Source of the DNA: Mycobacterium simulans
GTDB lineage: Bacteria; Actinomycetota; Actinomycetes; Mycobacteriales; Mycobacteriaceae
Assembly (NCBI RefSeq): GCF_900232995.1
Contig: NZ_OCVX01000003.1
Coordinates: 103,781 to 167,780 of the forward strand
Direction: 5' to 3'
Length of the DNA: 64,000 nt
Of the stretch, positions 1 through 64,000 are shown in pieces; position 1 is the first letter of the stretch; each line of letters starts with the position of its first letter. A program made the translations under genes and the position numbers. The notes beneath the pieces are model-generated. The model was given only the letters and a program-made list of their open reading frames with translations, was not told the DNA's origin and ran no database searches.

Positions 1-162
1 GGGCTGATGACCGCCTTGAGTCCGCATTTCGCAGGCAAGATCCTCAACCTTTGCAATGAGGGCGACCCGATCTGCTCGGGCGGCAACCAATGGAAGGCAC
101 ATATGGGCTACGTGCCCGGCTTGACCAACGAGGCCGCGAGTTTCGTCGCGAGCAAACTCTAA
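1..162 (+). CDS. Cutinase-family serine esterase, C-terminal 53 residues (5' end outside window)
   Basis: Frame 1 is open from the window edge to TAA at 160-162. The translation carries the two C-terminal catalytic landmarks of the cutinase family: a GDPIC segment holding the catalytic Asp and a following His in KAHMGYVPG, a spacing usual for mycobacterial cutinase-like (Cut/Culp) lipases. These secreted alpha/beta hydrolases cleave ester lipids; the nucleophile Ser must lie upstream of the window. In M. tuberculosis cut3 and cut4 lie just before truA, which fits this position. It could be either paralogue, so no symbol is given. Confidence 0.8.
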   Translation, partial: GLMTALSPHFAGKILNLCNEGDPICSGGNQWKAHMGYVPGLTNEAASFVASKL

Positions 163-295
163 GATTCGACATAGTTGGCACCCCGCGCAATACGCGGTTA
201 GGATCACCGCACCTCACCAACGACGCTGACCCGCACTTTCAAGGTTTCACAAGGATATTGGCAATCCTTTGACAGGTTTGCGTTCGGGAGGATTA

Positions 296-1951
296 ATGCA
301 CGGCGTCGAAACAGACATCGAGAGCACTCTCCCAGCGAACCTCGACAAGGCCACGGCCAGCGGTGAGACACTCGAGGACTACACGCTGCGCTTCGCACCA
401 CGCAGCTACCGGAAGTGGTCACCCGCGGTGGTGGGAATCTCGGCTCTCGGCGGCATCGCCTATCTTGCCGACTTCGCAATCGGGGCCAACGTCGGCATCA
501 CCTGGGGTACTGCGAATGCCCTATGGGGCATCGGGATATTCGCATTGGTGGTCTTCACCACCGGGTTGCCGCTGGCCTACTACGCAGCGCGCTACAACAT
601 CGACCTGGATCTGATTACCCGCGGAAGTGGCTTCGGCTACTACGGGTCGGTGGTGACCAACGTGATCTTTGCGACGTTCACCTTCATCTTCTTCGCGCTC
701 GAAGGCTCAATCATGGCTCAAGGCCTCAACCTCGGCCTTCATGTTCCGCTGTGGCTGGGCTATGCCTGCTCAACCTTGTTGATCTTTCCATTGGTGATGT
801 ACGGCATGAAAGTCCTGTCGCAGCTTCAACTTTGGACTACCCCATTGTGGCTGTGTCTGATGGTGGCCCCGTTTTGCTACCTAGTGATCAGCCATCCCGA
901 TTCGGTTGGGCAGTTCTTCGCCTATGCCGGCAAAGCCGGCCACGGCGGCGTCACCGTCGGCTCCGTCCTGCTGGCGGCGGGCGTCTGCCTATCCCTGATC
1001 GCTCAGATCGCCGAACAGATCGACTACCTACGCTTCATGCCGCCGCGTACACCGAAGAACTCACGCAGATGGTGGACATGGATGCTGCTAGCTGGGCCCG
1101 GCTGGGTGGTCTTCGGCGCGATCAAGCAGATAATCGGGCTGTTCCTGGCGGTCTATCTGATTTCCAACATCGCCGGGTCCACGGCAATCGCCAATTTGCC
1201 GGTACACCAGTTCACGCAGATCTACTGCAATTTCATGCCGGGCTGGCTGGCGCTTACCCTCGCGGTTGTCTTGGTGGTCCTCAGCCAGGTCAAGATCAAC
1301 GTCACAAATGCGTATTCGGGCTCTCTGGCATGGACAAATTCGTTCACGCGTGTCACCAAGCATTACCCCGGGCGCGTTGTGTTCCTTGGGGTGAACCTTG
1401 GCATCGCGCTAATCCTGATGGAAGCCAACATGTTTGACTTCCTTAATACCATTCTTGGTTTCTACGCCAACTGCGGCATGGCGTGGGTGGTGACGGTGGC
1501 ATCCGACATTGTCTTCAACAAGTTCCTACTCGGCCGCTCCCCGCGCACCCCTGAGTTCCGTCGCGGGATGCTGTATGCCATCAACCCGGTCGGCTTCGGG
1601 TCGATGTTGTTGGCCGCCGGGATCTCGATCGTCGCGTTCTTCGGCGGTCTGGGCGCGGTACTGCGGCCCTATTCGCCGTTGGTGGCGATCGTCATCGCGT
1701 TGGCGATGCCGCCAATCCTGGCAATCCTCACCAAAGGCAAGTACTACATTCGCCGCACCCACGACGGCATCGATTTGCCGATGTATGACGAGCACGGCAA
1801 TCCCTCATCCGAGCGCTTGAACTGCCATGTTTGCGCTCAAGACTTCGAGCGGCCCGACATGTTGAGCTGCGAGGCGCACCGCGCATATATCTGTTCACTG
1901 TGCTTGTCCACCGATAAGAACGGCGAGCACCTACTTCCGGCCCAGGCCTAA
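296..1951 (+). CDS. NCS1-family purine/cytosine-type permease with a Cys-rich C-terminal tail
   Basis: A 551-aa integral membrane protein with about 12 hydrophobic segments. The N-terminal region (TLRFAPRSYRKWSP, then a glycine-rich first helix) and ITRGSGFGYYGS are typical of nucleobase:cation symporter-1 proteins, which import cytosine, purines or related ring compounds with H+ or Na+. The start is ATG 296, preceded by GGGAGG at 287-292; an upstream TTG at 269 would put this ribosome site inside the gene. After the last helix the final ~45 residues are soluble and hold CHVC, a CEAH segment and CSLC, spaced like a small zinc-binding knuckle, an uncommon addition to a transporter. Substrate cannot be told from sequence. 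It is followed by PPE genes on the same strand. Confidence 0.8.
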   Translation: MHGVETDIESTLPANLDKATASGETLEDYTLRFAPRSYRKWSPAVVGISALGGIAYLADFAIGANVGITWGTANALWGIGIFALVVFTTGLPLAYYAARYNIDLDLITRGSGFGYYGSVVTNVIFATFTFIFFALEGSIMAQGLNLGLHVPLWLGYACSTLLIFPLVMYGMKVLSQLQLWTTPLWLCLMVAPFCYLVISHPDSVGQFFAYAGKAGHGGVTVGSVLLAAGVCLSLIAQIAEQIDYLRFMPPRTPKNSRRWWTWMLLAGPGWVVFGAIKQIIGLFLAVYLISNIAGSTAIANLPVHQFTQIYCNFMPGWLALTLAVVLVVLSQVKINVTNAYSGSLAWTNSFTRVTKHYPGRVVFLGVNLGIALILMEANMFDFLNTILGFYANCGMAWVVTVASDIVFNKFLLGRSPRTPEFRRGMLYAINPVGFGSMLLAAGISIVAFFGGLGAVLRPYSPLVAIVIALAMPPILAILTKGKYYIRRTHDGIDLPMYDEHGNPSSERLNCHVCAQDFERPDMLSCEAHRAYICSLCLSTDKNGEHLLPAQA

Positions 1952-2052
1952 CGCCAGTCGAGCTACTATATCCTGAAGCGATTATTGCTATATAATATTA
2001 TTTCTCTAGTCTGTCTTTGTGTCGGACGGTTACTTCCCTGCTCAAGAAAGCC

Positions 2053-3108
2053 TTGATCACTATTGACGCGCCGATCGACCCGAACTTCTTCGGGGCATTA
2101 CCGCCCGAGATCAACTCCGGTCGCATGTACGCCGGTGTCGGTTCGGGGCCCCTGATGGCCGCCGCGGCCGCCTGGGACGCGCTCGCGGCAGAGCTCACGT
2201 CGGCGGCGACTGGCTACAGCTCGGTGCTCTCCGAGCTGACGAGCCTGCCGTGGCGAGGACCCGCGTCGGTTTCCATGATCCGCGCCGTCGCACCCTATGT
2301 GGCCTGGCTGCAAACCACGGCCGCGCAAGCCGAGCAGACGGGCATGCAGGCTAGGGCCGCCGCCGCGGCCTACGAGGCCGCATTCGCGATGACCGTGCCG
2401 CCGCCGCTCGTCGCGGCAAACCGGGCGTTGCTGACGGCGCTGATCGCAACGAACTTTTTCGGGCAGAACACACCAGCGATCGCGGCCACCGAAGCCGAGT
2501 ACGCCGAGTTCTGGGCGCAAGACGCCGCGGCCATGTACAACTACGCCGCCGCTTCGTCTGCGGCCTCCGTATTGACCCCGTTCGCGCCGCCGCCGACCAC
2601 CACAAACCCCGACATTGCCCCGCAGCTGATCTCCAAGCTGCAACCGGTGAAACCGCCTTGGTTTCCCATACTTCCGACCAACGACTGGAACGTCTTGGTT
2701 AACACGTGGGGATTGGCGTATTTCGGAATGGGGATCATCCAGCTCGGTACCCTGTTCGCACAGCAACTGATCTCCGAACCCGTGAGTGCAGCCGCCGGTG
2801 CCCCCGCCGCCGCGGTGGTAGCCCCGGGCTTGGCGCGGGCGGTTTCTGGGCCCGTGGCAGCGGGTTTGGGCCAGGCCGACCAGGTCGGGTTGATATCGGT
2901 GCCAGCGACTTGGGCCACCTCGTCTCCCGCGTTAAACGATGGCGCCGCTGGGATTTCGGACATCGGAGTCGCTGCCGCTCCGACCAATGCGTCCGGGCCG
3001 CTGTTTCCCGGCGCGCCGCTGACCAACGGGGAACGGCCCGCGAAATTCGCTCGACGTCGATACGGGCGCCGCTTCAGGGTCATGTCACGTCCGCCGGCTG
3101 CGGGCTAA
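2053..3108 (+). CDS. PPE family protein, SVP subgroup
   Basis: PPE proteins are type VII-secreted or surface proteins that usually fold as a helical pair with a PE partner. The conserved N-terminal domain is clear: [16 protein letters not shown], a WxG-type turn in LPWRGPAS, and long Ala-rich helices to about residue 170. The C-terminal part has the SVP signature (LISVPATW) and ends [15 protein letters not shown] 2053 is chosen as start because AAGAAAG lies just before it and it gives a normal PPE N-terminus; GTG 2017 would add 12 unrelated residues. No PE gene is adjacent. The gene is followed 20 nt later by a second PPE-SVP gene with a similar C-terminus, so the two probably arose by duplication and are co-transcribed. 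Confidence 0.85.
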
Positions 3109-3128
3109 CAGTTCAGGAAGGAAGCGAC

Positions 3129-4274
3129 ATGTTGCCAACGGTGGACTTTGGGGCATTGCCGCCCGAGATCAACTCCGCGCGTATGTATTCGGGTCCGGGG
3201 TCGGCGCCGATGTTGACCGCCGCATCGTCGTGGAGCGGGTTGGCCGCCGAGTTGACCTCGACCGCAACCGATTACGAGAAGGTGATCAACACGCTGCGCT
3301 GCGAAGAGTGGGTGGGCCCCTCGTCGGCGGCCATGGCCGAGTCGGTCGCACCCTACGTGGCGTGGCTGCGTGCCACCGCCGCTCGGGCCGAGGAGTCGGC
3401 CAGCAAGGCGCGTCTGGCGGCCGCTGCGTATGAGACCGCATTCGCGGCGACGGTGCCTCCGCCACAGATTGCGGCAAACCGCGTCCGGCTGGCGTCGCTG
3501 GTCTCCGCCAATGTCCTGGGTATCAATGCCGCTGCGATTGCGGCCGCCGAGGCCGAATACGGCGAAATGTGGGCTCAAGACTCCGCGGCCATGTACAGCT
3601 ACGCCGGCCCCGCGGCAACCGCCGCGACGGTCACGCCCCACAGTCCGCCCCCGCAGACCACCAGCCCGAACGGTGCGGCCACGCAGGCCGGTGCCGTTAC
3701 CCGTGCCGCAGCCACCACGGCCGGTGCGACGCAGTCCACGCTGTCGCGGCTGATGTCGGAGGTACCGGGCGTGTTGCGTGGCCTCACAACCCCGTTGACC
3801 GACACACCGGGACCTATCGAACGGTTCCTTGAGTGGTACGCGCCCTTCGCCAACTTTTTCTACGACACCCTCGGGCTGCCATTTTTCGGCGCCGGCATTG
3901 CCAGCTTCTTTGCCTCAACCGCCAAGACCATGGGGCTCATCGGTCCGGCAGCCGCCGCCGCACCCGAGGCCGCTGCGGCCGCGACAGGCGCGGCACAAAT
4001 GGTGAGCAGCGGACCCGTGGCCGCGGCTGCGGGCAACGCAGGCGTAATCGGTAAGCTCTCAGTACCCCCCACTTGGGCGGGAGCAAGCCCGGCGCCAACG
4101 CTGACGCCCGCTACCGAATTCGTCAGCGATGTGGTCGAGCCGGCTGACTTCGCACCAGCCGGAAATGTGGTGGGCGGCATGCCGGTTGCCGGCTCGGGCC
4201 GAAGCGGCGCGGGTTCGGGTCCCCGATACGGGGTCCGCCTCACCGTGATGGGTCGCCCTCCGTCAGCGGGCTAA
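3129..4274 (+). CDS. PPE family protein, SVP subgroup (second of a tandem pair)
   Basis: 381 aa. It begins [20 protein letters not shown], has the WxG turn in EEWVGPSS, the Ala-rich helical hairpin to about residue 175, a Pro/Thr/Ala linker, a hydrophobic stretch ([12 protein letters not shown]) and the SVP motif (KLSVPPTW) before the end [22 protein letters not shown] at 3117-3126 supports ATG 3129. The C-terminus matches that of the PPE gene immediately upstream. Role inferred from family: export through an ESX system to the cell surface. Its stop codon (4272-4274) overlaps the stop codon of the convergent truA. Confidence 0.88.
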
Positions 4275-5113
4275 CGCGTCCGCAAATCCCGGGTGATCAC
4301 GGCTCTTGACGCGAGCTCGTCGTCTGGCGGATAGTCGACACCGATCAGCGTCAGGCCATGCGGTGGCGCGGCCGCGAAGTCGCTGGAACGGCTTGTGGTG
4401 GTGAGCAATTCACGACACCAGGCCGCGGTGCGCCGGTGCTCGCCGACGGCCAGCAAGGCTCCCACCAGCGATCGCACCATCGACCAGCAGAACGCGTCGG
4501 CGGTCACTCGCGCGGTGATCAGGTCGCCGTCCCGCGACCAATCCAGCCGCTGCAGGTCTCGGATGGTGGTTGCACCATCGCGACGTCGGCAGAACGCCGC
4601 GAAGTCGTGCAAGCCCAACAGCTCTCGCGACGCCGTATTCATCGCATCGATGTCTAGAGCGCGCGGCCAGGCGGTGACGTAGCGCGCCTGCTGCGGTTCC
4701 ACCCCGTAAGGCGCCGTCGACAATCTGTAGGTGTAGTGCCGTCGCAGCGCCGAAAATCGAGCGTCGAAATCACTTGGTGCGCGGGCGATGTCGATGATAC
4801 GGACATCGGTGGGCAGGAATCGGCCCAACCGACGCAACAACGGCGCAAACTCCGGATCACCGGTGCGCGATGAGCGCGCATAGGCGTTCGGCAACGCCTC
4901 GACCGGAACGTCAGCATGGGCCACCTGGCCGGTGGCATGCACTCCCGCGTCGGTGCGCCCCGCCGCGCGCAGCCGCACCGGCGTGCGGAACACGGTCGTC
5001 AGCGCCTCATTGAGAACACCGGCGACCGTGCGCTGTCCAGCTTGCGCCGCCCAGCCCGCGAAATCGGTTCCGTCGTAGGCGATATCGAGCCGCAGACGGA
5101 CGTCCCCATTAAT
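4271..5113 (-). CDS. truA: tRNA pseudouridine(38-40) synthase TruA
   Basis: TruA isomerises uridines 38-40 in tRNA anticodon arms. The reading frame gives [18 protein letters not shown], then [18 protein letters not shown] with the catalytic Asp in the GRTDAGVH motif, and the later HDFAAFCRR segment. The first in-frame ATG/GTG/TTG is GTG 4993, inside the conserved core and before GRTDAG, so that start would delete about 40 essential residues. Upstream the frame stays open into the 3' end of rplQ with no ATG, GTG or TTG. A non-standard start (ATT 5113 or CTG 5119, at the rplQ stop) or translational coupling is needed; 5113 is a working estimate. Last gene of the alpha operon. Confidence 0.85.
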
Positions 5114-5669
5114 TCTCAGGGGCCTCTTCGGGCTCGTCCGCGGGGGCCTCCTCGGCGGGCTCAGCCTCGGACACCTCAGCCTCGGCCACGTCAGCCTCGG
5201 GCACCTCAGCCTCGGGCTCCACCGCTGCCTGCGGCGCCGCCGCGGCCACCGCGGGTGCAGCCTTCTTCGATGCCTTCACGCGCCGTGCCCGGTCCGCCTC
5301 CGAGGTAACCGTCTTCTCTCGTACCAGTTCGATCACTGCCATCGGAGCGTTGTCGCCCTTGCGCGCCTCGACCTTGATGATGCGGGTGTAGCCGCCCTCG
5401 CGGTCGGCGAAGAACGGCCCGATCTCGGCGAACAGGGCGTGCACCACATCCTTGTCGCGGATCTTCTTGAGCACCTCACGCCGATTGTGCAACGTGCCCT
5501 TCTTGGCGTGGGTGATCAGCTTCTCCGCGTAGGGCCGCAGCGCCCGCGCCTTCGGCTCGGTGGTCTTGATCCGGCCGTGCTCGAACAACGACGTGGCCAG
5601 GTTGGCCAGAATCGCCTTCTGGTGCGAAGACGACCCGCCGAGGCGAGGGCCCTTGGTGGGCTTGGGCAT
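5109..5669 (-). CDS. rplQ: 50S ribosomal protein L17
   Basis: The first ~120 residues are a typical L17 domain ([20 protein letters not shown], then [20 protein letters not shown]). The remaining ~60 residues form the long Ala/Glu-rich acidic tail usual in mycobacterial L17, here with near-repeats of the type [18 protein letters not shown]. It lies 31 nt downstream of rpoA in the alpha operon, as in most bacteria, and its 3' end overlaps the probable beginning of truA. Confidence 0.97.
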
Positions 5670-5700
5670 TGCTGACGCTCCTGTCTAGATTGGACGCAAT

Positions 5701-6816
<1,116 letters not shown>

Positions 6817-7422
6817 TTACTTCGAGTAGTACTCGACGATTAGCTGTTCGGTGAGCGGGACGTCGATCTGTGCCCGCTCGGGCAACTGGTGGATCAAGAT
6901 GCGTTGGCGCTCGCCGACGACCTGCAGCCAGCTCGGAATCGGACGGTCACCCGCGGTCTCCCGGGCGATTTGGAACGGCACCGTGTTGAGCGACTTGTCC
7001 CGCACGTCGATGATGTCGTACTGCGAAACCCGGTAGCTGGGGACGTTGACATGTACGCCGTTGACGCTGAAGTGTCCGTGGCTGACGAGCTGGCGGGCCA
7101 TCCGGCGGGTGCGCGCCAGGCCGGCGCGGTACACGACGTTGTCCAGCCGGCTCTCCAAAATCCTCAGCAATTCCTCACCGGTCTTGCCGGGCTGCCGCAC
7201 GGCCTCTTCGTAGTAGCGGCGGAATTGCTTTTCCATCACGCCTTAGGTGAAGCGGGCCTTCTGCTTCTCCTGCAGCTGCAGCAGGTATTCGCTCTCCTTG
7301 ATCCGCGCGCGGCCGTGCTGGCCGGGCGGGTAGGGACGCTTTTCGAAGGCCTGGTCGCCACCGACGAGGTCGGTGCGCAACCGTCGCGATTTGCGGGTGA
7401 CGGGTCCGGTGTAACGAGCCAT
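6817..7422 (-). CDS. rpsD: 30S ribosomal protein S4, interrupted by an in-frame stop at codon 60
   Basis: From ATG 7422 the frame encodes [20 protein letters not shown] and continues as S4 up to QKARFT, then meets TAA at 7245-7243. The frame then continues without a shift as [11 protein letters not shown] and runs through the S4 RNA-binding domain ([17 protein letters not shown]) to a normal end. The whole reading frame is 202 codons including the final stop, the usual S4 size. Mycobacterial S4 has Tyr (TAC) at position 60, so one base (C to A in the coding strand) makes the stop. GTG 7239 and ATG 7236 follow the stop within a few bases, so reinitiation is conceivable. S4 is a primary 16S rRNA binder and normally essential. 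A sequencing error is the simplest explanation. Confidence 0.93.
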
Positions 7423-7433
7423 GTGTCTATCTC

Positions 7434-7850
7434 CTAAACCCTGCGGCGCTTGGGCGGGCGGACGCCGTTGTGCGGCTGGGGGGTGACGTCAGAGATCGCA
7501 CCGACCTCCAGACCAGCGGCCTGCAGCGACCGGATCGCGGTCTCACGGCCCGAGCCCGGGCCCTTCACGAACACGTCGACCTTGCGCACGCCATGCTCCT
7601 GGGCCTTGCGCGCGGCGTTCTCCGCTGCCAGCTGAGCGGCGAACGGAGTCGACTTGCGGGATCCCTTGAAGCCGACGTGACCCGACGACGCCCACGCGAT
7701 GACGTTGCCCTGCGGGTCGGTGATCGTCACGATCGTGTTGTTGAAGGTGCTCTTGATGTGCGCGGCACCGTGCGGGACGTTCTTCTTTTCTTTGCGGCGG
7801 GTCTTCTGGCCCTTCTTGGGTCCTGCCCCAGTTGCCTTCTTCGGTGGCAT
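7434..7850 (-). CDS. rpsK: 30S ribosomal protein S11
   Basis: 138 aa, full length. The family core is present: [40 protein letters not shown] and the C-terminal [19 protein letters not shown]11 lies in the platform of the small subunit. The gene lies 11 nt upstream of the rpsD start and 3 nt after the rpsM stop, within the alpha operon. Confidence 0.99.
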
Positions 7851-7853
7851 CGT

Positions 7854-8228
7854 TTACCTGGCCTTCTTCTTGCCTGCGATGGTGCGCTTGGGGCCTTTGC
7901 GGGTCCGCGCGTTGGTTTTGGTCCGTTGGCCACGCACCGGCAGGCCGCGGCGGTGCCGCAGGCCTTGGTAGCAGCCGATCTCGATCTTGCGGCGGATGTC
8001 GGCCTGCACCTCGCGGCGCAAGTCACCCTCGACCTTCAGGTTGGCTTCGATGTAGTCACGCAGATGGGTCAGCTGGTCATCGGTGAGGTCCTTGGTGCGC
8101 AGGTCCTTGTCGATGCCGGTGGCCGCCAGAATTTCGTTCGAACGGGTACGGCCAATGCCATAGATGTAGGTCAGCGCGATCTCCATCCGCTTATCGCGTG
8201 GTAGATCGACGCCTACTAGTCGAGCCAT
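7854..8228 (-). CDS. rpsM: 30S ribosomal protein S13
   Basis: 124 aa. Begins [20 protein letters not shown], with [20 protein letters not shown] and the basic tail [20 protein letters not shown] that contacts P-site tRNA. An A-rich purine ribosome site (AAAGAAGAGGA) precedes ATG 8228. Overlapping-phase neighbours rpsK (3 nt gap) and rpmJ (about 190 nt upstream) give the usual order. Confidence 0.99.
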
Positions 8229-8421
8229 AGGTGGCGTTTCCTCTTCTTTAGCGGAGGTCTTGTCCCAGTCCGTTCCCTGGCCCCAAAAATCGATTGGGGC
8301 TGCGGGGCCCGGCCTCCGTCCGGGCGTGGATGAGCTGGCCCATCTCTATAGATGCCAGCCGCTCATTGGTGCTGGGAGGTCTGCATTCAGTTGTCCGGCG
8401 GCGGGCGTCAGTCCTGGGGAC

Positions 8422-8535
8422 TCAGCCCTGCCGCTGCTTGTGGCGCGGATCGGAGCAGATCACCATGACCCGCCCGTGCCGACGGATCACCCTGCACTTG
8501 TCACAGATCGGCTTGACGCTCGGGTTCACCTTCAC
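8422..8535 (-). CDS. rpmJ: 50S ribosomal protein L36
   Basis: A 37-codon gene found by hand translation. It starts at GTG 8535 and reads [20 protein letters not shown] and onward to [13 protein letters not shown] with TGA at 8424-8422. The zinc ribbon ligands C-x2-C...C-x4-H are present, so this is the zinc-binding (C+) form of L36. It lies between infA and rpsM, the usual bacterial position. It is followed by about 190 nt without a gene before rpsM. Confidence 0.96.
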
Positions 8536-8586
8536 GGCAGTCTCGGTCCTGTTCTCTGGGCTTCGCTTTAGACGTTGGCGTCGTTA

Positions 8587-8808
8587 CTACTTGTACCGGT
8601 ACACGATGCGGCCCCGGGACAGGTCATAGGGCGACAACTCCACCACCACCCGGTCCTCGGGGAGGATGCGGATGTAGTGCTGCCGCATCTTGCCGCTGAT
8701 GTGGGCGAGCACCTTGTGGCCGTTTTCCAGCTCAATGCGAAACATGGCATTGGGCAGGGGCTCGACCACACGACCCTCGACCTCTATGGCACCGTCCTTC
8801 TTGGCCAT
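8587..8808 (-). CDS. infA: Translation initiation factor IF-1
   Basis: 73 aa, full length: [20 protein letters not shown], then [20 protein letters not shown] and the end [16 protein letters not shown], a single OB-fold that blocks the ribosomal A site during initiation. It is the first gene of the alpha-operon block; the 238-nt spacer to the divergent LLM gene at 9047 must hold the promoter, although no clear -10/-35 pair stood out by eye. Confidence 0.99.
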
Positions 8809-9046
8809 TGGCTTTCTGGCGATCCTTACTTCTTGTCAGTGCACCCGGTTCGGCGCAGCAGGTGTCCGGACTACAAAACGTGAGCAGGTGATGGAAATTC
8901 CGCGAAGTGCTCCGAGAAATTTCAGGACTGGGCACGCCAAGAGCCGGCACGGGACGCCGCACCGTCGGTCCACAATACTCGCACCGCTGCACTCGGTGCA
9001 AAACGCCGCTGGAATAGGCCCCGACTGAGTGCGGGTTGGACCTTGC

Positions 9047-9913
9047 ATGACTGATGCTCAAGCTAGTGCCCATGCCGGTTCGGGAGCCAACAGGCCCAGC
9101 CTGGGCCGGTTCGGATCATTCGGATTCGGCGTCACGCCTCAACAAGCCCAAGAAATCGAAGCCCTCGGTTACGGGGCCGTCTGGGTCGGCGGTTCACCGC
9201 CCGCCGAGCTGGCCTGGGTGGAACCCATCCTCGAAGCGACGACCACGTTGCAGGTGGCCACCGGCATCGTCAACATCTGGTCCGCGGCCGCAAAGCCGGT
9301 CGCCGAGTCATTCCACCGGATCGAAAAGGCCTACCCGGGCCGCTTCCTGCTGGGTATCGGTGTTGGTCACCCGGAGGCGACCAGCGAATACCGCAAGCCT
9401 TACGACGCGCTGGCGCAGTATTTGGATCGGCTCGACGACTATGGCGTGCCGGCCAACCGCCGGGTGGTGGCGGCACTGGGCCCGCGGGTACTGAAACTGT
9501 CCGCGCAACGCAGCGCGGGAGCCCACCCGTACCTGACCACTCCGGAACACACCGCACACGCCCGTGAGCTGATCGGTCCGTCGGCGTTCCTGGCACCCGA
9601 ACACAAGGTGGTACTGACCACCGATGCCGACAAAGCCCGCGCGGTAGGCCGCAAGGCCCTCAATGTCTATCTCAAGCTGGCCAATTACCAGAACAGCTGG
9701 AAGCGGCTGGGCTTCACCGACGACGACATCGCCCCACCAGGCAGCGACCGCCTCGTCGACGCCGTGGTCGCCTACGGCACGACCGATGCCATCGCGGCTC
9801 GGCTCAACGAGCACCTCGATGCCGGTGCCGACCATGTGCCGGTCCAGGTCCTCACCAAGAGCGAAAACCTGGTCCCCGCGCTCGCCGAATTGGCTGGGGG
9901 GCTGCTCGGCTAA
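9047..9913 (+). CDS. LLM-class F420-dependent oxidoreductase
   Basis: 288 aa, luciferase-like monooxygenase fold (TIM barrel). Recognisable elements are FGSFGFGVTPQQAQEIEALG at the first strand/helix, YGAVWVGGSPP, TTLQVATGIVNIW, and RFLLGIGVGHPE, the glycine-rich strand 3-4 signature of mycobacterial F420 enzymes. Such enzymes transfer hydride to or from cofactor F420; the substrate is unknown. The H37Rv equivalent (Rv3463) sits in the same place between infA and rmlB. The start is ATG 9047; an upstream GTG at 9029 is not supported by a ribosome site. The stop is followed 9 nt later by the rmlB start, so the three plus-strand genes probably form an operon. Confidence 0.85.
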   Translation: MTDAQASAHAGSGANRPSLGRFGSFGFGVTPQQAQEIEALGYGAVWVGGSPPAELAWVEPILEATTTLQVATGIVNIWSAAAKPVAESFHRIEKAYPGRFLLGIGVGHPEATSEYRKPYDALAQYLDRLDDYGVPANRRVVAALGPRVLKLSAQRSAGAHPYLTTPEHTAHARELIGPSAFLAPEHKVVLTTDADKARAVGRKALNVYLKLANYQNSWKRLGFTDDDIAPPGSDRLVDAVVAYGTTDAIAARLNEHLDAGADHVPVQVLTKSENLVPALAELAGGLLG

Positions 9914-10918
<1,005 letters not shown>

Positions 10919-10919
10919 G

Positions 10920-11528
10920 ATGAAGGTACGCGAACTCGACGTCCCCGGCGCCTGGGAGATCACCCCCACCATCCATGGCGATCCTCGTGGACTGTTCTTT
11001 GAATGGCTTACCGACCATGGGTTTAGCGCATTCGCCGGTCACCGCTTGGATGTCCGGCAAGCCAACTGCTCGGTGTCGTCGGCAGGTGTGTTGCGCGGCT
11101 TGCACTTCGCCCAGCTGCCACCGAGTCAGGCCAAATACGTCACCTGTGTGTCCGGCTCAATATTCGATGTCGTCGTCGACATCCGCTTGGGCTCACCGAC
11201 CTTCGGCCGGTGGGCCTCGGTTCTGCTCGACGATCAAGACCGCAGGACAATTTACATCTCCGAAGGACTGGCGCACGGTTTCCTTGCCCTGCAAGACAAT
11301 TCGACCGTCATGTACCTGTGTTCGGCGGAATACAACCCGCAGCGCGAGCATACGATCTGCGCTACCGACCCCACCCTGGCGATCGACTGGCCGCTGGTCG
11401 ACGGTGCCGCCGCCAGCCTGTCAGACCGCGATGCAGCAGCCCCCAGCTTCGACGAGGTACGCGCTTCCGGCCTGCTGCCCACCTGGGAGGAAACCCAGCG
11501 GTATATCGAAAATCTGCGCGGCAATTAA
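10920..11528 (+). CDS. rmlC: dTDP-4-dehydrorhamnose 3,5-epimerase
   Basis: 202 aa cupin. Third step of dTDP-L-rhamnose synthesis. Seen are GDPRGLFFEWL near residue 20, VLRGLHFAQLPP with the catalytic His of the RGLHxQ-like motif, KYVTCVSGSIFDVVVDIR and ISEGLAHGFLAL with the second active-site region. It follows rmlB directly (ATG 10920 after TGA 10916-10918), so the pair is translationally coupled. rmlA and rmlD are not in the window. Confidence 0.97.
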   Translation: MKVRELDVPGAWEITPTIHGDPRGLFFEWLTDHGFSAFAGHRLDVRQANCSVSSAGVLRGLHFAQLPPSQAKYVTCVSGSIFDVVVDIRLGSPTFGRWASVLLDDQDRRTIYISEGLAHGFLALQDNSTVMYLCSAEYNPQREHTICATDPTLAIDWPLVDGAAASLSDRDAAAPSFDEVRASGLLPTWEETQRYIENLRGN

Positions 11529-11621
11529 ACCCATCTGTACGACAGCAGCGCGGCCATCCATACTGCTTCACTAGATCCCGCTGGCATCGCGGGTGCGGAC
11601 CTACCGGTTAGGAGAACTTGG

Positions 11622-12107
11622 GTGTTGCGTGGGTTGTTGATCGCCGTCAGCGCGGCGACCATCGTCGCGGGCGCGGCAGGGTGCTCCGGCGACAAGAAGG
11701 GTTCCGAACCGTCGCCCAGTTCGGGGTCCAGCGCAGCCGCAAGCTCGGCGGCGGCTGCGAACACGCCCGCCGCGGCCGGTGAAACAAGAGTCATCATCGG
11801 CGGTCAGACGCAAAACGTCAGTGGCCCGGTGGTGTGCTCGACGAATGATGGCAAGTTCTCCATCGCCGTCGGCGACATGGTCACCGGCGTCATCGTCGGC
11901 CTGGAGCCGGACGCGTCGGCAGTCCACACCGCCGGGCTCGGCACCGTCGACGGGGTGGCCATCAGCTTCACCGAGGGCGCGCCCGGAAATAGCGCCAGCG
12001 CAACCAAGACCGGCAACTCCTACAGAGTGATCGGCACCGGCACCGGCGTTGACACCGCGGGGCAGCAGGTGAGCAAGACGTTCGAGGTCGACGCCACCTG
12101 CCCCTAA
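11622..12107 (+). CDS. LpqH-like (19-kDa antigen family) lipoprotein
   Basis: 161 aa with a lipoprotein signal peptide: basic start, hydrophobic stretch, and lipobox VAGAAGC with Cys at about residue 21. After a Ser/Ala/Pro linker the mature domain carries VIIGGQTQNVSGPVVCSTND and GNSASATKTGNSYRVIGTGTG, the pattern of the mycobacterial 19-kDa antigen (LpqH) family, including two Cys residues that can pair. Probably exported, acylated and cell-wall associated; LpqH itself is a TLR2 agonist. Start GTG 11622 follows TAGGAGAAC. The stop overlaps the stop of the convergent amidase. Confidence 0.85.
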   Translation: MLRGLLIAVSAATIVAGAAGCSGDKKGSEPSPSSGSSAAASSAAAANTPAAAGETRVIIGGQTQNVSGPVVCSTNDGKFSIAVGDMVTGVIVGLEPDASAVHTAGLGTVDGVAISFTEGAPGNSASATKTGNSYRVIGTGTGVDTAGQQVSKTFEVDATCP

Positions 12108-13615
12108 GCGGTAGGAAATCCTCCGCATAGGGATTCGTAGGCATTGGCGATCTTGAGCACCGTGGCGTCGTCGAATCGCTTGCCCACGATCATCATTCCG
12201 GCGGGCAGGCCGTCGACCAGGCCGGCGGGCACCGTGATCGCGGGATGGCCGGTGATATCGAACGGCGCGGTGTTGACGACCTTGCCCATCGCCGGCCCAA
12301 GCTCCGTCATGTTATCGGGAAGCGGTTGGGCGGTTACGGGAGTCGTCGGCATGACTAGCACGTCGTACTGGTCCAGAGCATCGTCGTAGCCAGCCCGCAC
12401 GAACGGCACCAGATTCCGCGCTTTGGCATAGGTCGCGCCGCCCAGCGCGTGAAGTCCGTAGTGTCCGCTCAATGCCATCGCTTTGACGACGAAGGAGAGT
12501 TGATCGGCATTGGCCAACCGTTGAGTTGCGAAGTGCGCCATGAGCTCTGGGTCGTAGAGTCCATCCGCGCCGAGCCCGCAACCATTACCGTCGAGCATCT
12601 GGTAGGTGCCACCGTCGATGATGATGACCGCGGCGACGTGAAATGCGTGGCGATGCCATGGAACGCTGACTTCTCCTACTGCACAACCGATATCGGTCAA
12701 GCGCTGCGCAGCCGCGCGGACCAGCTCGTCCACTTCCGGCATCGAATGTCGATGGCCGAAGCCCTCGGTGACAATGCCCACTCGCAGATCGCCGACATCG
12801 CCGGTCAGCGCGGCCTGGTAGTCAACCGTCACTAAGCCGTTTGGCTGGCGGGGATCCAGGCCGTCAGGCCCGGCGATCACGGTGAGCAACAGTGCGGCAT
12901 CGGCGACGCTCCGTGCCATGGGACCCAGGTGATCGATGGTGCGCTCGAGCGGAATCGCGCCGGTGTAGGGCACCAGCCCGTGAGTCGGCTTGAGCCCGAC
13001 GATGCCGCACAACGACGCCGGTATCCGAATGGATCCGGCCTGGTCACCGCCGATGGCCAATTCGACGGCACCGGCCGCGACAAGGGCGGCGCTGCCACTG
13101 GACGAGCCACCCGTCTCGCGGGCGGTGTCCCAAGGGTTGCGCACCGGCCCGGAGGCCGCGGTGAAGCTCGACGAAGAGCAGCACAGGTCCTCACAGACGC
13201 TCTTGCCGGCTATCGTCGCCCCGGCGGCAAGCAACCGCTCGACCACGCTCGCATCACGGCTCGGGATAAAGCCCTCAACCGAACGGGACCCGTTCATCAT
13301 CGGGATCCCGGCCACGGCGATATTGTCTTTGATCGCCACCGCCCGGCCGGCCAACGGCCCGTCGGCGCCGGAAGCGATCTCGGCGGTGACATACCAAGCG
13401 CCCAACGGGTTTTCATCGGGCGACGGGAATTGATAGGCGCGTTCGGGAGTCTGGGGGCGCGCGATTTGGTTATACAGCTCGTCGACTAGGTCGTAGGAAC
13501 CCAGCGTGCGGGTGACGAAGGCCCGGAAGCCGGGTTGGGCGTCGGGGTCGAGGTGAAAACCGTAGTGCCTGGCCGCGGCGTCAATGTCCGCCGCCGATGG
13601 CCTCGAAACCACCAT
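12104..13615 (-). CDS. Amidase-signature family amidase (Rhodococcus enantioselective amidase type)
   Basis: 503 aa. The amidase-signature core is intact: catalytic Lys in AVAIKDNIAVAG, Gly/Ser-rich ETGGSSSGSAALVAAG with the cis-Ser, and GGDQAGSIRIPASLCGIVG with the nucleophile Ser. The N-terminal module IDAAARHYGFHLDPDA and the motifs MMNGSRSVEGF and CEDLCCSSSSF closely follow the Rhodococcus amidases that work with nitrile hydratase and hydrolyse aryl/alkyl amides. No nitrile hydratase genes are nearby. The start is placed at ATG 13615, which aligns with that family; a longer frame to 13648 adds 11 residues without a ribosome site. Substrate is inferred only from similarity. Confidence 0.85.
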   Translation of the reverse strand: MVVSRPSAADIDAAARHYGFHLDPDAQPGFRAFVTRTLGSYDLVDELYNQIARPQTPERAYQFPSPDENPLGAWYVTAEIASGADGPLAGRAVAIKDNIAVAGIPMMNGSRSVEGFIPSRDASVVERLLAAGATIAGKSVCEDLCCSSSSFTAASGPVRNPWDTARETGGSSSGSAALVAAGAVELAIGGDQAGSIRIPASLCGIVGLKPTHGLVPYTGAIPLERTIDHLGPMARSVADAALLLTVIAGPDGLDPRQPNGLVTVDYQAALTGDVGDLRVGIVTEGFGHRHSMPEVDELVRAAAQRLTDIGCAVGEVSVPWHRHAFHVAAVIIIDGGTYQMLDGNGCGLGADGLYDPELMAHFATQRLANADQLSFVVKAMALSGHYGLHALGGATYAKARNLVPFVRAGYDDALDQYDVLVMPTTPVTAQPLPDNMTELGPAMGKVVNTAPFDITGHPAITVPAGLVDGLPAGMMIVGKRFDDATVLKIANAYESLCGGFPTA

Positions 13616-14040
13616 ATCGACCTCCGCCGTGTGCTCGAGCTCGCGCACAGCAGCTTAAAGCGCGCGGTGGGGATCTCTAACCGGGGTGACGAGATCCCCG
13701 CCCGCGTCGTCCAATGTGACCTGGTCACTCGACGATGTCGTCGGCCCGAGTTATACAACTGGCGGAGTACGCAGTCTCAATCTCGCCGAACAGAAGTTCG
13801 TGGGTCATGGGTCACCTCCTCCCTTCATCGGCTCGCGCCTAGTGGTGCGCGCCGGAAAGGTTATTCACGGTAGGCCGCGGGGACCATGGACATATTCGTC
13901 AAATGCGGGCTTCCGTTAACGGACAATCTGCACAGGCCCACGGCACGACAGTTTCGGTAGGCGACCTTGCCAACGCCAAACGGCATTACTAGGATATGCA
14001 AGTATATTGCCGTTACTCCCCTACGTCTATGGGACGAAAC
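13616..14040. other. Divergent intergenic region between amidase and mmsA
   Basis: 425 nt without a convincing gene. It must hold the promoters of the minus-strand amidase and the plus-strand mmsA-fadE9-mmsB operon. An AT-rich patch around 13988-14013 (GGATATGCAAGTATATTGCC) is the best candidate for the mmsA promoter. The short reading frames across it lack ribosome sites. Confidence 0.5.
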
Positions 14041-15561
14041 ATGACTACGCAGATTTCGCACTTCATCGACGGGCAGCGCACCACCGGCCGGTCCACCCGC
14101 ACCGCTGACGTTTTCGACCCCAATACCGGCCAGGTCCAGGCGAAAGTGCCGATGGCCGGCAGGGCCGACATCGACGCCGCGGTGGCATCGGCCGTCGAGG
14201 CGCAAAAGAGCTGGGCCGCATGGAATCCACAGCGCCGGGCCCGGGTGCTGATGCGATTCATCCAGCTGGTCAAAGACCACAACGACGAACTGGCCCAGCT
14301 GCTGTCGCTCGAGCACGGCAAGACGCTCCCCGATGCCCAGGGTGACATCCAGCGCGGCATCGAGGTGATCGAGTTCTGCATCGGAATCCCCCACCTGCTC
14401 AAAGGCGAGTACACCGAGGGCGCCGGCCCCGGCATCGACGTCTACTCGCTGCGGCAGCCACTCGGCGTGGTCGCCGGCATTACCCCGTTCAACTTCCCGG
14501 CCATGATCCCGTTGTGGAAGGCCGGACCGGCCCTAGCCTGCGGCAATGCGTTCGTTCTCAAGCCAAGTGAGCGCGACCCGTCGGTTCCGGTTCGGCTGGC
14601 CGAGCTCTTCCTCGAGGCGGGCCTGCCCCCGGGAGTCTTCCAGGTTGTCCACGGCGACAAAGAAGCCGTCGACGCAATCCTGAATCACCCCGATATCAAG
14701 GCGGTCGGTTTTGTCGGCAGCTCCGACATCGCGCAGTACATCTATGAGACGGCCGCGGCGACCGGCAAGCGCTCACAATGCTTCGGCGGCGCCAAGAACC
14801 ACATGATCGTGATGCCCGACGCGGACCTCGACCAGGCCGTCGACGCGCTGATCGGCGCCGGCTACGGCAGCGCCGGTGAACGCTGCATGGCGATCAGCGT
14901 CGCCGTTCCCGTCGGCGAGCAGACCGCAGAACGGTTGCGTGCCAGGCTGATTGAGCGGATCAACAACCTGCGGGTGGGGCACAGCCTGGATCCCAAGGCC
15001 GACTACGGCCCACTGGTCACCGAGGCGGCGCTCACCCGGGTGCGTGACTACATCAACCAGGGTGTGGAAGCCGGCGCCGAAATTGTCATCGATGGCCGTG
15101 AACGCGCCAGCGACGACCTCGCGTTCAGTGACGCCAACCTGGAGGGCGGCTTTTTCATCGGACCCACCCTCTTCGACCACGTCACCCCCGACATGTCGAT
15201 CTACACCGACGAAATCTTCGGGCCCGTGCTGTGCATCGTCCGGGCCCACGATTACGAAGACGCGTTGCGGCTGCCGTCGGAACACGAGTACGGCAATGGC
15301 GTGGCGGTCTTCACCCGTGACGGGGACGCCGCACGCGACTTCGTCTCCCGGGTGCAGGTGGGCATGGTCGGGGTCAACGTGCCGATCCCGGTTCCGGTGG
15401 CCTACCACACCTTCGGGGGCTGGAAGCGGTCCGGCTTCGGCGACCTCAACCAGCACGGCCCGACGTCGATCCAGTTCTACACCAAGGTCAAGACCGTTAC
15501 GTCGCGCTGGCCGTCCGGCATCAAGGACGGCGCGGAATTCGTCATCCCCACGATGAATTAG
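14041..15561 (+). CDS. mmsA: Methylmalonate-semialdehyde dehydrogenase (acylating)
   Basis: 506 aa aldehyde dehydrogenase that converts methylmalonate semialdehyde to propionyl-CoA in valine catabolism. The family features are clear: GVVAGITPFNFPAMIPLW, KPSERDPSVP, GFVGSSDIAQYIY (NAD-binding turn) and GSAGERCMAISVAV with the catalytic Cys. ATG 14041 is chosen because it gives MTTQISHFIDGQ, the known MmsA N-terminus; earlier in-frame ATGs at 14029 and 13996 lack support. It is followed 13 nt later by fadE9 and then mmsB, a complete isobutyryl-CoA branch. Confidence 0.97.
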   Translation: MTTQISHFIDGQRTTGRSTRTADVFDPNTGQVQAKVPMAGRADIDAAVASAVEAQKSWAAWNPQRRARVLMRFIQLVKDHNDELAQLLSLEHGKTLPDAQGDIQRGIEVIEFCIGIPHLLKGEYTEGAGPGIDVYSLRQPLGVVAGITPFNFPAMIPLWKAGPALACGNAFVLKPSERDPSVPVRLAELFLEAGLPPGVFQVVHGDKEAVDAILNHPDIKAVGFVGSSDIAQYIYETAAATGKRSQCFGGAKNHMIVMPDADLDQAVDALIGAGYGSAGERCMAISVAVPVGEQTAERLRARLIERINNLRVGHSLDPKADYGPLVTEAALTRVRDYINQGVEAGAEIVIDGRERASDDLAFSDANLEGGFFIGPTLFDHVTPDMSIYTDEIFGPVLCIVRAHDYEDALRLPSEHEYGNGVAVFTRDGDAARDFVSRVQVGMVGVNVPIPVPVAYHTFGGWKRSGFGDLNQHGPTSIQFYTKVKTVTSRWPSGIKDGAEFVIPTMN

Positions 15562-15574
15562 AGCTGGCTACACC

Positions 15575-16735
15575 ATGTTTACCCTCAACGACGAAGAACG
15601 GGTGATTACCGAGACCGCGGCCGCGTTCGCCACCAAACGCCTTGCTCCCTACGCCCTGGAATGGGATGCCACCAACCACTTTCCGGTGGACGTGTTGCGC
15701 GAGGCCGCCGAACTCGGGATGGCGGCGATCTACTGCCGCGACGACGTGGGCGGCAGTGGGCTGCGCCGGCTCGACGGGGTGCGCATCTTCGAGCAGTTGG
15801 CCATCGCAGACCCGGTCACCGCTGCCTTCCTTTCCATCCACAACATGTGCGCATGGATGATCGACAAGTTCGGCACCGACGAACAACGCAAGGACTGGAT
15901 TCCGCGGCTGGCCACAATGGACGTCATCGCCAGCTACTGCCTGACCGAGCCCGGCGCCGGGTCCGACGCCAGCGCGTTGAGCACCCGCGCCGTCAAACAA
16001 GGCGGCGACTATGTGCTCGACGGCGTCAAGCAGTTCATTTCCGGCGCGGGCGCATCCGACGTCTATGTGGTGATGGCCCGCACCGGAAATGAAGGCCCAC
16101 GCGGCATTTCGGCCTTCATCATCGAAAAGGACACTCCGGGGCTAAGTTTCGGCGCCCACGAAGAGAAGATGGGTTGGCATGCACAACCCACCGCGCAAGT
16201 GGTGCTCGAAGGGGTACGCATACCCGCGGACGCGATGTTGGGTGGCACGGACGGCGATGGCGCCGGTTTCGGAATAGCGATGAACGGCCTCAACGGCGGC
16301 CGGCTCAACATTGCGGCGTGCTCCCTCGGCGGCGCACAGGCCGCCTTCGACAAGGCTGGCGCCTATGTGCGCGAGCGCCAAGCGTTCGGCGCCACCTTGC
16401 TCGACGAGCCCACCATCCGGTTCACCCTGGCCGACATGGCGACCGGTCTCGAGACGTCGCGACTGTTGTTGTGGCGGGCAGCGACTGCGCTGGACGAGGA
16501 CGCCACCGACAAGGTCGAGTTGTGCGCGATGGCCAAACGCTATGTGACCGACACCTGCTTCGACGTCGCCGACAAGGCACTGCAGCTGCACGGTGGATAC
16601 GGTTATCTGCGCGAGTATGGTCTGGAGAAAATCGTCCGCGACTTGCGGGTGCATCGAATCCTGGAAGGCACCAACGAAATCATGCGGGTGGTCATCGGTC
16701 GAGCCGAGGCCGCGCGTTTCCGCGCAAGCGCTTAG
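15575..16735 (+). CDS. fadE9: Acyl-CoA dehydrogenase, probable isobutyryl-CoA dehydrogenase
   Basis: 386 aa. FAD-dependent acyl-CoA dehydrogenase: SYCLTEPGAGSDASAL (FAD/substrate loop), the middle beta domain, FGIAMNGLNGGRLNIAA, and the C-terminal LHGGYGYLREYGLEKIVRDL with the region RILEGTNEIMRVVIGR where the catalytic Glu lies (EGTNEI). Its place between mmsA and mmsB indicates the branched-chain substrate isobutyryl-CoA from valine. The H37Rv equivalent is fadE9 (Rv0752c) in the same order. Confidence 0.95.
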   Translation: MFTLNDEERVITETAAAFATKRLAPYALEWDATNHFPVDVLREAAELGMAAIYCRDDVGGSGLRRLDGVRIFEQLAIADPVTAAFLSIHNMCAWMIDKFGTDEQRKDWIPRLATMDVIASYCLTEPGAGSDASALSTRAVKQGGDYVLDGVKQFISGAGASDVYVVMARTGNEGPRGISAFIIEKDTPGLSFGAHEEKMGWHAQPTAQVVLEGVRIPADAMLGGTDGDGAGFGIAMNGLNGGRLNIAACSLGGAQAAFDKAGAYVRERQAFGATLLDEPTIRFTLADMATGLETSRLLLWRAATALDEDATDKVELCAMAKRYVTDTCFDVADKALQLHGGYGYLREYGLEKIVRDLRVHRILEGTNEIMRVVIGRAEAARFRASA

Positions 16736-16754
16736 AAAGCTTAGAAAGGCCGAC

Positions 16755-17633
16755 ATGAGCACCATCGCGTTCCTGGGGCTAGGCAACATGGGCGCGCCGA
16801 TGTCGGCGAATCTGCTTGCCGCCGAACACATCGTGCGCGGGTATGACCCGGTCCCCGCTGCGGCGTCCGCCGCGGCGGCCAAGGGCGCGACGATGTGCGA
16901 CAGCGCCGCCGAAGCGGTATCCGAGGCAGACGTGGTCATCACCATGCTGCCCAGCGGCGATATCGTTAAGCGCTGCTACGCCGATGTGCTGCCCGCCGCA
17001 CGAGCAGGTTCGCTATTCATTGACAGCTCCACGATCTCGGTCGACGACGCCCGCGAGGTGCATGCGCTGGCCGAATCGCGAGGCATGCTGCAACTCGACG
17101 CACCCGTTTCCGGTGGGGTGAAGGGTGCGGTGGCCGGCACCCTGGCGTTCATGGTCGGAGGGGCCTCGGAAAGCCTGCGTCGGGCGCATCCGATTCTGGA
17201 ACCCATGGCGGGCAAGATCATTCACTGCGGCGCAGCGGGCGCGGGGCAAGCGGCCAAGCTGTGCAACAACATGGTGCTCGCGGTGCAGCAGATCGTGATC
17301 GGCGAGGCCTTCGTGCTGGCCGAGAAGCTCGGGCTGTCGGCGCAGTCGTTGTTCGATGTCATCACCGGAGCCACCGGCAATTGCTGGGCGGTGCACACCA
17401 ATTGCCCGGTGCCGGGCCCGGTGCCCACGTCGCCGGCCAACAACGACTTCAAGCCCGGTTTCGCGACCGCATTGATGAGCAAGGACTTGAGTCTGGCAAT
17501 GGATGCGGTCGCTTCGACGGGTGCGATTGCACCGTTGGGCAGCCATGCCGCGGAGATTTATGCAGAGTTCATCGCGTCCGACGCCTCCCACGCCGCCTTG
17601 GACTTCAGCGCGGTGATCCAGACGCTGCGGTGA
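16755..17633 (+). CDS. mmsB: 3-hydroxyisobutyrate dehydrogenase
   Basis: 292 aa beta-hydroxyacid dehydrogenase. It oxidises 3-hydroxyisobutyrate to methylmalonate semialdehyde, the substrate of MmsA. Seen are the Rossmann start MSTIAFLGLGNMGAPM, FIDSSTISVDDA, LDAPVSGGVKGAVAGTLAFM (substrate-binding DxxxSGG motif), GAGQAAKLCNNM with the catalytic Lys, and KPGFATALMSKDL. ATG 16755 has AGAAAGG 9 nt upstream. A longer frame that begins inside fadE9 is not the gene start. Confidence 0.96.
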   Translation: MSTIAFLGLGNMGAPMSANLLAAEHIVRGYDPVPAAASAAAAKGATMCDSAAEAVSEADVVITMLPSGDIVKRCYADVLPAARAGSLFIDSSTISVDDAREVHALAESRGMLQLDAPVSGGVKGAVAGTLAFMVGGASESLRRAHPILEPMAGKIIHCGAAGAGQAAKLCNNMVLAVQQIVIGEAFVLAEKLGLSAQSLFDVITGATGNCWAVHTNCPVPGPVPTSPANNDFKPGFATALMSKDLSLAMDAVASTGAIAPLGSHAAEIYAEFIASDASHAALDFSAVIQTLR

Positions 17634-17654
17634 GCGGCTGAGTGGCGCGAGCGG

Positions 17655-18155
17655 TCAAAAGTCGCCCGCGTTGCGACGCAACATTTCGATCGACGACACC
17701 AGCGCCCGCGACTCGTCGGCGCCCATGCCGATGTCGGCGAACACCTGCTCGTTGAGCGTGACGGTGGCATCCTCGACCGTGGACCGGCCGAGTTCGGTGA
17801 TCTGCACCAACGTGGTCCGCCCGTCGGTGGGGTGCGGCACGCGCTCCACCAGGCCGTCGGCTTCCAGTCGGCGAATCGCGTGCGTGACGCTGGTGACGTG
17901 GACCTGCAGCCGATCGGACGCTTTGGTGATCGGCAACGCCCCGGTGCGGCTAAACGCCAATAGCCGCAGCAGCTCGAACCGGGAGAAACTCAAATCGTAC
18001 GGACGCAGCGCCGTCTCGACGCGCGCCAGCAAGATCTGATGCGCACGCATCACCGACGTCACCGCGACCATGCCCTCCGACACATCGCCCCACCCGGCGC
18101 GCTCCCAATTGGCGCGGGCAACAGCGATAGGGTCACGCTTTTGTGAGGCAGCCAC
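17655..18155 (-). CDS. MarR-family transcriptional regulator
   Basis: 166 aa winged-helix protein: LRPYDLSFSRFELLRLLAFS, recognition region ALPITKASDRLQVHVTSVTHAIRRLE and wing VERVPHPTDGRTTLVQITELGR. It resembles H37Rv Rv0737, which lies in the same interval next to sigL-rslA. The ATG 18155 start keeps the conserved N-terminus (MAASQKRDPIAVARANWERA) but overlaps the upstream aminotransferase gene by 97 nt; an internal GTG at 18071 would shorten it and cut the overlap to 13 nt. It is the last gene of the five-gene operon from 22619 and may control it, possibly through a ligand made by the pathway. Inference from position only. Confidence 0.85.
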   Translation of the reverse strand: MAASQKRDPIAVARANWERAGWGDVSEGMVAVTSVMRAHQILLARVETALRPYDLSFSRFELLRLLAFSRTGALPITKASDRLQVHVTSVTHAIRRLEADGLVERVPHPTDGRTTLVQITELGRSTVEDATVTLNEQVFADIGMGADESRALVSSIEMLRRNAGDF

Positions 18156-19210
18156 GCCCCTTCTTCCCGCAATTGCCCCACCGCGGACAGCACCGCCATG
18201 GTCGATTCGCGGCCGCCGACGGTGATCCGCGCGCTGCCGTCGTCGTACAACCGCACATGCAACCCGGTGTCGGCGAACACTTCACGCCACGACCGCCCCC
18301 TTGACGGCAGGTACATGAAATTGGCGTGCGCATCACAGGTGTAAACCCTCATCGCACTCAAGCGCATCCGAAGATAGCGACGCTCGGCGGTAATCAGCCG
18401 GATCCGTTGCAGTAGTTGATCTTCGGCCTCGTACGAGGCCGCTACGGCAAGCAAACTGGTGCTCGCCATGCCGTACGGCGGCTGATGCTCCCACAGGGTC
18501 CGGGCCAGCGCAGGCGACGCCAGCCCATAACCGATCCGCAGTCCGGCCAGACCGTACGCCTTGGAAAACGTCCGCACCACCACCAGATTGGGGAAGCGCG
18601 CGACCAACGCCGAAATGTCGAGCCGCAGCTCCGGGGCAACGAATTCGATATAGGCCTCGTCGAGCAGCACCACGGTGTCACGCGGCACCCGGGACAGGAA
18701 TCTCACTATCTCTGAGGACGGCTCCAAGGTGCCCGTCGGGTTGTGCGGCCGGCACACCACCACCACGCGGGCGTGCGCAGCAACTTCGGCCAGCCCGTCG
18801 AGATTGTTGTGGCCGTACTCATCCAGCGGGACCGTCACCACGTTCAACCGAGCCATCTGCGCGACGATCGGATGGCCATCGAAGGTGGGCGAAGCCATGG
18901 CGATGCAGTCGCCCGGCGCGGTGAATGCCTGCAATGCCTCCATCACGACACCGGTCGCTCCAGCGCCCAACACCACCTGGTCGGCCGGCATGCCTATATG
19001 ACCAGCGATCAGGCCGCGCAGGCGTTCGGGCTGGAACTCCGGATAGCGATTGGCCGCATCGATCGAGCGAATCAACGCCGCTCGCACCGCCGGTAGCGGA
19101 GGATATGGATTCTCATTGAGAGACAACGCAAACGGGTCGATTGCGTTCGGCACACCGTAGTCGATCTCGCCGTTGACTTGGCTGTCGACAGACCCCCCGA
19201 AGGACGACAT
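18059..19210 (-). CDS. PLP-dependent aminotransferase, HisC-like (class I/II)
   Basis: 383 aa. Fold-type I aminotransferase: LSLNENPYPPLPAV at the N-terminus (histidinol-phosphate aminotransferase style), GAGATGVVMEAL, CRPHNPTGT, LLDEAYIEF (Asp holding the PLP ring nitrogen) and RTFSKAYGLAGLRIGYG with the Schiff-base Lys, followed by the substrate-carboxylate Arg region FMYLP...RITVGG. It is not in a histidine operon. Its ATG overlaps the KAS III-like stop (TGATG), so it is coupled to the biosynthetic genes upstream and probably aminates a keto product of the TPP enzyme or condensing enzyme. That role is inference. Confidence 0.85.
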   Translation of the reverse strand: MSSFGGSVDSQVNGEIDYGVPNAIDPFALSLNENPYPPLPAVRAALIRSIDAANRYPEFQPERLRGLIAGHIGMPADQVVLGAGATGVVMEALQAFTAPGDCIAMASPTFDGHPIVAQMARLNVVTVPLDEYGHNNLDGLAEVAAHARVVVVCRPHNPTGTLEPSSEIVRFLSRVPRDTVVLLDEAYIEFVAPELRLDISALVARFPNLVVVRTFSKAYGLAGLRIGYGLASPALARTLWEHQPPYGMASTSLLAVAASYEAEDQLLQRIRLITAERRYLRMRLSAMRVYTCDAHANFMYLPSRGRSWREVFADTGLHVRLYDDGSARITVGGRESTMAVLSAVGQLREEGAWLPHKSVTLSLLPAPIGSAPGGAMCRRAWSR

Positions 19211-20229
19211 CAGGCTCGCCCGCCCCAGCGCACCGCTGCCGCGCCCGCGAAATCGCCGGCGTGCGCAAACGCCGCCATCATGACCACAGCGCCGGACTTG
19301 ACCTGACCGTCGGATATGGCCCGGTCCAGGTTAATTGGGATACCGGCACCGAACAGGTTGCCACACTCATCAAAGGTGTCGCGATGACGTTCCGGGGGCA
19401 ATTCGAGCGCTTCGCGCCAATTGCGCAGGAACACCCGGTTGGGCTGGTTGGTGACCAAAAGGTCTATGTCCTTGGAATGTAAGCCGATTCGATCACAGAC
19501 CGACAGCGCCACTTCGGGAACCTGCCGGTTGCCGCGAGCCAACACCTTGGTGATCTTGCTTTCGGTGAAACCAATGGAGCCCTCCCCTGGCCCGGCTTGC
19601 CACCACTTTCGGGGCGGATTGAAGGCGAGCGTCATCTCACCGGCGTACTCGCCATAGGTGCGGCACTCAATATCAAGAACGGGTGACTGGTCCGACAGCG
19701 TGACCAGCCCCACCGCAGCACCATCACCCGGAACCGCGGACTGCGCCTTGCGGCGAACACCGGGCTGATCGAAAAACTGACCGGCAGCGTTTTGCGCAAT
19801 CGCGATCAATGCCGTGTGCCCCTGACCCGCCACCATGAGTTGGCGAGCCACGTTGAGCGCCAACACAAACGCCGCGCAACCGCCGTTGTGCAGGTCGAGC
19901 ACCCAGGAGGGGCGCATGCCAAGGCGGTGAGCGATGCCCGCCCCCTGCCCGTAGAACGCCATGTCCGGTACCTGGGTGTGGCTGATCAATATGTCGGCAC
20001 CTTCGATGACGTCGTGTCCGTGCCGCTCGATGAGGCCGTGCGCCGCGCGCTCGATCATGTCGATCGAACTCTCGTCCGGTGCGACGTGATGGCGGAATTT
20101 CGGAGAGCGGAACATGACGTTGTCGCGAAGGTCGTCGGACTCGGCGAACTGCGCGTAGTAGTCTGCGCCGATCGGCTCACCGGGTAGGTAGGTCGAAACG
20201 TCCGTCAGGCTGACGGTGGGTTGGCTCAC
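19210..20229 (-). CDS. KAS III-like (FabH-superfamily) condensing enzyme or acyltransferase
   Basis: 339 aa thiolase-fold protein. The nucleophilic Cys lies in LHNGGCAAFVLAL and the Asn of the KAS III triad is in DECGNLFGAGIPINL. The position of the catalytic His (FabH HQAN) reads NQPN in LLVTNQPNRVF, so His is replaced by Asn. FabH uses His and Asn to decarboxylate malonyl-ACP; loss of the His suggests another acyl acceptor, as in KAS III-like acyltransferases of natural-product pathways. Start GTG 20229, 7 nt after the SRPBCC stop. Middle gene of the operon with a TPP enzyme, SRPBCC protein and aminotransferase. Confidence 0.8.
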   Translation of the reverse strand: MSQPTVSLTDVSTYLPGEPIGADYYAQFAESDDLRDNVMFRSPKFRHHVAPDESSIDMIERAAHGLIERHGHDVIEGADILISHTQVPDMAFYGQGAGIAHRLGMRPSWVLDLHNGGCAAFVLALNVARQLMVAGQGHTALIAIAQNAAGQFFDQPGVRRKAQSAVPGDGAAVGLVTLSDQSPVLDIECRTYGEYAGEMTLAFNPPRKWWQAGPGEGSIGFTESKITKVLARGNRQVPEVALSVCDRIGLHSKDIDLLVTNQPNRVFLRNWREALELPPERHRDTFDECGNLFGAGIPINLDRAISDGQVKSGAVVMMAAFAHAGDFAGAAAVRWGGRA

Positions 20230-20236
20230 GATGTGG

Positions 20237-20884
20237 TCACCTCATCCATTCGGGTGTGACCGGCAAGCCGTTGTGGTGGCGGTATTCGGCAATGGCTTTG
20301 AGGGTTTTCAGTTCCAGCAGGTGGCCGGCGCCGAACATGTCCCAGAAGTCGCCCACCCAGACCGGGCGCTGCGGTGGCGCGGCCTCCGGATATGGGTTTT
20401 TGTCATAGAACGGGTGGTGGCAATTGGTCCACAGCACAACCGAACCCGGCTTGTCGAAGACCACCTGGGCGTCGATGACGCGCATTAGGTACACCATCCA
20501 CAGATGCTTGCCCTGATCCCACGCGCAGTGGTAGTCGACGGTCCGGGCCTGCTCGTTGACGACGGTGCGGGTATAGATCTTGGTCTCCGAGCCGAGCCGG
20601 TCGAAGGCCAGCCAGAGTCCCGGTTCGTCGGTGGGTGTGAACCCGCGCAGACTGTAGGTCCACTCTTCAAGGCTGCGGGTGTCGGCCATGTACTCGAACA
20701 GCTCGTCGGGTGGGCAGTCGATGAAGTCGTTGACGGTGCAGTACTCACCGAAGACTTCGTGGTGCGGGTACACCGACCGCATCATCTCCATGATGATTGG
20801 GGTGGCCTTCTCGCGCGGGCTGGTTTCGATGCGGGTCACCCCGTCGATGGGGGTAGGGATATCTTCAAGCGCGGGCAGCGACAT
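20237..20884 (-). CDS. SRPBCC (START/Bet v1-like) domain protein
   Basis: 215 aa. The central part reads as a polyketide-cyclase/SRPBCC fold: NDFIDCPPDELFEYMADTRS and LEEWTYSLRGFTP (strand-helix entrance), DYHCAWDQGKHLWMVYLMRV and CHHPFYDKNPYP. These proteins bind hydrophobic ligands in a deep cavity and act as cyclases, dehydratases or carriers. ATG 20884 follows AGGAGGACC; the start lies 20 nt inside the 3' end of the TPP-enzyme gene. It is unusually rich in Trp, His and Tyr in the second half (HHPFYDKNPYP, WVGDFWDMFG), possibly lining a ligand site. Reaction unknown. Confidence 0.65.
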   Translation of the reverse strand: MSLPALEDIPTPIDGVTRIETSPREKATPIIMEMMRSVYPHHEVFGEYCTVNDFIDCPPDELFEYMADTRSLEEWTYSLRGFTPTDEPGLWLAFDRLGSETKIYTRTVVNEQARTVDYHCAWDQGKHLWMVYLMRVIDAQVVFDKPGSVVLWTNCHHPFYDKNPYPEAAPPQRPVWVGDFWDMFGAGHLLELKTLKAIAEYRHHNGLPVTPEWMR

Positions 20885-22619
20885 CGGTTCGGTCCTCCTT
20901 TGCAGTCGCAATCTCTTGTGTGGCAGCGGGTGTGACTGATGCGCCGGTGAGAAACGGTGCAAACGGTGGAATTTCGTCAGCGGCGCATTCGACGCTGACC
21001 ACCGCCGGGCCGTCGACGTCCAAAGCCGCGCGCAATGCCGCGGCAAACTGGTCGAGGTCGGTGACATCGACGGACGTCAGTCCCGGGAACATGGCAGCCA
21101 GGCCAGAGCCCAGTTGGCTGGCCCGGAACCGGTTGTAGCTATAGAGGTCGTCGTAGAACAGCTGTTCGCGGGTCACGCACATGGCGTGGGCATTGTTGTT
21201 GAACAAGATGAAGATCACCGGAAGCCGGTACTGAACTGCGGTGTGCACTTCCATGCCGTGCATGAAAAATGCACCGTCCCCGGCAATTACGACGGTTCGT
21301 CCACCGGGCCGTCCGCTACTAACGCGCCCGAACGCCATCCCGATGCCGGCGCCGAAGCTGTAGCCCATGCCGCCCATCCCGAGCGCGACGGCGAATCTGC
21401 CGCCCCGGCGGGCCGGCAGATAGTGGATTGCGGCCGCACCGGCATTGCCGGCGTCGACCACGATGTCGGTCCCGTCGGGCAGCACACCGTCCAGCACCGC
21501 CATGGCATCGCGGTAGCGAACCCCGGCACCGCACCACGGTGGTGGCATCAGCTCGGTGCGCTGCAACGCATCCGGGACCCGCACGCCCGTTGGTCGTCTG
21601 GATCCCGACAGCATCCGGGTAAGCATGCGCAGCGAGCCGCGCAGATCGTCGGTGTGCACGTGAGTGCACGGAATATACGGCGGCGCAGACCCGATCGAGA
21701 TCGTTTGCACCGATGCCAGCACATCATCGAGGCCGGTGCGTGCGGTGACCGACAGTCGGGTGCCGACCACAAGACATACCGAGCTGCCGGCCACCGCTTC
21801 GGCCACGCCCGGGTGACCCATGACACCGGTGACCCCCAGCGCCGACGACGAGCCGAAACCCGGTGTGCCCGCGGCATCTTTGGCATCAGGAACGGTGGCC
21901 ACCCGCGCGCGCAACAGCGTGCGCAGCACTTCGAGCTCCGCTCGGGCATTATCCCGGGCGACCTGCTCGCCCGCGATGATCGTGACCGGGCCATTCACCT
22001 GGCGCAGGACCGCGACGATCGGATGCGGGTTGCCGATGGGTCGCAGGTCCTGCGTGCATTCCAGGCGCCTTCCGGCCTCAACATCTCCTTGCTGAATGTT
22101 CTTGGGCAGCAACAACACGGCGGGCCCCCCGGTGCGCGCCGCCGCGATGGCCCGTGGTAGCGCCGATACGATGTCGGCCGGCGTGAGCACGCGTTCGCAC
22201 GACCCCGACACCGCCGAAAACACCGCCTCGGCGTTCAGCGATCCATTGCTGCCGCTGGTGTCCTGAAAGCTGCCCCGCCCGTCCATCGACGTTGGGGCCT
22301 GGCCGACCAGCGCCAACACCGGGACCCGGCTTGCTAGCGACTCCCCCAGGCCCGGGACGAGATTCAGCGCGCCACCGCCGGAGGTCGCCGCCACAACACC
22401 CAACCCGGCTCCCTGCCCGCCCCCGCTGCGGCTGTACCCGTCGGCCATCGTGGCTGCGGAGAACTCGTGCTTGGCCAGCACCGCGGTAATCGACGACTGG
22501 AAATGGGCCGAGTCGTAGAGGTCTTCGATATTGGCGCCGTCCACACCGAAGATGTGGTCGACGCCAATTGCCGCGAGGTGCTCGACGATGTAATCGACCA
22601 CCCGGTACTTCCTGGGCAT
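20865..22619 (-). CDS. Thiamine-diphosphate enzyme, acetolactate synthase-like
   Basis: 584 aa with the three domains of the ThDP carboligase/decarboxylase family: N-terminal PYR domain with catalytic Glu in LAKHEFSAATMADGYSR, central domain, and C-terminal PP domain with GDGAFFMHGMEVHTAVQYRL...NNNAHAM (GDG-x~25-NN ThDP/Mg motif). Acetolactate synthase motifs for branched-chain synthesis are not complete, there is no small subunit nearby, and the operon context is biosynthetic, so a ketoacid decarboxylating carboligation (acyloin or Stetter type) is more likely than valine synthesis. First gene of the operon; a hairpin lies 10-45 nt upstream of ATG 22619. Confidence 0.8.
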   Translation of the reverse strand: MPRKYRVVDYIVEHLAAIGVDHIFGVDGANIEDLYDSAHFQSSITAVLAKHEFSAATMADGYSRSGGGQGAGLGVVAATSGGGALNLVPGLGESLASRVPVLALVGQAPTSMDGRGSFQDTSGSNGSLNAEAVFSAVSGSCERVLTPADIVSALPRAIAAARTGGPAVLLLPKNIQQGDVEAGRRLECTQDLRPIGNPHPIVAVLRQVNGPVTIIAGEQVARDNARAELEVLRTLLRARVATVPDAKDAAGTPGFGSSSALGVTGVMGHPGVAEAVAGSSVCLVVGTRLSVTARTGLDDVLASVQTISIGSAPPYIPCTHVHTDDLRGSLRMLTRMLSGSRRPTGVRVPDALQRTELMPPPWCGAGVRYRDAMAVLDGVLPDGTDIVVDAGNAGAAAIHYLPARRGGRFAVALGMGGMGYSFGAGIGMAFGRVSSGRPGGRTVVIAGDGAFFMHGMEVHTAVQYRLPVIFILFNNNAHAMCVTREQLFYDDLYSYNRFRASQLGSGLAAMFPGLTSVDVTDLDQFAAALRAALDVDGPAVVSVECAADEIPPFAPFLTGASVTPAATQEIATAKEDRTDVAARA

Positions 22620-22629
22620 GTCTGTAACA

Positions 22630-22663
22630 CGACGGGCGGCGAACTTCAGTTCACCGCCCGTCG
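22630..22663 (-). terminator. Hairpin downstream of rslA and in the leader of the TPP-enzyme gene
   Basis: Inverted repeat with 16-nt arms (22630-22645 and 22648-22663, 15 of 16 paired) and a 2-nt loop, core GACGGGCGG/CCGCCCGTC. It lies 21 nt after the rslA stop, so it can end the sigL-rslA transcript, and 11 nt before the start codon of the next gene, so in read-through RNA it would also mask that gene's ribosome-binding region. No U-tract follows, as is usual in mycobacteria. Confidence 0.65.
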
Positions 22664-22683
22664 CGACCCCCCTGGTCTAGCCG

Positions 22684-23457
22684 CTATAGCGAACGCTGCA
22701 GCAGAACCTGGCCCGTATCAGCGGCGACAACCTGTACGGCGGCGATCTGATCGACCGGCGTCGAAATGCTGCCGGCAGGCGTCGCGGTGTGACCGGGTTC
22801 GGCCACCCAGGTCGCCAACCGGGTTTGGCTGCCGTCGCGACCCACCACGACCATGGCCAACGTGTCATGGTGGGCATCCGGCGGCGCCAGGCAGACACAG
22901 CGCAGGTTGATGAATGTCCCCCAGTGCTGGCTGCTCAGCGAAACCGTCGAGGTCAGCAGGCTTGTCCCGACCTGCGCCATCGGCTGTGCCGACACGGTCG
23001 CCTGCTGCGGAGAGCCCGAATGGCCTTGGATACCCACCAGCACGCCGATCGCCAGCACCACGGCCGCGGCGGCCGAGGCCACCCAGGTCGTCAGGCGCGT
23101 ACGGCGACGACGCCAACGCACCGTTGCCAGCAGTGACGGCAGCAACTCCGGCGACATCTGTGGTGCCGGTGGGGTCCCAACTGTGCGGGCGGACTCGTTG
23201 ATAGCCGCGACGTCGTCCGTGCTGAGCTGCGAAAGCAGGGCGGGCACGCCACAAAGTTCGGAGACGGCATCCCGGCATCGCGGGCACTTAGCCAGGTGCG
23301 CCTCGAATTCGCGGCGGTCGGCCGCGGACAGTGACCCCAGCACGTAAGCGGCGTCCCACGTCGCATAACGGTGGTTGTCATCCGTCGTCAATTCACGCAC
23401 CCCTTTGTTGCCGGGCGGGCCACCGGGCGGGCCGAGCCCTCGTAGCGGCGTCCTCAT
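22684..23457 (-). CDS. rslA: Anti-sigma-L factor RslA
   Basis: 257 aa membrane-anchored anti-sigma factor. The cytoplasmic zinc anti-sigma domain has YATWDAAYVLGSLSAADRREFEAHLAKCPRC, with the H-x3-C-x2-C ligands; a single transmembrane helix follows near residue 125 (WVASAAAAVVLAIGVLVGI), then an extracytoplasmic domain with the LRCVCLAPP pair of Cys that may sense redox state or ligands. ATG 23457 is chosen: AGGAG lies 9 nt upstream, whereas the in-frame ATG 23466 directly abuts that site. It lies 57 nt after sigL and, from the family, holds SigL inactive until stress releases it. Confidence 0.95.
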   Translation of the reverse strand: MRTPLRGLGPPGGPPGNKGVRELTTDDNHRYATWDAAYVLGSLSAADRREFEAHLAKCPRCRDAVSELCGVPALLSQLSTDDVAAINESARTVGTPPAPQMSPELLPSLLATVRWRRRRTRLTTWVASAAAAVVLAIGVLVGIQGHSGSPQQATVSAQPMAQVGTSLLTSTVSLSSQHWGTFINLRCVCLAPPDAHHDTLAMVVVGRDGSQTRLATWVAEPGHTATPAGSISTPVDQIAAVQVVAADTGQVLLQRSL

Positions 23458-23514
23458 GTCATCCATCTCCTGTCACCCTCAAGTATTCGGAGCCAACAGC
23501 CATTCGGATGGCTC

Positions 23515-24048
23515 TCATCGTGTAACTCCAAGTTCCTGCAGAGTGAGCCGCAGTGCCCGCACCGCATAGTGTAGGCGCGACTTCACAGTTCCTTCAGCGA
23601 TTGCGAGGTCGCTTGCAATCTGCGCTGTGGTCCATCCGCGGTAGTAGGACCGCTCGATCACCGCGCGATGCTCGACCGACAATTGAGCCATCGCGTCGGC
23701 AATCAGCAGCCGGTCCAGCGCCGCATTCACCTCGTCCGGCGTGGACTGCTCTGGCGCGCCTTCCACGTCGGTCGAAGCGACGACATTGCGGGCCCGTGCG
23801 CTGCGTCGCTCGTCGATGATCATGTTGCGAGCCACGGTGAACAACCACGCCCGTGCCGACCGCTCGGTGTCGCCAACGACTTCCGGATGCTGCCAGGCCC
23901 GCAACAGCGTCTCTTGGACGACGTCCTCGGCCTGCGCTGCGTCTCCCGTCAACCGGAGCGCGTAGCGCCACAGCACCGCGGCATGCTCGTCGTAGAGTGC
24001 CTTCATTAGAGCGGCTTCTGCAGCCGCCGTGCCGGCCACGCGAGCCAC
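23515..24048 (-). CDS. sigL: ECF RNA polymerase sigma factor SigL
   Basis: 177 aa. Region 2: ALMKALYDEHAAVLWRYALRLTGDAAQAEDVVQETLLRAWQ; region 4: IADAMAQLSVEHRAVIERSYYRGWTTAQIASDLAIAEGTVKSRLHYAVRAL. It is nearly identical in pattern to M. tuberculosis SigL, which directs genes for polyketide/PDIM-related enzymes and secreted oxidoreductases. GTG 24048 follows GGAGGTGATCGA. The gene has a SigL-type promoter just upstream, so it is autoregulated, and it is co-transcribed with rslA. Confidence 0.97.
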   Translation of the reverse strand: MARVAGTAAAEAALMKALYDEHAAVLWRYALRLTGDAAQAEDVVQETLLRAWQHPEVVGDTERSARAWLFTVARNMIIDERRSARARNVVASTDVEGAPEQSTPDEVNAALDRLLIADAMAQLSVEHRAVIERSYYRGWTTAQIASDLAIAEGTVKSRLHYAVRALRLTLQELGVTR

Positions 24049-24066
24049 TCGATCACCTCCGCTACT

Positions 24067-24094
24067 GACACGAGTCGAGTAGACGTTTAGTTCA
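24067..24094 (-). promoter_or_regulatory. SigL-type autoregulatory promoter of sigL-rslA
   Basis: Read on the minus strand: TGAACT, a 16-nt spacer, then CGTGTC, ending 19 nt before the GTG of sigL. The published M. tuberculosis SigL consensus is TGAACC-N(15-18)-CGTGTC, so five of six and six of six positions match at correct spacing. The TSS would fall about 10 nt before the start codon, over the ribosome site GGAGGTGA. Confidence 0.8.
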
Positions 24095-24100
24095 ACGCTA

Positions 24101-24473
24101 GCCCGGCGACGATGCAGACCGCGTAGCGGTGTGAGGAGGAGCCGGGCATTTCAGGCCCAGCCCGGCGACGATGCAGACCGCGTAGCGGTGTGAGGAGGAG
24201 CCGGGCATTTCAGGCCCAGCCCGGCGACGATGCGGCCGCATCGCGGCCGAGGAGGAGCTGGGCAATTCAGCCTAAGCCCGGCGACGATGCAGACCGCGTA
24301 GCGGTGTGAGGAGGAGCCGGGCAATTCAGGCCCAGCCCGGCGACGATGCAGACCGCGTAGCGGTGTGAGGAGGAGCCGGGCAATTCAGGCCCAGCCCGGC
24401 GACGATGCAGACCGCGTAGCGGTGTGAGGTGGGGCCCCCACCCGCTTGCGGGGGCGAGCTGGGCAATACCGAC
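24101..24473. repeat. Intergenic 59-bp tandem repeat (VNTR), about six units
   Basis: Units begin at 24101, 24160, 24219, 24276, 24335 and 24394: spacings 59, 59, 57, 59, 59. Each starts GCCCGGCGACGATGCAGACC and ends GCCGGGCA plus a short linker, so GCCCGGC and GCCGGGC pair to close a hairpin in every unit. The third unit diverges in its centre (GCGGCCGCATCGCGGCC) and the last unit departs after GTGAGGTGGGGCC. The array separates mapA (stop 24474) from the sigL promoter. Such arrays vary in copy number between strains and could affect mapA termination or sigL expression. Confidence 0.9.
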
Positions 24474-25274
24474 TTAGGCAACCGTCAGGATGCGAGGCCC
24501 GGTTTCGGTCGCCGCCACGGTGTGCTCCCAGTGTGCCGCTCGTGATCCGTCGGCGGTGGTGACCGTCCACTTGTCCTCGAGCACCAGGGTTTTTGTAGTT
24601 CCCAGGGTCAGCATTGGTTCGATGGCCAAGACCGAGCCCGCCACCAACAGTGGTCCGCGCCCCGGCGTGCCCACATTGGGCAGGAACGGATCCATATGCA
24701 TCTCCCGGCCGATGCCGTGGCCCCCATATCCGTCGACGATACCGAACGAACGCCCATACCGAAGTTCGGCGCGACGCGTGCCCGTTTCGATGGCGTGTGC
24801 CACGTCGGACAGCCGATTGCCGACAACCATCGCCGCGATTCCGGCTTCCAGTGATTCCCTGGTCGCCTCGGACAGCGCTTCGTCGGCCACAGCCAGGGTT
24901 CCGACCCCGAAGGTGATTGCCGCATCGCCATGCCAGCCGTCCAGCACCGCACCGCAGTCGATTGACACCAGGTCACCGGGCGCCAATATCTCTGCGGCGG
25001 AGGGTATTCCGTGAACAACCCGGTCGTTGACCGAAGCGCAGATCGACGCCGGGTAGCCGTGATAGCCCAGGAACGATGGGGTCGCGCCGGCTTCGCGAAT
25101 CACCGACTCAGCGATCTGGTCAAGACCCAGGCTGGACACACCAGCGATCGCGGCCGCACGGACTGCTTGCAGCGCCGAAGCTACGACCGCCCCCGCCGCG
25201 GCCATTGCGTCGAGTTCGCCGGGAGTGCGCTGCGGCACGACTCTGCGACCCCGCAGTCGTGCCAGAGCGCGCAT
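24474..25274 (-). CDS. mapA: Methionine aminopeptidase, type I
   Basis: 266 aa. Removes the N-terminal Met of new proteins. Metal ligands are visible: [21 protein letters not shown] (two Asp), [13 protein letters not shown] (His), [11 protein letters not shown] (Glu) and [10 protein letters not shown] (Glu). It lacks the N-terminal SH3-binding extension of the longer mycobacterial MapB. ATG 25274 is 2 nt after the adk stop, in the secY-adk-mapA operon. Its stop abuts the tandem-repeat array. Confidence 0.96.
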
Positions 25275-25276
25275 CG

Positions 25277-25936
25277 TTACTTGCCTGGGTTTGATGAGGG
25301 GCGACCCGCTGCGCCCGGCTCCGCCGTGCTTGCGATCACCCCTGGGTTTGATGAGGGGCGACCCGCTGCGCCCGGCTCCGCCGTGCTTGCGATCACCCCG
25401 AGGGCTTGCAAGGCGCGGGCGAACACTTCATCCATGGTGCCGACGGCGTCGACCGTCTTCAACTCGCTGCGGTAGTACTCGAGCAGCGGAGCGGTCTCGT
25501 CGCGGTACACCTTCATCCGATTGAGAATGACCTCGTCGGTGTCATCGGCGCGGCCACGGCCTTTGAGCCGCTCCAGCAGCACCTCTTGCGATACCCGGAA
25601 CTCCAGGACCGCGTCGATGTCGGTCCCCCGGCGTTGCAGCATCTCGTGCAGCGCCTTGGCCTGTTCCACCGAGCGCGGATATCCGTCGAGGATGAAACCC
25701 TTGGCCGCGTCCGGGTGGTTCAACCGGTCGTCGACGAGTTCGTTGGTCAGATCGGAAGGCACCAGGTCACCGGCATCCAGATAGCGTTTGGCCTCCACGC
25801 CGAGTTTGGTGCCGTCTTCGATGTTGCGCCGGAACAGTTCGCCGGTGGAGATCTGTGGGATCCCGAGTTTCTCGGCCAGCTTCTCGGCCTGCGTCCCCTT
25901 GCCCGCCCCCGGCGGTCCCAGCAAAACAACTCTCAC
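25277..25936 (-). CDS. adk: Adenylate kinase with a repeat-derived C-terminal extension
   Basis: 219 aa; the usual mycobacterial enzyme is about 181 aa. It interconverts ATP+AMP and 2 ADP. The core is normal: P-loop [38 protein letters not shown] and [12 protein letters not shown]. The core ends [10 protein letters not shown] and is followed by two copies of a 19-residue sequence ([19 protein letters not shown]) and a final Lys, the residue that normally ends the protein. The extension is encoded by a perfect 57-bp tandem duplication. GTG 25936 overlaps the secY stop by 4 nt. The core is complete, so activity is expected; the tail is probably disordered. Confidence 0.96.
25284..25397. repeat. 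Two 57-bp tandem repeats inside the 3' end of adk
   Basis: Units start at 25284 and 25341, each reading CCTGGGTTTGATGAGGGGCG and onward to GCGATCACC on the plus strand. The period is 57, a multiple of three, so the adk frame is kept. The unit contains GCGCCCGGCTCCGCCG, similar in style to the GC-rich intergenic repeat 0.8 kb away but not the same sequence. Confidence 0.9.
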
Positions 25937-27258
25937 TTGAGGAACCCTTCATAGTTGCGCTGCATGAGCTGACTCTCGATCTGTTTGACCGTATCCAAAC
26001 CGACGCCGATCATGATCAGGACCGCGGTACCCCCGAAGGGTAAATTCTGGACCGCTCCGCCGTTGCCGATCTCCAGGAACAGATTGGGCAGCACCGCGAT
26101 CACGCCCAGGTAGATCGAGCCCGGCAGGGTAATCCGGCTCAGCACAAAGCGCAGATAATCGGCGGTCGGGCGCCCCGGCCGAATGCCCGGAATAAAGCCG
26201 CCATATTTCTTCATCTCATCCGCACGTTCGTCGGGGTTGAACGTGATCGACACGTAGAAGTACGTGAAGAAGACGATCAGCCCGAAATAGATGCCGATAT
26301 AAGCCGGGTTGCTCGGGTCCGACAGATACGTATTGACGACCTTGTCCCACCAGCCGTGGCCGACACCGCCGGCGCCGCTGCGAACCAGCTGGGTGATCAG
26401 ATGCGGTATGTAGATCAGCGAGGACGCGAAAATCACCGGAATAACGCCGGCCTGGTTGACCTTCAGCGGCAGATACGTCGAGGTCCCGCCGTACATCCGC
26501 CGGCCCACCATGCGCTTGGCGTATTGCACCGGGATGCGGCGCTGGCCCTGCTCGACGAACACCACGCCGACGATGATGATCAGCGCGGCCGCACAAACCG
26601 CCGCAAAGATGGCCCCTCCGCGGCTTTCGAGGATGCTGTGCCCCTCGGCGGGAATGCGAGCGGCGATGCCGACGAAGATCAACAGCGACATGCCGTTGCC
26701 GATCCCGCGTTCGGTGATCAATTCGCCCATCCACATCACCAGCGCCGCACCAGCGGTCATCACCAGCACAATGACAACCGACGCGAAGATGCTCTGGTCG
26801 GAGATGATGTCCAGCTGGCAGCCCTGCAGCAGCCCGCCGTTGGCCGCCAGCGCCACGATGCTGGTGGCCTGCAGGATCGCCAGCGCGATCGCCAGGTAGC
26901 GGGTGTACTGGGTCATTTTCGCCTGGCCGGCCTGGCCTTCTTTCCGCAGTTCTTCGAACCTCGGGATGACCACGGTAAGCAGCTGCACGATGATGCTGGC
27001 GGTGATGTAGGGCATCACCCCCACCGCGAACACCGTCAGCTTCAATAGCGCGCCGCCGGAGAAAAGGTTGATCAGCGAATAGATCTGTCCCGCCGCGCCA
27101 CCGCTGGCCTCTTTGATGCATTGCTGGACGTTCGGGATATTGACGCCGGGGGACGGCAATGAGGCACCGACGCGGTAGAGGATGACGATGCCCAGCGTGA
27201 AGAGGATCTTCCTTCTCAGGTCCACTGTTCGCAGTGACGAGATGAAAGCCGAAAGCAC
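25933..27258 (-). CDS. secY: Protein translocase subunit SecY
   Basis: 441 aa, ten transmembrane helices, the channel of the general secretion system. Features include [37 protein letters not shown], the cytoplasmic loop [28 protein letters not shown] and the C-terminal [17 protein letters not shown] 27258 is preceded by GGAGGAAGA; the longer frame to 27285 runs through this ribosome site and is rejected. In H37Rv secY also begins the secY-adk-mapA operon away from the rest of the spc genes, as here. Confidence 0.98.
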
Positions 27259-27425
27259 TCTTCCTCCTGCGCAGCCGGGGGTCAACCTGCGTTACGCGCC
27301 CAACACCCGCAGGCCAGGACGTACGGCCGAATTATCTACAGCGCGTCAAACCGTGTACGAGACTAACAGCTGGTCTGCGCAGGTCCTGTCAGGGTCGCCC
27401 GCTCCGGTACAGTTTTGGTAGCTCA

Positions 27426-27443
27426 TTACATTGGCTAAATATC
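27426..27443 (+). promoter_or_regulatory. Element shared with the 52.8-kb methyltransferase gene
   Basis: TTACATTGGCTAAATATC lies 41 nt upstream of the ATG at 27484. The same 18 nt with one change (TTACATTTGCTAAATATC) lies at 52767-52784, 31 nt upstream of a paralogous methyltransferase. The rest of the two leaders differs, so this is likely a conserved promoter or operator. GCTAAAT or TAAATA could serve as the -10 box. Confidence 0.6.
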
Positions 27444-27483
27444 GAAGCGTTAGACATTGGGTAGGCATTGGGGAGGAACACGA

Positions 27484-28428
27484 ATGACCCAGCTGGGCAG
27501 CGCGCGGTTCGAGGGCGATACATGGGACCTGGCATCCAGCGTGGGCCTGACGGCCACCATGGTGGCGGCGGCCCGGGCCGTGGCAGCACGGAACCCCCAT
27601 GGTGCCGGGGCCGTGGCCCACGACCAATTCGCGGAACCGCTGGTCCGCGCGGTCGGCGTCGACTTCTTCACCCGGATGGCCAGCGGTGAGCTCGATGCCG
27701 CCGACCTCGATGAGGACGAGGCGAACGGCATGCGCCACTTCGCCAACGCCATGGCCGTCCGGACCAGGTTCTTCGACGACTTCTTCATCGACGCCACACG
27801 GGCCGGCATCCGACAGGCCGTGATCTTGGCGTCGGGCCTGGATTCCCGCGCCTACCGGCTGTCCTGGCCCTCCGGCACCATCGTGTTCGAAGTCGATCAG
27901 CCGCAGGTGATCGAGTTCAAGACCGCGACGTTGTCCGGTTTGGGTGCTGCGACGACGGCGGACCGTCGCGCGGTAGCCGCCGACCTACGCGACGACTGGC
28001 CCGCGGCGTTGCAAGAAGCCGGCTTCGATCCGGCGCGGCGGACCGCATGGATCGCCGAAGGGCTGCTGGGTTATCTCCCCGCCGACGCCCAGAACCGGCT
28101 ATTGGATCAGATCACCGAGCTGAGTGTGCCGGGCAGCCGATTCGCCACCGAGGGTCTGCTCGACGTCAACGAGCTCAACGAAGTTGAACTGCGGCGCCGC
28201 ATGCAGCGCCAGAACGAGCGGTGGAATCGCCACGGCCTCGACCTCGACATGGCCGCACTGGTGTATTTCGACGACCGCACGGACGCCGGGACATACCTCA
28301 CCGCCCACGGCTGGCGGATCGCCAGCGCGAACAACTCAGACCTGCTCGCCCAACACGGACTGCCGCCGGTTGACGGCGACGACGCCCCGTTCGGCGAGGT
28401 GGTCTACATCAGCGCCGAGCTGGGTTGA
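27484..28428 (+). CDS. SAM-dependent methyltransferase, TIGR00027/LCM-like family
   Basis: 314 aa. This family (leucine carboxyl methyltransferase fold) is greatly expanded in mycobacteria; substrates are mostly unknown. Seen are [23 protein letters not shown] near the start, [17 protein letters not shown], the SAM-binding [28 protein letters not shown], and [19 protein letters not shown] 27484 follows GGGGAGGAAC. It is divergent from secY exactly as H37Rv Rv0731c. Its stop lies 20 nt inside the 3' end of the convergent P450 gene. Confidence 0.9.
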
Positions 28429-29713
28429 ATTCCAGGTGTAGTTCGGACAGTGCGCGCAGCGTGTACGTCGGTTCGTAGCTAAGGCGAGCGCCGGCCGGGC
28501 CGTGTTCGGCCGCCGACAATCTGATCTCGGTCATCCTGTCGAGGATGCCCTCGATGGAAACGCGGCTCTGCACCCGGGCCAGGTGTGTACCGGGGCAGAA
28601 ATGAGCGCCCCGGCCGAAAGCCACGTGGTCGCGCATATTCGGCCGATTCAACCGGAATTCGTGCGGATCCTCGAACTTGCGGGGATCGCGGTTGACGGCT
28701 CCCAGGCACACCATCACGGTGGTGCCCGCGGGAATCGCAACGCCGCCAAGCGTGGTTGTCTTGCGCACCAACCGGAAATCGCTCTTCACCGGACTTTCCA
28801 TCCGGAGGACCTCCTCGATGAAATTCGGGATCCGGCTGTGGTCGTCGCGGAGCTGCCGCACCAGATCGGGGCGGTCGGCCAGCATTCGAAGCGACCAGGT
28901 CAGCAACACGGCGGTGACGCCTCGCGCCGCCGTGAACAAAAGGGTGGCGCAACGGGCGGCGTCGGCGATTTCGGGTGTCGCCCCATCGGGATAGCGCGCG
29001 TTCGCCAGCCGCGTCAGCACGTCCGGGCGAGGCTCGCGTCGCCGGTCCAGCAGGTAATGGCCGAACTTGTCATCGAGCCACTCGAGCGAATTGTGTTGTA
29101 TCGGTATGTGATCCAGTGCGCCAACCGGGACGTGGGGGCGCGGTGCGTCGAACGTCTCGCGGTCTTCTACCGGTATGCCAAGCAGGTCCGCAATCACCTT
29201 GGACGAGAACGGCTTGGCGTATCCGGACACAAACTCGCACTTCCCGGCTTCGATGAAGCTGTCGATCTGCTCATCAGCGAGGCGCCGCAGCAGCTCCTCG
29301 TTCGCCTGAATGCGCTTGGGCGTCAGCAGGCGACTCAGCAGGAAACGCACCCGGGAATGCTCGGGTGGGTCCATCGTGGTCATGTACTTACTCATCGGCA
29401 TCTGGTCGCGATACCGCTCAATCTGCTCATCGATGTCGTCGCCCTGGGGTTCGAACGGCAGCGGTGGAAACGGTCCGCCGACCGCCACAATCGACGAGAA
29501 GGTCCCGGCGTCCTTGTAGACCACCGTGGCCTCCTCGTGGCCGGTAACAGCCACCACGTCGTGATGCGGCAGGTTCAACACCGGGCTCTGCGCCCTGAGG
29601 TGGTCGAAGTAGGGGTACGGGTTCGGTAGCAGGGACTCGTCGGCGAAGAAGTCGATCGCGTCCGGAGCACCAGCCAACACTCGCCTAGGGCAACATTCCA
29701 TAGAAGTAATCAT
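28409..29713 (-). CDS. Cytochrome P450 with atypical I-helix
   Basis: 434 aa. Heme-binding loop [16 protein letters not shown] with the thiolate Cys, K-helix [10 protein letters not shown] (ExxR), and HRC region. The I-helix reads [14 protein letters not shown] where most P450s have A-G-x-D/E-T-T: the conserved acid before Thr is Val. The acid/alcohol pair normally delivers protons to the ferric-peroxo oxygen, so catalysis may be peroxide-driven or non-monooxygenase. ATG 29713 or 29701 can start the protein. It is divergent from the small-peptide gene at 29857 with a 143-nt shared promoter region, so it may act on that peptide, but it may equally be independent. Confidence 0.88.
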
Positions 29714-29814
29714 ATGCTTGATTTATTGTTGCGCATGTGCAAGAGTTCCCCCGGTCGGTCAGGACAGGTCGGTCGTGCAGGGCGGGCGCAATCGCCGGCA
29801 ACGTAGGCACGGCC

Positions 29815-29846
29815 GTTCGGAATCAAGAAAGTTCGGAATCAAGAAA
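29815..29846 (+). repeat. Duplicated 16-nt block that carries the ribosome site of the small-peptide gene
   Basis: GTTCGGAATCAAGAAA occurs twice in direct succession (29815-29830 and 29831-29846). The second copy, extended by GGG, gives AAGAAAGGG 7 nt before ATG 29857; the first supplies a second purine-rich stretch 23 nt upstream. Confidence 0.85.
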
Positions 29847-29856
29847 GGGTTGATCA

Positions 29857-30027
29857 ATGTCTGTCGTAATCACTCGCAACGAATCGCTCGCGGCTACGGG
29901 CTTCTCACCGGCAGATCTCGAGACGCTGCGTGCCATCAATGAAAAAATCGCCACCGCTCGCACCGCCCCAACGAAATTGGCTGACGACGCCTGGCTCTGT
30001 ATCAGCGCTGTCAATGGGCTCACGTAG
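29857..30027 (+). CDS. Small peptide, 56 aa, putative RiPP precursor
   Basis: Below the size of most gene calls but well supported locally: AAGAAAGGG 7 nt before ATG, TAG stop at 30025-30027, no overlap with other genes. The peptide begins MSVVITRNESLAATGFSPAD, continues with a helix-prone charged stretch (LETLRAINEKIATARTAPTK) and ends LADDAWLCISAVNGLT. An N-terminal soluble, charged leader followed by a short C-terminal segment with Trp, Cys, Ser, Asn and Thr is the usual build of a ribosomally made, post-translationally modified peptide. Downstream genes are a GNAT and an M29-like peptidase, and a P450 is divergent. I do not recognise the family; no signal peptide or toxin/antitoxin motif is evident. 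Confidence 0.6.
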   Translation: MSVVITRNESLAATGFSPADLETLRAINEKIATARTAPTKLADDAWLCISAVNGLT

Positions 30028-30054
30028 TTCCGAAGTTTCCTGCACCAGGAGACG

Positions 30055-30625
30055 GTGACACCCCTCTTAGCCACAGCGATCCGAAAGCCACAGATCCACG
30101 CGATGGAACCCCCAGTATTGTCGACTAAGCACCTTGTCCTACGCTGCGTGACGGCAGCCGACGAGGATGCAATCGTTGAAGCCTGTAATGATCCGCTGAT
30201 TGCGCAGTATCTGTGGTTCCCAGTGCCATATACTCACGAAGACGCCCGCAAATTCATTGCCGACTCATCCGTAGGCTGGGCAGAAGATACCACCTACGGC
30301 TTCGGATTTTATGAAGCCTCAACGGGTCAGCTGGCCGGAACCTGTGCGCTGATGCCAGTATTGCGCGGTGTCGTAGAACTAGGCTATTGGACCGCACCGG
30401 CTTATCGCAATGGCGGATTCACCACCGAAGCAGCCCATAGATTGTGCCAGTGGGGATTTGATGAACTGCCAATACACCGGATCGAAGGTAATGATGGGAA
30501 ATGAGAGTTCGCGGGCCGTGGCACGAAAAATAGGATTCGAGTTGGAAGGAATGCTACGTCAGCGGGCATATCGACGAGGCCAGCCACGAGACTGGTGGGT
30601 GGGCGCATTACTGTCGAGACCCTAA
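30055..30625 (+). pseudogene. GNAT acetyltransferase (RimJ-like), frameshifted
   Basis: The first frame (30055-30504) encodes LSTKHLVLRCVTAADEDAIV, a central GFGFYEASTGQLAGTCALMP, and the acetyl-CoA site ELGYWTAPAYRNGGFTTEAA, then ends early at HRIEGNDGK. The missing end, VMMGNESSRAVARKIGFELE to WWVGALLSRP, continues in the +2 frame from about 30489 to 30625. Related proteins read HRIEW-x-V here, so about five bases (for example between two GAA triplets near 30483-30490) appear lost. Either the gene is broken, or there is a sequencing error, or a programmed shift. The start is GTG 30055 by its AGGAGA site or ATG 30103 by family alignment. It lies 27 nt after the small peptide gene. Confidence 0.75.
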
Positions 30626-30665
30626 TTGCGCCGGTGTACCTACTGAGGAAGTATTTGTGTGACAA

Positions 30666-31730
30666 ATGAAAAATAAGGAAAGACCTGCCGAGCCATCTGT
30701 AATTAACGGCATGGACACACTCTGCACCAGCTATCTCGAATTGAAGCCCGATGACCGGGTACTCATGCTTTATTCGCACGAACTGCAGGGTGACGATGAC
30801 CAAAGCTTGCTCGACACTCTACGCGAACGGATTGGTGCGCATTCGGTTGGCGTTTGGATAAAGCCCGCCGACGCATTCGACGAATGCGACCTTGCAGACT
30901 GCGATGTGTTGCTGCTCGTCAGCAGGGTATCCAGCAGCCATCGCGCAAAGATACTCGAGTACCTCGAATTTGCCGGTGGGCTAAGTCCGACCCGAATCTT
31001 CCGGCTATTCAACTTCTCCCCACAGCTATTCAAACTGACTCTCGCCGTCGATCGTTCATCCCTGGACAGTTTGAATAATTCTGTCATCGGAGCTGCTCGG
31101 TCGACACACGACATCCACATTACTAATGAGGCCGGAACCGATCTGCACGTCCGCCCATTAGCAGACGGCGGATGGACAAACAGCAGCGGGTATTTCTGTG
31201 GACGTTTTCCCGCTATCCTGCCGCCCGGAGAGGTAAATACCTATACTCCTCACGTGACCGGAACCGTTGTGGCTGATGGGGCGATAAATTCAAGCTTTGG
31301 ATTTCCCGGCGATCCTCGATTGGCCACTAGTCCCGTTACCCTTGAAATTACCGAATCCGTGGTCAAGAAGGTAACCTGCGCCGATCCAGTGGTGTCGTAT
31401 GTTCTGAGTAACTTCTTTAAGGTCGAAAACGCCGACCGCGTCGGCGAAGTTGGCTTCGGCACCAATGAAGGAATTACGGAATGGGTCAATTTCCTGTCGC
31501 ACATAAATGAGCGCCACCCGGGCCTGCACCTTGGGTTGGGAACTCCATCACAACCGCGGTCGAAGGTTGGCTGGGGCTCGCCTCTACATCTCGACATGAT
31601 TCTGGATGGATGCAGGATCTGGTTTGACGACGCCCTGGTGTTCTCGAATGGAATCTGGGATCGTGCAGCGCTCAACACGCTGCATCAGGGTGTGACTGTG
31701 CATGATGTCCTACACGTCGACGCGGTTTGA
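30666..31730 (+). CDS. M29 aminopeptidase-like / NicX-like protein
   Basis: 354 aa. The second half follows the M29 thermophilic aminopeptidase / 2,5-dihydroxypyridine dioxygenase superfamily: GEVGFGTNEGITEW, LHLGLGTPSQP and SPLHLDMILDGC, holding the Glu, His, His and Asp that bind metal in that fold. The N-terminal half (LELKPDDRVLMLYSHELQGD) is a Rossmann-like domain. Neighbours suggest it trims the leader of the peptide at 29857, but a catabolic role is possible. Base composition is lower in GC than flanking genes (31 of 60 in 31261-31320). Start ATG 30666 or 30711 is uncertain. Its 3' end overlaps the convergent desaturase gene by 21 nt. Confidence 0.65.
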   Translation: MKNKERPAEPSVINGMDTLCTSYLELKPDDRVLMLYSHELQGDDDQSLLDTLRERIGAHSVGVWIKPADAFDECDLADCDVLLLVSRVSSSHRAKILEYLEFAGGLSPTRIFRLFNFSPQLFKLTLAVDRSSLDSLNNSVIGAARSTHDIHITNEAGTDLHVRPLADGGWTNSSGYFCGRFPAILPPGEVNTYTPHVTGTVVADGAINSSFGFPGDPRLATSPVTLEITESVVKKVTCADPVVSYVLSNFFKVENADRVGEVGFGTNEGITEWVNFLSHINERHPGLHLGLGTPSQPRSKVGWGSPLHLDMILDGCRIWFDDALVFSNGIWDRAALNTLHQGVTVHDVLHVDAV

Positions 31731-32846
31731 TGCCGGTGACGCGCCATGACTGACCTGCGACCTCGCGGGTAGCGACAGCGTGGCGATGGTGCGCCACGTC
31801 TGGGCGAACTGGGTCAGGAAGGGGCCGGTGGTGTAGGGCAGGTCGTATTTGTCGCAGACTTGGCGCACCCGCACCGCAATCTCGGCGAGCCGGTTGCTGG
31901 GCAGGTCGGGATAGAGGTGGTGCTCGATCTGATACGACAGATTGCCGGTCAGAAACGCCAGCAGCGGCCCGGCATCGATATTGGCGCTGCCGAGGATCTG
32001 TCGCAGGTACCACTGCCCCTTCGTCTCGTTGTCCAAGTCTTGATTGGTGAACTTCTCTGCGCCGTCAGGGAAATGACCGCACAACACCACCGCGTCGATC
32101 CACACGTTGCGGATGACGTTGGCCAAAACGTTGGCAGTCACAGCGGATGTGAAGGTCGCACCCGGCGACAGCGAGGTCAGCGCCGGGGTCGCCAGGTAGT
32201 CCTTGACCAGCTGGCGGCCGGCCTTGGAAAAACGTTCGCGCAACTCCAGCTTGGCCGCGCGATCGGCGCGACCGTTGAACAGATTGCGCAGCTGCAAGCC
32301 CAAGTGCTGCAACGCAACTCCCCACTCGAAGCCGAGCATGAGCAGGGCGCTCATCAGCAGGTTGGCGATGTGGTGCTTGCGCCAGGGCTGATCGCGTGTG
32401 ACGCGCAGGAACCCGTAACCGACGTCAGTGTCCATCCCCAGCACGTTGGTGTACTTGTGGTGCTGAAAGTTGTGGGTGAACCGCCAGCGTTTGGCCGTGC
32501 CCGCCATGTCCCATTCCCAGGACGACGAGTGGATCTCGGGGTCGTTCATCCAATCCCACTGGCCGTGCATGACGTTATGGCCGATCTCCATGTTTTCGAC
32601 GATCTTTGCCAAACCGAGCGTTGCCGCGCCGGCCCACCAAGCCCAGCGCCTGGAACTGGCCGCCAGGACCACTCGGCCGGCGACCTCAACAGCGCGCTGA
32701 AGGGCGATGGTGCGGTAGATGTACCGTGCATCGCGCTCACCACGGCAGTCCTCGATCTCGGCGCGGATCGCGTCCAGCTCAGCGGCCAGGCCGCCAACGT
32801 CTGCGTCGGTCAGATGGCTGAGCACCGACGCATCTGAGATGGCCAT
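31710..32846 (-). CDS. Membrane fatty-acid (acyl-CoA) desaturase, DesA3-like
   Basis: 378 aa. The three histidine boxes of the membrane di-iron desaturases are present: EIGHNVMHGQWDW, THNFQHHKYTN and YQIEHHLYPDLPSNRL. The sequence follows M. tuberculosis DesA3 (Rv3229c), a stearoyl-CoA delta-9 desaturase, but is shorter at the C-terminus (ends about 40 residues early). DesA3 takes electrons from an oxidoreductase (Rv3230c) that is not encoded next to it here. ATG 32846 lies 14 nt after the stop of the patatin-fusion gene, so it is the last gene of that operon. A paralogue of desA3 rather than desA3 itself is likely. Confidence 0.88.
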   Translation of the reverse strand: MAISDASVLSHLTDADVGGLAAELDAIRAEIEDCRGERDARYIYRTIALQRAVEVAGRVVLAASSRRWAWWAGAATLGLAKIVENMEIGHNVMHGQWDWMNDPEIHSSSWEWDMAGTAKRWRFTHNFQHHKYTNVLGMDTDVGYGFLRVTRDQPWRKHHIANLLMSALLMLGFEWGVALQHLGLQLRNLFNGRADRAAKLELRERFSKAGRQLVKDYLATPALTSLSPGATFTSAVTANVLANVIRNVWIDAVVLCGHFPDGAEKFTNQDLDNETKGQWYLRQILGSANIDAGPLLAFLTGNLSYQIEHHLYPDLPSNRLAEIAVRVRQVCDKYDLPYTTGPFLTQFAQTWRTIATLSLPARSQVSHGASPASNRVDV

Positions 32847-32859
32847 CGCCGGTTCACCG

Positions 32860-35800
32860 CTACACCAGTGCCATGATCTGCGGTAAGGCTTCGCGCGCGG
32901 CGACTCGACCCGCCTCGCGGGCACGGTCGATCTGGTGGAACTCGAGGAAGCCAATGGCGCTGGTGTCGGGCGTAATCGCCAGGTCCGCCTGCGCCAGCAC
33001 GGCCGCCGACGCCATGCCGCTGCCGATCGTGATGGTGCGTATCAGGGTGTCGCTGATGGCTGGCACCCGTAGTGAGCGCCCGTGTTCGGCCGTCGGTGTG
33101 GGGTGTGCCTCCCTTCCGGCGCCGACTTGCACCGCGATCACCGGACCGTCGCGGCGGTCCAGCGTGGTCACCGGTAGGTTGTCGAGCACGCCCCCGTCGA
33201 CGTGCAGCGACTGGTCGTAGAGTTTCGGCGGGTACAAGCCCGGCAGCGACACCGAACAGGCGAGAACCTCGGCGAGCGGGCCGCGGCGGTGCACGACGGC
33301 CCGCCGCTCCAGCAGATCGACGCTGACGCAGCGGAATTCCTTCGGTAGTTCCTCCACGAGGCGTGCGCCATATGCGTCGTAGAGAGCGGCCAGGGTACGC
33401 CGGCCCCGAATCAGCCCCTTGCTGGGCAGCGTGTAGTCGGTGACGGGATTGTTGCGGACAAAGTACTCGTAGATGTGGGCATCCACGGCGGCTGCGTCCA
33501 GGCCCATCGCGGCGAGAGCGGCGACAACCGCTCCCATGCTGGTCCCGGCGATCCGTCCGACTTCGACGCCGGCTGCCTCCAGCTCCTCGAGCACACCCAG
33601 GTGGGCGAAGGCGCGCGCGGCCCCACCGCTGAGGACCAGCCCGACTGATTGGCCCGCAATGCGTGCCGCGAGCGGGCGCAAGTCGGCTGCCGCATGTCCG
33701 GGGCGGACCTCATGCACCGACCGCGGGGTGATCAATTCCTCCCATGTGCGCCGGTGATCCCTGGTTGCGGGCGGTCCCGCCAGCACCAGATCGGCTCCTG
33801 CGGCTCGCGCTCGTAGCCGTTCAGGCGCCGGTACCGGATCGGCGGCGACCAGCACCACGCGGTCGGCGACGCGCAGGCAGAAGTCCCACCAATCCCCGTC
33901 ATGCGCCGCGGCGTGCAACAGCACCTTGTCTGCGGCCCGCTCCGCGCGCTCCAACCCGTCGCGGTCGATGTGGCCGAATGTTTCCACTCGGAGCCGTCTC
34001 GACAGTGCTGTGGACAGTTCGGCGGCCACCATTTCGACGGGCGCCGTGGCGTCGACGCCAATAACAGCGACGACCACTTCGGGCGTCGGGTGGGCAGCCT
34101 TAGATGGCGGCGTCTGGTACAGACGACTGGCCAAGGCTCGGACCAGTGCCCTGAGCACACCCGAGTCCGCGACATTGTCGAATTGGGCTTTGGTCAGTCG
34201 CACTAGTGTGGAGTCCCGCACGGCTCGGACCGAAGCGGATCTGGGCGCGTCGATCATCAATCCGAGCTCGCCGACGACCTCCCCGCGGCCCAACTCCGTG
34301 ACCACCACGTCGTCGCGCAGCACCTGCAGCCGCCCATTACGTATCACGTAGAGGGAGTCGGAGGCGTCGCCGGCCCGGAATAGGTACGAGCCGGCCGCCA
34401 GCTCAACCTGCTCGGCGCAGTCTCGTAGTCCCGCCAGCGCGACAGCGTCCAGTCCCGCAAACAATGGCAGAGCCCCAAGCGGGTCCTCGCTGGAAGCGGC
34501 CGACGGGGGTTCGGCGAGTGCGCGGTGCCGGGGTGCCGGCCTCGATGCCAACGGTTCGAGGTGCGGCGTCGGCTCGGACTCGACCGCGTCGATCGTGACG
34601 TGGCGGGTGCGGCCCAGCAACACCGCTCCGATCGCGACGGCGGCAAAGCAGATCGCGGCCAACACCCATCCTTTTCGTAGCGCAGCTTCGGCCGCCTCGC
34701 GCCCCGGCGTCCCGACCACTACCACCAGGAGCGCGATGCCGATCACCGCACCGAGCTGGCGGGTGCTGCTGACGACGGCAGCCGCGGTGGCGTAGCTGCC
34801 GCCTGCGGCCAGCCCGGCCAGGGCGGCGCTGCCAAGCATCGGCAATGTCGCGCCGACTCCGATGCCCTGCAACAGCTGGCCGGGCAGCCACGCGCCGAGG
34901 AAATCCGGTGTCGGCCCGACGCGTTCGATGTACCACAGCAGGCTGCCGGTCCAGGTCAGCGCGCCGGCAACGATGATGATGCGATACCCATGCCGGTCAG
35001 CGACGCGCCCAAGCACCGCAGCGACAATGGCTGCGACGAACGCGGCGGGAGCGACCGCCAGGCCCGCGCGCAACAAGTTATAACCCCACACGTAGTTCAA
35101 GAACAGGACGTGGGTCAGCAGATATGCGTAGAACCCGGCGCTTGCGACCAGGGTCAACGTGTTGCCGGTTACGAACGAGCGGATGCGCAGAAACGCCGGC
35201 TCGATCAGTGGCGTCGCGTGGTTCCGCGAGCTCATGACGAATCCCGCCATCGCCACGGCCGCCGCCACGCACGACCCGATGACGGTGGCGCTCGCCCAGC
35301 CCCAGTCGGGGCCCTTGATCAGACCGAGCGTCAAGAACGCCAGCGCGGCCGCGAGCAGCGCCGCCCCCCGCAGATCGGGAACGCGTCGCCGCCCCGAGGC
35401 GCGGCTTTCGACCAGCCTCCGCCGGGCCACCATCAAAGCCACGACGCCTAGTGGAAGATTCACCAGGAACACCCACCGCCAACTTGATGCCTCGACGAGG
35501 GCACCGCCGATCGGCGGGCCAAGGCCCGATGCGATCGCGGCCCCCGCACCCCACAGGCCTACCCCGTGCGCCCGGCGCGTGGCCTCGAAGCTCTCGACGA
35601 CAAGCCCGAGCGATGCCGGCACGAGAATCGCCGCGCCAACACCCTGCAGCACACGGAACGCAACCAACTGCCCGACGCTGTCGGCGGCGGCACATAACCC
35701 GGAAGCGGCCGTGAATAACACGACCCCGTAAATGAACATCCGGTTGCGCCCGAGAAGGTCAGCGAGCCGGCCGCCTGCCACCAGGATCGCAGCGAACGCG

Positions 35801-36120
35801 ATGTTGTAGGCGTTGAGCACCCACGACAGGCTGCCGATGTCGCTGTTGTGGAAATGTCTTTGGATTGCCGGAAATGCGATGTTGACGATCGTCGAATCGA
35901 GAAAGGCGAGAAAGGCGCCGAAAGCCGCTACTAGCAGCACCGCGGTTGGTGACGGCTGGCGGCGTTGCGTGAGCTGTGGGCGCGGGTGGTCGGACGGCTG
36001 GTCGGGTTCATACGCCGTGTTTCGGTCTGCCGTGGCGACGGTCCGGGCGTTGCCCTCACTGGCACGATCAGGGGTGTATCTGTGGGCAGGCCGCCGGGGC
36101 ACTGCGATTCTGCTAGTCAT
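32860..36120 (-). CDS. MFS transporter / cNMP-binding / patatin-like phospholipase fusion protein
   Basis: 1086 aa, three modules. Residues about 60-500: 14-helix MFS drug transporter (FLDSTIVNIAFPAIQRHF, LADLLGRNRMFIYG, GAAIASGLGPPIGGALVE). About 545-660: cyclic-nucleotide domain with the phosphate cassette GEVVGELGLMIDAPRSASVRA, where both Glu and Arg are kept, so binding is plausible. About 820-1086: patatin lipase with oxyanion GGAARAFAHLG, nucleophile GTSMG and Asp in HVDGGVLDNLP. Comparable architecture is in H37Rv Rv3239c. The ATG overlaps the upstream cyclase stop (ATGA). The fusion suggests a nucleotide-gated lipid transporter with lipase output; this is inference. Confidence 0.92.
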   Translation of the reverse strand: MTSRIAVPRRPAHRYTPDRASEGNARTVATADRNTAYEPDQPSDHPRPQLTQRRQPSPTAVLLVAAFGAFLAFLDSTIVNIAFPAIQRHFHNSDIGSLSWVLNAYNIAFAAILVAGGRLADLLGRNRMFIYGVVLFTAASGLCAAADSVGQLVAFRVLQGVGAAILVPASLGLVVESFEATRRAHGVGLWGAGAAIASGLGPPIGGALVEASSWRWVFLVNLPLGVVALMVARRRLVESRASGRRRVPDLRGAALLAAALAFLTLGLIKGPDWGWASATVIGSCVAAAVAMAGFVMSSRNHATPLIEPAFLRIRSFVTGNTLTLVASAGFYAYLLTHVLFLNYVWGYNLLRAGLAVAPAAFVAAIVAAVLGRVADRHGYRIIIVAGALTWTGSLLWYIERVGPTPDFLGAWLPGQLLQGIGVGATLPMLGSAALAGLAAGGSYATAAAVVSSTRQLGAVIGIALLVVVVGTPGREAAEAALRKGWVLAAICFAAVAIGAVLLGRTRHVTIDAVESEPTPHLEPLASRPAPRHRALAEPPSAASSEDPLGALPLFAGLDAVALAGLRDCAEQVELAAGSYLFRAGDASDSLYVIRNGRLQVLRDDVVVTELGRGEVVGELGLMIDAPRSASVRAVRDSTLVRLTKAQFDNVADSGVLRALVRALASRLYQTPPSKAAHPTPEVVVAVIGVDATAPVEMVAAELSTALSRRLRVETFGHIDRDGLERAERAADKVLLHAAAHDGDWWDFCLRVADRVVLVAADPVPAPERLRARAAGADLVLAGPPATRDHRRTWEELITPRSVHEVRPGHAAADLRPLAARIAGQSVGLVLSGGAARAFAHLGVLEELEAAGVEVGRIAGTSMGAVVAALAAMGLDAAAVDAHIYEYFVRNNPVTDYTLPSKGLIRGRRTLAALYDAYGARLVEELPKEFRCVSVDLLERRAVVHRRGPLAEVLACSVSLPGLYPPKLYDQSLHVDGGVLDNLPVTTLDRRDGPVIAVQVGAGREAHPTPTAEHGRSLRVPAISDTLIRTITIGSGMASAAVLAQADLAITPDTSAIGFLEFHQIDRAREAGRVAAREALPQIMALV

Positions 36121-39100
36121 GCCGCTCCTGTCTGGTGCACTTCGGTGGCATCGATGAGATGTGTTGTGTGCCTGACGATTGCCGCCCCTCCCAGGTCCCG
36201 GGCGGTATCGCGGGCGCGATGCAGCATCGCCAGAGCCCGTGGCTTGTCTGCGTCGGCATTTCGCGACAGCAGCATCTCCGCCCAGTACTGCATGTTCCGT
36301 GCCTCAAACAGCGGCGCGCCGATGCGGTCGTGCAGTGTGCTTGCTGCGGCGAAATGCTGTTCGGCGTCATCGAATCGGCCAAGCGCGCCCGCCAGGCGTC
36401 CGAGGATCGTGCCGGCCGACGAGAAGGCGATCGGGACGGGGTAGATCAGGTGGGCGCGGTAGGGGTACAGCAGGTCATAGATCTCCGCGATGGCATCGCG
36501 GTCGCCAAGGCGCACCGCGGTTAAGCCCCAATGCGCCAGGGCATACAGCCGCAGGTAGTCCTGGTTCAGCGACCCGAAACCGGCTTGGATCACCTCGTCG
36601 AGCAGGTCGCCTGCCTCGTCGTACCGGCCGTGTTCGGTGAGGTAGAACGACAGTCTGGCCGGTATCGAAGACAGGCCAGGCGCAAGTTTTCTCAACTGGA
36701 AGTTCGCGTCGATGATTTCCTCGTCGATCCGATCCTGTTCGTATCGCACGTAGTTGAACTGGGGGCTGTAGAAAACGGCTGCGTCTGGAAAGCCGAGGGC
36801 CATCCCGACCGCCAGCCCGTCGCGGGAATGCCTGTCGGCGAGCTCCAGATCGCCGTCGACCGATGCCATCACTGTCGCGAGAAACAGTGCCACCCAACGT
36901 ATCCGGGGCTGACCGGTTTGCTCGGAGAGCAGCCACGCTCGGCGCGCGCACTCGCGGGCTTCGTCGATGTCGGCGACTTCGACCGTGGCGATAAATCTCA
37001 TGGCCGCGGCCATGCAGCCGAGGAATGGGTCATCCACACCATCGGCCAGGGCCAGCAGCTCGCCGGTGAGCCCCAGCCGCTCGGCCATTAGATCGGGTCG
37101 CATCGCCAATGCCGAGGTGACCAACTCCAGCACCTTCGCCAGTGCGTGTTTGTCGGCGCCGTGGCGCGCCAACACCAGCGCCTCGTCGATGAGCGGGCGT
37201 ATCCGAGTGGCGAAATCCCAGTCGACGCACGCTTCGGCGGCCAGCTGCGCCAGCAAAAGGGGCCGATGGGGGGAACCGGCGGGCACCACATCGATGGCCG
37301 CTTGCAACCCCGCGATCCGCTCGGTGTCGACATCGCCACAGTTGCTCAGCCAGCCGCGGGTGTTGGTGATCGCGGCTCTGGCCATGCGCTCCCGGTCGCC
37401 GATACCTGACGCGATCCCACCGGCGGCCAGCAACGTATCGCGGTAGGCCGGCTCCCCGGTCTGCCACTGCGCTTCGCCCATGAGGATCATCAGGTCGCAG
37501 CGATCGGCCTCGCTGACATTGCGTGCCTTCCCGAGCTGCTCGAGAGCCTGGGCGAACCAGCGCAGCGCCTCATCCGGGGCCAGCTGCGCAAGAGCGCGCT
37601 CGCCGGCGCGACGTGCATAGGAGATCGCCTTGCCGGAGCTGGCCGCCGGCCCCGCGGCCGCCCAGTGGTAGGCCAGCTCGCCAAGCCTCTCATCGACGTC
37701 GCCCCGGGCGATGTCTTCGATGGCTTGGGCGATCTGGAGGTGAAGCCGTGCACGTCGGGTTCGGCTAAGGGCCTCGCACAGCGTGTGGTTGATCAGCGCG
37801 TGCGCGAACACGAACCGCCCCAACGCTTCTGGACTCTCCCTCAACACCGACCCGGCTACCGCCGACTCCAGCGCAGCGAGCAGGTCGTCCTCGCAGCGTT
37901 CGCTGACCACCGACAGCAGCTCAAGATCGAACTCACGCCCAATCACCGCGGCAGCGCTCAAAACGCTGACGACGTCGGATCCGAGCCGGTGGATCCGCTG
38001 AGCGACCACGTCACGGACGCTGCGCGGGATACGCAACTTGCCGATCTCGGCGGTAACGACATAGTGGCCACTGTCGCCCTGCACAATCCCCCCGGACTCG
38101 ACGAGATCGCGCAGGATTTCGGTGACAAAGAAAGGGTTGCCGTCGCTCTCACGACACACCGCCGCGGCCAGCCTGCGACCCTTGGAGGTGAGCTCATGAC
38201 CCGCGGCGGCCGCTATCAGCGACTCGACCTCCTGCTGCGCCAGGCCCTGCAATGTCACCCACTCCACACCGGCTTCTCGACGCAGATCGGCCAGCAACGC
38301 ACTAAGCGGATGATTCGCATCGATCTCGCTGTCGCGGTATGTGCACAAGAACAACAGGCGCGCTTGCACCACATGCGCGACGACGTGCTTCAAAAGTGCC
38401 AGCGACGGTTTGTCGGACCAGTGCAGATCATCGAGCAACACCACCACCAAGAGCCCCTGGGCGGCCGCGCACTGCAACAGTCCGACGACCGCCCCAAACA
38501 GCAGGCACCGCTCCGCCGCCGGGTCACCGACCCGCGGCGCGGGCACGTTGGGCAGCCGGCGCGCCAGCTCGGGCACTAGCCGGCACAGTTCGCCGCCGTG
38601 CTCGCCCACATGCTGGGCCAACACCTCCATCGGGGCATGCTCGACAAGGTCGCGCAACGCCTGCACCCAAGGCTGGTACGACGCTGCCAACTCCTCATCG
38701 CAATGCCCGAAAAGCACGGTGGCGCCCTCGGCGTGAGCCTCCGACACCAACTGCGCGGCTAACCGCGTCTTGCCGATGCCGGGCTCTCCGGCGATCAGCA
38801 CTACCTGGCGCGCTCCCTCGATTGCGAGCTGGCGCACCTGAGATAACCGGTCGCGGATGTCTTCGCGGCCCACATAAGTGGTTAACGGCAACACCTGCAA
38901 CCGCGGCGGCAGCGGGATGGTTGCACCCGCCAGCGACGCCCACAAAAGCTCCCACGCCGCCACCGGCTCGGGCAGGCCCTTCAGTTCGAGGTCGCCGACC
39001 GAACGGAACGTGTGCTCACCACGACGACCGACCATCACCCGGGTCACATCCGACAGCAACACCTGACCCGGATTTGCCTTGGCACACAGCCGCGCCGCCT

Positions 39101-39449
39101 CCACCACAGGAGGTCCGAACACATCCCCATCCGAGCGCGTCGCGTCGCCCATGCTGATCCCCACGCGCACCAACAGCTGTTCCGTGGCGTGGCGGTTGCG
39201 CAGTTCGTGGCGCTGCTGGATCGCTTGAGCGCATTCGACGGCAGCGGCCGCTGACGGCAGCACCACCATCACCCCGTCGCCGGTGTTCTTTACCTCGAAC
39301 CCGTCGGCGCCAGCAATCGCTCCGCGCAGCAGCCTAAAGTGTTCGACGCGCAGCTCCTCGGCGCGCTCCGGACCCACTCGCGACGCCAGCGCGGTCGAAT
39401 CGACCAGATCGGTGAACAAGACGGTAACGGTCTCAACCTGACCGGGCAT
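36117..39449 (-). CDS. Class III adenylate/guanylate cyclase-like domain fused to AAA ATPase and TPR-like region
   Basis: About 1110 aa. Cyclase domain (first ~170 residues): VLFTDLVDSTAL and FEVKNTGDGVMVVLPS supply the two metal Asp and the Lys, and SDGDVFGPPVVEAARLCA holds the Asp and Arg, but the transition-state Asn (VNxAAR) is Val. STAND/AAA ATPase follows: Walker A LIAGEPGIGKTRLAAQLV, Walker B VVLLDDLHW. The rest is helical repeats without a LuxR HTH. GTG 39452 and ATG 39449 are both possible starts. It overlaps the next gene by ATGA. Cyclase activity is doubtful without the Asn, yet the next protein has a cNMP-binding domain. Confidence 0.88.
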   Translation of the reverse strand: MPGQVETVTVLFTDLVDSTALASRVGPERAEELRVEHFRLLRGAIAGADGFEVKNTGDGVMVVLPSAAAAVECAQAIQQRHELRNRHATEQLLVRVGISMGDATRSDGDVFGPPVVEAARLCAKANPGQVLLSDVTRVMVGRRGEHTFRSVGDLELKGLPEPVAAWELLWASLAGATIPLPPRLQVLPLTTYVGREDIRDRLSQVRQLAIEGARQVVLIAGEPGIGKTRLAAQLVSEAHAEGATVLFGHCDEELAASYQPWVQALRDLVEHAPMEVLAQHVGEHGGELCRLVPELARRLPNVPAPRVGDPAAERCLLFGAVVGLLQCAAAQGLLVVVLLDDLHWSDKPSLALLKHVVAHVVQARLLFLCTYRDSEIDANHPLSALLADLRREAGVEWVTLQGLAQQEVESLIAAAAGHELTSKGRRLAAAVCRESDGNPFFVTEILRDLVESGGIVQGDSGHYVVTAEIGKLRIPRSVRDVVAQRIHRLGSDVVSVLSAAAVIGREFDLELLSVVSERCEDDLLAALESAVAGSVLRESPEALGRFVFAHALINHTLCEALSRTRRARLHLQIAQAIEDIARGDVDERLGELAYHWAAAGPAASSGKAISYARRAGERALAQLAPDEALRWFAQALEQLGKARNVSEADRCDLMILMGEAQWQTGEPAYRDTLLAAGGIASGIGDRERMARAAITNTRGWLSNCGDVDTERIAGLQAAIDVVPAGSPHRPLLLAQLAAEACVDWDFATRIRPLIDEALVLARHGADKHALAKVLELVTSALAMRPDLMAERLGLTGELLALADGVDDPFLGCMAAAMRFIATVEVADIDEARECARRAWLLSEQTGQPRIRWVALFLATVMASVDGDLELADRHSRDGLAVGMALGFPDAAVFYSPQFNYVRYEQDRIDEEIIDANFQLRKLAPGLSSIPARLSFYLTEHGRYDEAGDLLDEVIQAGFGSLNQDYLRLYALAHWGLTAVRLGDRDAIAEIYDLLYPYRAHLIYPVPIAFSSAGTILGRLAGALGRFDDAEQHFAAASTLHDRIGAPLFEARNMQYWAEMLLSRNADADKPRALAMLHRARDTARDLGGAAIVRHTTHLIDATEVHQTGAA

Positions 39450-39452
39450 CAC

Positions 39453-39815
39453 GCCTCACCGCCGTCACGTAAGTAGATGCGATGGACCTTCGACTCAGAC
39501 GTCATTGTTTTCCTGCCAAACGTTCTGCTCGGAAGGGTTCTGATCAGGGCCTTTCTGCTTGCTAGGTCACGGTATGCAGACCGCGTATCGGCGTCCAGTA
39601 CAAAATTGCGAACAGATTCATGCGTAATTCGCAACTGTGCTTGACCGCGACAGCCGTTGATGCAGTTCAGCCACGCCAGCCGTTACCAAAGCCCGATCGT
39701 CGGACCCACCACTACTGTCGTCGGCGTGGCTCAAATGCGCCCGGCCGTGGTGAGGAAGCCACCCCACGTGCTCAACGGCCGCCTCGGGCCAACCCCGGCA
39801 AATCGAGATGTTTAA
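39453..39815. other. Intergenic region upstream of the cyclase operon
   Basis: 363 nt between the PPE-MPTR stop and the cyclase start. It holds the shared 43-nt element (39582-39624). A minus-strand frame of 61 codons (39634-39449) ends in the cyclase start (TGATG) but has no recognisable domain and its first half lies in the promoter element, so it is not called; its last part (from ATG 39505) could be a short leader peptide. Confidence 0.5.
39582..39624 (-). promoter_or_regulatory. 43-nt element shared with the PPE-MPTR upstream region
   Basis: Matches 37 of 43 positions with 41837-41879; the invariant core is ATTGCGAACAGATT (plus strand). It lies about 130 nt before the cyclase start. On the minus strand it reads TTCGCA, 16 nt, then a GATAC-type box, which could be a promoter. 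Here the core is also part of an inverted repeat, TTGCGAA (39606-39612) and TTCGCAA (39628-39634). Confidence 0.6.
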
Positions 39816-41771
39816 CTAACGATGCAGAAATCCCGAGACGAAATCAATGGCATTAAAGCCGCCCGAGTTTTGCACACCGGAATTCGCAATGCCTGATGAC
39901 GCGCTCTGGCGGGTCGGATCGGCATCAAAATTGCCAAAGCCGGACTGCTCTTCGCCCGTGTTCCCAAATCCAGAAATGAAGCTTAAGTCGGAGATGCCGG
40001 TGGCCTTGTTGTTGAAACCTGAAGCTATATTGCCCAGATTGCCGTAACCTGACAGCGACTGGCCCGCATTGCCGATTCCCGAGTTCTGCAACGTACCTGA
40101 GTTTTGCATGCCCGAGTTTCCCTTGCCAGAGTTATAGAAGCCCGAATTTCCGCTGCCAGTGTTTCCGAATCCTGAGTTCGGGCCGGTGCCATCGCCCGAG
40201 CTACCGAAGCCAGTGTTCAGGTTGCCAGAGTTATAACCTCCGGTATTCGTATCGCCCGAGTTTCCCCAGCCGGTATTCGTCGATCCGGAATTATAGAAGC
40301 CCGAATTAGAGTCGCCACCGTTAAAACTACCCGAGTTAAGCAACCCCGAATTGAAGTCACCGGTGTTAAGGAAGCCACCGTTAAAACTTCCGGTGTTGAG
40401 GTCACCCGCGTTTGCAAAGCCGGTATTGCTGCCGCCGGCGTTGCCAAAGCCGGTGTTGACATCTCGCGCATTCCCGATGCCGGTATTGACTAAGCCCGAG
40501 TTCCCGAATCCGGTGTTTATTTCGCCCGAGTTCCCGAAGCCTGTGTTGACCCAACCCGAGTTCCCGACGCCTACGTTACCGTTGCCCGAGTTAAAGAAAC
40601 CGATGTTGTTGGTGCCCGAGTTCCCGAAGCCGATATTCCCGCTACCCGAGTTCAGCCCGCCGAAGCCCACCTGGTTATTACCAGTGAGCCCGATGCCTAT
40701 GTTATTGCTGCCAGTGTTCCCGAAGCCGAAGTTGTTGCTGCCGGTGTTCCCCAAGCCGAAGTTGTAGCTCCCGGCGTTGCCGAAGCCAATGTTTGCGTTA
40801 CCGACGTTTCCGCCGCCGAAGTTTCCGTTGCCAGAGTTACCTATGCCGACGTTTCCATCGCCGGGTGAGGGCTCCAACGGAAGGCCAATGTTTGGGCCCC
40901 CGTTTCCGATACCAATGTTCCCATTGCCGAAGTTCCCGAAGCCGAAGTTTTGGTTGCCGAAGTTCCCGCCACCCACGTTGGAGTTGCCGACGTTGCCGCT
41001 ACCCACGTTGAAGCTTGCCGCGATACCCCGCGCGACGCTTCCGTTGCCGCTACCCAGGTTGGAGTTGCCGAAGTTCCCGCTGCCCACGTTGAAGCTCGAA
41101 GCTTGCCCAAGGAAACCGCTGCCATTTCCGCTGCCCAGGTTGGAGTTGCCGAAGTTTCCGTTGCCAAGGTTTTGGTCGCCGGTGTTGCCATTCCCGAGAT
41201 TGAGGCTGCCGCGGTTGCCGATCCCCAAGCTGGGCAGAGTCTGCAACAAATCCCGCATAGTGCTCTGCACTGGCACCAACTGGGCAGCCGCCGCCGACGC
41301 CCCGCCGTAATAACTCACCATCGCCGAGACATCCGCAGCCCACATCGCCTCGTAGTGCGCCTCGGTGGCGGCGATCGCCGGCGCGTTTTGACCAAACAGA
41401 TTCGCCACCACCAACGACACCAGCTCAGAGCGATTGGCCGCCACCACCGCCGGATGCACCGTGGCCGCGCGCGCCGCATCAAACACCACGGCCACGTTTG
41501 CGGCTTGAATCGACGCTTGCTCGGCTTGAGCAGCTGCCGCGCGCAACCACGCGGCATACCTCTCCGCCACGCCCGTCATCGCCTGCGCGGCTGGACCCTG
41601 CCATGCCTGACCACCCAGCCCCGACGTCACCGACGAGAAGCCCGCAACCGCCGACTGCAGCTCGCTGGCCAGATTGTCCCAAGCGTTCGCGGCTGCCAGC
41701 ATCGGCCCCGAGCCCGCACCCGCGAACATCAACGCCGAATTGATCTCCGGCGGCAATACCGAAAAGTTCAT
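39816..41771 (-). CDS. PPE family protein, MPTR subgroup
   Basis: 651 aa. N-terminal PPE domain from [20 protein letters not shown] through the WxG turn [10 protein letters not shown] and Ala-rich helices to about residue 180. From about residue 190 to 600 it consists of pentapeptide-like major polymorphic tandem repeats, NxGxGNxG (for example [28 protein letters not shown]), which fold as a beta-helix. It ends without a known C-terminal domain. ATG 41771 gives the usual PPE start; ATG 41780, 9 nt upstream, is equally in frame. The MPTR class is secreted by ESX-5 in pathogenic mycobacteria. It shares an upstream element with the cyclase operon that follows. Confidence 0.93.
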
Positions 41772-42328
41772 GACGGTCATCAGCTTTCTGCGGTACACGC
41801 GGATCTGGCCTGGTTATGAGCCCACGCTAGGAAGCGCGCGTATATGCGTCTAGTAAAAGATTGCGAACAGATTGATGCGATATCCGCATGTTTCGTGGTC
41901 CCTGGGAGCGCCACCAACTGCGCGCGGGAAGGTCGGTACGAAAGCTCCGCCACTGTGAGAGCCGCTCCGCAGGATCACCGAATCTTCGTAATACACAAGG
42001 GTTTTAGGCCGGTCCGCTGATGTGAGAGTTGAAAGCAGAGTGATCAGCGGTAGGGTCACGCGAGTCTACGACGACTTCAGACCTGGGCCGCTCTTCTTGG
42101 AGATACTCTTGCGCCTAGCTGTCGATCAGCGAACGGCGGCAAATACCCATTCGCCATCCAACCGATCGCTGTCGGTGGTGCGAGTTCGGGTTCGTCGATT
42201 GCGATCTCGACGATGTCGGGTTGTGGTGTTGTTGTTTGAACAACCCATGACGGTGACGACAAAAGCGACATCAGCAGAACCGTTGCTGCTCAACAAGATA
42301 GGCCCTGCGCGGCGTTGCCGAGCTGCTG
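41772..42328. other. Intergenic region between the Rv0730-like GNAT and the PPE-MPTR gene
   Basis: 557 nt. The part next to the PPE gene contains the 43-nt shared element (41837-41879). Around 42233-42247 there is a short palindrome (GTTGTTTGAACAAC). A minus-strand frame of 64 codons (42271-42077) has no ribosome site and no recognised domain. I see no RNA gene. Confidence 0.5.
41837..41879 (-). promoter_or_regulatory. 43-nt element upstream of the PPE-MPTR gene
   Basis: Second copy of the element at 39582-39624, located 66 nt upstream of ATG 41771. Minus-strand reading: AATCTGTTCGCAATCTTTTA, then TAGACGCATATACGCG. TTCGCA and ATATAC, 16 nt apart, are a possible -35/-10 pair. Confidence 0.6.
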
Positions 42329-43015
42329 CTAGCTGGGGTGGGCGGCGGGCGCACGGGCGACCATCGGTACGGCCGGGAAGGCCCATGCCATCTCCGATCG
42401 CGACTTGCGCAGCGCCGCAGTGCCATAACCCTTCTTGCGATGGTCGGGATGGATCCAGATCCGCACGTCCACCTCGCCGTGGACCAGCTCACCGAATACC
42501 AGGCCGACCTTCTCGCCGGAATCGACAGCAACGAACCACGCAGCCTCTTCGTCCTGCACCCGTCGCATCGCCGCGCGGATCTCGTCGTCGACGCTACCGG
42601 CCGGTCCACCGGATCCGTCGCCGGCGGCGCCGATTTCCGCGGTGCGCGTGGCGAAGATGTCACGATCCTCAGCGGCGGAGAAGGGGCGCAGCTCGAGGGT
42701 TTCACCCGAACTCGCCGGGCGCTCTTTGAGGGTAAAGCTGAGCTGTTTGTTCAGGTCTTCAAGTTCGGCGAGGATCTTCTTACGCACGTCCTGGGTGAGT
42801 TGGTCTAGCGACATGCTCATTACCGCTTCGGCGCCGAGGTGCGACGTGCCGAGCAGTGCGACGATCGCCTCAATCGCGGCGGCCTTGTTCTCGGCCTCCA
42901 CGATGGCGTCGGTTACCTCATGCCGGCGTTCGAGCGCGGCGAGCAATGCATCTGCGATCTCTCGACGGGTTGCAGTCTGGTCGTGGTCTGTCATTGCATA
43001 AGGGTAGAACGACAT
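42329..43015 (-). CDS. GNAT-family N-acetyltransferase
   Basis: 228 aa. The N-terminal half is helical and charged (REIADALLAALERRHEVTDA, KKILAELEDLNKQLSF) and the C-terminal half is the GNAT fold: AAWFVAVDSGEKVGLVFGEL, VDVRIWIHPDHRKKGYGTAA, where RKKGYG is the acetyl-CoA motif. The H37Rv equivalent is Rv0730, also next to xylB. ATG 43015 is the first start outside xylB; ATG 42994 is possible. Substrate unknown. It lies 20 nt after the xylB stop and is probably co-transcribed. Confidence 0.82.
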   Translation of the reverse strand: MSFYPYAMTDHDQTATRREIADALLAALERRHEVTDAIVEAENKAAAIEAIVALLGTSHLGAEAVMSMSLDQLTQDVRKKILAELEDLNKQLSFTLKERPASSGETLELRPFSAAEDRDIFATRTAEIGAAGDGSGGPAGSVDDEIRAAMRRVQDEEAAWFVAVDSGEKVGLVFGELVHGEVDVRIWIHPDHRKKGYGTAALRKSRSEMAWAFPAVPMVARAPAAHPS

Positions 43016-43035
43016 ACCGGGTATCGCGCCACCCG

Positions 43036-44382
43036 TTAAGCCAGCCGTGATCCGCTGAGCTCGAGGAACCGGCGATAGCGGTCTTTGGTCGGCCCCGTCC
43101 AGGTCGGCCGGGGCTCGACGACGCGCTCGATCCGGGCCCACCGGGCCGCGTCGGCGATGGTCGTTTCCAAACCTACGGCCATGCGCGCGAGGAAAGCCGC
43201 TCCCAGCGCCGCGCCCTCGGCAACCCGGGTCACCTCCACCGGACGACCGGTCGCGTCGGCTATGGCCTGCATCCACGGCTGCACCCGCGTGCCGCCACCT
43301 GAAGCGACAATGCGCGAGACCGGCGCGCCGCTCAGCTCGATGAGTTGGCGGACGACGAATGCGGATGCCTCGTAGGCCGCCCGCCGCAGGGCCGCCGCAT
43401 CCTGAGTGAGATCCAGGCCGTCGAGCACGGCGCGGCGATCGGGATCATGCAGAGGAGTGCGCTCGCCGCGTATGTACGGCAACCACACCGGCACCCGCCG
43501 CGGATCGACCGCCTCCGGATCGCCCGGTCCGAAGACGCGATCCACCCAACCGAGGAACAACCCGCCGGCGTTGCTGGCGCCGCCGATCTGGCTCTTACCT
43601 GCGGCCGTATGCGGGATGGTCCAGAGGCCGGGCACCTGCCGGGCCTCGGAGATGGTCGTCCACACGATCAATGTGGTGCCACACAGCACCAGCACGTCGC
43701 CGTCGTTGTCGGCGCCGGCCACAAGCTGTTCACACAAGGCGTCGATGGTGCCGACCGCCAGCACCGAGCCGGTGCCGTGCACTTGCCCGGCAGCCGCTCC
43801 GAAGGTTTCCACCCGCGGCATGCGGTCGACCGTCACACCGCACTCGGCGCACACCGCGGAGCTCCATCCAGTCCCATCGAATAACGGAAGGCTCGTTATC
43901 GCGGTGGCGAAATCGATCACCGCCTCGCCCGCCAACGCGTGGTTGGCCACCGCGGGCGCCGGCCAACACCCGACCGCGTCCGGCGCCTGGGCCGCTGTCC
44001 AGCGCAGAAACTCGACCGCCTCACCCACCGCGGGTACCGGCTGCGCCGGTCTAGTTGAGGCACCGGGCACCTGTCCCCTGACGTCGCCATAGAGCAAGCC
44101 GGGCGTGAGGGGTCGGCCGGCAGCATCCACGGCGGTCAGCGAGGGCACCATCGCCGAAACGGCCACCGCTCGAGCACTCGGCTGAGCCAGCTGTTCTAGT
44201 GCCGTCAACGGCCCACGCCGCCACGCCTCGTCGGCGTCGTGCTCTAGCTGGTCGGGAGCGGGCACCCGCAGCTGATGCGGAATCCGCACCCGCGCCTTGA
44301 CGTTGCCGCTCTCGTCTGCGGCTATCGCTTTGACCGCGGTGGTGCCAACGTCGATGCCGATTGTGACGTCTTCACGTGACAC
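43036..44382 (-). CDS. xylB: FGGY-family carbohydrate kinase (xylulokinase-like)
   Basis: 448 aa. ASKHA fold: phosphate-1 TIGIDVGTTAVKAIAAD at the N-terminus, GLLYGDVRGQ, ADNDGDVLVLCGTTLIVW, IGGASNAGGLFLGW and RIVASGGGTRVQPWMQAIAD near the C-terminus. GTG 44382 begins MSREDVTIGIDVGTT; a longer frame runs antisense through serA2 and is rejected. In H37Rv xylB (Rv0729) lies divergent from serA2-fucA as here, suggesting one pathway for a pentose, deoxyhexose or related sugar. The named substrate xylulose is only an inherited annotation. Confidence 0.92.
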   Translation of the reverse strand: MSREDVTIGIDVGTTAVKAIAADESGNVKARVRIPHQLRVPAPDQLEHDADEAWRRGPLTALEQLAQPSARAVAVSAMVPSLTAVDAAGRPLTPGLLYGDVRGQVPGASTRPAQPVPAVGEAVEFLRWTAAQAPDAVGCWPAPAVANHALAGEAVIDFATAITSLPLFDGTGWSSAVCAECGVTVDRMPRVETFGAAAGQVHGTGSVLAVGTIDALCEQLVAGADNDGDVLVLCGTTLIVWTTISEARQVPGLWTIPHTAAGKSQIGGASNAGGLFLGWVDRVFGPGDPEAVDPRRVPVWLPYIRGERTPLHDPDRRAVLDGLDLTQDAAALRRAAYEASAFVVRQLIELSGAPVSRIVASGGGTRVQPWMQAIADATGRPVEVTRVAEGAALGAAFLARMAVGLETTIADAARWARIERVVEPRPTWTGPTKDRYRRFLELSGSRLA

Positions 44383-44412
44383 GGGCGCTACGGTACGCCA
44401 GCATTGACATAC

Positions 44413-45393
44413 GTGAGGTCTCGACCGCGTGCCCTGGTGACCGCCCCCCTGCGTGGCCCGGGGTTCGACAAGCTGAAGCGGCTGGCCGATGTGGTGTACG
44501 ACCCCTGGATCGATCAGACCCCGCTGCGGATCTACAGCGCCCAGCAGTTGGCCGAAAGGATCACCGCCGAAGCCGCCGATATCGTTGTGGTGGAAAGTGA
44601 TTCGGTGGGAGACCCCGTTTTCGAACTGCGCCTTCGCGCGATCGCGTCGACCCGCGGGGATCCGAATAACATCGACGTCGCCGGCGCCACCGCGGCCGGC
44701 ATTCCGGTGCTGAACACCCCGGCCCGCAACGCCGACGCGGTCGCCGAGATGACGGTGGCTCTGCTGCTGGCCGTCACCCGCCATATCGTGACCGCCGACG
44801 CAGATGTGCGGTCGGGCAATATGTTTCGCGACGGCATGATTCCTTACCAGCGCTTCCGCGGTTGGGAGATCGCCGGGCGCACCGCCGGGCTGGTCGGGCT
44901 GGGCGCCGTCGGCCGGGCCACCCAGTGGCGGTTGTCCGGGCTGGGGCTGCGGGTCATCGCGCACGATCCGTACAACGACGATGCCCGGCACAGCCTGGAC
45001 GAACTGCTTGCCGAATCGGACATCGTCTCCATCCACGCACCGGTCACCGACGACACGGTCGGCATGATCGGCGCCAAGCAGTTCGCCGCGATGCGCGACG
45101 GTGTCGTCTTCCTCAACACCGCCCGGGCCCAGCTACATGACACCGACGCGCTCGTCGAGGCCCTGCGCGCCGGCAAGATCGCCGCCGCCGGCCTGGATCA
45201 TTTCGCGGGCGAGTGGCTGCCGGCCGATCATCCGCTGACGGCGATGGCCAACGTCGTCCTCACCCCGCACATCGGCGGAGCCACGTGGAACACTGAGGCC
45301 CGGCAGGCGCAGATGGTCGCCGACGACCTGGAGGCGCTGCTATCCGGCAGTGCGCCCGCCCATATCGTCAACCCGGAGGTGCTGCGCTCATGA
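44413..45393 (+). CDS. serA2: D-isomer 2-hydroxyacid dehydrogenase (phosphoglycerate dehydrogenase-like)
   Basis: 326 aa. NAD-binding GLVGLGAVGRATQWRL, NTPARNADAVAEMTVALLLA, the catalytic Arg region VFLNTARAQLHDTDAL, Glu/His of LDHFAGEWLPADHPL and TPHIGGATWNTEARQAQM (catalytic His). It lacks the ACT/ASB domains of true serine-pathway SerA. GTG 44413 gives the N-terminus RSRPRALVTAPLRG; TTG 44404 is possible. Divergent from xylB with a 30-nt spacer that must hold both promoters. Its stop overlaps fucA (ATGA). Confidence 0.9.
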   Translation: MRSRPRALVTAPLRGPGFDKLKRLADVVYDPWIDQTPLRIYSAQQLAERITAEAADIVVVESDSVGDPVFELRLRAIASTRGDPNNIDVAGATAAGIPVLNTPARNADAVAEMTVALLLAVTRHIVTADADVRSGNMFRDGMIPYQRFRGWEIAGRTAGLVGLGAVGRATQWRLSGLGLRVIAHDPYNDDARHSLDELLAESDIVSIHAPVTDDTVGMIGAKQFAAMRDGVVFLNTARAQLHDTDALVEALRAGKIAAAGLDHFAGEWLPADHPLTAMANVVLTPHIGGATWNTEARQAQMVADDLEALLSGSAPAHIVNPEVLRS

Positions 45394-46046
45394 AGTTTGT
45401 CGACAATCCAGAGGCCGCGGTCCTGGCGGCGGCCAAGGACATGCTGCGCCGGGGGCTAGTCGAGGGCACGGCAGGCAACATCTCGGCCCGGCGCTCCGAC
45501 GGCAACCTGGTGATCACCCCGTCGTCGGTTGACTACGCCGACATGGTGCTCGAAGACCTGGTGCTGGTCGACCCGGAAGGCGCTGTGCTGCAAGCCAAAG
45601 ACGGCCGCATGCCGTCGACGGAGATGAAGCTGCACCTGGCGTGTTACGAGGCGTTCGACGACATCGGCAGCGTCATCCACAGCCATCCGGTGTGGGCGAC
45701 CATGTTCGCCGTCGCACATGAGTCGATTCCGGCCTGCATCGACGAGTTCGCGGTCTACTGCGGCGGGGACGTTCGCTGCACCGAGTACGCCGCCTCCGGC
45801 ACGCCCGAGGTCGGTATCAACGCGGTCAAGGCGCTGGACGGCCGCGGCGCCGCGCTGATCGCCAACCACGGTTTGGTGGCCGTCGGTCCCCGGCCCGACA
45901 AGGTATTGCACGTCACCGCCCTGGTCGAGCGCACCGCCCAAATCGTTTGGGGCGCACGCGCTCTCGGCGGTCCCGTGCCCATTCCCGAGGACGTAAACCG
46001 CAACTTCGCTGGCGTCTACAGCTACTTGCGCGCCAATCCCCGATGA
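45390..46046 (+). CDS. fucA: Class II aldolase/adducin family (L-fuculose-phosphate aldolase-like)
   Basis: 218 aa. Zinc aldolase fold: GLVEGTAGNISAR (phosphate loop), SSVDYADM, KLHLACYEAFDDIGSVIHSHPVWAT with HSH zinc ligands, DEFAVYCGGDVRC and ALIANHGLVAVGP with the third His. It splits a ketose- or deoxyketose-1-phosphate to dihydroxyacetone phosphate and an aldehyde. With the FGGY kinase and the 2-hydroxyacid dehydrogenase it forms a kinase-aldolase-dehydrogenase route for an unknown sugar. Start overlaps the serA2 stop by 4 nt. Confidence 0.92.
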   Translation: MKFVDNPEAAVLAAAKDMLRRGLVEGTAGNISARRSDGNLVITPSSVDYADMVLEDLVLVDPEGAVLQAKDGRMPSTEMKLHLACYEAFDDIGSVIHSHPVWATMFAVAHESIPACIDEFAVYCGGDVRCTEYAASGTPEVGINAVKALDGRGAALIANHGLVAVGPRPDKVLHVTALVERTAQIVWGARALGGPVPIPEDVNRNFAGVYSYLRANPR

Positions 46047-46049
46047 CCA

Positions 46050-46111
46050 CGCCGACTGTGAACTGTGCGACGCGACACGCCGATCACGCGTCGTGTGCTT
46101 CACAGTCGGCG
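46050..46111. terminator. Bidirectional terminator between fucA and P450
   Basis: Inverted repeat: 46050-46062 (CGCCGACTGTGAA) and 46099-46111 pair perfectly; inside them GACGCG/CGCGTC pairs again. It lies 3 nt after the fucA stop and just beyond the P450 stop, at the convergent junction. Confidence 0.75.
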
Positions 46112-46113
46112 GC

Positions 46114-47337
46114 CTAGTCGAAACTGACCGGGAGTGATTCGTACACGGTCATGTTGTTGGACAGGTCGGGGAGCCTCATCGTCGGTTCACCGACTTCAAT
46201 GACGTTGGTATTCAGTAGGATCTCGTCGAGGGCAGCCCTGACTTCGGCGCGGGCAAGCATCGCGCCCAGACAGTGATGGGCGCCGCCACCACCAAACGAC
46301 TGGTGCGGGTTGGGATCACGGCGAATATCGAAGCGGTACGGATCCGTAAATACGTCTTCATCGCGGTTGGATGAGCGCAACATCGTCACCACACGCCCAC
46401 CCTCGGGGATCAGCACATCGCCGAGCCGCACATCTCGTGTCGCTCCCCTAACCCAGAACATGATGGGCGTCGAATAGCGGATCACTTCCTCGACCGCCGT
46501 GCGCCGCGCCTCCGGCTCGGACCGATAGACCGCAATCTGGTCGGGATTGGCGACGAAGGCGCGTATGCCGTCACACAACGCATTTCGCGTCGTGTCGGCG
46601 CCGGCCAAGCCCAAGACGAAGAAGAAGATCTCGAGCTCGTTGGATGGAAGCAGGAAACTCTCGTCCGATTCGGCCGTGATCTGCGTGGTACAGAGCGTGC
46701 TCCAAATGTCGTCCACGGGATGTGCACGCTTGTGTGCGGTCAACTCACTGGCGTATCCGAACAACTCGGCAAACGGCACCACGTCGTCACCGTCGGGGAT
46801 CGACATCTGGCCACCGGCGGTCTTCAAGACACGGTCGATCAGACCGAACACTCGCGGCCGGTCGGCCTCGGGGATCCCGACGATGTCACCGATCACCGAG
46901 ATCGGCAGTCCCGCCGCCAGGTCAACGAACTCACCGCCACCAGATTCCAGCAACGCGCCCGCCATCGTCCTGGCCCGAGCGCGAATTCCGTCTTCCAACT
47001 TCGCCACCGCGCGTGGTGTGAAGGCACCCGTTATGACTCGGCGACGGATGGTGTGATCCGGCGGGTCCAGACTCACGATGGCCGGATAGGCGTCGAACAA
47101 GGGCACGTCCTGAATCAGCGGACCACGAGTCGCCGTGAACGACTCGTAGTCGCGATGCACCCGCGCGACGTCTGCGTGCCTGGTGCACACCCAAAACTCG
47201 CGACCTACCATAGATTTCACGTCGTCGGTGAGTTGCTGGTGGAACACCGGCGTGCGGACGCGCAACTCGGCGAACAGGTCTTCGGGAAATCGCGATGCCC
47301 AGATCGCCGGATCGGCAAGATCGATCGTCGTTGTCAT
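46114..47337 (-). CDS. Cytochrome P450
   Basis: 407 aa, with the normal set of motifs: I-helix VLGLAGADTTRNALCDG (acid-Thr pair present), K-helix EEVIRYSTPIMFW (ExxR), and heme loop SFGGGGAHHCLGAMLAR. The ATG overlaps the TetR stop (ATGA), so regulator and enzyme are translated together. A DapB-like reductase is divergent at 47992. Substrate unknown; the HCLG/ST-P-I-x-F-x-R pattern resembles lipid- or terpene-type CYPs of mycobacteria but I cannot assign a subfamily. Confidence 0.93.
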   Translation of the reverse strand: MTTTIDLADPAIWASRFPEDLFAELRVRTPVFHQQLTDDVKSMVGREFWVCTRHADVARVHRDYESFTATRGPLIQDVPLFDAYPAIVSLDPPDHTIRRRVITGAFTPRAVAKLEDGIRARARTMAGALLESGGGEFVDLAAGLPISVIGDIVGIPEADRPRVFGLIDRVLKTAGGQMSIPDGDDVVPFAELFGYASELTAHKRAHPVDDIWSTLCTTQITAESDESFLLPSNELEIFFFVLGLAGADTTRNALCDGIRAFVANPDQIAVYRSEPEARRTAVEEVIRYSTPIMFWVRGATRDVRLGDVLIPEGGRVVTMLRSSNRDEDVFTDPYRFDIRRDPNPHQSFGGGGAHHCLGAMLARAEVRAALDEILLNTNVIEVGEPTMRLPDLSNNMTVYESLPVSFD

Positions 47338-47909
47338 GTTGTATCCCCAATTTCGTTGCGCAGACCGGCCAGGATCAGGCGCAACCCGTATGCAAACGCC
47401 CTGTCGTTTGGCCCATCAGCCGCCGCGTCGGTGGGCCGCATGTGCTCGAGCTGCACCGAACCCAATAGGTGGATGTACAACGCGGCGTGCGCCGCTTCGA
47501 AATGTTCTGCCCGCAGACCGGATTCGCGAAGGATGCCGCGAGAGGCGCGATCCATCTCGGTGGCTGCCGCGGTATGCGGATGCTGTAGGAGCAACGCCGC
47601 GATGCCGGGTACCTCGAGAAGCACCTGCCACGCGTTGGTGTAGAGCGCGACCACGCGGGATTCCCAGTCGCCCTGTTGCGGTACCTCGATCTGCGCGAGC
47701 ACCGATTCGATCAGCAGATCGAGCAGTTCCCGTTTGTCGCGAACGTGGTAGTACACCGATGACGGCGCCGTACCCGCCTGGGCCGCCAGCTCGCGGATCG
47801 TGACCCGGTTGACGCCGACGCGTTTCGCCAGCCGCCACAGGTGCTTTGTCAGATGCGCGCGGTCCAGTGCCCCGTATCGCAGCACCGGCACCTTGGCCAC
47901 TATCTCCAC
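47334..47909 (-). CDS. TetR-family transcriptional regulator
   Basis: 191 aa. N-terminal HTH: VNRVTIRELAAQAGTAPSSVYYHVRDKRELLDLLIE. The C-terminal part is a ligand-binding helical bundle. The start is placed at GTG 47909 (another GTG at 47900); the frame stays open further upstream into the operator region. Directly overlapped by the P450 gene at its 3' end and divergent from the reductase at 47992, so it probably controls both from the intervening ~80 nt. Confidence 0.85.
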   Translation of the reverse strand: MEIVAKVPVLRYGALDRAHLTKHLWRLAKRVGVNRVTIRELAAQAGTAPSSVYYHVRDKRELLDLLIESVLAQIEVPQQGDWESRVVALYTNAWQVLLEVPGIAALLLQHPHTAAATEMDRASRGILRESGLRAEHFEAAHAALYIHLLGSVQLEHMRPTDAAADGPNDRAFAYGLRLILAGLRNEIGDTT

Positions 47910-47959
47910 TTCGGACCCCCCGCTTTCGAACAGCGTCCGAATTCGAATGCTATTCCGAT

Positions 47960-47974
47960 TAGAACAACGTTCGA
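47960..47974. promoter_or_regulatory. Candidate TetR operator
   Basis: TAGAACAACGTTCGA is an imperfect palindrome (TAGAAC/GTTCGA, 3-nt centre) 17 nt before ATG 47992 and within the divergent spacer. A second symmetric block, GAATGCTATTC, lies at 47945-47955. Both are of the size bound by TetR dimers. Confidence 0.4.
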
Positions 47975-47991
47975 CCCATACTGTCAATGTG

Positions 47992-49026
47992 ATGCCCTAC
48001 CGAGTAGTTCAGTGGTCGACCGGCAACATCGGCACGCGGGCGCTGCGGCTATTGCTCGAACGCGACGATTTCGCCGTGGTGGGGGTCCACGCTTTCGGAC
48101 CGGAGAAAGTGGGACGCGACGCGGGCGTGCTCGTCGACCGGCCACCTATCGGAGTTGCCGCGACGAACGATGTCGATGCGTTGCTCGAGCTCCGACCGGA
48201 TTGCGTGAACTACATGCCGCGCGTCATCGACTATGAATTGGTGGCCAGGATGCTGCGCTGCGGCATCAACGTGGTGACCACGGGAGATTTTCTGACCGGA
48301 ACCCATCACCCGGTCGAGCGCCCGGCCCTCGACGCGGCGGCGCACGAGGGCGGCTCGACCTTTCTGGGCACGGGATTCGAACCTGGCTTTATCAACGTCG
48401 TCGCCGGCTTCCTCACCGGCGCGTGCGGAAAAGTGCACAGCGTCAAGCTCGTAGAGACGTTGGACAGCACGACCTACCCCGTCAGGGAAGTCTGGACGGT
48501 TCTCGGATTCGGCAAGCAACCGCGTCAGCGGGTGATGTCACTCGATCCGGAAACCCAGCGATACGGCCTCGGCTATTTCGAGACGCTGGACATGATCGCC
48601 AGCATGCTTGGTGCCGAACTCGACTCCAAGGACGCCGTTGTCGAACATGCGGTGCTGACCCGAAAGTTAGACCTGGGGTGGGCAGAGTTCGCCGCCGGCA
48701 CGGTCGGGGGCCAGCGCCGCACCTATCGCGGTCACCGTAACGGCCGACCCGTGGTTGAGCTGGCCATTTGTTGGACTATGAGTAATGACGCACTCGACCC
48801 GCAATGGAGCGATCCCGAAGGTTTCAGCGTTGTCATCGAAGGCGAACCACGAGTCGACGCCATGATCCGGTTCGGGCATCCCGGGCAGGACATCATGACC
48901 GAATTGATGGTCAGCACCGCCATCGCGGCGGTCAACGCCATACCGTTCGTCTGCCAAGCGCGACCGGGCGTCATCACACCGATCGATCTACCTGTTGTGG
49001 GATCCGTTGGCGCCCTTACGCTCTGA
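47992..49026 (+). CDS. Dihydrodipicolinate reductase-like NAD(P)-dependent oxidoreductase
   Basis: 344 aa. Rossmann start MPYRVVQWSTGNIGTRALRL, then VVGVHAFGPEKVGRDAGVL, RPDCVNYMPRVIDYELVARML and the FLGTGFEPGFINVVAG segment; the family is common in mycobacteria and Rhodococcus and includes 2,4-diaminopentanoate dehydrogenase relatives. ATG 47992 follows a GTG at 47989. The real start excludes the long frame that begins inside tetR. Divergent from TetR-P450 and convergent with AraC, whose last 11 nt overlap. Probably part of the same regulated catabolic or lipid-modifying unit. Confidence 0.82.
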   Translation: MPYRVVQWSTGNIGTRALRLLLERDDFAVVGVHAFGPEKVGRDAGVLVDRPPIGVAATNDVDALLELRPDCVNYMPRVIDYELVARMLRCGINVVTTGDFLTGTHHPVERPALDAAAHEGGSTFLGTGFEPGFINVVAGFLTGACGKVHSVKLVETLDSTTYPVREVWTVLGFGKQPRQRVMSLDPETQRYGLGYFETLDMIASMLGAELDSKDAVVEHAVLTRKLDLGWAEFAAGTVGGQRRTYRGHRNGRPVVELAICWTMSNDALDPQWSDPEGFSVVIEGEPRVDAMIRFGHPGQDIMTELMVSTAIAAVNAIPFVCQARPGVITPIDLPVVGSVGALTL

Positions 49027-49876
49027 TGGCACGGCCGCGCCACTCGCGCGGCGAGGCGCCGTGCGTCCGGCTGAACAGTCGGCTGAAATACCCGGGATCG
49101 GGCATCCCAACCCGTACGGCAATCTCTGCGACCGGTAGGTCCGTTTCAGCCAGTAGGTCGCGAGCATCTGCCATGCGGCGTTCGATGATCCACTCCTGCA
49201 CGGTGCGCCCGGTGCGGCGGCGCACGACGGTGGTCAGGTGTCCGGGCGTCATGCCAATTTCGCGCGCCACGTCGCGCAGCGACAACGGCTCGGTGTGACG
49301 CCGGTCGATCACCGCGAACACTTCGGCCAGCAACGGTTCGCCGCTGCGCCTCAGATCGGCCACCACGTCGCGGGCCAGGCGCGCGAGCTCGATCAGCAGC
49401 ACTGTCAGGTGCGCCAGAACCGCCTGCCGATAGCCGTCCTGTCGCACGGCCAGCTCTGTTTCAATCGAACGGATCGCGTCATCCCACGCGGGTCGCCGGG
49501 CTCTGGGCACCTCGAGGCGCAGCATCCCTCCCGAACGTCCGTGCAGGAACGGGAAGAGCAGCGGGTGTGCCCGCCACGAGGGCCACGGCGAACGCGCGTC
49601 CTCACCAAGCGCAGCGGGATCGAAGAGCACCGCGACCCCGGCTTCGAGGTCGTCCAATTGTCCCGGGTCGAGCACCTCACCCGCGGCAGCCACGTACACC
49701 ACGCCCGCGGTGGCCGCGTACCAGAGCGCCGGGAAATCATGAATGTGACGACCCCGTTCTGGCAGGTCGTCACGGCCGCCGCGGACCACCGATACCGGAG
49801 GTGTATCCGGATCGGTTCGATATTCATAGATTGGCACGCCACCGCGGTGACGGGTCAGCCGCGCGGCATGGGTCAT
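49016..49876 (-). CDS. AraC-family transcriptional regulator
   Basis: 286 aa from ATG 49876 (an ATG at 49912 would add 12). The N-terminal cupin-like part (RHIHDFPALWYAATAGVVYV) may bind a ligand; the C-terminal 100 residues have both HTH motifs: PLSLRDVAREIGMTPGHLTTVVRRRTG and DLPVAEIAVRVGMPDPGYFSRLFSRTHGASPREWR. Divergent from the methyltransferase gene at 49942, which is its most likely target. Confidence 0.88.
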   Translation of the reverse strand: MTHAARLTRHRGGVPIYEYRTDPDTPPVSVVRGGRDDLPERGRHIHDFPALWYAATAGVVYVAAAGEVLDPGQLDDLEAGVAVLFDPAALGEDARSPWPSWRAHPLLFPFLHGRSGGMLRLEVPRARRPAWDDAIRSIETELAVRQDGYRQAVLAHLTVLLIELARLARDVVADLRRSGEPLLAEVFAVIDRRHTEPLSLRDVAREIGMTPGHLTTVVRRRTGRTVQEWIIERRMADARDLLAETDLPVAEIAVRVGMPDPGYFSRLFSRTHGASPREWRGRAIRA

Positions 49877-49941
49877 GGTGCCAAAGATAGTCCTACTTTG
49901 AGCGATGATCACCCAATTCTTCAGCTTGTGAACGGCTCATT

Positions 49942-50607
49942 ATGGTTTGCGTGACCAAACATCATCCACATGATTACCTCCCAGCGGCCGGTCACGACGC
50001 GCTGCTTCCCGGCTACGACCTGCTCACCCGCTTAATGGGCTTCAACAAGGTCTATGAGATCCTCATCGCCCAGGCCGAAATCGCCGCCGACCATCGTGTC
50101 TTGGAAATTGGCTGCGGCACTGGCAATCTCACGACGCGGGTAAAGCATGCTCATCCGTCGGCTGAAGTGATCGGATCCGATCCCGATCCGCGGGCCCTAC
50201 GCCGGGCTCAGCGAAAGGCCGGCCGGCTGACCGGGATCCGCTTCGAACGCGGCTACGCTCAGCAGTTGCCCTACGCCGAAGGCGAATTCGACAGGGTGTT
50301 GTCGTCGATGATGCTGCACCATCTCGACGACGAAACGAAACCCGCAGCGGCGGCGGAGATTTTTCGTGTCCTGCGTCCCGGCGGCAGACTGCACCTTGTT
50401 GACATCGGCGGCGAGATAACCAGCCACGACGGCCTGGCAGCGCGAATTATCAGGCGCAGCCACCACGCAAGCGGCAACCTTGGCGACGCGATTCCACGCC
50501 TACTACGTACCGCCGGGTTCGACTGTACCGAGGTCGCCTCGGAGCGACACCGCTTCGTTGGACGCCTCACCTACTATCGCGCCACCCGCCCGGATACCGC
50601 ACCGTAG
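49942..50607 (+). CDS. Class I SAM-dependent methyltransferase
   Basis: 221 aa. SAM-binding motif I RVLEIGCGTGNLTTRV, motif II VIGSDPDPRALRRA, post-motif LPYAEGEFDRVLSSMMLHHLDDE and LRPGGRLHLVDIGGE, as in UbiE/COQ5-like or small-molecule O/C/N-methyltransferases. Start may be ATG 49942. Substrate unknown. It faces the alcohol dehydrogenase operon across a strong inverted repeat. Confidence 0.88.
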   Translation: MVCVTKHHPHDYLPAAGHDALLPGYDLLTRLMGFNKVYEILIAQAEIAADHRVLEIGCGTGNLTTRVKHAHPSAEVIGSDPDPRALRRAQRKAGRLTGIRFERGYAQQLPYAEGEFDRVLSSMMLHHLDDETKPAAAAEIFRVLRPGGRLHLVDIGGEITSHDGLAARIIRRSHHASGNLGDAIPRLLRTAGFDCTEVASERHRFVGRLTYYRATRPDTAP

Positions 50608-50612
50608 CGACA

Positions 50613-50668
50613 CGAGCGTAACGCCACCGCGAAATCCGGCTCGGCATTTCGCGGTGGCGTTACGCTCG
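50613..50668. terminator. Bidirectional terminator, 23-bp perfect inverted repeat
   Basis: Arms 50613-50635 and 50646-50668 (CGAGCGTAACGCCACCGCG, then AAAT) are perfectly complementary with a 10-nt loop. Located between the convergent methyltransferase and alcohol dehydrogenase genes. Confidence 0.85.
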
Positions 50669-50695
50669 TCGCCCTCGCGCCGAGGACGCCACGAC

Positions 50696-51928
50696 TCAGC
50701 GCTGATCTATGGCCACCTTGACGGCGCCGCTGTCGCCCTGGTTGGCGATCGCCAGGAACGCGTCGCGCCACCGCTCCAGCGGCACAGTATGAGTGAGCAT
50801 GGGGCGCAGGTCGATTCGGCTGTCCGCAGCCAGATCGAGGTAGTGGGCGATGGCATGCTTGCGCTGCCCGCCGACCTCCTCGATGCCGAAGGCGTTGGAG
50901 CCGACCCAGCTGATCTCTTTGAAATACAGCGGACTCCACTCCCACCGTCCGGGCCCATGGACACCGGCCTTGACCAGCGTCCCCCGGGATGTCAGCACCC
51001 GCACCCCAACTTCGAACGTCTCCGGCTTCCCGACGGTGTCGTAGACCACATCAACCGCACCAGGGTGCGCCATTGGCAGACCCAGCAACGGCTGCCGCAG
51101 CCGGCCCCCGCCCCACGCGACCAGGTCCTCGATAATGGCCAGACGCGGCTCGTGCGCAAGGACTTTCGCGGCCCCGAACCGACGGGCCAGCTCCGCTTGA
51201 GCTGTGAACCGCGCTACGACGGCCACCACCACATCCGGATACAGCGCCCGCAGGATCGCGACCGCGCACAACCCGAGTGAGCCGGCCCCGTACACCAGAA
51301 CTCGGCCGGAGCGGGGCGGCGGATGACGGGTGATCGCATGTAGGGACACCGAGAACGGGTCGGCGAACACGGCGGCTTCATCGGGCACGGAATCGGGAAC
51401 CGCAAACAGCATGCTGTCGTGGGCGGGCATCAACTCGGCGTATCCGCCGGTCACGTCGGCCGAGACGCCGGTGTGGATGCCGGGCTTGATGTCACCGTCG
51501 GCAAAGCTCCAGCACAGGCTGTAATCGCCGCTTTCGCAGGCCGGGCACGGCGGCTCGATGCCACGCGGCCCGCATGACAGCCACGGGTTGAGCACCACCC
51601 GCTGCCCCACCCGCAGCCCCCGGGCCTTGGGGCCCAGTTCAACCACGTCGGCGACCACCTCGTGGCCCATGACTTGCGGGAAGGAACAGAATGCCGCCAT
51701 CGCGTTGTCGGCATCACCCTCACCAAAATCCAGCAGAATCTGCTTGGAGTCCGACCCACAGATTCCGGTCAGGCGGGGCCGAGTAATGACCCAATCCTGT
51801 TGCAGCAGCGTAGGATCGGGCAGCTGCCGCAGCGCTGTGGGGGTCCGGGCCAGATTCACTGCCAACGCGTTGGCGTCTTCCGGAACCTCGAAAGGCTCCG
51901 GCGGCACACCGTAGACCAGCGCCCTCAT
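50696..51928 (-). CDS. Zinc-dependent alcohol dehydrogenase (MDR family)
   Basis: 410 aa. Catalytic zinc: Cys in LTGICGSDSKQ and His-Glu in VMGHEVVADVVELG. Structural-zinc-type loop with four Cys: SCGPRGIEPPCPACESGDYSLC. Rossmann VLVYGAGSLGLCAVAIL. The longer loops (DGDIKPGIHTGVSADVTGG) differ from ordinary alcohol dehydrogenases. The start overlaps the stop codon of the SDR upstream (ATGA), so the two oxidoreductases are co-translated and may act in sequence on one alcohol. Confidence 0.88.
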   Translation of the reverse strand: MRALVYGVPPEPFEVPEDANALAVNLARTPTALRQLPDPTLLQQDWVITRPRLTGICGSDSKQILLDFGEGDADNAMAAFCSFPQVMGHEVVADVVELGPKARGLRVGQRVVLNPWLSCGPRGIEPPCPACESGDYSLCWSFADGDIKPGIHTGVSADVTGGYAELMPAHDSMLFAVPDSVPDEAAVFADPFSVSLHAITRHPPPRSGRVLVYGAGSLGLCAVAILRALYPDVVVAVVARFTAQAELARRFGAAKVLAHEPRLAIIEDLVAWGGGRLRQPLLGLPMAHPGAVDVVYDTVGKPETFEVGVRVLTSRGTLVKAGVHGPGRWEWSPLYFKEISWVGSNAFGIEEVGGQRKHAIAHYLDLAADSRIDLRPMLTHTVPLERWRDAFLAIANQGDSGAVKVAIDQR

Positions 51929-52710
51929 GGCGCGTTGGACGCCATGTTGGCCGCACCCGCGATGAAGGCGTCCAGGTCGGCATTTTTCACATCGACAATC
52001 GGTTTCAGGTCCGGGAGATAGTGCTCGAAGCGATCACTGCCCATGGCCGCGACAATGCCCTCGGCCACCTCATCGGGTGCGACCTTGGGCCCACGGTAGA
52101 TAGGTTCGTCATTGTCTGGCCGATCCCAAATCTCGGTATCTACCGGACCCGGCTCGATCAACTTCACCGAGACCCCGGTTCCCGCCAAGTCGACCGCCAG
52201 CCCTTCGCTCCACCCGCATAGCGCGAATTTGCTTGCACAGTAGGCAGATTCGTGGATAACTGCGAGCCGGCCAGCCACGCTCGACACGTTGACGATCATG
52301 CCCGATCTGCGCGCCAGCATTCTCGGCAGCAGCGCCAGCGTCAGCCGCATCGGCGCGACGAAGTTGACCCGCATGACGGCCTCCACCTCATCGGGTTTGA
52401 GGGCGGTGACGGCCCGGCGCTTCGGAATTGCGGCGTTGTTCACCAGCACGTCGACGCCGCCCAGACCATGCCAGGCCTGCAGACCGAGCCGGCCGACGGT
52501 AGTGGTGTCGGCCAGGTCGGCCACCCACATCGTGGAGTCCGGCGATGTCGTCCGGCAGTCGGCCAGTACCTGAGCCAATCGATCGCGCCGACGCGCGATC
52601 AGGCCCACGACCGCACCCGCGGCGGCCAGCCGCCTGGCCAACGCCGCCCCCACCCCCGAGGAAGCCCCCGTAACCAGCACTCTCTTGCCGGCCGCCTGGA
52701 AAGACGTCAT
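51925..52710 (-). CDS. Short-chain dehydrogenase/reductase
   Basis: 261 aa classical SDR: NADP-binding [39 protein letters not shown] with catalytic Ser and [10 protein letters not shown] with the YxxxK pair. ATG 52710. Co-translated with the MDR alcohol dehydrogenase. Divergent from the methyltransferase at 52815; their spacer holds the shared element at 52767. Confidence 0.92.
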
Positions 52711-52766
52711 CGCTCAAGGTTGCCGTGAACCGGCCCACCTTGGGAACCCTTTGCACGGAAAGCTTG

Positions 52767-52784
52767 TTACATTTGCTAAATATC
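52767..52784 (+). promoter_or_regulatory. Element shared with the methyltransferase gene at 27.5 kb
   Basis: TTACATTTGCTAAATATC matches 17 of 18 nt of the element at 27426-27443. It lies 31 nt upstream of ATG 52815, a distance suited to a promoter -10/+1 region. Confidence 0.6.
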
Positions 52785-52814
52785 AACCTAGGCCATCTTC
52801 GAATGAGGTACTGC

Positions 52815-53771
52815 ATGACGTCTACGGGCTCCACCAGGTACGAAGGCGACACGTGGGACTTGGCATCCAGCGTCGGCGTCACCGCAACCATGGTCGCGGC
52901 CGCCCGTGCGATGGCAACCCGTGCCGACAACCGGCTGATCGACGATCCGTTCGCCGAACCACTGGTGCGAGCCGTCGGCGTAGACCTACTTACCAAGCTA
53001 GCGACGGGGGACATGGGCCCGAGCGACCTCGACGACGACCCAGAATGCCCGATCAGGTCGATCGCAGACGTCGCAGACAACATGGCGGTTCGCACCCAGT
53101 TCTTTGACGAGTTCTTCCTGGATGCGGCGCGGGTGGGTATCAAGCAGGTCGTGATCCTGGCTTCGGGACTGGACGCGCGCGCATACCGGTTGCCGTGGCC
53201 TGCTGGGACCGTGGTTTACGAAATCGACCAGCCACAAGTCATCGAGTTCAAGTCCCGAACCCTCGCCGAGCTTGGTGCCGCTGCCACCGCGGACCGGCGC
53301 GCGGTAGCTGTCGACCTACGTGACGACTGGCCTGCTGCATTGTGCGCGGCGGGGTTCGAGCCGGCCCAGCCCACCGCCTGGAGCGCCGAGGGCTTGCTGG
53401 GCTATCTACCGCCCGACACTCAGGATCGCCTGCTGGACACCATCACCGAGTTCAGCGCTCCGGGCAGCCGGTTGGCCACCGAAAGCTTCCATAACGTCGA
53501 CCCTGCCCAAGAGGACCGGATGAGGGAGCGGATGCAGAACATGTCCGAACGGTGGCGAAGGCACGGCTTCGACATCGACATGACCGGGCTCGTCTATCTA
53601 GGTGACCGCAACGAGGCTGGGCCCTACCTCAGCGATCACGGCTGGCTGACAACGAGCATCTCGCTGCAGGATCTGCGTGCGGCCAACGAACTTCCGCCAC
53701 TTCACGACGAGGAGATGTCCGCTGCTGAGATGCTGTACATCAGTGGCACCCTGTACACAACCCCGAGATAG
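52815..53771 (+). CDS. SAM-dependent methyltransferase, TIGR00027/LCM-like family
   Basis: 318 aa. [44 protein letters not shown] motif [15 protein letters not shown] and [33 protein letters not shown] 52815 is 6 nt after GAGG (52805-52808); ATG 52803 is possible. It is closer to the copy at 27.5 kb in leader and sequence than to its own tandem neighbour, so an ancient dispersal is likely. H37Rv has Rv0726c/Rv0725c here. Substrate unknown. Confidence 0.9.
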
Positions 53772-53779
53772 GACACCGC

Positions 53780-54694
53780 ATGGCACGCGCTCACGACGAC
53801 AACTGGGATCTCGCGTCCAGCGTCGGCGCGACGGCCACCATGGTCGCGGCCGGACGCGCGATTGCGACCAGGGATCCCCAAGGTTTGATCAGCGATCCGT
53901 TCGCCGAACCACTGGTGCGCGCGGTCGGGGTCGACTTCTTCATCAAGATGATGGACGGTGAGCTCGATCTCGATGCGGTCGAGGGCATTTCGTCAGTGCG
54001 GGCGCAGGCGATGGTCGACGGAATGGCGGTGCGCACGAAGTACTTCGACGACTACTTCGTCAATGCCATGGCCGGCGGCGTCCGGCAGGCGGTAATCCTG
54101 GCATCCGGGCTGGACGCGCGCGCCTACCGACTGCCATGGCCACCCGGGACGGTGGTCTATGAACTCGACCAACCCCAGGTGATCGAATTCAAGACAACCA
54201 CCTTGGCCGGTATCGGTGCTGAACCCACCGCGACTCGGCGCACCATTCCCGTCGATCTGCGTGCTGATTGGCCGGCGGCACTACAAGCGGCCGGCCTGGA
54301 CACCGGCGCACCAACGGCTTGGTTGGCCGAAGGCCTGCTGATCTACTTGCCACCGGCGGCCCAGGACCGGTTGTTCGACCACATCACCGCGCTCAGCGCT
54401 CCGGGCAGCACGGTCGCCACCGAATTTGTGCCGGGCATTGTGGATTTCGATGTCGACCGGGCACGGGAGATGTCGGGTTCGTTTCGCGCACATGGCTTGG
54501 ATATCGACATGGGTTCGCTGGTCTACACCGGCGAACGCAACCACGTCGTCGACTACCTGCGCGGTAAGGGGTGGGACGCCGAGGGTGTCACCCGAACCGA
54601 GCTGTTCAACCGCAACGGCATCGACGTTCCCGCCCCGGAAGACGATGACCCATTGGGCGAAATCATCTTCATCAGCGGCGGGCTCACCGGCTAG
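53780..54694 (+). CDS. SAM-dependent methyltransferase, TIGR00027/LCM-like family (tandem copy)
   Basis: 304 aa. [58 protein letters not shown] and [19 protein letters not shown] 53780 is 8 nt after the previous stop, so the two are co-transcribed. Its stop overlaps the stop of convergent sppA. Same fold as the 27.5-kb and 52.8-kb genes. Confidence 0.9.
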
Positions 54695-56475
54695 AAGCGC
54701 GACTCCCCCAGCCACAACACGCTGACGTCGCTCAGCGTCTGCTCCACGTGGTCGATGAGTCCGACGACCGATCGGGCGAGCAGCGCACCCACCGCATCCG
54801 GCAGCGATGCCGCAGCCGGTTGCGATGACGTTCTCGGCCAGATCAGATCGCGCAGTGACGAGCCCGGATAGCTGACGATGCGGACCTCGGTATCCTCGTC
54901 CAGCCCGGCCAGCACCTTGGCGCGGCGCACCGCGGTACGAAAGCCGCCGAGTTCGTCGACCAAGCCGCGTTCGAGGGCGTCGGCTCCGGTCCAGACCCTG
55001 CCCCGCGCAACGATATCCACGGCTTCGGCACTAAGGTTGCGGCCCTGCGCAACGCGGTCCACGAAGTCGGTGTAGAACAGGTCCGCCTCCGCCTCCCGGT
55101 GGGCTTGCTGCTGCGGCGTGAAGGGCGCATTAATAGACCACGCGTCGGCATTGGCGTTGGTGCGCACCGTATCTGACCTGACACCCAGCCGGTCCTTCAG
55201 ATCCCGGACAACAAGCTTCCCGGTGATCACGCCGATCGAACCGGTGATCGTGCCCGGGTTGGCGACGATCGCGTCGGCGCCCATCGCGACGTAATAGCCG
55301 CCGGAGGCAGCGATCGCACCCATCGACGCCACCACCGGCTTGCCGTCGTCGCGGGCCCGCTGCACCTCGCGCCAGATGGTCTCCGATGCGGTGACGGAAC
55401 CCCCTGGACTGTCCACCCGCAGCACGATCGCCGACACCGAATCGTCGGCAGCCACTTCCCGCAGCGCCGCCGCAATGGTGTCGCCACCGGCGCTGGACGG
55501 ACCGATCGGCAGAATCTGCGGCCCCCCACGTCCGTTGACAATCGTGCCTTCGAGGGTGACCACCGCGATCGTCGGCTTGGACCGGCGGCCGGGAATCGAC
55601 GGCATGGGTGGCGCCAAACGCGACCGAGCCGAACTGGCATAGCGCGCCAAGTACAGTCGCGGCGGCTTTTCGTCGGAATTATCCTCGGCACCAATCAATT
55701 CCGCGATACGCGCATAGGCTTCGTCCCGGAATCCAATCCGATCGATCAATCCTGAGGCCACCGCGTCATCACGCAAGAGCGGAGCCCGGTTGGCCAGCTC
55801 GTCAAGTGCGCCCACTTCAAGGTTGCGCGATTCGGCAACCGCTTGCCACACCTGGTCTTGGATGCTTTCCAGCATCCGGGTGACAGCTTCGCGGTGAGCG
55901 TCGGTGTAGCCGTCTTCGGTGAAAAGGTTTGCCGCCGACTTGTATTCGCCCCGCGCGACAAACTGGGCTTCAATGCCCGCCTTGTGCAGCGCATCGCGAA
56001 GGAACATGGCGTTGCTCGCGAAGCCGATCAGCCCGACACCGCCGGAGGGCTGCATCCAGACCTCGCCGAACGCCGAAGCCAGGTAGTAGGACAACGTTCC
56101 CGGATAGGTCTCGGCCCAAGCGAGCGACGGCTTGACGGCACTGAACGCCGCGATGGCTGCCCGCAGCTCCTGAACCGCTCCGATCGGCGAAGGCGGAAGC
56201 TGTACGCGGGCGATCAAACCGGCGACCCGAGGGTCGTCTGCGGCACGGTGGATCGCGGCGACGGCGTCGCGCAGAGCCATCGGCCGGCCGGCGCCGGTGA
56301 CGATCGCGAAGGGGTCGAAGCCGGTGGTCTCCGGCGGCATGGACCGCAGGTTGAATTCGAGCACGCAGCCGTTGGGTACGCCATGATGGCGGGCGGTATC
56401 GACCCGGCTGACCAGGGCGCGCACGTCTTGCCCAAAACTCAAGGCACCGGGGAGGGACGGCAGAAAAGCGACCAT
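54691..56475 (-). CDS. sppA: Signal peptide peptidase SppA (protease IV)
   Basis: 594 aa with two repeated S49 domains. Catalytic Lys in [16 protein letters not shown] (N-domain) and Ser in [32 protein letters not shown] (C-domain). Degrades cleaved signal peptides at the membrane. The H37Rv gene (Rv0724) is also next to the spc operon. No obvious signal anchor is seen from ATG 56475 ([15 protein letters not shown]), so the start may lie slightly upstream or anchoring is loose. Divergent from the LLM gene at 56514. Confidence 0.92.
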
Positions 56476-56513
56476 GTCTGAAGCGTACCGACCGGCAACC
56501 GTACGGTGGTGCA

Positions 56514-57449
56514 GTGAGGTTCTCGATTGCCATCCCCCAACTCGACTCCGACGGCTCGGGGCGCTTGGATGCCGCTGGGCTACGGTCTTACCTGGCGCGC
56601 GCTGAGCAGCTCGGCTTCGAGGGAGGGTGGGTCCTCGAGCAGATCATCGGCGACGCGCCGTTGCTGGCACCGCTGGAGCTGTTGGCGTATTCGGCGGCCT
56701 GCACGCAGCGGCTACGGCTGGGTGTCGCCGTGCTCGTGACGTCGCTTCATGACCCGCTCCAGCTCGCCTCGGCTGCCACGGCCGTCGACCGGCTCAGCAA
56801 CGGCCGGCTCGACATCGGTGTCGCACCCGGCGGCGGCTTTCGCAGATTCGCCGCCTTCGGCGTCGAGAAAGCTACCCATATCAGGTATTTCACTCAGGGC
56901 CTGGAATTGATGAAGGCGGCCTGGTCCGACGACCCCAGGGTCACGTTCCACGGCCAGTTCCGTGTTGTCGACGACCTTCCCATCCAGCCCAAACCGGTGC
57001 AGCGACCTCACCCACCGATCTGGTTCGGGGGTCACGCTCCCAAGGCCCTGGCGCGCGCGGTCCGCCACGGCGATGCATTCCTCGGCGCGGGATCGTCGAC
57101 GACGGCGGCCTTCGCCGAAGCGGTCGCCATATTGCGCCAGGAACTCGCCCAACAGCGTAAGGACCCCGCGCATTTCACCATCGGCAAACGCGTCTATCTG
57201 ATGATCGACGACGATGCCGAACGGGCCCGCGAACGTGTGCTCACGGGCCTCCGGCGCATCTACGGCACGATGCCAGGCATCGACTCGACGCCGGTGTCGG
57301 GAACGCCGGATGACGTCGCCCGTGGGCTGCGCGAGGTGATCGACGCGGGTGCCCAGATGCTGTTGCTCAACCCCGTCGGCCCCGACGTAGCGCAGAACCG
57401 TGAACAAATGGAACGCCTTGCCGCCGAAGTGATTCCGCGGCTGAATTAG
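56514..57449 (+). CDS. LLM-class (luciferase-like) flavin/F420 oxidoreductase
   Basis: 311 aa TIM-barrel. FSIAIPQLDSDGSG, EQLGFEGGWVLEQII, RLRLGVAVLVTSLHDPLQLASAA, DRLSNGRLDIGVAPGG (strand 4) and HPPIWFGGHAPKALARAVRHGDAF in the C-terminal half. GTG 56514. Cofactor (FMN or F420) and substrate unknown. Convergent with rplO across a long palindrome. Confidence 0.85.
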   Translation: MRFSIAIPQLDSDGSGRLDAAGLRSYLARAEQLGFEGGWVLEQIIGDAPLLAPLELLAYSAACTQRLRLGVAVLVTSLHDPLQLASAATAVDRLSNGRLDIGVAPGGGFRRFAAFGVEKATHIRYFTQGLELMKAAWSDDPRVTFHGQFRVVDDLPIQPKPVQRPHPPIWFGGHAPKALARAVRHGDAFLGAGSSTTAAFAEAVAILRQELAQQRKDPAHFTIGKRVYLMIDDDAERARERVLTGLRRIYGTMPGIDSTPVSGTPDDVARGLREVIDAGAQMLLLNPVGPDVAQNREQMERLAAEVIPRLN

Positions 57450-57519
57450 TACCGCGAGCAGACACAGAATCGCACGCCGCGACGCGGATTCGTGCGATTC
57501 TGTGTCTGCTCGCGGTACT
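57448..57519. terminator. Bidirectional terminator, 29-bp perfect inverted repeat
   Basis: Arms 57448-57476 and 57491-57519 are perfectly complementary (core GAGCAGACACAGAATCGC); the 14-nt loop itself contains CCGCG/CGCGG, so the stem can extend. It starts inside the LLM stop codon and ends 1 nt before the rplO stop, so it separates convergent transcripts. Confidence 0.88.
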
Positions 57520-57520
57520 G

Positions 57521-57961
57521 CTAGAGCTCGGTCGCTGAGCCGCCGGCGGCCGTGATCTTCTCGCGCGCGCTGCCGCTGAACTTGTGCGCGGACACCTCGA
57601 CCTTGACGGTCAGCTTGCCGTCGCCCAAGACCTTGACCAATGCGTTCTTCCGAACGGCCCCCTTGGCGACAAGCTCATCCACGCCGATGGTGCCGCCGTT
57701 AGGAAACAGTCGGCTAATGTCACCGACATTGACGATCTCGTACTCGGTGCGGAACCGGTTACGAAAGCCCTTGAGCTTGGGCAGCCGCATGTGGATTGGC
57801 ATCTGCCCACCCTCGAAGGTCACCGGCACGTTCTTGCGTGCCTTAGTGCCCTTGGTGCCACGGCCCGCCGTCTTACCCTTGGAACCCTCACCGCGACCGA
57901 CGCGAGTGCGCGGGGTCTTCGAGCCGCGCGCGGGCCTCAGGTCGTGCAGCTTGATGGTCAC
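57521..57961 (-). CDS. rplO: 50S ribosomal protein L15
   Basis: 146 aa, full length: [41 protein letters not shown] and [21 protein letters not shown] 57961 overlaps the rpmD stop (GTGA). Last gene of the spc operon here; secY, adk and mapA are elsewhere, at 24-27 kb. Confidence 0.99.
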
Positions 57962-58140
57962 TTGGCCTCCTCCACTTCAACGAGGTGCCGCACCACCGCG
58001 ATCAGTCCGCGGGTCGCTGCGTTGTCCTCGCGGATCACCGAGTGGCGGATCTTCCGCAAACCCAAGGTGCGTAGGCTCTCGCGCTGCTTCCAGCGAGCAC
58101 CGATGGTGCTACGCACCTGGGTGATCTTCAACTGACTCAT
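57958..58140 (-). CDS. rpmD: 50S ribosomal protein L30
   Basis: 60 aa: [36 protein letters not shown]. Start overlaps the rpsE stop by 4 nt (ATGA), stop overlaps rplO, so all three are translated in series. Confidence 0.98.
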
Positions 58141-58793
58141 GGTTGTGCCGTTCCTTCACGTGCAGCTGCCACAGCCAACGCGTCACTTTCACGCCGGGCC
58201 TTGAGCATCCCGGCCGGCGCGACGTCCTCGATCGGCAGGCCGCGCCGCGCCGCCACCTCCTCGGGACGCTGCAGCATCTTGAGGGCAGCGACGGTGGCGT
58301 GCACCACGTTGATCGCGTTGTCGCTGCCCAGCGACTTGGCCAGGATGTCGTGCACCCCGGCGCATTCCAGTACCGCACGGGCGGCGCCGCCGGCGATCAC
58401 ACCGGTACCCGGGCTTGCCGGGCGCAATAACACCACGCCGGCAGCCGCCTCGCCCTGCACCGGGTGGGTGATGGTGCCGCCGATGAGCGGTACCCGGAAG
58501 AAGCCCTTGCGGGCCTCCTCGACGCCCTTCGCGATCGCGGCCGGAACTTCCTTGGCCTTGCCGTAGCCGACACCAACCATCCCGTTGCCGTCGCCCACGA
58601 TGACCAGCGCGGTGAAGCTGAAACGCCGACCACCCTTGACCACCTTGGAGACGCGGTTGATGGCGACGACCCGCTCCAGATAGTTGCTCTTGTCGCCGTC
58701 CCGATCACGACCTCCGCGGCCACCCCCGTCGCGGCGTCCCCGCCCGTCGCGGCTGTCACGGCTGTCGCCACCGCCTGCCGGCTGCTCCGCCAT
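58137..58793 (-). CDS. rpsE: 30S ribosomal protein S5
   Basis: 218 aa. A Gly/Arg/Asp-rich N-terminal tail ([20 protein letters not shown]) usual in mycobacteria, followed by the S5 core [40 protein letters not shown] and the end region [18 protein letters not shown]. S5 helps decode accurately. Confidence 0.99.
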
Positions 58794-58812
58794 TATGCGG
58801 TCCTCTCGTTCA

Positions 58813-59181
58813 TCAGAAACTCAATCCGTTCTCGCGTGCGGCATCGGCCAGGGCCGCGATCCGTCCGCCGTAGGTGTATCCGCCGCGGTCGAATACCACG
58901 GTGTCGATGCCGGCTGCCTTGGCACGCTCGGCAATCAACTGTCCGACCCGCACGCTGCGGGCCTTCTTGTCGCCCTGCAAGCCGCGCACGTCGGCTTCGA
59001 TCGATGAGGCGGCCGCGACGGTGGTGCCATTGAGGTCGTTCACGAGCTGCACGTGAATGTGCCGTGCGGACCGGTGCACCACCAGCCGAGGGCGCGCAGG
59101 GGTGCCGGAGATCTTCTTACGCAGCCGCTCGTGCCGGCGCAGCCGAGCGACTCGTCGGGCCTCGGAGACTGATTGCGCCAT
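58813..59181 (-). CDS. rplR: 50S ribosomal protein L18
   Basis: 122 aa: [60 protein letters not shown]. Binds 5S rRNA with L5. Two nt after the rplF stop. Confidence 0.99.
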
Positions 59182-59183
59182 GA

Positions 59184-59723
59184 CTACTTACCTGTCTTTC
59201 CGACCTTGCGGCGGATCTGCTCACCCTCGTAGCGCACGCCCTTGCCCTTGTAGGGGTCGGGACGACGCAGACGGCGGATATTCGCCGAAATCTGGCCGAC
59301 CTTCTGCTTGTCAATCCCAGACACCGTGAACTTCGTCGGGGCCTGGACCGCGAACGTGATGCCCTCGGGGGCTTCGATCACCACCGGGTGGCTGTACCCC
59401 AGCGCGAACTCCAGATTGGAGCCCTTGAGCTGCACGCGGTAGCCGACCCCGAAGATCTCCATCTTGGTGGTGTAACCCTCCGTCACGCCGGTAACCAGGT
59501 TGGACACCAGGGTGCGTGACAGCCCGTGCAGTGAGCGGTTGCGCCGCTCGTCGTCGGGACGGGTGACCACGATCGCGCCATCGTCGTTGCGCGACACCGT
59601 GATTGGCTCGGCGACCGTCAAATCCAGGGTGCCCTTCGGTCCCTTGACCGAGACGTTCTGGCCGTCGATCGTTACGTCGACCCCGGCGGGAACCGGGACC
59701 GGCTGCTTACCAATGCGCGACAT
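59184..59723 (-). CDS. rplF: 50S ribosomal protein L6
   Basis: 179 aa: [32 protein letters not shown] and the C-terminal [23 protein letters not shown] 59723 follows GAGGGAGTAGAC; a longer open frame to 59951 overlaps rpsH and is rejected. Ten nt separate it from rpsH. Confidence 0.99.
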
Positions 59724-59733
59724 GTCTACTCCC

Positions 59734-60132
59734 TCACCACACGTATGCGAGGACTTCGCCGCCCACGCCCTGTCTGGCCGCCTGACGGTCGGTGAGCAGG
59801 CCCGAAGAGGTCGAAATGATCGCCACGCCAAGGCCGCCGAGAACACGCGGCAGGTTGGTGGATTTTGCGTACACCCGCAGCCCGGGCTTGGACACCCGGC
59901 GCAAACCCGCGATGCTGCGCTCCCGGCTGGGCCCGTACTTGAGCTGGACAACCAACGATTTGCCCACCCGAGCGTCCTCGGTACGGAAGTCGCTGATGTA
60001 TCCCTCGTTCTTGAGGATCTGGGCGATGTTGGCCTTGATCTTGGAGTGCGGCAGGCTCACTTCGTCGTGGTACGCCGAGTTGGCGTTGCGCAGACGCGTC
60101 AAGAAGTCTGCGATCGGGTCCGTCATAGTCAT
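59734..60132 (-). CDS. rpsH: 30S ribosomal protein S8
   Basis: 132 aa: [40 protein letters not shown] and the C-terminal [20 protein letters not shown]. It binds the central domain of 16S rRNA and in many bacteria represses its own operon. Confidence 0.99.
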
Positions 60133-60154
60133 ATGGTTTAGCCCCTGTGTCCCG

Positions 60155-60340
60155 TCACCAGCTGCTCTTCTGCACGCCGGGCAACTCTCCCGCGTGCGCC
60201 ATCTCGCGCAGGCAAATCCTGCACAGCCCGAACTTGCGGAACACCGCGCGCGGGCGTCCGCACTTGCTGCAGCGGGTGTAACCGCGCACCGCGAATTTGG
60301 GCTTGCGTGCGGCCTTGTTGACCAATGCCTTCTTTGCCAT
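60155..60340 (-). CDS. rpsN: 30S ribosomal protein S14, zinc-binding form
   Basis: 61 aa: [40 protein letters not shown]. Both CxxC pairs are present, so this is the short zinc (type Z) S14; mycobacteria often have a second, zinc-free copy elsewhere for zinc starvation, not seen here. Confidence 0.98.
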
Positions 60341-60344
60341 CTAC

Positions 60345-60917
60345 TCAGTTCTCCTTGAAGGGAAACCCGAGGGCCCGCAATAACGCTCGCCCTTCGTCGT
60401 CGGTAGTCGCCGAGGTGACGACGTTGATGTCCATGCCGCGGACCCGGTCGATCTTGTCCACATCGATCTCGTGGAACACCGACTGCTCGGCCAGCCCGAA
60501 GGTGTAGTTGCCGACACCGTCGAACTGCTTGGGCGACAGCCCGCGGAAGTCACGAATACGCGGCAGCGCGATCGAAGTGAGTCGGTCGAGGAACTCCCAC
60601 ATCCGGTCCCCGCGAAGCGTGACCCGGGCGCCGATCGGCATGCCCTCCCGCAACTTGAACTGCGCTATGGACTTCCGCGCCTTGCGGATCTCCGGTTTCT
60701 GCCCGGTGATCAGAGCCAGATCGCTTACCGCGCCGTTGATCAGCTTGGCATCGCGGGCGGCCTCGCCGACCCCCATGTTGACCACGACCTTCGTCACCGT
60801 CGGGATCTGCATGACGTTGCCGTAGCCGAATTGCTTGTGCAGCGCATCGCGAATCTCGTTGCGGTAGCGCTCTTTTAAACGCGGCTGCGTCTTCACGGGA
60901 CTTTCCGAAGTGGTCAT
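60345..60917 (-). CDS. rplE: 50S ribosomal protein L5
   Basis: 190 aa: [60 protein letters not shown] and the end [13 protein letters not shown]. Contacts 5S rRNA and P-site tRNA. Start lies 2 nt after the rplX stop. Confidence 0.99.
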
Positions 60918-60919
60918 GC

Positions 60920-61237
60920 CTAGATGTCCTTGCCGTTGCGCTTGGAGATACGGACCCGCTTGCCGGTCTCCTCATCCACCCGGTAACCGATCCGAGTGGG
61001 CTTGCCGTCGGAGTCGACCACCATCACGTTGGAGACGTGGATCGGCGCCTCTTGGGTGACGATGCCGCCGGAGCGGGCGCCGCGCTGGTTGGTCGAAATC
61101 GCGGTGTGCTTCTTGATCCGGTTGACACCCTCGACCAGCACCCGGTTGCGGTCCGGGTAAGCCTGCAGGACCTTGCCCTTGGCGCCCTTGTCCTTGCCGG
61201 CGATGACCAAGACGGTGTCGCCCTTGTGGACCTTCAT
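60920..61237 (-). CDS. rplX: 50S ribosomal protein L24
   Basis: 105 aa: [40 protein letters not shown] (KOW motif) and [20 protein letters not shown]. Directly follows rplN with no gap. Confidence 0.99.
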
Positions 61238-61606
61238 CTACAACACCTCCGGGGCCAGCGAAATGATCTTCATGAACCGCTTCTCCCGCAGTTCACGGCC
61301 GACGGGCCCAAAGATGCGGGTCCCGCGCGGGTCGTTGTCGGGCTTGATGATCACCGCGGCATTCTCGTCGAACTTGATGTAACTGCCATCGGGGCGACGG
61401 CGTTCCTTGACGGTGCGCACCACGACGGCCTTGACGACATCCCCACGCTTGACGTTGCCGCCGGGGATGGCGTCCTTGACCGTGGCGACGATGACATCGC
61501 CGATGCCGGCGTAGCGTCGCGACGAACCGCCGAGCACCCGGATGCACAAGATCTCCTTGGCGCCGGTGTTGTCGGCGACCTTCAGCCGCGATTCCTGCTG
61601 AATCAC
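61238..61606 (-). CDS. rplN: 50S ribosomal protein L14
   Basis: 122 aa: [40 protein letters not shown] and [20 protein letters not shown]. It is the first gene of the spc operon here. The S10 operon genes (rpsQ, rpmC, rplP) do not precede it, so it must have its own promoter in 61607-61800; this separation from rpsQ also exists in M. tuberculosis. Confidence 0.99.
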
Positions 61607-62160
61607 TAGATCTCCTGACCTGGTTCATATGTGCACAGCAGGAATTCACCTGACGTGCGCGGTCTGCTCGTCACCGAAGGGCACGCGGGGCCAGTATCGC
61701 TTGCACGCACCGGCCGAGGTCTGCCCAAGGCAACCCCTAGAGTCTAGGGGACGGCCAGCTCAGAGCCAAATTTCCGCATTGACTCAGCTGACGATACCCG
61801 TAGGCAGCGTTTGGGGATGGAGTTGGTGTTGGCTGGTGCACCAGCCGGTGACGGCACGGTTGTCTGCGCTATGACAAGACAACGAGGGCCCCGGCAATGC
61901 TTGCGCAGCTACTTCGGTCACCACTGAGCGCAAGCGCCGCACGGGCTTCCTTAATCAGCGCCGATCGGTCGGTGACAGCTCACAGTCGAAGTGGGCAACC
62001 ATAGAAACCTATCGCCGACTAGGGCAGCTGCCAAGATCGCGGTCGGCGATTGGATCGAGCGAGCCTACAACCGACGCAGAAACTTCGAATACCACGAACA
62101 GCCGGGTTCTCACGAAGGCGTACCAAATCATCAGCATGGAGCGCGTCAAACACGGCGGGC
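61607..62160. other. Intergenic region upstream of rplN, with a possible transposase remnant
   Basis: 554 nt. The rplN promoter must lie in the first part. Plus-strand 62018-62088 translates as AAKIAVGDWIERAYNRRR, which resembles the C-terminal end of IS3-family transposases (usually continued by HSALG), but the following residues do not match, so any element is degenerate. No terminal repeats are seen. Confidence 0.35.
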
Positions 62161-62610
62161 TCAGTCGTCGTTGTTTCCCGTGCACCTGCCACTGGATGCC
62201 ATTACTGCTGTCAGCACATGTGTCAGGGAGCCAGTTGGGGCGGCGCTACGACTACATGCGCTGCATTTCGGCCATGCGCCTGGCCCTTGGGTGGCCATGA
62301 TCTTCTCTCCAACGTCAATTTGCCCGTTGGAGCTAGTGTTCGGCGGTAACCCGACTCCACCATTGCTATGCCATGTTGGCTGACTGATCTGTAAACCACC
62401 GTAAAGACCGTTGCCGGTATTGGCCGCCCAATCGCCGCCGGACTCGCATTGCGCGATCGCGTCCCAATTGACGCTGTCGGCGCGCGAGCTGCCCGGCGAT
62501 ACAGTGAGTGCCGAAACCGCAACGGCGCCCGCGATGGTGGTCATCGCGAGGCACTTGTGCGCCAGAATCCGTTTGCTGTTGGCCCACTGCACCGTTAGCC
62601 CGAATTTCAT
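62161..62610 (-). CDS. Resuscitation-promoting factor, RpfD-like
   Basis: 149 aa. A secretory signal ([24 protein letters not shown]) ends near ADS, then the lysozyme-like Rpf domain: [20 protein letters not shown] with catalytic Glu in [21 protein letters not shown] and a Cys pair (C...WPKCSAC). The tail [17 protein letters not shown] follows RpfD of M. tuberculosis. The enzyme cleaves peptidoglycan and wakes dormant cells. ATG 62610 overlaps the stop of the Mce-associated gene (ATGA), with GAAAGG upstream. In M. tuberculosis rpfD (Rv2389c) is not beside such a gene. Confidence 0.85.
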
Positions 62611-63185
62611 AGCAACTGCACCTTTCTTGCCACCCAACGACCGTCGAGTTTGACCATGGTTATCTTGATGCGACTGTGGTCGAGCTGAATCTGCCCGCTG
62701 TCTCGGTTGCGTAGCGCTTCGTCGACGAACATCAGCACCACAACCTTGTTCGGCGTGGCCGACTTCACCGCGGCCTCCACGACAAAGCCGCGCGTGCGGA
62801 CCTGGCTCTCAACCAGCTGCCGGCGGAGCTGCGGACTTGATTTATTGAAGGAGTCTTTGAATTCGCCGGTCGATCCGTCGAGGATGTCGGCAACCCTGGC
62901 GTCGACCGCCTGTGAATCAAGGTTTGTCAGCTTGGCGACATATTCCTGCGCGGCTCCAAGCGCTTCCTTGGTTGCCTCGTCCTTCTCGTGCCGCTGATAT
63001 TGGACCCAGCCGCCAAAAACCATCCCACCCAAAGCCACAGTGGCAGCCACAGCAACGGCGGCAAGCCAGGGATTGCGGAGTCTGGTTGAGCGACGCGTGC
63101 CGCCGCTATCGGCATCCTTGGAGACTTGACCGGTGGGTCCATGGGATCCATCCAAGTCCTCGTCGGGCGAGACGAAATCGTTCAT
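62607..63185 (-). CDS. Mce-associated membrane protein (Mam-like)
   Basis: 192 aa. A cytoplasmic acidic N-terminus ([18 protein letters not shown]), one transmembrane helix ([20 protein letters not shown]), then a periplasmic domain with [21 protein letters not shown], the common core of mycobacterial Mam/OmamA-like proteins that stabilise Mce lipid importers. No mce genes are nearby. ATG 63185. Translationally coupled to the rpf gene. Confidence 0.8.
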
Positions 63186-63552
63186 CGTAAGGCGTCCCCT
63201 ATCGCGCTGGTAGCCAGCGGTAGCTCGGCTTGGAGGTTCGAAGCAAGCCGTTCCGCTCCGTGCATCTAATTAAATGCTGTGTGCAACACTTTCCATGGCT
63301 GTCTGATAACGTTTCGGTGGCAATCCGACGGGCGTCGCGCAGGATCGGGAGTCGAATCCGGTGGGTTCCTCGGTGTTGTGCAAGCATCCGGCGATGTGCT
63401 GTCTGGTTTGCCGGGATGCGTTGAGCTGCACACTAATTCGCGGTTGCGGCACAGGGGCGCCGACGAGGTCCTGGCGGCACCTTCGCCACCGTACGGTTGC
63501 GTCAGCGCGTCCCACGGACCCTAGGATCAAGCGCCGCCGGAATTGCCATGGC
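63186..63552. other. Intergenic region between an MFS gene and the mam-rpf operon
   Basis: 367 nt with no supported gene. AT-rich stretch at 63267-63278 (CTAATTAAATGC) may be the mam-rpf promoter. Short frames on both strands lack ribosome sites. Confidence 0.5.
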
Positions 63553-64000
63553 CTACAAGCTGATCGATCCACGCAAGCCCGCCCGATGGGGGCGTTCGGC
63601 TCGGAACAGCGGAACCGCGGCAATGGTAGCAAGTAATGCCAGGGTTGCGTATCCGGCAAATGCGCCAGAAAAGCCCACTCCTAGCAGCAAGGCTTGGAAG
63701 GCAAGGCTGCCAGCGCCTTTGCCGATAAACAGTGCGCAAGTGTTGAGGCCAATGGCTTGGCCGCGGGGCCCGGGCAGGTCGGTCACTATGCCGGCAAACA
63801 GAGGTTGGGTCATGTCGTAACCCACGGAGAGGGCGATGATGGCGGCTTGGGCGAGCACAAGCGGAGGTTCAGCACTCATTAGCCAGGCTGCGCAGGCTGT
63901 AATGGCCAGCCCGACCGGGATGATCCTGGCGCGGCCATAGCGATCGGCCAGGTGGCCGATGGTAGGACCAAGCAGCAAACCTGGGATACCGTAGCCGATC
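63553..64000 (-). CDS. Major facilitator superfamily transporter, C-terminal part (5' end outside window)
   Basis: About 149 residues. The frame is open to the window edge and reads GLLLGPTIGHLADRYGRARI, the MFS cytoplasmic loop motif (G-x3-DRxGR), followed by about five hydrophobic helices (IIPVGLAITACAAWLMSAEP, FIGKGAGSLAFQALLLGVGF) and a basic end RAERPHRAGL. Probably an efflux or sugar transporter half; substrate unknown. Confidence 0.8.
   Translation of the reverse strand, partial: IGYGIPGLLLGPTIGHLADRYGRARIIPVGLAITACAAWLMSAEPPLVLAQAAIIALSVGYDMTQPLFAGIVTDLPGPRGQAIGLNTCALFIGKGAGSLAFQALLLGVGFSGAFAGYATLALLATIAAVPLFRAERPHRAGLRGSISL

What the first reader, a model, noticed from the sequence alone, without database searches (positions are those of the whole stretch)
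29815..31730. Possible undescribed RiPP locus: 56-aa peptide, GNAT, M29-like peptidase, divergent P450
A well-positioned small gene (ATG 29857, strong AAGAAAGGG site) encodes a charged, helix-prone N-terminus and a short C-terminal end, DDAWLCISAVNGLT. It is followed 27 nt later by a GNAT and then an M29/NicX-like metalloprotein, with a P450 divergent. Precursor + modifying enzyme + peptidase is the common RiPP pattern (selidamide RiPPs use GNATs; several classes use dedicated leader peptidases; P450s crosslink peptides). The block is lower in GC than flanking genes and has no equivalent between Rv0731c and Rv0730 in H37Rv, so it looks acquired. I do not recognise a matching known class.
Basis: partly seen in the sequence, partly recalled or inferred. 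Interest (0 to 1): 0.82.

Follow-up and report, generated by a model that had tools for sequence, protein, structure and literature searches.

The report
P450-linked peptide locus in mycobacteria
A small gene in this mycobacterium encodes a 56-residue peptide and sits between genes for a P450-type oxidase and a predicted metal-binding protein; this trio recurs in five related species and is likely a tiny pathway that chemically modifies the peptide's tail, while the neighbouring acetyltransferase gene appears to be a later, broken insertion.

Summary
The 56-aa peptide has homologues in M. riyadhense, simiae, gastri, angelicum and szulgai, each between a divergent P450 and an M29-like gene, with invariant DDAWLC, a variable tail and pairwise dN/dS 0.14-0.53. 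Among 198 same-genus genomes, the 4 with the M29-like gene are the 4 with the close P450; M. simiae shares only these three genes, at another site. Relatives of the M29-like protein lie beside short peptides with W-x-[I/V/C] (40 of 51 loci, 36 of 47 without the mycobacterial four; controls 19 of 223; motif chosen after looking) and RiPP-type enzymes. The nearest studied RiPP protein is crocagin's CgnB/CgnE, which shares the fold, though other M29-fold enzymes match at least as well. The GNAT is not part of the unit: it lies on a ~630-bp insert, absent from five relatives, that changed the peptide's last residues, and its frame is split. Product and chemistry are untested.

The parts
28409..29713 (-). 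P450 (434 aa), nearest solved structure CYP150A6; locus-specific branch; predicted oxidising enzyme of the unit
   Evidence: Pfam p450 8.3e-24; 6dcd E 4.2e-174; FGRGAHFCPG heme motif at residue 366 and EVLR at 301; P450 at 77-100% identity in the same 4 of 198 genomes that have the M29-like gene; the six locus P450s split at 100/100 from 16 other same-genus P450s
29729..29742 (.). near-palindrome TTGCGCATGTGCAA between the divergent genes; possible shared operator (inferred)
   Evidence: recurs with one or two changes in riyadhense, simiae, angelicum and szulgai, not evident in gastri; only exact match of the pattern in the own genome, but with one mismatch there are no more matches than for the control pattern
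29815..29847 (+). 16-bp tandem duplication (2.1 copies) reaching into the ribosome-binding region
   Evidence: TRF score 66
29857..30027 (+). 56-aa predicted precursor peptide
   Evidence: homologues upstream of the M29-like gene in five other species; dN/dS 0.14-0.53 in 15 pairs
29983..30000 (+). codons of DDAWLC, invariant in the six mycobacterial peptides; start of the predicted core
   Evidence: alignment; W-x-C also in the Acidimicrobiales (L009) and Trinickia (L053) peptides
30009..30639 (+). segment carrying the GNAT, absent from M. riyadhense; begins inside the 3' end of the peptide gene
   Evidence: local alignments with M. riyadhense end at 30008 and resume at 30640; no GNAT match at E 1e-5 in L069, L006, L007, L008, L068
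30055..30504 (+). N-terminal part of the GNAT frame (149 aa)
   Evidence: Pfam Acetyltransf_3 2.6e-21; 66% identical match in genome G049, which has no M29-like match
30410..30625 (+). C-terminal part of the GNAT in another frame (split frame)
   Evidence: weak GNAT models; both parts match one continuous frame in L110
30666..31730 (+). M29-fold protein (354 aa), predicted dimetal site, CgnB/CgnE-like predicted partner of the precursor

Best explanation
The P450 gene, the 56-aa peptide gene and the M29-like gene form a three-gene unit present here and in five further Mycobacterium species, and they are likely a minimal RiPP pathway in which the M29-fold protein would bind the peptide and the P450 would oxidise its conserved Trp-Leu-Cys core. 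Shown: the genes, their joint recurrence and joint presence at a different site in M. simiae, purifying selection on the peptide, six invariant residues that fit a dimetal site, the M29 fold in a confident model, and relatives of the M29-like protein in many loci with short peptides and RiPP-type enzymes. Inferred: (1) the helix-prone N-terminal part (with LETLRAINEKIA) is the leader; (2) the M29-like protein holds the precursor at a dizinc site as CgnB is proposed to do in crocagin biosynthesis and assists a reaction on the core rather than mainly cutting the leader; (3) the CYP150-like P450 takes the place that a radical SAM enzyme has in the nearest non-mycobacterial relatives and CgnC has in crocagin; (4) the oxidised Trp-Leu-Cys is crosslinked and the tail is trimmed by a protease encoded elsewhere. 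The GNAT in this genome looks like a later insertion that changed the peptide's last residues but left Trp-Leu-Cys in place; whether this strain still makes a product is unknown.
For: Peptide homologues upstream of the M29-like gene in five species, invariant DDAWLC and variable tails; dN/dS 0.14-0.53 in 15 pairs. M29-like gene in 4 of 198 same-genus genomes, the same 4 holding the P450 at 77-100% identity; the next row in the list is 65%. Locus P450s split off at 100/100. In M. simiae only P450, peptide and M29-like gene of ten window queries match over 19 kb. Gap from peptide stop to M29-like start 0 nt in angelicum and szulgai, 14 in simiae, 87 in gastri. Near-palindrome in the divergent intergenic region in five of six species. 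Relatives of the M29-like protein: 40 of 51 loci (36 of 47 without the mycobacterial four) with an upstream short frame carrying W-x-[IVC], against 19 of 223 control genes; RiPP-type enzymes beside it. L009: peptide ...AINEKISAIRLKDIGDVASDWVCVNVVC, then radical SAM, M29-like and decarboxylase-like genes; that frame ranks first of 7470 with the mycobacterial peptide profile, though only at E 0.017. Fold and ligands. CgnB facts: PMC10070186.
Confidence: 0.7

Rival explanations
1. RiPP pathway in which the M29-like protein is a true metallopeptidase: the P450 modifies the core and the M29-like enzyme removes the leader or trims the tail.
Against: CgnB, with its metal site intact, showed no aminopeptidase activity (PMC10070186, section 7). 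In L031 a separate S41 peptidase gene lies upstream of the peptide and M29-like gene, so that locus may have its own protease.
Confidence: 0.19
2. The M29-like protein is a NicX-like small-molecule dioxygenase or hydrolase in a catabolic or detoxification unit with the P450, and the peptide is a small regulatory or structural protein.
Against: Relatives of the M29-like protein sit beside W-x-[IVC] peptides and RiPP-type enzymes of unrelated chemistries; six invariant ligand-like residues fit a dimetal site.
Confidence: 0.08
3. One reading: a RiPP pathway in which the GNAT acylates the peptide (selidamide-like).
For: The GNAT lies between peptide and M29-like gene here; L016 has a GNAT gene after its M29-like gene.
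Against: No GNAT match at the locus in five relatives, segment boundary inside the peptide gene, frame split; a 66% identical match occurs in G049, which has no M29-like match.
Confidence: 0.03

Closest known systems
Crocagin biosynthesis: CgnA with CgnB/CgnE and dioxygenase CgnC (Chondromyces crocatus; PMC10070186)
   Same: Short precursor with Trp in the C-terminal core, an M29-fold peptide-binding protein with six metal ligands, an oxidising partner enzyme; the authors also report single-copy CgnB homologues with putative precursors in Actinobacteria and other groups (section 9).
   Different: P450 instead of CgnC; one M29-like protein, not a CgnB/CgnE pair; Trp-Leu-Cys plus variable tail instead of C-terminal Ile-Tyr-Trp; predicted leader of about 42 residues rather than 18; no methyltransferase, esterase or carbamoyltransferase among the three genes; sequence similarity to CgnB below detection.
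M29-like + radical SAM + cysteine-decarboxylase-like operons (L009, L013, L053; found here)
   Same: Same branch of M29-like proteins; L009 and L053 peptides with W-x-C cores, the L009 one with the AINEKI element.
   Different: Radical SAM and decarboxylase-like proteins instead of a P450; the L009 and L053 peptides end in Cys; no precursor was identified in L013. The L009 decarboxylase-like frame is named by a phmmer match to the L053 one and hit no Pfam or NCBIfam model.
P450-modified RiPPs (biarylitides, atropopeptides, aminopyruvatides)
   Same: P450 with a ribosomal precursor.
   Different: The window P450 scores 66.6 bits against the ApyO model with a 525-bit cut-off. Recalled: those precursors carry Tyr/Trp motifs other than DDAWLC, and no M29-like protein is described for them.
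CYP150A6 (6dcd) and other mycobacterial CYP150-like P450s
   Same: 6dcd matches at E 4.2e-174; 161 of 198 same-genus genomes have a P450 match at E 1e-100. CYP150 members are already counted in mycobacterial BGCs (PMC9820752, passages, which do not contain the term RiPP).
   Different: The locus P450s split off at 100/100 from 16 others and, at 77% identity or more, occur in this sample only with the M29-like gene.

Membership tests
RiPP biosynthetic locus (general) | Short conserved precursor gene next to the genes of predicted modifying enzymes | tested here: met
   Six species, peptide between P450 and M29-like gene
RiPP biosynthetic locus (general) | Conserved leader with more variable core | tested here: inconclusive
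   The tail after WLC varies in sequence and length, but DDAWLC is the most conserved part and the extreme N-terminus varies too
RiPP biosynthetic locus (general) | Post-translational modification of the peptide | not testable with these tools
   needs mass spectrometry
CgnB/CgnE family | M29 aminopeptidase-like fold | tested here: met
CgnB/CgnE family | Six metal ligands in single-copy members (CgnB E161, E252, E274, H280, H291, D293) | tested here: met
   E189, E261, E282, H288, H308, D310 invariant in 39 and 34 sequences (chosen rows, overlapping sets); equivalence inferred from order and spacing, not from a residue alignment to CgnB
CgnB/CgnE family | Detectable sequence relation to CgnB or CgnE | tested here: inconclusive
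   no 6zsv or 6zsu hit up to E 10 with either profile
Crocagin-like BGC | Two CgnB/CgnE copies and a core ending Tyr-Trp (with a CgnC homologue) | tested here: not met
   one M29-like match in the own genome; no core ends Tyr-Trp; a CgnC homologue was not searched for
Peptidase M29 (PF02073) | Score above Pfam gathering cut-off | tested here: not met
   11 bits against cut-off 27
Selidamide / GNAT RiPPs | GNAT that acylates the precursor is a conserved member of the locus | tested here: not met
   no GNAT match at the locus in five relatives, frame split in the window
Cytochrome P450 | Heme-binding F-x-x-G-x-x-x-C-x-G motif and E-x-x-R | tested here: met
   FGRGAHFCPG at 366 and EVLR at 301; Pfam p450 above cut-off

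The most novel reading that the evidence does not exclude
The M29-fold protein is the common partner of a broad RiPP superfamily with a Trp-x-(Ile/Val/Cys) core, found in actinobacteria, proteobacteria, cyanobacteria and myxobacteria and paired with interchangeable oxidising or modifying enzymes; in mycobacteria a CYP150-like P450 replaced the radical SAM enzyme and installs a Trp-Cys (tryptathionine-like) crosslink whose thiolate is activated at the dizinc site.
Probability: 0.2. Interest if true: 0.85.

Novelty: new variant of a known kind. Interest (0 to 1): 0.62.

Why it matters
If right, several slow-growing mycobacteria, among them M. szulgai and M. simiae, carry an uncharacterised ribosomal peptide natural product, and a CYP150-branch P450 gets a candidate substrate. 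It also makes the role of CgnB-like M29 proteins testable: the same protein type sits beside radical SAM, YcaO, cupin, methyltransferase and P450 genes, so what it does is probably shared by them.

Tried and rejected
Rejected: GNAT as a pathway enzyme (insert, split frame). Rejected: plain M29 peptidase by Pfam (11 bits against 27). Considered and not adopted: crocagin-like BGC proper (one M29-like copy, no Tyr-Trp end). PDB sequence searches with two profiles and the 50 shown rows of Foldseek did not include CgnB or CgnE; only the second-look alignment did. A search of 5.8 billion proteins with the peptide found two entries, the window's own and M. riyadhense, presumably because most homologues are unannotated. 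Searches for more relatives of this branch found little: 2 of 396 genomes of the phylum, the window's own and one weak match with an internal stop; 3 of 296 in the class of L009, one being L009's own genome; of the other two, G914 has a peptide ending RYRITYET and none was found for G841. Metal geometry in the model was not measured. RRE domains and a CgnC homologue were not searched for.

Motif test: a first version gave 23 of 37 M29-like loci against 15 of 176 control genes; I then changed how the M29-like start was placed, widened the stretch searched and added loci, the mycobacterial four among them, and got 40 of 51 against 19 of 223 (36 of 47 without the mycobacterial four). The motif was chosen after seeing the peptides. 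Twelve of the 63 loci (L051, L052, L056-L060, L062-L065, L067: truncated, archaeal or very distant) were left out before the count. The 11 misses were L009, L013, L022, L025, L035, L042, L044, L045, L048, L049, L054; for L009 and L054 a W-x-[IVC] peptide lies further upstream. The enzyme tally used queries taken from the loci themselves, so each query finds its own locus and enzymes not among the queries are missed. Pfam scans covered neighbours chosen by me, not all neighbours. The alignment used the window protein and 38 of the 60 hits.

Papers: PMC10070186 outline, passages and sections 7, 9, 12 and 26 read, its supplement not available to me; PMC12710340, PMC13417212, PMC9820752 and PMC6237146 passages only; all others seen only in search listings, which were cut for most searches. 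No paper on M29-like RiPP proteins other than the crocagin one was recognised in the listings, and none on this mycobacterial locus in those; these cover open-licence PubMed Central only, so absence from print is not claimed.

Full report
What is in the sequence. The GNAT is not one gene: the first frame (30055-30504) ends early and the C-terminal part lies in another frame.

Relatives in Mycobacterium. Peptides homologous to the 56-aa one lie upstream of the M29-like gene in M. riyadhense, simiae, gastri, angelicum and szulgai. All six share DDAWLC; what follows differs (ISAVNGLT here; ISAIY, ICAVPE, PNAVV, ICTVH, ICTVH). The 15 pairwise dN/dS values run from 0.14 to 0.53. The stop codon abuts the next ATG in angelicum and szulgai and lies 14 and 87 nt before the M29-like start in simiae and gastri. 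A near-palindrome at 29729-29742 recurs, with one or two changes, in the divergent intergenic region of five of the six species. It is the only exact match of its pattern in the own genome, but with one mismatch allowed there are no more matches than for the control pattern.

The P450 belongs. Of 198 same-genus genomes, 4 have the M29-like gene; the same 4 have this P450 at 77-100% identity, and the next row of the list is 65%. The six locus P450s split off at 100/100 from 16 other P450s. The nearest solved structure is CYP150A6. In M. simiae, P450, peptide and M29-like gene are the only ones of ten window queries (the GNAT as two of them) that match over 19 kb, and the neighbours there are different, so the trio occupies another site. 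In the M. riyadhense genome searched the M29-like gene is interrupted by a transposase-like gene (named by eye), while an intact 354-aa protein is on record for that species.

The GNAT does not belong. Homology between the window and M. riyadhense stops at 30008, inside the end of the peptide gene, and resumes at 30640. The roughly 630 bp between carry the GNAT. The peptide's last residues are changed, DDAWLC is not. No GNAT match was found at the locus in the five relatives; the same-genus genome G049, which has no M29-like match, holds a 66% identical GNAT, in one frame. Against this: L016 (Nocardia) has a GNAT next to its M29-like gene.

Context elsewhere. The scan of genome contigs gave 63 loci, 4 of them mycobacterial. 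In one search, 5 of 63 have a radical SAM gene starting within about 1.5 kb of the M29-like start (L009, L013, L026, L038, L053; one more in L031 at 6.7 kb), 3 a flavoprotein of the cysteine-decarboxylase type (L009, L013, L053), 2 YcaO, 8 a cupin/JmjC-type gene, 11 a methyltransferase starting within about 1.3 kb of the M29-like end, and 4, all mycobacterial, the P450 (others 2.4 and 7 kb away in L023 and L024). Pfam and NCBIfam scans of chosen neighbours name these enzymes. The radical SAM proteins of L009, L013, L026 and L053 match RiPP maturase models best, below their cut-offs; the L053 flavoprotein matches CoaBC better than a RiPP cysteine decarboxylase, both below cut-off; the L009 one is named only by phmmer and hit no family. 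Upstream short frames with W-x-[IVC] in their second half occur in 40 of 51 loci tested (36 of 47 without the mycobacterial four) and at 19 of 223 control genes of the same contigs (motif chosen afterwards, loci related to each other, 12 of 63 loci left out; first version of the test 23 of 37 against 15 of 176). Sphingomonad peptides carry the core twice (AWTISYST...AWTISYST).

The closest link. In the tree of M29-like proteins the mycobacterial branch falls on one side of a 100/100 split with L009, L053, L013 and metagenomic sequences (root at the midpoint). L009 (Acidimicrobiales) has, in order, a peptide ending AINEKISAIRLKDIGDVASDWVCVNVVC, a radical SAM gene, the M29-like gene and a decarboxylase-like gene. 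That frame ranks first of 7470 frames searched with the mycobacterial peptide profile, though the E-value is only 0.017. L053 (Trinickia) ends LDWICNFGC, with radical SAM and flavoprotein genes. In L013 no precursor was identified.

Reading. The best account is a minimal RiPP pathway: leader plus W-L-C core, an M29-fold protein of the CgnB type and a P450 as the oxidising enzyme. In crocagin biosynthesis CgnB showed no aminopeptidase activity and is proposed to use its metal site in ring formation after oxidation by CgnC (PMC10070186, sections 7 and 12). The same logic with a P450 in place of the dioxygenase is inference. Product, crosslink and biological role are not known, and whether the window's own strain, with its altered tail and the ~630-bp insert before the M29-like gene, still makes a product cannot be told.

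Novelty. CgnB-like single-copy proteins with candidate precursors were already mined in Actinobacteria and other groups in 2023 (PMC10070186, section 9); I could not see the supplementary list. The P450 pairing, the mycobacterial family and its link to radical SAM operons were not recognised in the listings of the paper searches named under Tried and rejected.

Noticed in passing
window 29729-29742: Near-palindrome TTGCGCATGTGCAA in the P450/peptide intergenic region, recurring with small changes in five of six species; possible operator, regulator unknown.
   Followed up: partly
L068 5751-8699 (reverse): In the M. riyadhense genome searched, the M29-like gene is in two pieces around a transposase-like frame (named by eye) while the peptide gene stays open.
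   Followed up: partly
window 25284-25399: Perfect 57-bp duplication in the 3' end of the adk-like gene, giving a repeated C-terminal extension (gene name by recall).
   Followed up: no
window 24100-24436: 59-bp tandem repeat, 5.7 copies, beside the 266-aa gene at 24474-25274 (methionine aminopeptidase by recall).
   Followed up: no
L030, L032, L034, L036, L037, L040, L043, L046, L047, L055: Precursors, mostly of sphingomonads, with two copies of a W-x-[IV]-x-Y-x-T core upstream of the M29-like gene; nine of these ten loci also have a methyltransferase after it.
   Followed up: partly
L044 7662-7946: Peptide with eight tandem TYKT-type repeats directly upstream of an M29-like gene.
   Followed up: no
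L054 5486-7650: Nocardia locus with a W-Y-I-A-Y-R-T peptide, an arginase-family gene and a methyltransferase near the M29-like gene; arginase-like enzymes can make ornithine in RiPPs (recalled).
   Followed up: no
window 32860-36120: 1086-aa frame that looks like a fusion of MFS transporter, cyclic-nucleotide-binding and patatin-like parts (by eye and recall, no family search).
   Followed up: no
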